A stretch of 23,877 nucleotides of DNA, from positions 1-23,877 of the IMG/VR virus record IMGVR_UViG_3300011115_000569; one strand, given 5' to 3'. Shown here piece by piece: positions 1 to 23,877 of the stretch. Within the stretch, counting starts at the first letter, position 1; each line of letters begins with the position of its first letter. This stretch comes from a virus. The translations under genes were made by a program, and so were the position numbers. The notes below the pieces were generated by a model that was not told where the DNA came from, did not search any database, and saw only the letters and a program-made list of their open reading frames with translations.

Positions 1-169
1 CTAAACCAGCCAGCATGTGTCTTTTAAGAGCTACATGCGCTGAACGGTGTACGAGTTCGCCACCCAACCAATACTCCACCCATGTGGTGGTTTCGTTATC
101 GTTGTCTATGGTTCCTTCCCGCTTGTCCAGCAAGGCTTCGTCCATCAGACCTTTGGTAGTTGTAATCAT
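1..169 (-). CDS. Small conserved phage protein, partial (C-terminus off window)
   Basis: At least 56 residues are visible, and the frame is still open at the left edge. The protein starts MITTTKGLMDE and continues through an acidic, Asn/Thr-rich stretch to a WVEYWLGGELVHRS segment. I recognise this pattern, from memory, as a short protein common in environmental phage structural operons; its function is unknown. Its ATG overlaps the TGA of the upstream gene (ATGA at 166-169), which implies translational coupling. No signal peptide or membrane segment is visible. The phage-operon assignment is secure, the function is not. Confidence 0.7.
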   Translation of the reverse strand, partial: MITTTKGLMDEALLDKREGTIDNDNETTTWVEYWLGGELVHRSAHVALKRHMLAGL

Positions 170-582
170 GGTAGCCTTATGAGTGCAGAAGTAGATGTGT
201 TAGCTGGCATAACAACTGTGAACGATGAGGTAGTGGTTTTGTCAGCGCCAAAGTCCAATACTGCCACTGATTTGTTGCTCTTAGATGAATTGTAAATTAA
301 CGCACCACGTGCTGTAAACGCACCTGTAGTCCAGACCACATTGCTAAAGTTTACAAAGGCTGTGGTGTCTGTAACACTGACAGATATGCCTGTCATTACC
401 TGACCCGCAGCGGTGTAGCCTGTGCCTGAAATCTCCCCGGTCGCTGTGTAAACGGTGGTAGCCGCCCCTATATCGGCATTGGCTGTGTACAGCGCCATAT
501 AGAAGGTGTCTGTGGAGAAATCATGCACCCCCTGAAGCAGTTGCTGCTTAAAGGATGTGGTCAGGGTCTGGGATATGCTCAT
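166..582 (-). CDS. Putative virion structural protein, beta-rich, 138 aa
   Basis: This 138-residue protein opens MSISQTLTTSFKQQLLQGVHDF. It continues with alternating Thr/Val/Ala-rich strands and a FTARGALIYN...VAVLDFG core. That pattern resembles, from memory, a family recurring next to adaptor and tail genes in environmental phages and usually annotated as a structural protein. The composition is typical of a beta-sandwich virion protein, rich in small and hydroxyl residues with no Cys or membrane segment. The start overlaps the stop of the upstream adaptor gene by an ATGA at 579-582. A tail or neck location is inferred only from position. No enzymatic motif is visible. Confidence 0.72.
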   Translation of the reverse strand: MSISQTLTTSFKQQLLQGVHDFSTDTFYMALYTANADIGAATTVYTATGEISGTGYTAAGQVMTGISVSVTDTTAFVNFSNVVWTTGAFTARGALIYNSSKSNKSVAVLDFGADKTTTSSFTVVMPANTSTSALIRLP

Positions 583-1241
583 GTTACTGGAACCCTAGCT
601 TGCCCACTGCGGTAGGCATCTTGGCGCTCTAAGCCATCGCCCAGACGTTTCAATTGGCCCATTGCCTCTTTGTACTTGCCATCATACAGGCCAATCATGT
701 CCTGCTCACCTTTCATGTAGGTGTAGGCTTCAACCAGTGTCCCATACAGAAGGGCGGGATCGTAGTTGTCACCAAGCCATGTGGTTGAAGCGGTAACAAT
801 AGATTCTGGGTAGTAGTAGTAATGAAGCTCCATGCTGTAGGCAGCGTCTGGAGTGGGGCCAAGAAGAAACGTAAGTTCTGTTGTGATAACACTAGATGCC
901 ACCGCTGGGCCAAACAGAGCGTAGAACTTGGGCGACCCGGTGGTTGTTGGCTTGGGGTACGCTTCCCTGATAAAGTTTACATCCTTGTTCAACAAAAATG
1001 TGTATGCGCCTGTGGTTGGGTCTATTGCTGCTAAAGAATACGAAGACAGGAAATCATCAGGACAAGCCAAATACTTGTTATTTGCGGTGGTGATGCCAGT
1101 TACATTCTTACGCAGTGCCGGAATCTGTACGGTGTTGTATATACGTTTTTCTGCCTGTGTGATAAACAAATTCATGTCCACAGTAGGAAAGGTGTTCTCC
1201 GTGTAGGAGGAGACCGCAGAAACCAACGCAGCGTAGTTCAT
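579..1241 (-). CDS. Head-tail adaptor (SU10-type adaptor family), 220 aa
   Basis: This 220-residue protein begins MNYAALVSAVSSYTENTF and contains an N-terminal helical block (FITQAEKRIYNTVQIPALRKN, residues 26-46). Next come a CPDDFLSSYSL strand region near residue 60, an LLGPTPDAAYSMELHYYYYPE segment (about 126-146) and a C-terminal helix ending RQDAYRSGQARVPVT. From memory this is the signature of the phage adaptor (SU10-like, gp4/gp11-type) proteins that dock under the portal and join head to tail. Length fits the family. It starts at an ATGA overlap with the preceding small gene. It should assemble as a ring at the capsid vertex. The family call is good; the exact ring position is inferred. 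Confidence 0.8.
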   Translation of the reverse strand: MNYAALVSAVSSYTENTFPTVDMNLFITQAEKRIYNTVQIPALRKNVTGITTANNKYLACPDDFLSSYSLAAIDPTTGAYTFLLNKDVNFIREAYPKPTTTGSPKFYALFGPAVASSVITTELTFLLGPTPDAAYSMELHYYYYPESIVTASTTWLGDNYDPALLYGTLVEAYTYMKGEQDMIGLYDGKYKEAMGQLKRLGDGLERQDAYRSGQARVPVT

Positions 1242-1474
1242 GCCATCGGGCCTCTTGCGGTGATGCCTTTAGTCGCCGCGCCGTTACCACGAGTTACAAG
1301 ACCTGATGTTTTTACACCGGGTTGTTCTCCGCTGGTGATGCGTCCAATCGAAGCACTGGCGTTGTTTAACATGCTCATGTCTTTACCCTTGCCGGGGTTA
1401 GCCTCGACCGTGACGGCCTTGCCAGACATGGTGTGGGGCTTTGCGTAAGCCGCTGCTTGTTTGTTGTTAATCAT
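1238..1474 (-). CDS. Small Gly/Ala/Lys-rich phage protein, 78 aa
   Basis: I place the start at MINNKQAAAYAKPHTMSGK, position 1474, because an ideal GGAGG lies 5 nt upstream. A GTG four codons earlier, at 1486, would overlap that ribosome-binding site. The protein is probably disordered and ends with PGVKTSGLVTRGNGAATKG and ARGPMA. I recognise this tail, from memory, in other phage operons beside the adaptor gene; its function is unknown. No catalytic motif, membrane helix or cysteine is present. The last codons overlap the adaptor start (ATGA). It belongs to the cluster of small basic proteins in this operon, possibly minor virion or packaged proteins. Confidence 0.72.
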   Translation of the reverse strand: MINNKQAAAYAKPHTMSGKAVTVEANPGKGKDMSMLNNASASIGRITSGEQPGVKTSGLVTRGNGAATKGITARGPMA

Positions 1475-1475
1475 C

Positions 1476-1664
1476 TTAGCCTCCACGACCAGATTTCTGG
1501 TTCATCACTTTAGCCATGCCACGACCGTATTTCATCATGTCCATATCGGTCTTGCCACCCTTGGCAAACTTGGTCATGGGTTTGCCGGGATGCATGGACT
1601 TCTCGTGCTTATGCACAGCCCCTGCCATCATCTTCTTGTCCTGCTTCAAATCTGCCTTATCCAT
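1476..1664 (-). CDS. Small Lys/Met-rich basic phage protein, 62 aa
   Basis: The chosen start, MDKADLKQDKKMM, is preceded by TAGGAG six nt upstream. An upstream in-frame Met at 1694 would add ten residues across that ribosome-binding site. The protein is strongly basic and Met/Lys/Gly-rich: HKHEKSMHPGKPMTKFAKGG, then MKYGRGMAKVMNQKSGRGG. This composition recurs in neighbouring genes (4583-5095 and 5105-5485), which share the KGG tags. It has no hydrophobic core, so it is probably intrinsically disordered and could bind nucleic acid or be packaged. Function unknown. Its TAA lies just before the ribosome-binding site and start of the next gene. Confidence 0.72.
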   Translation of the reverse strand: MDKADLKQDKKMMAGAVHKHEKSMHPGKPMTKFAKGGKTDMDMMKYGRGMAKVMNQKSGRGG

Positions 1665-1690
1665 ATAGACTCCTAAGTAATAATTGCATG

Positions 1691-2071
1691 TCACACTGTA
1701 ACTGAACCAAGTTCCAATTCTGCCACCAAATAATTTGGCGTTAGCCCGTCATCGTTTGACCTAGACCCGCCTACCGGGTTCCAATTCCACTGAAATATTC
1801 TGCTGCCTTCGCCCGGATATCCGTCTACCAACAGGCCAGAAGCGTAATAACTCAAGTCCCTGCGCGGCTCCCGTACGGCCTGTGGGTCATCTACCGGGTA
1901 CATCCCAAGCTGCAACTGAGGCTGATCCGGTGTCCAGCAGGTTGGGCACACCAGCAAGTTGTAGGTTTTGGTCTTGACAACTTCCTTTTTTAGTTCCTTC
2001 AGCTTGTAACGAAACCCACAACGGTCACATTCCGCTATCGCATTCTTACCTGACGCAAACCGGTTACCCAT
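1691..2071 (-). CDS. Zinc-ribbon virion-associated protein, 126 aa
   Basis: The N-terminal half is a four-cysteine zinc ribbon: Cys15-x2-Cys18 (ECDRCGFRYK) and Cys42-x2-Cys45 (VCPTCW). These are separated by a lysine-rich beta-hairpin. The C-terminal half runs [17 protein letters not shown], then SRIFQWNWNPVGG and SNDDGLTPNYLVAELELG, which I recall as conserved in environmental phages. There is no clear Shine-Dalgarno sequence. The ATG lies 2 nt after the upstream TAA, so reinitiation is likely. Codons for residues 52-67 are duplicated almost exactly at the end of the Gly/Gln-rich gene (3128-3175). The metal-binding call is strong; a role in the virion is inferred from position. Confidence 0.75.
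   Translation of the reverse strand: MGNRFASGKNAIAECDRCGFRYKLKELKKEVVKTKTYNLLVCPTCWTPDQPQLQLGMYPVDDPQAVREPRRDLSYYASGLLVDGYPGEGSRIFQWNWNPVGGSRSNDDGLTPNYLVAELELGSVTV
1869..1916. repeat. 48-bp duplication, copy in zinc-ribbon gene
   Basis: This stretch is identical to 3128-3175 except at one base (C at 1879, G at 3138). Both copies are read in the same frame on the minus strand and give [12 protein letters not shown](A/P)VRE. Here it lies in the middle of a long conserved-looking protein, so this copy is more likely the source. Confidence 0.93.
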
Positions 2072-2073
2072 GA

Positions 2074-2994
2074 TTAACTCATAAACATCTGGCGAGGCAC
2101 AAACCGAACTGCTGCTTTCTCTCGGTCTTCATCCTGCGCCAACTGCCAAGCCTCGTCATATTGAGCCTTCAACACCTGTAAACGCTCCATGCCGTTGGGC
2201 AACTTGAGCGCCAAGTAATAGGCTAACCCTGCTGCTACGCAAGGTATAAACCGGAACGGCACATCCATTGTGTCTGAGCCATCCCCGGCGTTTTGATTCC
2301 TACGCAGCCGCCAATAAACGAAGGTGTAGGTCTGGGAACCATCAGGGGTGGGCCAGACAGTCACTGCTGGAGGATTTGACACATAGACCACTGTGGCAGT
2401 TATATGCGTTGCTGCGGTGGTATTGGCTTGTCCTCTGGAGCAAGCTGTCAGGACATTGCCCACGATGTAACCGTAGTAGATGATCTCACTGTCTACCTTA
2501 ATGTAACCAGCAGCGGCAAGTCCTATGACTGAACTTAGGGTGATGGTGGTTGCTGTGGCGGTGACTGCGCCGTTGAGGGTCAGGGTTGTAGATGATGTTT
2601 GCCCTGAGTTGCGCTGCACCATGACCTGAATGGGTCTGGCTTGGGTTAGCTTGTTGGGTAGGGTAGCGTAGGTGCTGACGCTGATGCGGGTGATGGTCAG
2701 GTCTGCTTGGTTGGATGTTGAGTTGGCATCGGTGCGGATGACATGCTCAAGCAAGTCCACGGTATCTGTGGGTAGTGCATAGGTGTTTAAACCTTGAGTC
2801 AGGGTGAATGATCCCTGCTCAATTGTCCACATGTTGATGCCCCGGTTGGCCCAATCCGCAAACATGATGTTCAGGGATCGCCGTGCAGTACGCATGTCAT
2901 AGCCGGAACGAAGCTCAGAACCCGCACGTTCAAATGCGTCTTCTATGACTTCACTCAAGTCCATGTCGAAGGTTGCTACGCCCGAAGTTGTCAT
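2074..2994 (-). CDS. Phage adaptor/neck protein with inserted beta domain, 306 aa
   Basis: The N-terminal helices (SEVIEDAFERAGSELRSGYD, residues 14-33, then TARRSLNIMFADWANRG, 36-52) and the YALPTDTVDLLEHVIR segment match, from memory, adaptor-type neck proteins of environmental phages. The C-terminal part does too: VTVWPTPDGS, then DVPFRFIPCVAAGLAYYLA, then DEDREKAAVRFVPRQ. Between them, residues about 135-206 form an extra Thr-rich beta segment with YIKVDSEIIYYG and CSRGQANTTAATH. This resembles the TRG...TTAA.H modules of phage tail and collar proteins and looks like a domain insertion. The ATG at 2994 lies inside a 22-bp duplicated junction (2991-3012). It probably builds the head-tail connector with the 220-aa adaptor. 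Confidence 0.72.
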   Translation of the reverse strand: MTTSGVATFDMDLSEVIEDAFERAGSELRSGYDMRTARRSLNIMFADWANRGINMWTIEQGSFTLTQGLNTYALPTDTVDLLEHVIRTDANSTSNQADLTITRISVSTYATLPNKLTQARPIQVMVQRNSGQTSSTTLTLNGAVTATATTITLSSVIGLAAAGYIKVDSEIIYYGYIVGNVLTACSRGQANTTAATHITATVVYVSNPPAVTVWPTPDGSQTYTFVYWRLRRNQNAGDGSDTMDVPFRFIPCVAAGLAYYLALKLPNGMERLQVLKAQYDEAWQLAQDEDREKAAVRFVPRQMFMS

Positions 2995-3012
2995 TATCTA
3001 AACCCTGTTGTT
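2991..3012. repeat. 22-bp junction repeat, copy at start of adaptor gene
   Basis: This matches 4062-4083 with one mismatch (T at 3008, C at 4079). Both copies cover the start codon of a minus-strand gene and the codons ending the gene before it. The two copies flank the Gly/Gln-rich gene and the broken micro-gene as a direct repeat. Confidence 0.88.
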
Positions 3013-3106
3013 CAAGAGAAGCAGGTCATAGCAAACCTGTTGAATGCGTAGGCATTGCGTTGTCCTTCATCATATAGTCAATTTGCTGAGGCAAGATTTT
3101 CATCAT
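2998..3106 (-). pseudogene. Possible frameshifted micro-gene between Q-rich and adaptor genes
   Basis: Two nt after the Q-rich gene's TAA, an ATGATG starts MMKILPQQIDYMMKDNAMP, which stops after 26 residues at 3026. In the next frame the same DNA reads RIQQVCYDLLLLNNRV and stops at 2998. That segment looks like real protein and abuts the next gene, but it has no start of its own because a TGA lies upstream at 3067-3069. A single indel between about 3048 and 3066 would join the two halves into one protein of roughly 35 residues. I do not recognise the product. It may be a broken gene, a sequencing error, or a 26-aa peptide followed by spacer. Confidence 0.35.
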
Positions 3107-3108
3107 TC

Positions 3109-4065
3109 TTAGTGGGGGCGCAAAAATTCCCGTACGGGCTGTGGGTCATCTACCGGGTACATCCCAAGCTGCAACCTTGGCGACGGGCTGGGTAGCGGTT
3201 GTAGAACTTGTGGTGTGGACGCTAAAGCTTCATCTGGTACTCTACGTTGCTGCGGTTGAGGTGGGCCATACGGATTCTGCATTTGATACGGACTGTATTG
3301 CTGTGGTTGTCTATACCCGCCTTGTTGACCGTAGCCACCCATACCGCCATAGCCTTGCTGCTGACCATAGCCACCCATACCGCCTTGACGACCATAGCCT
3401 TGTTGCTGTCCGTAGCCTCCATAGCCCTGTTGCTGTCCGTAGCCTTGTTGCTGTCCGTAGCCCCCGTAGCCCTGTTGCTGTTCGTAGCCTTGTTGCTGTC
3501 CGTAGCCTCCGTAGCCTTGTGGTTGTCCATAGCCGTCATAACCTTGCTGTTGCCCGTAGCCGCCGTAGCCACCTTGCTGTCCGTAACCACCTTGTTGACC
3601 ATAGCCTTGTTGTTGACCATAGCCCCCATAACCACCTTGCTGTCCATACCCACCCATACCACCTTGTTGACCATAGCCTTGTTGTTGACCATAACCACCA
3701 AATCCTTGCTGTCCATAGCCCTGCTGTTGACCGTAACCTTGCTGTTGACCGTAGCCACCAAAACCCTGTTGTCCGTAGCCACCTTGTGGATTAAAGTTTT
3801 GTTGCCCATAGCCACCAAAACCTTGTTGCTGACCAAACCCACCTTGTTGACCAAAGCTTTGTTGTTGTTGTTGTCCAAAACCACCAAACCCACCTTGTTG
3901 ACCAAAGCCACCTTGTTGACCAAAGCCACCTTGTTGACCAAAGCCGCCCATGCCGCCCTGTTGTCCAAAACCAAAGTTTTGTTGCGGCTGCTGCTGTTGA
4001 CCAAAGCCACCTTGCTGTGGTTGCTGTTGATCAAACCCCGACCTTGGTTTTTCAAATGTTTTCAT
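3109..4065 (-). CDS. Gly/Gln/Tyr-rich repeat protein (prion-like low-complexity), 318 aa
   Basis: Residues about 19-253 are almost entirely Gly, Gln, Tyr and Phe in short repeats. The first third uses GFGQQG units; from about residue 86 the units become GYGQQQ, often spaced by a second GY. Occasional M, R, D or E residues interrupt. The charged N-terminus is [12 protein letters not shown]. The C-terminal tail (about 254-318) is Pro/Gln-rich and ends [21 protein letters not shown], a copy of part of the zinc-ribbon protein. The composition resembles eukaryotic FUS/EWS-type low-complexity domains, but no homology is implied. Its start overlaps the preceding stop (TAATG). It lies in the virion operon, so a structural or packaged role is plausible but inferred. 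Repeat slippage could change its length. Confidence 0.82.
3128..3175. repeat. 48-bp duplication, copy at the 3' end of the Q-rich gene
   Basis: This is the second copy of 1869-1916 (47 of 48 bases match). Here it forms the extreme C-terminus of the low-complexity protein, just before FLRPH and the stop. It looks like a fused fragment of the zinc-ribbon gene. Confidence 0.93.
3307..4011. repeat. Coding minisatellite (GFGQQ/GYGQQ units)
   Basis: The DNA consists of short tandem units, best seen at about 3890-3945. There an 18-bp unit encoding GFGQQG on the minus strand recurs with almost no change. Elsewhere units of 12-18 bp alternate. Because the units have few stop codons in any frame, long false reading frames appear on both strands here. 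Confidence 0.85.
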
Positions 4066-4083
4066 TATCTAAACCCTGCTGTT
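4062..4083. repeat. 22-bp junction repeat, copy at start of Q-rich gene
   Basis: This matches 2991-3012 with one mismatch. On the minus strand it encodes the AGFR end of the upstream gene and the TAATG overlap that starts the Q-rich gene. With 2991-3012 it flanks the Q-rich gene in direct orientation. Confidence 0.88.
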
Positions 4084-4298
4084 TTCTTTGCTATGCTTTT
4101 AGGTTGCGCTACAAACTGTTTTCCACTGGCTTTACCTGCTCGTTTGGCTTTGGTTGTCGCAGCGTACTCAGCACTGCTAAGACTTTTAATCGCCGCTTCC
4201 GGCAGGTATCTTTCACCCGTCTTACTCGACGGTTTACCAGACTTGGTGCGCCATTTCTGGTCACCCCAGTTCTTTAGGGACTGCTGCGGCGGTTTCAA
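4065..4298 (-). CDS. Small basic phage protein, possibly DUF5872-like, 77 aa
   Basis: The protein has a [23 protein letters not shown] block, an [20 protein letters not shown] helix and a [14 protein letters not shown] tail. From memory this pattern recurs in phages and large viruses as a small domain of unknown function; I believe it is DUF5872 but cannot confirm. The start is TTG at 4298, with no internal ATG. It overlaps the previous TGA as TTGA, so translation is probably coupled. The protein is strongly basic with no cysteine or membrane segment. Function unknown; nucleic-acid contact in the virion or host is a guess from charge alone. Confidence 0.75.
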
Positions 4299-4582
4299 TC
4301 TCGGTAGCCCCCGCCAGCATCTTTATATCGTTTAGCCATCAACTGGGCTTTTCTGGCTGACCATTCCCCAGCGCCTGTACCCTGCACAGCGGCGGCTTTT
4401 ATGCTGTTAAAAATCCGTTTACGCAGATCAGGTTTGGTGTAGTTGCCAGCTTCATTGACCTTCGACTTCACCTCCCCACCCTCGGCATACTGCGTAAAGT
4501 CCGTGTCATCACGGCGCTTCTTGCGCTTGCCAGTGGGCATCTTGTTAGGGTCAATGGCCCCCATACCTCTGCTTGCTCTCAT
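4295..4582 (-). CDS. Small conserved phage protein, 95 aa
   Basis: It begins MRASRGMGAIDPNKMP and has a basic KRKKRRDD patch and a short YAEGGEVKSKVNEAGNYTKP motif. The helical C-terminal block is LRKRIFNSIKAAA, followed by [23 protein letters not shown] recognise the SKVNEAGNYTKP and WSARKAQ.LAK.YK pattern from memory as common in environmental phages, function unknown. The start directly follows the upstream stop (TAAATG) and the end overlaps the TTG start of the next gene, so all three are probably translated in series. Nothing suggests an enzyme. Confidence 0.78.
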   Translation of the reverse strand: MRASRGMGAIDPNKMPTGKRKKRRDDTDFTQYAEGGEVKSKVNEAGNYTKPDLRKRIFNSIKAAAVQGTGAGEWSARKAQLMAKRYKDAGGGYRD

Positions 4583-5095
4583 TTAGCACATCCGTCCACG
4601 GGTCTTACCCCGTTGGGCTATACCGTCACCTCGGCTGGATGCTGAGACTGTGCCCCCTTTTGCTTTTGTTACTGGCGGCGCGGTAAAGTCGTCAAATTCT
4701 TTCTGTTTTTGTGCATTCAGTTCTCGCATTAACCTTGCTCCCTCTTGGGGAGAAACAACACCATCTTTCGGTATTGATAGTCGAGGTGCAACGGAGGCTG
4801 ATGGCGCTAACCTACGAACTTGTGCCGCATTGGCGGGGTTTTCTTTTTGGTACTGCCGCATAATCCGGTCAACTATAGCCTGCCCATCGGCCTCCTGCTG
4901 TTTCGCAGTATCGCCACCCCCAGCCATTTTTTTAATCATGCCACCACGTTTCTTAGCAACTTCCGGATCCATCGGGGGCTGACCCATTTCAGCGGTATAA
5001 ATACCAGCGTTTTGTTTGCGCTCGTAGTCAGCAAGTTGTTTGGCTGTTGGGCCACCCTGTTTACCGCGCCCCGCGCCTGCCGTTTGTGCTGCCAT
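4583..5095 (-). CDS. Hypothetical phage protein with KGG tags, 170 aa
   Basis: This 170-residue protein is largely polar and probably disordered. An Ala/Gly-rich N-terminus (MAAQTAGAGRGKQGG) is followed by KKRGGMIKKMAGGGD. A helical middle (QAIVDRIMRQYQKENPANAAQVRRL, then EGARLMRELNAQKQKEFDDF) precedes the basic tail KAKGGTVSASSRGDGIAQ and RGKTRGRMC. From memory the RGDGIAQRGKTRG ending is shared by many phage proteins. A strong TAGGAG lies nine nt upstream of the ATG. KGG and KKGG motifs are shared with the next gene upstream and with 1476-1664. Function unknown. Confidence 0.72.
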   Translation of the reverse strand: MAAQTAGAGRGKQGGPTAKQLADYERKQNAGIYTAEMGQPPMDPEVAKKRGGMIKKMAGGGDTAKQQEADGQAIVDRIMRQYQKENPANAAQVRRLAPSASVAPRLSIPKDGVVSPQEGARLMRELNAQKQKEFDDFTAPPVTKAKGGTVSASSRGDGIAQRGKTRGRMC

Positions 5096-5104
5096 GACGT
5101 TCTC

Positions 5105-5485
5105 CTAGCAGGCCATGCCGCCCTTGTTCATCTTGATTTGTGTGGCTTTGGTTTTGCCTTTGGAGGCAACACCATCAGCAGCACGGACAAAACCGCCAGT
5201 TGCCATCTTGGTCATACCACCTTTTTTCATACCCATCATTTGTTTTTTGTCAGATGCCATGTCGGCTTTGGAGCCTTCTTGCATACCTTTTTTCTTAGCC
5301 ATCATTGCCATGAAACCGGGGTTCATTTTCGTAGCCATATCACCACCTTTTGAGAAAGATTTGCCTTTGTCGGCGTTAGAGAAATCCTTACCCACGGACT
5401 GTGGGATACCTACCTTTTTGGCAAAGCCCGGATTGTGAGCTATTGCCTCCATGAAATTGTGCTGTTTTTTGCTGGAGCTTGGCAT
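5105..5485 (-). CDS. Small Lys/Met/Gly-rich phage protein, 126 aa
   Basis: The N-terminal 40 residues look folded: MPSSSKKQHNFMEAIAHNP, then FAKKVGIPQSVGKDFSNADK. This resembles, distantly and from memory, short MP.SKKQ..FM proteins of cyanophages and pelagiphages (DUF3008-type). The remainder is low complexity: MATKMNPGFMAMMAKKKGMQ, MMGMKKGGMTKMATGG and a MNKGGMAC end. The many Met residues may come from repeat expansion of Met-Lys-Gly units. The ATG follows directly on the TAA of the displaced gene fragment at 5486-5560. Function unknown; a minor virion component is possible given its location. Confidence 0.72.
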   Translation of the reverse strand: MPSSSKKQHNFMEAIAHNPGFAKKVGIPQSVGKDFSNADKGKSFSKGGDMATKMNPGFMAMMAKKKGMQEGSKADMASDKKQMMGMKKGGMTKMATGGFVRAADGVASKGKTKATQIKMNKGGMAC

Positions 5486-5560
5486 TTAGCATTTCCATCT
5501 TGCAAGAGCCGCTGCTTTGCGGGTTGGTTTGCTTTTTTCGTCTTTCATCGGCCCGGGCAT
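5486..5560 (-). pseudogene. Detached C-terminal fragment of a DUF6321-like gene
   Basis: The frame reads MPGPMKDEKSKPTRKAAALA, then RWKC and stop. This closely matches, from memory, the usual end of the DUF6321-type phage proteins (...GPMKDE.GKPTRKALAL..W.C). Yet the adjacent gene 5678-5923 already has its own complete end, QRWKC. The frame is open upstream only to a TAA at 5657-5659, with no plausible start other than the internal ATG at 5560. I read it as the original 3' end of the gene, or of a second copy, cut off by an insertion that left the NUMOD4 fragment next door. It could still be translated as a 24-aa peptide. Confidence 0.5.
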
Positions 5561-5598
5561 AAATTGCCCCGATATGGGGTCTCGTGGGTTTGGGGTTG

Positions 5599-5676
5599 TT
5601 ACGCAGGGGTGTATCCGACCCTGCCAAGGTTGCTCACTTGATACCGCCCCTCGTAGTTACGAATGTTGGCCCACAT
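5599..5676 (-). pseudogene. Truncated NUMOD4 (HNH homing endonuclease) remnant
   Basis: The 25-residue frame reads MWANIRNYEGRYQVSNLGRV, then GYTPA and stop. W..I..YEG.Y.VSNLGRV is the diagnostic NUMOD4 motif, found at the N-terminus of phage HNH homing endonucleases. The rest of NUMOD4 and the whole HNH nuclease domain are missing, and no frame downstream supplies H-N-H residues. The ATG is coupled to the preceding gene's stop (TGAAATG). This is most likely what is left of a free-standing homing endonuclease after a deletion. Confidence 0.68.
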
Positions 5677-5677
5677 T

Positions 5678-5923
5678 TCAACATTTCCATCTTTGCATTG
5701 ATGCTCTTGCACGGCTACCCTTTTCAGATTTTTCTGCAATAGGGGCCATTCTAGCGCAAAACGAATCTTTGCGGGGGCCACCTTGGGGCTGGGGAGCCTT
5801 GAGGTTGCTGCCCGTTGCCGCGTTATATTTGGCTCTACCTTTGGCAGTCAGGCCAGCACCCTGAGAGATCGGTAGCTTCTCGCCCCGACCAACAGAGAGA
5901 GCCGGGCCTTTTTTCTTAGCCAT
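5678..5923 (-). CDS. DUF6321-like small basic phage protein, 81 aa
   Basis: The protein MAKKKGPALSVGRGEKLPIS continues GAGLTAKGRAKYNAATGSNL, and then has a RKDSFCARM motif near residue 51. I recognise this pattern, from memory, as a small conserved phage and viral domain (DUF6321-type) of unknown function. The usual end of the family, ...ARRWKC, is present here as SMQRWKC, so the gene appears intact. A second, different family-like ending lies downstream at 5486-5560. Its ATGGCTAA overlaps the stop of the upstream gene. The two cysteines (in FCARM and at the C-terminus) are typical of the family. The role is unknown. Confidence 0.75.
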   Translation of the reverse strand: MAKKKGPALSVGRGEKLPISQGAGLTAKGRAKYNAATGSNLKAPQPQGGPRKDSFCARMAPIAEKSEKGSRARASMQRWKC

Positions 5924-6221
5924 AGAAAATTGTGACTGAACCGATGTTCGTCACATCTCCGTAGACATTGGTGGCAAACAACACACCTTCACCGGGAAGT
6001 AGCAGGTAGGTGGGCTGCGTAGCAGAAGCCACGGTGTTTAGCGTTAGAACGGTTGTGCCAGATGCACCGCCATCTTTAAACACCACACTTCCTGCCGTTG
6101 CCGCTGGAACAATGTAAACAGCCTTAATTCTTGTTCTACCAAGAGCAGTCGGTGTTTGATTGGTAAACTGCCCGTCAGCGGTTAAGGGGACACTCGCTAG
6201 TACATCAGTTTGCATCGCCAT
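5916..6221 (-). CDS. Putative small beta-rich virion protein, 101 aa
   Basis: The protein consists of short Val/Ile/Thr-rich strands: IKAVYIVPAATAGSVVFKDG, TTVLTLNTVAS and YLLLPGEGVLFATN, ending SVTIFYG. It has no charge clusters, cysteines or membrane segment. This fits a small capsid or tail decoration fold. It is the second gene after the internal promoter at 6794-6822, and AGGAG precedes the ATG. Its stop overlaps the next start. A structural role is inferred from composition and neighbours; I cannot name a family with confidence. Confidence 0.68.
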   Translation of the reverse strand: MAMQTDVLASVPLTADGQFTNQTPTALGRTRIKAVYIVPAATAGSVVFKDGGASGTTVLTLNTVASATQPTYLLLPGEGVLFATNVYGDVTNIGSVTIFYG

Positions 6222-6234
6222 GAGATGCTCCTAA

Positions 6235-6705
6235 TTAAGCTGTGCGTGTAAACACGTAGGCTGTTGCGCTAGAGAACATCAGCGTGAACCGAGCCAAGCC
6301 TGTAACACCAGAGGCAACAGTCAGGTCACCAAACGAGCCGGGGGTGTCAGCGGCAGCAGTGGACAGGATGCCGTTAACTGCTACAACGATAGTCACAGTA
6401 GATGCGCCAGCGGTATTGTCGATGTACAAATCAAACACAGTACCTTGAACTGCGCCAAGGGCTGCACCAAGCAGCGTACCAGTGGGTAGGGTAATGGCAG
6501 TTGCTGCGGCTGAAGTCGAGGTGATGTAGCCAGTTGCTACCTGTGCTGCGGTTGCAGTTGCCGTGGCATTGATTGCCGTTGGCGTATGGGTGATGCTGCC
6601 TGTGCCAGCGATATTGCCGGTAACATTACCCGTGACGTTGCCCGTAAGAGCGCCAATAAAGCCGTTGGTAGACGTAACCGGGCCAGAAAACGTGGTTGAT
6701 GCCAT
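6235..6705 (-). CDS. Putative virion decoration/fibre-like protein, 156 aa
   Basis: The N-terminus MASTTFSGPVTSTNGFIGAL leads into GNVTGNVTGNIAGTG repeats, a motif common in the stalks of phage fibres and decoration proteins. The rest is a Thr/Ala/Val-rich beta domain (TATAAQVATGYITSTSAAAT, VFDLYIDNTAGASTVTIVVA) that ends FTLMFSSATAYVFTRTA. It lies directly downstream of the major capsid gene, behind its own promoter and a stem-loop 5' leader, with AAGGA before the ATG. That placement suggests a capsid-surface protein or spike needed at a level different from the capsid protein. Exact function unknown. Confidence 0.7.
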   Translation of the reverse strand: MASTTFSGPVTSTNGFIGALTGNVTGNVTGNIAGTGSITHTPTAINATATATAAQVATGYITSTSAAATAITLPTGTLLGAALGAVQGTVFDLYIDNTAGASTVTIVVAVNGILSTAAADTPGSFGDLTVASGVTGLARFTLMFSSATAYVFTRTA

Positions 6706-6728
6706 GATTTTTCCTTACATACAAGTTA

Positions 6729-6773
6729 GGCGCATTAGTCTGTATGTCGTCAGCCGGGGCTGTCTAATGCACC
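6729..6773 (-). promoter_or_regulatory. Stem-loop in the 5' leader of the decoration-protein unit
   Basis: The outer arms 6729-6738 and 6764-6773 pair over ten positions. The one non-Watson-Crick position is C/A on the plus strand but a G-U wobble in the minus-strand RNA. An inner CAGCC...GGCTG hairpin (6751-6762) lies in the loop. The structure sits between the predicted start point near 6787 and the ATG at 6705. It could stabilise the mRNA or control translation. Confidence 0.5.
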
Positions 6774-6793
6774 GGAAAGCCCGGAGTAGCTGC

Positions 6794-6822
6794 AGTATAC
6801 ACTAAAAAGAAAGGGAGCGCAA
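6794..6822 (-). promoter_or_regulatory. Sigma70-like promoter inside the virion operon
   Basis: On the minus strand a -35 TTGCGC (6817-6822) and a -10 TATACT (6794-6799) are separated by exactly 17 bp. The -35 box lies in the loop of the terminator behind the capsid gene, and the terminator's stem fills part of the spacer. The -10 is part of AGTGTATACT, which is repeated exactly at 17129-17138. Confidence 0.5.
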
Positions 6823-6834
6823 ACTCCCTTTCTT
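6804..6834 (-). terminator. Intrinsic terminator after major capsid gene
   Basis: An 11-bp perfect stem (6807-6817 with 6824-6834) has a 6-nt loop and follows the capsid stop by a few bases. On the minus strand the stem ends in CTTTCTT followed by TTT, giving the U-rich tail. The A-rich other side means it could also act weakly in the plus direction. Confidence 0.75.
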
Positions 6835-6841
6835 ATCTACA

Positions 6842-7753
6842 TCAAGACGTGCCGGGGCTTCCGAAGATGCCTAGTGGGTCACTCCAGCCAAAGCTGTAAC
6901 GCTCACGGCTCTTGTAACGCACATTTCCGGTGTCAAAATCACCATCCATTGAGTTTGCCAACGCTGCACGTTCAAAATGCTTCAGGCCGTTAGGCACATC
7001 GGTCATCAGGAACCATGCATTGCTATCAGTCAAGAAGTGGTTAATGCAATACCCTTGTGGGATAGAGCCGTTGTTCTTCAAGGCGTTGATATCGTTGTCG
7101 GCAGTTGATACGCGTAGATTGGTTTCCAGCAAACGGGTTGCAGTGAACTGCAATGCTGGCGGAATGACCAATTTTTTGGGCTGTGCTGCGATCAGAAGAC
7201 CGCGCTCATCAGTCCAAGCAGCAATCTGAATAACTGCGTTTTCCAACGAAGTCTCATTCAAATCGGCTGCGGTTGCAGGACGGTTGCTGTTGGTTCCACC
7301 AGACACCAGAGGGTGAGAAGTAGAAATTAAAGCAACTCCGTCACCACCCACATATGCGCTACTAAAAGCGTTGTTGAGGGTTGCAGCGGCCTTGACTTGC
7401 TTGGTATACGCCATTGCACGGGCCAAAGCCTTGGTGTAACGGGCAGACAGCGAGTCATACAGGTTGTCCTCAACAGCCTCTTCGGTGATAGAGAAGCCAA
7501 GAGCGATAGTCTCGTGGTTGTACCGAGCTGTAAACGCTTCCTGTGCATTGTCATAAGCAATGGCAGAACCCTCGTTTTTGACTGGTGCAGCGGAGAATCC
7601 CGACAGCTTGGTCTCTTCTTCAAAAGAACGCTCTGATTTTTCAGTCTCATAAATCTCTTTATGTTCCTGTTGGTAGGTTGTGTATTCCAAACCAAACAAA
7701 GCGTTCAGACCGGGAAGGAGTTCCTTCAGTAGTTGTGCGCGTGAAATAGCCAT
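6842..7753 (-). CDS. Major capsid protein (HK97-fold, inferred), 303 aa
   Basis: The protein MAISRAQLLKELLPGLNALF has an E-rich N-arm (YQQEHKEIYETEKSERSFEE, then ETKLSGFSAAPVKNEGSAIA). It continues with AYDNAQEAFTARYNHETIAL, a GFSITEEAVEDNLYDSLSAR helix and ALARAMAYTKQVKAAATLNN (spine helix). A LISTSHPLVSGGTNSNRPAT segment and the VIPPALQFTATRLLETNLRV P-domain strand follow, and it ends YSFGWSDPLGIFGSPGTS. This layout and length fit HK97-fold capsid proteins of Mu gpT-like or environmental podophage type. It follows the putative scaffold gene, is preceded by AAGGAG, and is followed by a strong terminator, as expected for a highly expressed gene. It forms the icosahedral shell. Confidence 0.85.
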   Translation of the reverse strand: MAISRAQLLKELLPGLNALFGLEYTTYQQEHKEIYETEKSERSFEEETKLSGFSAAPVKNEGSAIAYDNAQEAFTARYNHETIALGFSITEEAVEDNLYDSLSARYTKALARAMAYTKQVKAAATLNNAFSSAYVGGDGVALISTSHPLVSGGTNSNRPATAADLNETSLENAVIQIAAWTDERGLLIAAQPKKLVIPPALQFTATRLLETNLRVSTADNDINALKNNGSIPQGYCINHFLTDSNAWFLMTDVPNGLKHFERAALANSMDGDFDTGNVRYKSRERYSFGWSDPLGIFGSPGTS

Positions 7754-7765
7754 GATTTATGCTCC

Positions 7766-8371
7766 TTATACGCCGGTTGAGTTGTTGTACTGATGCATAG
7801 TCGCATTGATTTTCACGATTACCTCGGGAAAATTGTCAGCAGCCGTAGCGGTGTCCCGCACCACATCAATAATACGAATAGGCAACGTGTTGGTTGTTGC
7901 AGTAGAGTCCAAAAGAGCCACGGCTGAGTTACCAGTCGTAGTTGAACCTGCGTTCTGTACCAACGTGGCGTTATTTCCGATGGAGGTAATACCCACACCA
8001 GAGATAACAGTTGTGCCAGACACGACCGCCACTTGGAACAGCGTATCGGGATCATCAGCGACCACAGCGAAGATTTTAGTCCCCGAAGCAATTGCCTGAC
8101 TAGCTGGATAGAACTGTTGCTGCTGGATTTGCCCAGTTGAACTGTTGGTAAAACTCACACCCATAAACACACCGCAAGGCGTGGCAGTAGCTGTGCCAGT
8201 ATCCTTTTCGATTGTTCCTGCTGCAACACGTTTTACCAAGTCACCAAAGAAAATGTTTGTGGCATAACCACTTGCAATTTCCATCAAGCGGGTTGCACCC
8301 GCAAATACCTGTCCACCGATTAGGTTTACAGGCTTTAGACCGTAAGGGGCCGAGACTGTAGGATAAGCCAT
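7766..8371 (-). CDS. Putative capsid-associated/decoration protein, 201 aa
   Basis: It begins MAYPTVSAPYGLKPVNLIGG and VFAGATRLMEIASGYATNIF, followed by GDLVKRVAAGTIEKDTG and CGVFMGVSFTNSSTGQIQQQ. The YGL.PVN..GG opening and the C.GVF.GV.YT pattern recur, from memory, in proteins just upstream of capsid genes in environmental phages. The rest is beta-rich. AGGAG lies upstream of the ATG, and the gap to the capsid gene is short. A decoration or head-stabilising role is inferred from position and composition; there is no catalytic motif. Confidence 0.72.
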   Translation of the reverse strand: MAYPTVSAPYGLKPVNLIGGQVFAGATRLMEIASGYATNIFFGDLVKRVAAGTIEKDTGTATATPCGVFMGVSFTNSSTGQIQQQQFYPASQAIASGTKIFAVVADDPDTLFQVAVVSGTTVISGVGITSIGNNATLVQNAGSTTTGNSAVALLDSTATTNTLPIRIIDVVRDTATAADNFPEVIVKINATMHQYNNSTGV

Positions 8372-8383
8372 TTAAAACTCCTG

Positions 8384-8833
8384 TTATTTAGAACCAGAAC
8401 CAAATCCTTGTCCACGAGTGCTTGTAGATTTTCGGTCTGCAAACAGAGGCATACGAGGGTCGTTGTTCCGCATAAAACTATTATCCACTGACTCCATCTG
8501 CTCAGATGCGTGTTTGTCATAGTACTGCTTTCGGGCCTCTGTGCGGTCGGATGGCTGTTTGCATAGCATCAGTCCACCGATTTCCACATTGCCGTTGGCA
8601 CTACCAACAATCATCAGTTCAGGATGGTCTACTGCTTTTACTGGCTCCCAACCATCTCGCATTTGGCGAGATACATTGGTGTGGTGTGCTGTTCCGTTTA
8701 CATGCGTTGCAATCCAACGGAACGAGTACCCCGGTTCAGGAGTCGGGTCTGGCAGTGAAGAGGGCGGTACATAGACCGTCCGTGCATTTTTATCGCGTGA
8801 CACTAGGTCGCGGGGGGTACGAGTATCAGCCAT
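8384..8833 (-). CDS. Conserved hypothetical phage protein, 149 aa
   Basis: The protein MADTRTPRDLVSRDKNARTV continues PPSSLPDPTPEPGYSFRWIA. It then has a RQMRDGWEPVKAVDHPELMI segment, GLMLCKQPSDRTEARKQYYD, and a Ser/Gly-rich tail ending GFGSGSK. The YRFRWIR...N.S.R...GWEPV pattern is familiar, from memory, from genes between scaffold and capsid in environmental podophages, but the function is unknown. The C-terminal helix and flexible tail would suit a minor head protein. Its start overlaps the end of the scaffold gene (ATGGCTGA). Confidence 0.72.
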   Translation of the reverse strand: MADTRTPRDLVSRDKNARTVYVPPSSLPDPTPEPGYSFRWIATHVNGTAHHTNVSRQMRDGWEPVKAVDHPELMIVGSANGNVEIGGLMLCKQPSDRTEARKQYYDKHASEQMESVDNSFMRNNDPRMPLFADRKSTSTRGQGFGSGSK

Positions 8834-9740
8834 TTTGATTCTCCAGTTTAGCTACTTGAACAGCATATTGTTGAGGGGTTAGTCCAAACTTTTTCGCCAA
8901 CGCCATCTGCGTTAGTGTAAGTTGAACTTTCTTTGGCCCTGACGAACGAGTCGCCGAGGCTACAACAGATGATGGTCGAGAACTTCGCGCCCCACCAAAT
9001 GCTTCTGGGAAGGTGCTTCGCATACGAGAATCAATTCGCTCAAAATACTCATCCGAGCGGGGGTCTACCCCCGAATTCACTAGCTTTTGGTGCAGCCCTA
9101 GTGAAAAGCTGGTTAATTCTTCGTTTCCCGGAGCGCCAAACCACTGGTTTTTTGCTTGCCAGCGCAAGGTTTTATCATCAGGTTCTACCGCTACAGGTTC
9201 CGATTTCCGTATTTGTACACTATCTGAAGCTGTTTGTAAAGGGGTTGGCCTAAAATTCTGGGCTGAAATCATTTTCAGCTTTGCATCGGTCAACGCCTCC
9301 TGTGCCGCAATGATAGCATCAGTATCAAAAGCCTCCTGTGCTGCCTTGTAGTTACGCCTTGCAGTCTCAAGTTCACTGCCAACCGCATGTTTTACGGTTT
9401 CTGCGTACTGTTGAGCACCATTATTGGCGTAATTCTTCAGTTGCCGGTTCTCATCTAGCAACTGTTGGGCAAGATTCTCAAGTTCTTGCTTTTCTCGGAT
9501 CGTAGACTCTTTGGCACGGCGTTCGTCGTGTCGGGCATGGGTCAATTCCTTGATCCGACCCTTTACTTTGTCCGAATATGAGTTAATTTCCTCATCCGTG
9601 GGGTCTTCAACAGGCCGGTCAAGGGCTTGTCGGCCTCTGTCTTGGGCTGGGGTGTCATCCACAACCTCAATTTCAACCTCAAGCTCTTTTTCACCAGCTT
9701 TTGCTGCAATTTCATCAGGAAATTCAAATTTTTCAGCCAT
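8826..9740 (-). CDS. Putative capsid scaffolding protein, 304 aa
   Basis: The protein is highly charged with an acidic N-terminus (ELEVEIEVVDDTPAQDRG). A long central coiled coil (SDKVKGRIKELTHARHDERR, KESTIREKQELENLAQQLLD, then QYAETVKHAVGSELETARRN) spans about residues 55-165. A Ser/Arg-rich linker and the helical, basic end KKVQLTLTQMALAKKFGLTP follow. This is the usual design of phage scaffolds: elongated helices with a basic C-terminal capsid-binding end. It lies between portal and capsid genes, as expected. AAGGAG precedes the ATG. Scaffolds should be absent from mature virions. There is no sequence match I can name, so the call is structural and positional. Confidence 0.75.
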   Translation of the reverse strand: MAEKFEFPDEIAAKAGEKELEVEIEVVDDTPAQDRGRQALDRPVEDPTDEEINSYSDKVKGRIKELTHARHDERRAKESTIREKQELENLAQQLLDENRQLKNYANNGAQQYAETVKHAVGSELETARRNYKAAQEAFDTDAIIAAQEALTDAKLKMISAQNFRPTPLQTASDSVQIRKSEPVAVEPDDKTLRWQAKNQWFGAPGNEELTSFSLGLHQKLVNSGVDPRSDEYFERIDSRMRSTFPEAFGGARSSRPSSVVASATRSSGPKKVQLTLTQMALAKKFGLTPQQYAVQVAKLENQNG

Positions 9741-9750
9741 TTTCTACTCC

Positions 9751-10179
9751 TTATGCACGAGTTAAGCCTCGCGGGTCTTGCACAACCGCATCTACTTGGT
9801 CATCATTAAGCAGACGGAACTCTTTGCCGTAGATTTTGAAGCGTGTACCGGAATACGTACGCACCAAAACAAAATCTCCAGCCTTACACCACGCACCACC
9901 GGGAAACTTAGCCTGATCTTTGTAAGCATCAGGGCCAATTTTTACAACAAAGAGCACGGTGGTGGCGTGTTCCTCTTGCCGCATGTAGGGATCAGCTTTG
10001 ACAATGCTGGAATTCTCAAAGGTTTTCTCTACATCAGGCACAACACACAACAGTTTCCAACCCGTTGGGTCAGGTAGCTGTGTGGCTTTCTCTTCTTGGG
10101 ACGCATCTTCACTAGGGTTTTCCCTAGGTTGAATGGTTTTTGGCAAACTAATGCCGGGTGGAAGGATCAGATTACTCAT
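9751..10179 (-). CDS. Phage GroES-like co-chaperonin (Cpn10 fold), 142 aa
   Basis: After about 38 polar residues the Cpn10 core begins at TGWKLLCVVPDVEKTFENSS (39-58). It continues with a mobile-loop-like section (about 56-70) and the VLFVVKIGPDAYKD (75-88), GAWCKAGDFVLVRTYSGTRF (95-114) and GKEFRLLNDDQVDAVV (118-133) strands. GP.AYKD, WCK.GD.V and the L.DD.V.AVV ending are the usual signature of phage GroES-type proteins. Such proteins cap the host GroEL (T4 gp31 is the classic case) and help fold the capsid protein. Its place between portal and scaffold supports a capsid-folding role. The ATG overlaps the previous stop. The long N-terminal extension is unusual for bacterial GroES. Confidence 0.83.
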   Translation of the reverse strand: MSNLILPPGISLPKTIQPRENPSEDASQEEKATQLPDPTGWKLLCVVPDVEKTFENSSIVKADPYMRQEEHATTVLFVVKIGPDAYKDQAKFPGGAWCKAGDFVLVRTYSGTRFKIYGKEFRLLNDDQVDAVVQDPRGLTRA

Positions 10180-10366
10180 CGGCTCTTTCTACTTTAGCTG
10201 CAAGGTCAATTAAATAACGCTCTGCGAGAGCTAGACCCTGAATAGTCCCGCAGAGTTTTTGGTACTCTTCAAAATTGCGACAGCTACCACCCGCCAAGTC
10301 ATCGGCGTAGTTGTTCATGTCGGTACGAATCTTTTCGCGCAGTACCCGCACAAAATCTTGAATCAT
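10172..10366 (-). CDS. Small helical hypothetical protein, 64 aa
   Basis: The 64 residues MIQDFVRVLREKIRTDMNNY, DDLAGGSCRNFEEYQKLCGT and IQGLALAERYLIDLAAKVER form two predicted amphipathic helices around a GG.C.....Y..L.G turn. The pattern is common, from memory, next to phage portal genes, but no function is known to me. The start overlaps the portal stop (ATGA at 10363-10366) and its end overlaps the GroES-like gene, so translation is coupled on both sides. It may be a small assembly factor; that is only a guess. Confidence 0.7.
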   Translation of the reverse strand: MIQDFVRVLREKIRTDMNNYADDLAGGSCRNFEEYQKLCGTIQGLALAERYLIDLAAKVERADE

Positions 10367-12903
10367 TTTGGTTCTTTCGGTTGTTGCATAGCCTGTGCCC
10401 TGCTCTTGGCAACATCAATACCCATCCTAACCCCAGCTTCTTGCTGCTGTGCTGCCAGTTTTGCTTTGCTGTCTTGTATCTGCGCCCCCACTTTCAACCC
10501 GGCAAGCTGGCTTTGCAATTGAGCTTTCTGCTGTTCCAGCTTAATCTTGTCGGCTTGTGCTGTGGCATCCACCAACAGTTTTTTCTCCTGCATTGCATTC
10601 TGCTGTTGAAACTCTTGCTGTTTCATCTGCATTTGTTGCATAGCAAGCTGGTTTTTCATCTGGGAGTCTTGGGCTTTAAGCTGCAACTCCTGCTGTTTAA
10701 TCTGCAATTCCATTTGCTGCATTTGAATTAACGGGTCTTGTTGATTCTGTTGTGCCTGCTGTTGCGCTGCCTGTGCTTGATTCTGCTGCAAGACCTGTTG
10801 AGAAGCTTGAGCCAGCATCCCAGACAGCGCCGTTTCAACCTCTGGTGGAAGTTTTTCATCTTGCGGGGGCATGGGCATCCCTAACTGCTGTTCAATCTGC
10901 TGCCGGTACTGGAACCCTACATGCTCTGCAAGGTGAGCCATCATGGCTCCTTGAATAAGAGGAGCCTTGGGGTTTTGTCCTATTACTTGAGTTACAGAGG
11001 GGTCTTGCATCATGGCCTGATGCACTGCAATATGAGATTTTTGATCCTGATAGGAGAACGCCTTGACCGGCTCCCCTTTGATAATCATCATGTTCTCAGT
11101 CACCGGGTCTAGCGGTTTCTGGTCATCTGGCAGGGGAACCAATTTATCTGCGTTCTTAATCCCCAAAACCTCCAGCATGTTGCGGTGCAACTGAGGCAGG
11201 TCGTAAATATCAGGGGCCATCTGCGCCATCTGAATTACAGCTTGGTATTGGACAACCCGCTGGCTCATGGTGGCTGCATTGGGATCACTGACCGGAATAA
11301 CATCTACATCGTCGTAGTCTTCCTTCTTGGCTTTCCTGTCCCCAATTTCAGGCTCATAGGTATAGTCCGGGTCGGTGTAATCTGCAATGATCCGAGCCAG
11401 CAGCTTGAGTTCTTGTTTAAACGCAGCATGAACCCTAGCCTGCACTGCGGTCATCACCTTGAGCTGTCGCTCCAGCAATGCCAGAGTTGTGCCCACTGGT
11501 GATTGTCCGGACATGTCGCTGATCTTTAAATCTGCGGTGGCGGCAAACCTACGGCCTTCTTCGACAATATTCCCCAGCAGGGTGTAGAGAACTTGGCTAG
11601 GTTCCTTGTATGGCAGGGGCAGGATGTTGTCCCGCATAACCCCAGAGCCAATATCTACATCTCGCCATTCACCGGGGGCAATGGGGGTGTCATCTCCCTT
11701 GATTCGGAGTCCTCGGGTCTTGAGACCACCCGGCAAGTTGGACAGTGTTCCTGCGTCCACAAGCTGTCGCATAATGCTGGTAGCCGACTTCGCAAACCCT
11801 CCGATGAGGTGGAAAAGGCCGAAGCCGTAAGCCCCAAAACCCGGGATGTATTGGTAGTGAACGAAGTGTTGTCGTTTAAGTCGGAGGTCGTCATCTTCTT
11901 CCCAGTTACGGCGAATCGCCAAAACATCGCCCGTACCCTTAATTAGGGTAACTACATAGGGCAGCATAATCCCGGTCTCTTCACCGTCTTTGTCGGTGTC
12001 CTCAAACCCTTTTAAATCAAGGTCTGCATGAATTTCATACAAGACAAAACGGTCGTCGTTTAAATCGCTGAACCCGGTTTCTTTGTCCTTGGCTTTCTCA
12101 ATGTCGGTGGTTTCCTTGGTTGGATCACCGATGTCACATTCCCGGTAAAAACCAGCGGATTGCAGTTTCAATATTTCATTCTTGGTCTTGTGCATGACAT
12201 GGGTCACGCGGTAGCAAGACTGAATATCTGATGCGCCATAGGGCAACAAGATATCTTCTGCCGGGATAAATATGGATATTTGCCTGCCAAGGCTGGGGTC
12301 GTAGTAGACCTTCTTGAATGCAGAGCCTGTTGCCGGTAAGCTCCACAACATCCTCTCATGTTCTGCCCTGAACTCCACCATCTTCTCAGTCAGTTGATAG
12401 TTCATGTCTTCCTGAACCCTAACAGCCGACTCCTTCTTCTCCTTAGTCTCCTTACCAATAATCTTGGTCTTTACCGGGCCAGCAGCCGGGAATGTTTCGG
12501 TGATGGTCTCACTTTGAAACCTAACCACTGCCTCAGTGATCATGGGATGAAACACCCCACATGCTCCGTTCCAAGGCTCTGTCCGCTCTTCATACTGTAG
12601 CCCCAGCAATTTCAAGCCCTCTGTGTAGGCTTTCTCCCAATCCTTGCGTCCTGCCTTGTCATTGTCAATTTCTGAGGTCAGGTCAGAACTAAGGGTCTGC
12701 ATAGCCCCTTCACTCATTTCTTCTGCAAGATTTGCAGAAAAATCTTCTTCACCCATAGCATCTGGATCAATCTCAATCTCCATGCCCCCTATACCAATCT
12801 TCATTGACTCCGGGTCAACAATCTCAATCTCAATTGCCTCATCACCCATGTCATCCAAACCCATAGGGGCTTGGTACAACGCTTTATCAATGTTGGTTGC
12901 CAT
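10363..12903 (-). CDS. Portal protein with Gln-rich C-terminal coiled coil, 846 aa
   Basis: An acidic N-terminal extension of about 80 residues precedes the conserved portal core: WEKAYTEGLKLLGLQYEERT, EPWNGACGVFHPMITEAVVR and ETITETFPAAGPVKTKIIGK. Further on are the SLPATGSAFKKVYYDPSLGR, EDILLPYGASDIQSCYRVTH and GFGAYGFGLFHLIGGFAKSA segments. This is the large portal type of environmental podophages, which makes the twelve-subunit ring for DNA packaging and tail attachment. Residues about 690-830 are a Gln/Met/Lys-rich coiled coil (MQQMELQIKQQELQLKAQDS), probably part of the barrel or inside the head. AAGGA precedes the ATG. The gene follows the large terminase directly, as usual. Confidence 0.9.
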   Translation of the reverse strand: MATNIDKALYQAPMGLDDMGDEAIEIEIVDPESMKIGIGGMEIEIDPDAMGEEDFSANLAEEMSEGAMQTLSSDLTSEIDNDKAGRKDWEKAYTEGLKLLGLQYEERTEPWNGACGVFHPMITEAVVRFQSETITETFPAAGPVKTKIIGKETKEKKESAVRVQEDMNYQLTEKMVEFRAEHERMLWSLPATGSAFKKVYYDPSLGRQISIFIPAEDILLPYGASDIQSCYRVTHVMHKTKNEILKLQSAGFYRECDIGDPTKETTDIEKAKDKETGFSDLNDDRFVLYEIHADLDLKGFEDTDKDGEETGIMLPYVVTLIKGTGDVLAIRRNWEEDDDLRLKRQHFVHYQYIPGFGAYGFGLFHLIGGFAKSATSIMRQLVDAGTLSNLPGGLKTRGLRIKGDDTPIAPGEWRDVDIGSGVMRDNILPLPYKEPSQVLYTLLGNIVEEGRRFAATADLKISDMSGQSPVGTTLALLERQLKVMTAVQARVHAAFKQELKLLARIIADYTDPDYTYEPEIGDRKAKKEDYDDVDVIPVSDPNAATMSQRVVQYQAVIQMAQMAPDIYDLPQLHRNMLEVLGIKNADKLVPLPDDQKPLDPVTENMMIIKGEPVKAFSYQDQKSHIAVHQAMMQDPSVTQVIGQNPKAPLIQGAMMAHLAEHVGFQYRQQIEQQLGMPMPPQDEKLPPEVETALSGMLAQASQQVLQQNQAQAAQQQAQQNQQDPLIQMQQMELQIKQQELQLKAQDSQMKNQLAMQQMQMKQQEFQQQNAMQEKKLLVDATAQADKIKLEQQKAQLQSQLAGLKVGAQIQDSKAKLAAQQQEAGVRMGIDVAKSRAQAMQQPKEPK

Positions 12904-12912
12904 TTGGTATCC

Positions 12913-14457
12913 TTAATAGTATGCGGCTTGTCTGCTGCGCCTAAATATTCTAGGCTCTTCTTTCTCGTCGGAGTCCAATGAGATAAACCCCCCTTGGCGG
13001 TAGCGCAGCAGCGCTTGTGTGGTGGTATCCACGTAGTCGTCATGCTCTCCCACAGGAAACGCTGCCATTTCTTCTATGACTTCCCTAGCCCACCGGGTGT
13101 CTGGGGCCCATACTTTACCCGAAGTGAACAGGTCGGCTACGGCGTTCATCCGCACCATTTTGTCGTTTCCCCGGCTGGGGGTGAACTCTTGCACAGGTAT
13201 GCCCATTGCCCGAAGTTCCTGAATCAGGGGAGACCCGGCGGCTTTCTTTTCCACAATAATACTATCAGGTTCCCAATCCTTCCAGTGTTTTAGTGCTACT
13301 GCTTTCAATTCCGGGAAGGCCATCCGGTCTTTGAACGCATCCAGCAGTATGAGTTGGGGGGAGCCGTTTTCTTCTTCGTTGTACCAAATCCCCCATGTTG
13401 TACACGCACTGTAGTCAGCGGTTGTCTTGGTCTCAAAGGCGGTGTCCCACGACTGTATGATGTACTCACATTTGGGCGCATCGTCATGGGGCCAGACCCG
13501 CCAATCCTTACGGGAGACCACTGCCGACATGTCTGAGGTGGGCTGTTGCATGTACTGTGCGTTCCAGTACCGGGGCTCCAAGCTGGCTTTGGTCGTCTCC
13601 AGCAATTCTATGGGCCACTGTTCAGGCCACAAGGCTTTGCCAGAAGGTAGGATGGCGGGTAGCTCCACAATCTCCCACGGCGTGGAATCCGGGTTCTTGG
13701 TCTGGTAGTCAAGCAGCCGCCCGGTCAAGTCCAGTAGTGACCAACGGGTCATTACCACAATAATGGCTCCCCCCGGCATTAGTCGTTGTAGCGGCCCGGT
13801 CTGGAACCATGACCATGCGGTATCAAACGCCAAACGGCTGTTGACCTTTATGTCTTGCTCCGAATGCGGGTCATCAATGACGAATAGGTCAGCGCCGCGC
13901 CCAGCAAGTGCACCGCCAACACCCGCTGCGTAGTATTGGCCCCCGGCTGTAGTTGACCATTTACCGGCGGCTTTTTGGTCACTGGCAACAAGGGTGTGGG
14001 GGAAGATTTCATGGTATTCCTCCGAATCAATTAAGTTACGTACTCGTCTGCCATAGTCTTCGGACAGGGACGCCGTGTGCGTCCCCATGATAATTTTCTT
14101 TTCTGGGTACTTGCCTAAAAAATAAGCAGGGAACAAGTAAGAGGCAAATTCCGATTTTCCGTGCCGGGGGGCTATGTTGACGATCACCCGTTTCTTGTTA
14201 CCCTCAATCACATCCGTAAATATCTTTGCTAGCTTGCGGTGGTGGGGGCCAATTTTAAATCCGGGGTACACACCTTGAGCAAACCCCAAGGGGCTGTGTT
14301 TGGCGGCAGTCAGTCTGGCGCGTTGCTCACGAACACTCAGATCATCAAATAGCTCAATCTTGTCCTGCAATGACATGGATGGCAAAGCGCGTTGGAGCGC
14401 TTCCAGTTCCACTTTACTTAGGCTGGTCAGCGTCTGTAGATTCATTAACTGGGACAT
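12913..14457 (-). CDS. terL: Terminase large subunit, 514 aa
   Basis: This is the DNA-packaging motor: an ATPase with a nuclease domain. Walker A is APRHGKSE (96-103), Walker B is LFVIDDP (191-197), and a coupling-type MTRW is at 236-239. The RNase H-like nuclease shows D338 in SWDTA, E403 in IVEKKAAG and D473/D474 in EHDDYVD. Length fits the TIGR01630-type terminases. The ATG at 14457 lies 44 bp inside the small-subunit gene and has no clear Shine-Dalgarno, so coupled translation is likely; Met5 is an alternative start. It cuts concatemeric DNA and pumps it through the portal encoded next. Confidence 0.94.
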   Translation of the reverse strand: MSQLMNLQTLTSLSKVELEALQRALPSMSLQDKIELFDDLSVREQRARLTAAKHSPLGFAQGVYPGFKIGPHHRKLAKIFTDVIEGNKKRVIVNIAPRHGKSEFASYLFPAYFLGKYPEKKIIMGTHTASLSEDYGRRVRNLIDSEEYHEIFPHTLVASDQKAAGKWSTTAGGQYYAAGVGGALAGRGADLFVIDDPHSEQDIKVNSRLAFDTAWSWFQTGPLQRLMPGGAIIVVMTRWSLLDLTGRLLDYQTKNPDSTPWEIVELPAILPSGKALWPEQWPIELLETTKASLEPRYWNAQYMQQPTSDMSAVVSRKDWRVWPHDDAPKCEYIIQSWDTAFETKTTADYSACTTWGIWYNEEENGSPQLILLDAFKDRMAFPELKAVALKHWKDWEPDSIIVEKKAAGSPLIQELRAMGIPVQEFTPSRGNDKMVRMNAVADLFTSGKVWAPDTRWAREVIEEMAAFPVGEHDDYVDTTTQALLRYRQGGFISLDSDEKEEPRIFRRSRQAAYY

Positions 14458-15013
14458 CCACTACGTCAATCACATGCATAAACTTGTTCAGCTTTTCTTT
14501 GATGCGCTGCTCCAGTTCGCTGTCAGACATGTCGGTTTTCTTAATTTCCACACGTTCCGTAAATAGCGCCACCTCAGTTACCTTGCCTAGCATCTCCAAC
14601 GCTTTGAGCCGGAAGCGGGTGTCGGGGTTTTTGGTTTCTTCAAGTATCTGTGACACGGCGTAGCCGCGCAACTCTTTAGCCTGCTCTACAAAAGCCCAAT
14701 CATATGCGGTCAACATCCCCACCAGATGCCGCACCGCTTGGGGAGTCTTTATGTTGGTAAGCGCTAACTTTGTGTTTTGAGGTGGGGCTCCTGTAGCCAT
14801 TGTGGCAAACGCAGCACGTACTGCCTGTGAGTCCGCAGCCGTCTCAATCTCTTCGTCTGGAATAGCACCGAGTTGTTTTAACCAATCTGCCGTTTTAACT
14901 TTGGCGTCAATGATGTCCGCAGCCGACTGATTGGCAATAGGGGTGACCACACCCCCGGCGGGGATGTTTTCTATTTCGGGGTGGTATTCCCCGTTGATGA
15001 GGTGGTTAAACAT
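14414..15013 (-). CDS. terS: Putative terminase small subunit, 199 aa
   Basis: The protein is mainly helical: PQAVRHLVGMLTAYDWAFVE, QAKELRGYAVSQILEETKNP and TRFRLKALEMLGKVTEVALF. A C-terminal DSELEQRIKEKLNKFMHVID helix follows, with an acidic tail. The block L..LGKVTEVALFTERVEI..... followed by a C-terminal helix occurs, from memory, in small-terminase-like proteins of environmental phages. Its position before terL, with a 44-bp overlap, supports this. No Shine-Dalgarno sits at the usual distance: AAGGAG is about 24 nt upstream of the ATG, leaving the start somewhat uncertain. It should recognise phage DNA and recruit the large subunit. Confidence 0.72.
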   Translation of the reverse strand: MFNHLINGEYHPEIENIPAGGVVTPIANQSAADIIDAKVKTADWLKQLGAIPDEEIETAADSQAVRAAFATMATGAPPQNTKLALTNIKTPQAVRHLVGMLTAYDWAFVEQAKELRGYAVSQILEETKNPDTRFRLKALEMLGKVTEVALFTERVEIKKTDMSDSELEQRIKEKLNKFMHVIDVVDVPVNESTDADQPK

Positions 15014-15027
15014 AGGCAGTACGTAAT

Positions 15028-15037
15028 AGTGTACACT
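15028..15037. promoter_or_regulatory. AGTGTACACT palindrome upstream of terS
   Basis: This is a perfect 10-bp palindrome 15 bp before the terS ATG. It differs by one base from AGTGTATACT at 6794-6803 (minus strand) and 17129-17138 (plus strand), which serve as candidate -10 regions. No good -35 is present here, so it may be an operator or a shared phage control site. Confidence 0.35.
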
Positions 15038-15093
15038 CCTTTTTGAGTGGCGGTAGTTTCCGTTGCTTCTCCTTGATAGGCAATCCTATCTTT

Positions 15094-15118
15094 ACCCCCC
15101 GCACTGGGGGGTTTTTTT
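15094..15118 (+). terminator. Rightward intrinsic terminator in control region
   Basis: A six-pair C:G stem (15095-15100 with 15106-15111), extended by an A:T pair, has a 5-nt loop. It is followed on the plus strand by seven T residues. No plus-strand gene ends before it, so it would stop antisense transcripts running out of the packaging operon toward the right arm. Confidence 0.7.
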
Positions 15119-15127
15119 ATGGGTATT

Positions 15128-15143
15128 TGTCTAACATTAGACA
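15128..15143. promoter_or_regulatory. Inverted repeat TGTCTAA-CA-TTAGACA, operator candidate
   Basis: Two perfect 7-bp arms with a 2-bp spacer sit between the terminator and the AT-rich patch of the divergent control region. The size and symmetry fit a dimeric helix-turn-helix repressor site. It is too short-spaced for a stable RNA hairpin. Confidence 0.45.
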
Positions 15144-15318
15144 TAGTATGCAATGGATTTTTATAATTTTTATGGGGCGTGGTGTTTTGTTTTGATGGGG
15201 GGTGGGTGTGGGTTTGGTGTTGCTGATTTGGGGGAAACGTGTAGTGCGGGTATGGATTAGTGTTGTTGTGTGAGCGGTGTTGCTTGGCCCAAAAGGGGGG
15301 CTGGGGGTACAGTGGGGT

Positions 15319-15357
15319 CTGAGATTACTGCATTTCCACGCTACTGAGATTACTGCA
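15319..15357 (+). repeat. Paired 14-bp direct repeats CTGAGATTACTGCA
   Basis: Identical copies lie at 15319-15332 and 15344-15357, 25 bp apart start to start. The second overlaps the -35 zone of the rightward promoter. They could bind an activator or repressor of the right arm, or be iterons. Confidence 0.8.
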
Positions 15358-15377
15358 AATACCCCTCATGGTACAAT
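15350..15377 (+). promoter_or_regulatory. Extended -10 promoter for the right arm
   Basis: TGG-TACAAT (15369-15377) is an extended -10. The -35 is weak (TTACTG, 15350-15355, 16 bp away), as is common for extended -10 promoters, and lies inside the second direct repeat. Transcription would start near 15383 and pass through the first palindrome before the gene at 15456. Confidence 0.5.
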
Positions 15378-15407
15378 AGAGGCATCGGTTGGGACTTCCT
15401 GCCGATA

Positions 15408-15428
15408 GGGGGAGAATGGTTCTCCCTC
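15408..15428 (+). repeat. Intergenic palindrome copy 1
   Basis: This 21-bp palindrome has the core GGGAGAA-N3-TTCTCCC. It lies 27 bases before the first right-arm start codon. Its outer G/T position becomes a G-U pair in the plus-strand RNA. Sister copies are at 15872, 16616, 17262 and 18017. Confidence 0.85.
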
Positions 15429-15455
15429 TGGTTCATCAATGCAATAGGACTTATC

Positions 15456-15857
15456 ATGAAAATCAAATCTACAGTAATCTCGCAGTTCATTCAGACCAAT
15501 GCAGGGGCGTACACCGCAGCGGCTTTGGTGTTTTGTGAAATGGAAAAGACCGGACTGGCATGGGCAACAGCCCTTGCTGCTGCTGGTGTGGTTGGCACAG
15601 ACGTCAAAGTCTTTGCCACTGTATGGGTGGCCAAAACCTCAGAGGTGATGCCCCATGAGTATCGGAACACATGGGTGTTCACCAAAGACTCAGCAGAGCA
15701 CAGTAGGGTGAAATACCTATGCTCTTTGGCATCTGGGGCAGCAGCAAAGAAAGCCAGCGGTCGCAAGTCCGCTAAAGTTGACCCTGTGGAAGTGCTGCTC
15801 AAGGGCTACAGGGCGCTGACAGCGGCCCAGAAAAAGGCGTTCATTGCGGCCATCTAA
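15456..15857 (+). CDS. Hypothetical early protein, 133 aa
   Basis: I do not recognise this 133-residue protein. It starts MKIKSTVISQFIQTNAGAYT, has an Ala-rich helical stretch (LAWATALAAAGVVGT) and then a VKVFATVWVAKTSEVMPHEY segment. Its C-terminus is basic: SGAAAKKASGRKSAKVDPVE, then a VLLKGYRALTAAQKKAFIAA helix. The lysine-rich linker plus terminal helix could contact nucleic acid, but no known motif is present. It is the first gene after the right-arm promoter and AGGAC precedes the ATG, so it should be among the earliest made. It is flanked on both sides by the intergenic palindrome. Confidence 0.7.
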   Translation: MKIKSTVISQFIQTNAGAYTAAALVFCEMEKTGLAWATALAAAGVVGTDVKVFATVWVAKTSEVMPHEYRNTWVFTKDSAEHSRVKYLCSLASGAAAKKASGRKSAKVDPVEVLLKGYRALTAAQKKAFIAAI

Positions 15858-15871
15858 GCCGCTACCAATCA

Positions 15872-15892
15872 GGGGGAGAACTGTTCTCCCCC
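15872..15892 (+). repeat. Intergenic palindrome copy 2 (perfect)
   Basis: This copy is a perfect 10-bp inverted repeat around one base, extended by A/T on each side. It starts 14 bases after the stop of the 133-aa gene. A short CTTTTA follows, but there is no real T-tract. Confidence 0.88.
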
Positions 15893-15971
15893 TACTTTTA
15901 GGACTCTCTCACAGCGCATCCGCAAGGGTGTGCTGTGGGGGCAATCTTGCCCTGCCTATAGGAAAAGCATC

Positions 15972-16361
15972 ATGCGTATCGTAAACCTGACTCAACACCC
16001 GGCAACCCCAGAGCAAATCGCTGGGGGCGTCGTAGACCTGACACCCGCACAGCGGGGTGTAGTGAGCCGATGGCTCACCTTTGACGAAACGCCGACACGT
16101 CGACAGGTGAAATGCCGAGCCGCCCTGCTGGCGCAAGCCGCAGCCAACGACAGTCAGGAAGTAGGGGAAGTCGGGCATTTTGATGCCGCCATGATTGGCG
16201 GTGCGCCTTACCTGATGAGGCCAATGGAGGAAGCCCTGCTGGCACAGAATATCAAACCCCTGTACGCCTTCTCTCGGAGGGAGTCGGTGGAAACAGTCGC
16301 TGCCGATGGCAGTGTAACCAAGACCAACGTGTTCCGACACGCTGGGTTTGTCGGAGAGTAA
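15972..16361 (+). CDS. Conserved NLTQHPATPEQ-family protein, 129 aa
   Basis: I start at MRIVNLTQHPATPEQ because AGGAAAAG lies just upstream; the frame is open 14 codons earlier. The protein has an N-terminal strand-loop (IVNLTQHPATPEQIAGGVVD), a helix around RQVKCRAALLAQAAANDS and an AAMIGGAPYLMRPMEEALLA segment. It ends with IKPLYAFSRRESVETVAADG and FRHAGFVGE. I recall this N...QHPATPEQ / MIGGAP / YAFS.RES pattern from phage and bacterial hypothetical proteins. The alternating strands and helices suggest a Rossmann-like fold and conserved H, R, E and S residues hint at activity, but no reaction is known to me. It is surrounded by stem-loops. Confidence 0.75.
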   Translation: MRIVNLTQHPATPEQIAGGVVDLTPAQRGVVSRWLTFDETPTRRQVKCRAALLAQAAANDSQEVGEVGHFDAAMIGGAPYLMRPMEEALLAQNIKPLYAFSRRESVETVAADGSVTKTNVFRHAGFVGE

Positions 16362-16362
16362 C

Positions 16363-16378
16363 GGGGGGAACTCCCCCC
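16363..16378 (+). other. GC stem-loop after the NLTQHPATPEQ gene
   Basis: Six G and six C residues pair around an AACT loop, starting one base after the TAA. No T-tract follows. It could protect or separate mRNA ends. Confidence 0.6.
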
Positions 16379-16392
16379 ATGATTGGGTTAGT

Positions 16393-16410
16393 TGCGTGCC
16401 CTCTCACGCA
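16393..16410 (+). other. Small stem-loop TGCGTG/CACGCA
   Basis: A perfect 6-bp stem with a 6-nt loop lies in the same intergenic gap, 20 bases before the next start codon and just ahead of its AGGAGA ribosome-binding site. Confidence 0.45.
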
Positions 16411-16430
16411 GCGTAGTTAGGAGAGAATCA

Positions 16431-16571
16431 ATGAACGTAGCTCTTGGAATTATTGGCACGGCTTGCGTGGCCGCTGCCTTGGGCCAGCTCATCCCCGAGG
16501 GGATGTGGCTGTGGCTGGCAGCGCTGGCGTACGGGTGCTGCACCCTGACGCTGGCATTTGTCTGGGACTAA
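16431..16571 (+). CDS. Small two-helix membrane protein, 46 aa
   Basis: The frame MNVALGIIGTACVAAALGQL continues IPEGMWLWLAALAYGCCTLT and LAFVWD. Two hydrophobic stretches (about residues 4-20 and 25-43) joined by a short IPEGM turn predict a membrane hairpin. AGGAGA sits 6 nt before the ATG, and strong stem-loops flank it on both sides. Candidates are a holin-like protein, a superinfection-exclusion peptide or an inhibitor of a host membrane enzyme; nothing in the sequence decides. No endolysin is adjacent, which argues against a simple lysis role. Confidence 0.55.
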   Translation: MNVALGIIGTACVAAALGQLIPEGMWLWLAALAYGCCTLTLAFVWD

Positions 16572-16608
16572 GCACTCTATAGCCCTGTGACAGGGGGCTA
16601 TGTAGTGC
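16572..16608 (+). other. Long stem-loop after the membrane-protein gene
   Basis: Starting right after the stop, GCACT pairs with AGTGC (16572-16576, 16604-16608). ATAGCCC pairs with GGGCTAT inside it (16579-16585, 16595-16601), with small internal loops. No T-tract follows, and palindrome copy 3 comes eight bases later. Confidence 0.6.
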
Positions 16609-16615
16609 GCTGTTA

Positions 16616-16636
16616 GAGGGAGAACTGTTCTCCCCC
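16616..16636 (+). repeat. Intergenic palindrome copy 3
   Basis: The core is identical to the other copies, with one mismatch in the outer arm (A at 16617). It ends 23 bases before the next ATG. Confidence 0.85.
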
Positions 16637-16659
16637 TGAGTGTCACTGAGGAGTTAATC

Positions 16660-16890
16660 ATGAAAACCACCATCATGGGTGTCGAGTACACCATCATCCG
16701 CAGGCAACCCCTGCGTAATGACCCATCTTACTGGGTCATCCATGCCGTGAGCATGGACGGCAGAACCACCGCGCACAGTAGCACCGAGGCTTTCCTCGGG
16801 TGGGCAGAGCGTGAAGGCATGGCCCAACGCTCCGAACGCCGCCCTATGGGTGTGATGAGGGCCGCACTTTTGCGTGCTGGTTTGCAGTAA
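16660..16890 (+). CDS. Hypothetical early protein, 76 aa
   Basis: This is a 76-residue protein: MKTTIMGVEYTIIRRQPLRN, DPSYWVIHAVSMDGRTTAHS, STEAFLGWAEREGMAQRSER and a MGVMRAALLRAGLQ end. A three-strand sheet followed by one or two helices seems likely, with a basic C-terminus. I do not recognise the family. GAGGAG precedes the ATG by 6 nt. It lies between palindrome copy 3 and the structured region at 16903-16969, in a series of small early genes of the kind that often inhibit host functions. Confidence 0.7.
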   Translation: MKTTIMGVEYTIIRRQPLRNDPSYWVIHAVSMDGRTTAHSSTEAFLGWAEREGMAQRSERRPMGVMRAALLRAGLQ

Positions 16891-16902
16891 TCTCGCCCAA
16901 GG

Positions 16903-16969
16903 GGGGTGGCCCACCTTTTTCCTGCAATGTCCAAGACTAATGGGCGCTGTACAGGAAGTGGGCTACCCC
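16903..16969 (+). ncRNA. Long stem-loop, possible structured RNA
   Basis: The 12-nt arms 16903-16914 and 16958-16969 pair throughout, with one G-U pair that works only in plus-strand RNA. After a small internal loop, TTCCTG (16919-16924) pairs with CAGGAA (16952-16957), leaving a 27-nt apical loop. It starts 12 bases after a stop codon. No T-tract follows, so it is not a standard terminator. Confidence 0.45.
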
Positions 16970-17009
16970 TAAGTTGTTGTTCTATAAGCGGTTCCAGCGG
17001 GGGGTGTCC

Positions 17010-17044
17010 TATATATATAATTAAATAGATTTACTTTATATATA
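17010..17044. other. AT-rich cruciform-like palindrome
   Basis: The outer arms TATATATAA and TTATATATA flank an inner palindrome TAAAT-AG-ATTTA (17022-17033). The segment is almost pure A/T in an otherwise GC-balanced window, and could be a DNA-unwinding element or a protein-binding site. Confidence 0.5.
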
Positions 17045-17110
17045 CAGCAATCTCCTTTTATCCATTCGTTCTTTCTTTTGCGTTTGATTTAATAGAAGAT
17101 TACAAGGTCT

Positions 17111-17138
17111 TTGGTTTATTTATATTTGAGTGTATACT
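17111..17138 (+). promoter_or_regulatory. Promoter candidate with AGTGTATACT element
   Basis: The -10 TATACT (17133-17138) lies in an AGTGTATACT identical to that of the capsid-downstream promoter. The -35, TTGGTT (17111-17116), is 16 bp away and weak. The AT-rich DNA upstream could aid opening. Confidence 0.4.
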
Positions 17139-17151
17139 TGGGACAGGAGCC

Positions 17152-17322
17152 ATGCGAACCCTTGTGCCACAGGGGTTTGATGGTAGCCCACCTCTTGTCC
17201 TAGCACCTGTAGTCTGGGACATCGTTAGACATTTACTGGGCCACCCCCCACCCAAAAAGCAGCGGGAGAACGGTTCTCCCCCTAAAAAGGAGCCGATATG
17301 GTTGAATCTTACGCAGCGCTAA
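17152..17322 (+). CDS. Possible small ORF spanning palindrome copy 4, 56 aa
   Basis: The frame MRTLVPQGFDGSPPLVLAPV continues VWDIVRHLLGHPPPKKQREN and GSPPKKEPIWLNLTQR. AGGAG sits only 2 bases before the ATG, which is too close for good initiation. The frame runs through palindrome copy 4 and overlaps the next gene's start by 25 bases. A short VWDIVRHLLG helix is the only fold-like element. It may be a real leader peptide behind the 17111-17138 promoter, or chance. Confidence 0.3.
   Translation: MRTLVPQGFDGSPPLVLAPVVWDIVRHLLGHPPPKKQRENGSPPKKEPIWLNLTQR
17262..17282 (+). repeat. Intergenic palindrome copy 4
   Basis: The core is the same, with one mismatch in the outer arm (C at 17263). It lies 15 bases before the next ATG. 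It falls inside the small ORF at 17152-17322 and is read as RENGSPP. Confidence 0.85.
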
Positions 17323-18089
17323 CGCCAAAAGCGTTAGTAAACCACCTTGCCAAGCGCAAGGTTCCGCTTGTTATGGTGCAAGCCATACAAGCTCGTGCTG
17401 CCCAACAACGTGCGTTCAAGCGTTCCGATACGGGAACAAAGCGAACGCACAAGGAGTTGTGGGGCAATCTGCTGTTCCCCTTGCGTTATGAGCGCAACAA
17501 TGTGAAGTCAGGCCTGAAGTACGCAGGTGATGGCGCAAGGGGTGAGGCAATGCACAGTTATCTCATTGTGTTGGAGGAGTTGCTCCATCGGCTGAACATG
17601 CACGCCACAGCCCGTATTCTGACCCCACGCCAACTGTGCAAGGAGCGCAACGAGTCTGGCCGAGGCGCACACATACCCAATGCGGGAACCCATTGGTCTG
17701 ATTGGGTTCCGCAGCACATCAAACTGAGGGTGTGTGTCCTGTTTGACGCCATACCCTATAAACAGCGTGCGAAACGCAAGCTACCTTTCCAGCGTGCCAT
17801 ACCCCCGCTGTTGTACAGCAGGCTGTACGTAGCCCTTGGCTTGCGGACGCAGGGGTTCTTGGGCGCAGCACAGCGCAAGCATGCCGTTGCGCCCACTGAG
17901 GAGACAGCCGCCACTGTTGCAGCCATACAACAAGCGCTGGCTGTCTTGCAAGAGTGGCCCCGCAACACAGCCCTGCCCTACGCATGGCAGAGCCTTGTGG
18001 CAACCAATATCAAACAGGGGGAGAACCGTTCTCCCCCTGCTGGAAGCGGACGACCGCTAACAACGGGGGGGAAACCCCCCATAACCTAG
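17298..18089 (+). CDS. Hypothetical basic early protein, 263 aa
   Basis: I do not recognise this protein. It is basic and helical: PKALVNHLAKRKVPLVMVQA, IQARAAQQRAFKRSDTGTKR, THKELWGNLLFPLRYERNNV and GEAMHSYLIVLEELLHRLNM. A conserved-looking GAHIPNAGTHWSDWVPQHIK segment and a QQALAVLQEWPRNTALPYAW helix follow. The last 24 residues (QGENRSPPAGSG...) are encoded by palindrome copy 5 and a second GC stem, so the natural end may once have been near ATNIK. AAGGAG lies upstream. The charge and Trp-rich middle suggest nucleic-acid or host-protein binding, but no motif is clear. Confidence 0.7.
   Translation: MVESYAALTPKALVNHLAKRKVPLVMVQAIQARAAQQRAFKRSDTGTKRTHKELWGNLLFPLRYERNNVKSGLKYAGDGARGEAMHSYLIVLEELLHRLNMHATARILTPRQLCKERNESGRGAHIPNAGTHWSDWVPQHIKLRVCVLFDAIPYKQRAKRKLPFQRAIPPLLYSRLYVALGLRTQGFLGAAQRKHAVAPTEETAATVAAIQQALAVLQEWPRNTALPYAWQSLVATNIKQGENRSPPAGSGRPLTTGGKPPIT
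18017..18037 (+). repeat. Palindrome copy 5 (inside a coding frame)
   Basis: This is a perfect 10-bp inverted repeat around one base, extended by A/T. Unlike the first three copies it is inside the reading frame of the 263-aa gene, where it encodes GENRSPP. Confidence 0.88.
18065..18080 (+). other. GC stem-loop at the end of the 263-aa gene
   Basis: A seven-G run pairs with six C residues around AAA. It overlaps the last codons of the 263-aa frame and lies just before the TAGGAGA of the next gene. Confidence 0.55.
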
Positions 18090-18100
18090 GAGAGAGTGAC

Positions 18101-18310
18101 ATGAGAACAGTATCAATTGGCAAATTCAAAGAGGACGGGACAGCAGTTCAGGTGGTGTGCACCCTGAACAACAACGATGGACTCATACCCCCTGCTGCGT
18201 TCGAAGCCATCGTTGAGAGCACAGCGTTGGCCTTGGCTGTGCATCTGGGCGAGTGGGAAACAGTAATCATGGAGCGCCAAGACGCCCCGGACTGCGTAGA
18301 CGTAGAGTAA
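18101..18310 (+). CDS. Hypothetical small protein, 69 aa
   Basis: I start at MRTVSIGKFKEDGTAVQVVC because TAGGAGAGAG lies just upstream. The longer open frame back to 17954 only overlaps the previous gene. The protein appears to be a small alpha/beta fold: a strand pair, then FEAIVESTALALAVHLGEWE as a helix, then TVIMERQD and an acidic tail. I know no family for it. It directly precedes the amidoligase gene, separated by a stem-loop, so it could be an accessory to that system, though only position suggests so. Confidence 0.65.
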   Translation: MRTVSIGKFKEDGTAVQVVCTLNNNDGLIPPAAFEAIVESTALALAVHLGEWETVIMERQDAPDCVDVE

Positions 18311-18320
18311 AAACCCGTAG

Positions 18321-18337
18321 CCGGTGCGGTTCACCGG
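18321..18337 (+). other. Stem-loop CCGGTG/CACCGG before amidoligase gene
   Basis: A perfect 6-bp stem with a 5-nt loop lies 26 bases ahead of the amidoligase ATG. No T-tract follows, so it is not a terminator of the usual kind. Confidence 0.5.
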
Positions 18338-18363
18338 TGTGTTAGTTATATCAAGGAAACAAA

Positions 18364-19974
18364 ATGAAAATCTACTTAAGTAATTGTGGCAGCGTGCTCA
18401 AGGCACAGATCGCAGACGCCAGCACGCTGGTGCAGGTCACGGGTACGCTGGACGAGGGTTACAGGGAACTGCGGCACTACCTGCCAGAGCCCACGTTCTC
18501 CACCCCTGCGTTCACACCAGAGCAGGTCGGCCTGCTGAAGGCACGCAGTGGGGATGTGTACGGCCAGTTACTCAACGACATGGTCGATTTACTCTCAGCG
18601 TTCGCAGCACGGCGCATGCGCGGGCTCTGCCGCCGTTGGGCAGACAGGGGATACGGCCGTTCCCCCATGGCGCACTGTCGCGGGAACCGCTACGAATTGC
18701 ACGCCCAAGGGGTTAGCCGGTTCAGGGCAATGAAGGAGATGTGTCGTGCACTCAACGTGCATGTCAAAGCGGCCATCCAAGGTGATGCGTATGAGCTAGT
18801 CGAGTTCATCGTGGAGAACGATGGGAACGCCCTGATAGAACGGGTGTTCCCCAAGATAAGCCAGTTCGTTGACGGGCAGTTGGTCCTAGCAGATTGTGGG
18901 CACATCACCCGGCCCGATGCCATGATAGATGTGCACCGCACCATAAGGAGCATGAGCACGATGTGCGAGTACTGCTGTGGTGAAAATGCGGTGTACTGCG
19001 AGGATGCAGAGGCGTACTACTTAGAGTCTCGTGCATACCGGCACAGCGATGACAATTGGTATACGTATGAAGAAGACCGGGAGGAGGAGGAGGAGGAGGA
19101 GACTCCACACAACGGGCACTCCATGAGCTACTCCGCCGATGTCTTGCGGCATGCCGCTGCCGATGGGAGCATCCACAGTTCCAAGTACGGGGACTTCACG
19201 ATGGGCATTGAGTTGGAGATGGCCCCGGGGCGTGCGTCTAGGTACGATGCCATTGAGGATGTGCGGAACCAGCTTGGGCATGACTACTGCATCATCAAGG
19301 ACGATGGCAGCATCAGCGGGGTGAATGGCTTTGAGGTAGTGACTGCACCCCGTGGTTTGAAGGAGCACATCACCCGCTTCAAAGCATGGGATGTCAACAA
19401 GGCCTATCGTGCTTGGGATGTGGAGAAGTGCGGCACGCATGTGCACATCGACTCCCGTGCCTTCACTGAGTTGACTCTGGGCAAGTTCATCATGTTCATC
19501 AACTCCAACAACAACGCCGACTTCATCCGCAATATAGCAGGCAGGCATCCGCTCAAGGACAACCAAGCGAGGGAGTACTGTGCCAATGAGGAGCAGGGCA
19601 TCTTGGACAACCCCAAGCAGGCCATCCTCGGCAAGACGGCACAGCGCTACTACATGGTGAACCTGAACAACTTGGCTCATGACGAGTCCCGGCGCTTAGG
19701 GTTCAAGAGTACGTACACAGAGGGCAAGTACAACACGATAGAGCTTCGCATCTTCCGCGCCACACTCAAGAAGGAGCGCTTGCTTGCACAGATAGAGTTC
19801 ACCCATGCCAGTGTGCACTTCTGTCGCAGTGCGAGTTTCCGCGAACTCAACGGCACAGAGTTCGTGTCATGGCTCAAGACTACCAACAACGTATACCCAC
19901 ACCTGTCCGATTGGTACGGCACACGCCGTCCCAAGCAGGTTCCGCAATCCCCTGCACTCGCAACCACTGAATAA
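18364..19974 (+). CDS. Amidoligase-fold protein (COOH-NH2 ligase, GCS-like), 536 aa
   Basis: The C-terminal half carries the amidoligase / glutamate-cysteine-ligase-like signature: GIELEM (281-286, acidic E283/E285), KDDGSI (312-317), GFEVVTAP (322-329), CGTHVHID (356-363), YYMVNLNN (429-436) and NTIELRIFRAT (457-467). These residues bind ATP and metal in the family, which joins a carboxylate to an amine through an acyl-phosphate. The N-terminal half has a Cys/His cluster (C178-G-H180, C201-x2-C204-C205, C212) that could bind zinc, then an acidic EEDREEEEEEE run (236-246). The next gene is a class II glutamine amidotransferase 11 nt away, a pairing known from phage amidoligase systems. The substrate is unknown. 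AAGGA precedes the ATG. Confidence 0.83.
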   Translation: MKIYLSNCGSVLKAQIADASTLVQVTGTLDEGYRELRHYLPEPTFSTPAFTPEQVGLLKARSGDVYGQLLNDMVDLLSAFAARRMRGLCRRWADRGYGRSPMAHCRGNRYELHAQGVSRFRAMKEMCRALNVHVKAAIQGDAYELVEFIVENDGNALIERVFPKISQFVDGQLVLADCGHITRPDAMIDVHRTIRSMSTMCEYCCGENAVYCEDAEAYYLESRAYRHSDDNWYTYEEDREEEEEEETPHNGHSMSYSADVLRHAAADGSIHSSKYGDFTMGIELEMAPGRASRYDAIEDVRNQLGHDYCIIKDDGSISGVNGFEVVTAPRGLKEHITRFKAWDVNKAYRAWDVEKCGTHVHIDSRAFTELTLGKFIMFINSNNNADFIRNIAGRHPLKDNQAREYCANEEQGILDNPKQAILGKTAQRYYMVNLNNLAHDESRRLGFKSTYTEGKYNTIELRIFRATLKKERLLAQIEFTHASVHFCRSASFRELNGTEFVSWLKTTNNVYPHLSDWYGTRRPKQVPQSPALATTE

Positions 19975-19985
19975 GGATATCGACT

Positions 19986-21020
19986 ATGTGCCTCATCATT
20001 ACTGGCAAGTCTGCCAAGATTCGCAATACCCTGCTCAACACAGCCGGGTTACTCGACACCATCTACACATCCAACCCTGACGGGATTGGGCTGATGTACA
20101 GCACCGCCAAGGGACTCAAGACCGTCAAGGTGTTGCCCAAGTCGGCGGCAGATGCACGCGCCATCATCAACAAGATACCCAAGGATGCCCGTGAGATGGC
20201 GATCCACTTCCGCTGGGCGACACACGGCAAGACAGACCTGCACAACTGTCACCCTTACGATGTCATACCGGGCTATGTAGCCATGATGCACAACGGCGTG
20301 CTGCACACCAGCAACGAGGCTGACAAGGACAAGTCAGACACATGGCACTTCATCCATGACTACCTGTCAGAGTCTGTGCATATGGCCCCGGAATTGGTGT
20401 TCGTTGATGGGTTCCTTGCCATGATCGCTGAGTTCATTGGGGACAATCGGTTTGTGTTTATGAATGGCGAGGGGCGCATCAGCCATGTCAACAAGGACTC
20501 AGGCATTGAGCACGATGGCATGTGGTTCAGCAACACCTACGCATGGAAACCCGCACTGCTGATACCCACATACCGAGCACGCGCTGTGTCCTCACGCTAC
20601 CTCGGACCGTGGAACGACACAGACGAGGAAGATTATGGGTACTACAGCCGCAGCTTCAACGTGCACAACCCCCTCTCCGTAGCACCATTGAAGCCGCTTG
20701 TCACTGTAGAGGAGATCGCCACGCACCTTGAGGAATACAATGCGCCGGGGCTGTGTTACTTGCTAGAGGCGTTCCCCAGCACGACCGTACACCTGCTGTG
20801 CAAGAACTTCAGCCCGAGTCCCACCTCTGAGGCGTTTCGGGATGAGATCAGCGCACATGAGACGGCTGTGTACGACATGCTGCTGGAGCAGGACATGACG
20901 GGGTTGCTGACGTACCTAGCGCACTCCGCCTCCTCCGCTGCCACAGTGGCGGATGTGATCTGCTACTACCTCAACTGGGAGCGATGTGTGAGCACCCGGC
21001 CCAGCGTAACAGCCGTTTGA
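19986..21020 (+). CDS. Class II glutamine amidotransferase (Ntn hydrolase), 344 aa
   Basis: The start MCLIIT exposes Cys2 as the N-terminal nucleophile once Met is removed. The class II glutaminase motifs follow in order: NPDGIGL (30-36), HFRWATHG (74-81), NCHPY (87-91) and MMHNGVL (100-106). The arginine, HNG and DG elements position glutamine and form the oxyanion hole. The enzyme should release ammonia from glutamine. Residues about 200-344 are a phage-specific extension that I do not recognise. The gene starts 11 nt after the amidoligase stop, with AAGGA between. It likely feeds ammonia to the amidoligase or works on the same substrate. A strong terminator follows. Confidence 0.88.
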   Translation: MCLIITGKSAKIRNTLLNTAGLLDTIYTSNPDGIGLMYSTAKGLKTVKVLPKSAADARAIINKIPKDAREMAIHFRWATHGKTDLHNCHPYDVIPGYVAMMHNGVLHTSNEADKDKSDTWHFIHDYLSESVHMAPELVFVDGFLAMIAEFIGDNRFVFMNGEGRISHVNKDSGIEHDGMWFSNTYAWKPALLIPTYRARAVSSRYLGPWNDTDEEDYGYYSRSFNVHNPLSVAPLKPLVTVEEIATHLEEYNAPGLCYLLEAFPSTTVHLLCKNFSPSPTSEAFRDEISAHETAVYDMLLEQDMTGLLTYLAHSASSAATVADVICYYLNWERCVSTRPSVTAV

Positions 21021-21026
21021 CACCAT

Positions 21027-21049
21027 GCCGGGGGAGACCCCGGCTTTTT
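21027..21049 (+). terminator. Intrinsic terminator after the amidotransferase gene
   Basis: A seven-bp GC stem (21027-21033 with 21038-21044) with a GAGA tetraloop is followed at once by five T residues. It ends the amidoligase unit. A new promoter follows within 35 bp. Confidence 0.88.
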
Positions 21050-21077
21050 ACGAAAGGAAAATAAGTTTGTCCAAGGC

Positions 21078-21107
21078 TTGACAAACAGTTCAGAGATCGG
21101 ATACGAT
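21078..21107 (+). promoter_or_regulatory. Sigma70 promoter for the wHTH-DUF932 unit
   Basis: A perfect -35 TTGACA (21078-21083) and a -10 TACGAT (21102-21107) are 18 bp apart, just behind a terminator and 26 bp before the next ATG. This is the best promoter match in the window and should be read by host RNA polymerase. Confidence 0.7.
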
Positions 21108-21133
21108 AAACATCTAACTATTTTGGAGAAGCA

Positions 21134-21574
21134 ATGAGTACCAATAAAGCACCGTGGACTGAGGTTCTTAAACAGTGGGAACCCACCCCCACTACAACGG
21201 TAACACCACCCGTTTTCCCAGTGACGAACAACGTCACTCGTGAGACGTTTGAGTGTGTCAAGAAGAACCCCGGGATAACAGCGCCGCAAGTCGTGGCGAT
21301 GCTGCCCAAACAAAAACCCACTTCGGTAACGTCCCTCTTAACGCAAATGGTTAAGAATGGGTTGTGCCGTAAAACAGACGAAAAGTTCTATGCCCTTGTT
21401 GACGAGTACCTTCCGTTGAAAAGAGCATACGCTAAATATAGAAACGCAACGGCAGTGCCGCGTTCCATCCCCGCACTGGAGCGACGACTTGCCCCGGCAA
21501 GCAACCTGATGATGTCTCTCAACGTGGTTGAGGCGCGTCTTTTGTACGATGAACTCAAGAAAGTTTTTAACTAA
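21134..21574 (+). CDS. Winged-helix DNA-binding-like protein, 146 aa
   Basis: After a Pro/Thr-rich N-terminal tail, residues about 34-88 look like a winged helix: VTRETFECVKKNPGITAPQV (helices 1-2), VAMLPKQKPTSVTSLLTQMV (recognition helix) and KNGLCRKTDEKFYALVD (wing). A further helical part ends VEARLLYDELKKVFN. GGAGAAGC precedes the ATG. This gene is first behind the strong promoter at 21078-21107. It could regulate phage or host promoters; the inverted repeats in the control region are possible targets. The fold call rests on pattern only. Confidence 0.68.
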   Translation: MSTNKAPWTEVLKQWEPTPTTTVTPPVFPVTNNVTRETFECVKKNPGITAPQVVAMLPKQKPTSVTSLLTQMVKNGLCRKTDEKFYALVDEYLPLKRAYAKYRNATAVPRSIPALERRLAPASNLMMSLNVVEARLLYDELKKVFN

Positions 21575-21582
21575 GGATTTAT

Positions 21583-22545
21583 ATGGCACACGAACTAACA
21601 ACCAATCAGCAAGGGCAAGTCGAGTTTGCCTACCTTGAGCAGGACGGCCTGCCGTGGCACGGCCTCGGTCAACCGATGCCCGTGGGGGCAAGCATTGACG
21701 AGTGGCGCAGCAAGGCGGGTATGGACTGGCGCATCCAGCGCTCTGAGGTGCGCTACAACACGAGCCGCACCGAGGAGGTGTTGATGAAAATGCCAGAGCA
21801 GCATGTGCTGTTCCGCTCTGACAACCATGAGGCGCTTGGGCTTGTGTCCAAGAAGTACCAAGTGGTGCAGCCCAGTGAGGTGATTGAGTTCTTCCGAGAC
21901 ATTGCCAAGGCCGGGGGTCTGGAGTTGTCTGCGGCAGGGACGATATATGGCGGCAAGCGCTTCTGGGCCACAGCCAAGATCGGGGAGGCAAGCCCGACCA
22001 GTATCAAAGACACCATCAGCGGCTACCTGCTAATCAGCACCAGCGCCGATGGCTCACTGGCAACCGAAGTGCGCCGCACAACTGTACGCACTGTGTGCTC
22101 CAACACGCTGGCTATGGCAAGGGCTGATGCTCATGCGTCTGTGCGAGTCACGCACAAGTCCGTGTTTGATCCTGCCGCCGTGAAGGAGTTCATGGGACTC
22201 AACGAAGCAGCATGGGCTGCGTTCAAGCATCAGGTGGTGCGGCTGGCTAACAAGCCTGTTGTCCTTGAGGAGGCAGAGCAGTTAACCGCCTTCATATTGG
22301 GTGGTGGAGAGCGTGTACAAGCAACAGCAGGGTACAACAAGATACTCGACCTGTTCCAAGGCGAGGCCAAGGGGTCTGGCCTTGAGGGTGTGCAGGGCAC
22401 AGCGTGGGGCTACATCAACGCCGTGACTGAGTACGCCGATTGGTTCTCACGGGCACGTAGCCAAGAGAACCGCTTCGTGTCCGCACAGTGGGGGCCGGGT
22501 GCTGACCTCAAGCAGCGTGCACTGGACGCTGTGCTGGCTGTGTAA
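21583..22545 (+). CDS. DUF932 phage/plasmid-like protein (TIGR03299), 320 aa
   Basis: The protein has the DUF932 pattern: GLPWHGLGQPMPVGASIDEW (24-43), MDWRIQRSEVRY, VLFRSDNHEALGLVSKKYQV and VQPSEVIEFFRDIAKAGGLE. RRTTVRTVCSNTLAMARADA then lies near residues 162-181, and WGYINAVTEYADWF near the end. The family is widespread in phages and plasmids, with about this length, but has no agreed biochemical role. It starts nine nt after the winged-helix gene, behind AAGGA, and is followed by a GC stem-loop. Its co-transcription with a DNA-binding protein fits an early replication or host-takeover role, which is inference only. Confidence 0.88.
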   Translation: MAHELTTNQQGQVEFAYLEQDGLPWHGLGQPMPVGASIDEWRSKAGMDWRIQRSEVRYNTSRTEEVLMKMPEQHVLFRSDNHEALGLVSKKYQVVQPSEVIEFFRDIAKAGGLELSAAGTIYGGKRFWATAKIGEASPTSIKDTISGYLLISTSADGSLATEVRRTTVRTVCSNTLAMARADAHASVRVTHKSVFDPAAVKEFMGLNEAAWAAFKHQVVRLANKPVVLEEAEQLTAFILGGGERVQATAGYNKILDLFQGEAKGSGLEGVQGTAWGYINAVTEYADWFSRARSQENRFVSAQWGPGADLKQRALDAVLAV

Positions 22546-22550
22546 TTAAC

Positions 22551-22568
22551 CGGGGGCTTCGGCCCCCG
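22551..22568 (+). other. Stable UUCG-tetraloop hairpin after DUF932 gene
   Basis: Seven GC pairs are closed by a C(UUCG)G loop, an exceptionally stable RNA hairpin. Only AC follows, with no T-tract, so mRNA 3'-end protection is more likely than termination. Confidence 0.7.
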
Positions 22569-22582
22569 CAACAGGAGAAGCA

Positions 22583-22792
22583 ATGATTACATTCATTAAA
22601 AACTATTTCCGTAGACCCACACCACTGGAGGTCATCGCTGCTGAACTGGCTAACGCTCAGTTAGCCAAGCTGGAGGCAGAGACGGCAGTCGATTACGCCG
22701 TTTCTGTGGTGCGTTACAACGACACCCGCATCACCCGGCTGACCAAGCACCTCGCCATGTATCAAGCCGTTGAAGGGGTTAGCAATGAGTGA
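22583..22792 (+). CDS. Small coiled-coil phage protein, 69 aa
   Basis: MITFIKNYFRRPTPLEVIAA continues ELANAQLAKLEAETAVDYAV and VVRYNDTRITRLTKHLAM. The N-terminal IT.IKNYFRRPTPLE motif followed by a long amphipathic helix is common, from memory, in small early proteins of environmental phages, function unknown. AGGAGAAGC precedes the ATG. Its stop overlaps the next gene's start (ATGAGTGA). Confidence 0.75.
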   Translation: MITFIKNYFRRPTPLEVIAAELANAQLAKLEAETAVDYAVSVVRYNDTRITRLTKHLAMYQAVEGVSNE

Positions 22793-23021
22793 CACCCCAG
22801 AGATGGTAGTGCTTATCAGCAAGTTGCTGGTGCAGCAAGCGATTGAGTCACGGGCAAGAAGGCCCGAGTCAGTGTGGCTGGCGCATTCGTTTAAAGAAGC
22901 CGAGGCCAATGCAAACTTGTTCGCCAAGACACAACTACCTATGACAAACCCCGAACGCAAGCGCAACTTGATACGGGCGTACGACCGAGTAAAACAATCA
23001 AGGGAGACATACCATGTATGA
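22785..23021 (+). CDS. Hypothetical small protein, 78 aa
   Basis: I start at MSDTPEMVVLISKLLVQQAI, position 22785, because it makes the usual 8-nt overlap with the upstream gene and GGGG lies ahead; a Met five codons earlier is possible. The protein is helical: SRARRPESVWLAHSFKEAEA, NANLFAKTQLPMTNPERKRN and LIRAYDRVKQSRETYHV. No known motif is visible. It is in a chain of tiny overlapping genes from 22583 to the right edge. Confidence 0.68.
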   Translation: MSDTPEMVVLISKLLVQQAIESRARRPESVWLAHSFKEAEANANLFAKTQLPMTNPERKRNLIRAYDRVKQSRETYHV

Positions 23022-23139
23022 CGATGGAGACTACGGTGGGATTGATGAGTTTATGCACAACGTGACAATTGTCATTCTCTTTCTGATGACTATTGTTTTT
23101 CTCGCAGGAGTTGCGGGATTCATTTGGGTTTTAATATGA
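23014..23139 (+). CDS. Small single-helix membrane protein, 41 aa
   Basis: The acidic head MYDDGDYGGIDEFMHN is followed by one long hydrophobic helix, VTIVILFLMTIVFLAGVAGF, and a short IWVLI end. This is a typical small membrane peptide with the acidic head probably outside. GGGAG precedes the ATG by about 6 nt. It overlaps the genes on both sides (8 nt before, ATGA after), which supports real translation. Its role is unknown; holin-like or host-interaction functions are possible. Confidence 0.6.
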   Translation: MYDDGDYGGIDEFMHNVTIVILFLMTIVFLAGVAGFIWVLI

Positions 23140-23363
23140 ACACAGAAGAAGACGAATTTAAAAGGATCGAGGCCGAGGCCAAGCGCCGGACGGTTGAGGA
23201 AGACGATGACACACAAACCTATACAAGTGAGACTGCAGAGTCATACTCTTACCGCCTCGGATATGCGGCTGGCGTTGTGGCTGAGCGTAAGGCGTGTGCA
23301 AAATTGGCTGATTCGCTTGGATGGGTAAATGTTGACCACATTAAAGCAAGGGGACAAGCATGA
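23136..23363 (+). CDS. Hypothetical acidic small protein, 75 aa
   Basis: I start at MNTEEDEFKRIEAEAKRRTV, position 23136, where ATG overlaps the previous TGA; a TTG four codons upstream is less likely. The N-terminus is acidic and helical. The middle reads TSETAESYSYRLGYAAGVVA and is followed by ERKACAKLADSLGWV. A YRLGY.AG...ER.AC..LAD pattern, recalled from phage hypothetical proteins, suggests a small helical fold. The end overlaps the next start. Confidence 0.68.
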   Translation: MNTEEDEFKRIEAEAKRRTVEEDDDTQTYTSETAESYSYRLGYAAGVVAERKACAKLADSLGWVNVDHIKARGQA

Positions 23364-23365
23364 CT
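23346..23365 (+). repeat. 20-bp start-region repeat, copy 1
   Basis: This is identical to 23491-23510. It includes the AAGGGGA ribosome-binding region and the ATGACT start of the 50-aa gene. Confidence 0.9.
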
Positions 23366-23512
23366 GATGAAGTGCAAAGAGTATGGGAAGCACTACGCGC
23401 AATCTATGGTAACGACATGACTGCCGCTACGCTTGTAGTGCTTACCAAAGACGGAGAAACTGCCGTGAAGTTTCAGACTATTTGTTTTCCGCAAGGGGAC
23501 AAGCATGACTAA
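23360..23512 (+). CDS. Hypothetical small protein, 50 aa
   Basis: This is a 50-residue protein: [50 protein letters not shown]. It has one helix followed by two or three strands. AAGGGGA precedes the ATG by six bases. The last codons (QGDKHD) are encoded by the second copy of the 20-bp start-region repeat and overlap the start of the next gene. Function unknown. The tight overlaps on both sides favour a real gene. Confidence 0.6.
23491..23510 (+). repeat. 20-bp start-region repeat, copy 2
   Basis: This is the second, identical copy of 23346-23365. It covers the ribosome-binding site and the ATGACT start of the 84-aa gene. Confidence 0.9.
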
Positions 23513-23759
23513 AGACGAAGCATTGAAGTTGGCGCTGGATGCCATACATTTATGGCACTGGGCGGGTGAGACACACCTGCTGATGTCGGCGCATGACGCC
23601 CTCCGCACCGCACTGGAACAGCGCACATGGGTTGGGCTGACGAGAGAAGAACAAAGTTTTGTGTACTCCAATTTACATAACGCGACTTCAAGAAAAGATT
23701 CGTTTTGGGTAGATTTTGCAAATGCCATCGAAGCCAAATTGAAGGAGAAGAACACATGA
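23505..23759 (+). CDS. Conserved small phage protein (WVGLT family), 84 aa
   Basis: The protein [20 protein letters not shown] continues with [40 protein letters not shown] and [16 protein letters not shown]. The [12 protein letters not shown]... opening and the ALEQ..WVGLT.EE block are very common in phage early regions, from memory. Function is not known. AAGGGGA precedes the ATG, within the 20-bp repeat shared with the upstream gene. The stop overlaps the next ATG (ATGA). Confidence 0.78.
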
Positions 23760-23877
23760 CCATAGACGACAAGCCGAAACTGACCGTCATCCCATCGTCC
23801 GATCAAAAGGCGATGGGGATCGACTTGATGAACGACATCCGTGAGTTGGTCAACTCACCAAAGTATGACCACATGGC
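23756..23877 (+). CDS. Hypothetical protein, partial (runs off right edge)
   Basis: Only the first 40 residues are in the window: [20 protein letters not shown], then [20 protein letters not shown]. The ATG overlaps the previous TGA, and GGAG lies eight bases upstream. There are too few residues to name a family. Confidence 0.6.

Follow-up and report, generated by a model that had tools for sequence, protein, structure and literature searches.

An amidoligase-glutaminase gene pair in environmental phages, a minimal form of a known kind of phage system

Gene organization of the locus

The window, by which we mean the whole stretch of DNA analyzed here, is a 23.9-kb record (IMG/VR) of a freshwater phage in which the head genes (terminase, portal and major head protein) are on the minus strand and a block of plus-strand genes begins at about 15.4 kb. 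Within this block is a gene for an amidoligase of 536 amino acids (18364..19974, plus strand), followed after a gap of 11 nt by a gene for a class II glutamine amidotransferase of 344 amino acids (19986..21020, plus strand), called the glutaminase below. A preliminary description of this DNA had the coordinates, lengths and spacing of both genes right, and the single terminator that it placed at the end of the pair is real: the intrinsic terminator at 21027..21049 (plus strand) has a stem of seven G-C pairs followed by TTTTT, with a fold z of -3.3. Downstream of it are a promoter-like site at 21078-21107, of a kind no commoner than in shuffles, and then the next gene. This succession fits a transcription unit whose end is the ligase-glutaminase pair.

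Conserved genes are found on both sides of the pair. The upstream 263-aa gene (17298-18089) is conserved in 54 related loci and had no match in a Pfam search; the downstream gene (21134-21574) is conserved in 66 related loci and has weak winged-helix-type matches. Both may be regulators of the same early block. Two near-identical hairpins, GGGAGAACGGTTCTCCC at 17264-17282 and GGGGGAGAACCGTTCTCCCC at 18017-18037, are located just before the 263-aa gene and near its end, respectively. The preliminary description had also pointed to a 69-aa ORF upstream of the ligase (18101-18310). This ORF is conserved in the nearest relatives only, and other, unrelated small genes occur at its position elsewhere; we therefore place it outside the ligase-glutaminase system and have rejected it as a peptide substrate or partner.

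On the minus strand, positions 3109-4065 encode a 318-aa low-complexity repeat protein of prion-like composition, the C-terminal segment of which recurs in a 126-aa protein at 1691-2071. The single match to a genome contig was to a phage-bearing contig binned as Oxalobacteraceae, which is too weak for naming a host.

The ligase

An HMM search for Amidoligase_2, proposed in the preliminary description, placed the ligase over the curated Pfam cut-off (PF12224; 33.1 bits against 22, E-value 7.1e-8), and all 38 of the aligned relatives match the same model at E <= 0.01. The protein consists of a helical N-terminal region (residues 1-170), a region with a metal-site-like C-x-H...C-x2-C pattern (171-235), an acidic linker (about 236-252) and the ligase domain (about 273-523; 19180..19932, plus strand). 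The motifs previously read from the ligase (GIELEM, KDDGSI, CGTHVHID and NTIELRIFRAT) are all present. In the alignment of the 38 relatives, the invariant residues are G281, E283 and E285; K312, D314, G315 and S316; E324; C356, G357, H359 and H361; R394 and H395; N433; and E460, R462 and F464, giving the motif forms GxExE (281-285), KxDGS (312-316), CGxHxH (356-361), RH (394-395) and ExRxF (460-464). Many of these residues are retained in the distant proteins of the MEP phages and ctgrD200. They are the residues expected of a GCS/GS-type active site, and judged by this alignment the site is intact.

The AlphaFold (AF2) model of the ligase has a mean pLDDT of 82.9. Foldseek matched it to YbdK, glutamine synthetases, GmaS and the depupylase Dop, and its best matches among viral models were phage amidoligases. 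Realignment over residues 271-523 gave Z-scores of 10.3 for YbdK, about 10 for glutamine synthetase and 9.8 for plant glutamate-cysteine ligase. The top solved-structure match is among the YbdK/GCS2 carboxylate-amine ligases, with 216 residues of alignment to YbdK at an rmsd of 4.2. The relationship is visible through the fold search only, as a ligase profile found no matches among PDB sequences. YbdK differs from the phage ligase in sequence (13% identity) and in having no N-terminal metal-site region. To our knowledge, no pairing of YbdK/GCS2 ligases with a glutaminase has been described. Structure prediction had been set beforehand as the check on which the GCS/amidoligase assignment was to stand or fall, and the fold was found: as modeled, the ligase has a fold of the GCS/glutamine synthetase type. 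From its sequence and model, we infer that the ligase would form amide bonds in an ATP-dependent reaction.

Two features preceding the ligase domain had been singled out as odd. The Cys/His cluster at residues 178-212 reduces to a smaller set, C178-x-H180...C201-x2-C204 (codons 178-204; 18895..18975, plus strand), which is invariant in the 38 relatives. Such a set is as for a small metal site, and the four residues are a candidate zinc-binding site. As for the Glu-rich run, its acidic composition is kept (34-53% D/E in 38 of 38 relatives) but its sequence is not. Identity among the four closest relatives reaches 96-98% in the ligase domain and falls to 68-86% in residues 1-170.

The glutaminase

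The glutaminase consists of an Ntn domain (residues 1-199), a variable linker modeled with low confidence (about 200-240) and a helical C-terminal region (241-333). The Met-Cys start and the RWATHG and HNG motifs are present as described, and C2, R76, T79, H80, G81, H89, N103, G104 and D118 are invariant in a 34-member alignment. All of these except G81 align with E. coli GlmS residues, namely C1, R73, T76, H77, H86, N98, G99 and D123. On this alignment the active site is intact, with the cysteine directly after the initiator methionine. Across the four closest relatives, identity of the Ntn domain is 98%. In the AF2 model (mean pLDDT 79.2), residues 2-198 have an Ntn glutaminase fold, with matches to EgtC (Z 12.6), GlmS (Z 12.1), a YafJ-like protein (Z 11.0) and PurF (Z 10.6). 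Residues 241-333 are modeled mostly as confident helices, and searches of the whole protein identified no relative of this region.

The enzyme had been called a textbook class II glutaminase, a label that needs some softening in view of its Pfam scores, which are just under the cut-offs, and its Q-loop. GATase_4 is the best Pfam match (21.7 bits against a cut-off of 23), followed by GATase_6 (16.9 against 27), and 21 of the 34 family members match GATase_4 at E <= 0.01. Scores against the GlmS and PurF models (31 and 14.7 bits) are far below the respective cut-offs of 381 and 350. The Q-loop arginine of GlmS (Arg26) is replaced, aligning with Ser29 in the motif SNPDGIG, which is closer to the HKDGWG of E. 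coli YafJ than to the RGYDSAG of GlmS. Given these scores and the replaced arginine, we rejected membership of the GlmS or PurF subfamily.

Linkage and conservation of the pair

A search with the glutaminase alone found 79 viral loci, and the ligase is upstream in every locus where the contig reaches. We also searched with the ligase alone, using a profile led by the distant MEP proteins, and obtained 60 loci on contigs outside the glutaminase-search and terminase sets. The glutaminase is directly downstream in all 56 of these new contigs that have enough flank, at distances of -131 to +217 nt, mostly -14 to +59. Over all loci, the ligase has an adjacent glutaminase in 63 of 65; in the remaining two, a second ligase is directly before the glutaminase. 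Among relatives chosen for a close terminase, eight have neither gene, two have both, and none has one alone. These loci are not independent and many of the contigs are fragments; separate phage backbones are covered nonetheless. Absence of the pair from related phage genomes had been named in the preliminary description as grounds for refutation; the pair is in fact conserved both in relatives and in phages that are unrelated, the same gene order occurring in MEP401/402 (Zobellviridae), ctgrD200, Acinetobacter phage vB_AciJM_313 and Marvin. We conclude that adjacency of the two genes is near-obligate.

The dN/dS values of the ligase and glutaminase genes are 0.10-0.41, and both genes are under purifying selection. 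Chance is excluded as an explanation by these values together with the Pfam E-value of the ligase (7e-8), conservation in dozens of relatives, and the fold matches.

Comparison with known phage systems

The pair has been reported in the OM43 phages MEP401 and MEP402 as PF12224 plus PF13522 and classed as auxiliary metabolic genes (PMC10580990). These phages have the same two genes, adjacent and in the same order as in the window, but the ligase domains are about 31% identical and the glutaminase domains 31-33%, and both the N-terminal region of the ligase and the phage backbone are different. A larger amide-ligase cassette in phiEco32 and LUZ24 was described by Iyer et al. (2009), as cited in PMC5498523 and PMC10580990. 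What the preliminary description said of the amidoligase-GATase literature was right in substance: these two papers describe either the pair or the larger cassette, with reference to Iyer et al.

As in the window, the Amidoligase_2 gene of LUZ24 and phiEco32 adjoins a class II glutaminase gene, but their cassette has an additional COOH-NH2 ligase, an ATP-grasp enzyme and a gamma-glutamyl cyclotransferase. In 12 window-type, MEP-type or ctgrD200 records (37.7-68.2 kb, possibly incomplete), we found no match to PF14395 (COOH-NH2 ligase), GGACT, or an ATP-grasp profile from LUZ24/phiEco32 that was positive in the LUZ24 and phiEco32 controls. For this purpose the Pfam models RimK and R2K_2 were uninformative, since LUZ24 and phiEco32 themselves score below the cut-off of each. 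A larger cassette of the LUZ24 type in the window phage was rejected on these grounds, and the window represents a minimal two-gene form. When profiles of the window and LUZ24 ligases were compared, the central motifs alone aligned, with a probability of 24%. The Q-loop arginine is kept in the glutaminases of LUZ24, phiEco32 and one contig (L209), so that window-type glutaminases form a different subgroup. On this contig (L209:4351-11003), a COOH-NH2 ligase is accompanied by two amidoligases, of which the second has a Cys-rich N-terminus and directly precedes the glutaminase. The arrangement apparently stands midway from the minimal pair to the cassette of LUZ24.

More divergent arrangements were also encountered. 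In Mycobacterium phage Marvin, an amidoligase-like gene (gp105) directly precedes a glutaminase gene (gp106), as in the window, but gp105 is very divergent, with a PF12224 match of 19.5 bits that is below the cut-off of 22. Marvin gp105 (L091:6491-7852) is annotated as a "glutamine amidotransferase domain protein", yet it resembles a divergent amidoligase. A phage Tesla protein with the same length and name as Marvin gp105 is a structural match to the window ligase (E 1.8e-10). Acinetobacter phage vB_AciJM_313 seemingly has two amidoligase-glutaminase pairs (L089:1226-4139 and 16825-19798), and the ligase of the second, annotated as a "hypothetical protein", has a weak PF12224 match (19.8 bits).

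Possible function of the pair

That the active sites are intact and the genes almost invariably adjacent speaks for a single functional unit. On the alignments and models, this is probably a two-subunit enzyme in which glutamine hydrolysis is coupled to ATP-driven amide formation, a reading to which we assign a probability of about one half. Both proteins would be made early in infection. After loss of the first methionine of the glutaminase, its Cys2 would split L-glutamine and the ammonia would be handed to the ligase, which with ATP-Mg would activate a carboxylate as an acyl phosphate and seal the amide. The substrate or partner may be held by the metal-site region near the ligase's N-terminus and by the helices at the C-terminal end of the glutaminase. 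Secondary metabolites are among the suggested roles cited in PMC10580990. The published idea for the pair is that host material is modified in favor of the infecting phage. We consider a small peptide, an envelope precursor or a host metabolite to be the most likely substrate.

Ligases of the GCS type generally use a substrate that bears an amine, not free ammonia, which counts against ammonia transfer, as do the replaced Arg26 and the equally good fold match to EgtC, a gamma-glutamyl hydrolase. A gamma-glutamyl add-and-remove route accordingly remains the main rival: the ligase would tag the amine of a host molecule with glutamate via its gamma-carboxyl, and the Ntn enzyme would cleave the gamma-glutamyl amide, with no ammonia transfer. 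EgtA is GCS-like, and the EgtA/EgtC combination resembles the window pair in joining a GCS-type ligase with a partner of Ntn glutaminase fold. There is precedent for such a route, as EgtA makes gamma-glutamylcysteine and EgtC, of the glutamine amidotransferase type, takes the glutamyl part off (PMC10805701). In the fold search the glutaminase domain matched EgtC best, in a tie with GlmS, and the GATase_4 match and the YafJ-like Q-loop point the same way. However, EgtA and EgtC belong to a different pathway, and sequence similarity of the glutaminase to EgtC was not detected; outside the fold search its matches are GlmS and PurF, and its RWATHG motif is GlmS-like. No third enzyme for a step in between is linked to the pair. 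We regard this route as possible but rather doubtful.

Another proposal is about the target and could hold under either chemistry. The pair could be a reduced version of the phiEco32/LUZ24 "peptidoglycan modification cassette", acting on cell-wall peptides so as to block other phages. Cell-wall change against superinfection is published (PMC5498523, PMC10580990), and it is inside this cassette that the LUZ24 and phiEco32 amidoligase adjoins the glutaminase. Against this, the other three cassette members were not found in the 12 records, the profile similarity to the LUZ24 ligase is weak, and nothing at the locus indicates peptidoglycan, so we hold the proposal only tentatively. The pair is early and near replication genes, as might suit a pathway of DNA-base hypermodification of the deazaguanine type. 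Some such pathways use an amidotransferase, and phage amidotransferase genes have precedent there. QueC was present in none of the 12 related records (which may be incomplete) and in all 12 control genomes; we rejected this explanation as very improbable.

Conclusions

The ligase-glutaminase pair is real and is a further example of a kind of phage system that has been described before. Already in print are the pair in OM43 phages (PMC10580990) and the larger cassette in podoviruses (PMC5498523). With the window, the two-gene form extends to a large clade of environmental phages. The two genes are very tightly linked across backbones and hosts, in freshwater contigs and in marine OM43, Acinetobacter and Mycobacterium phages. 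Being spread over such differing backbones and hosts, the pair must serve something useful in infection. The evidence narrows the system to a minimal two-protein form, with intact active sites, that is fit for direct biochemical testing, and raises gamma-glutamyl hydrolysis as a concrete alternative to the glutaminase serving as an ammonia donor. If that alternative is true, the pair would be the phage counterpart of EgtA/EgtC.
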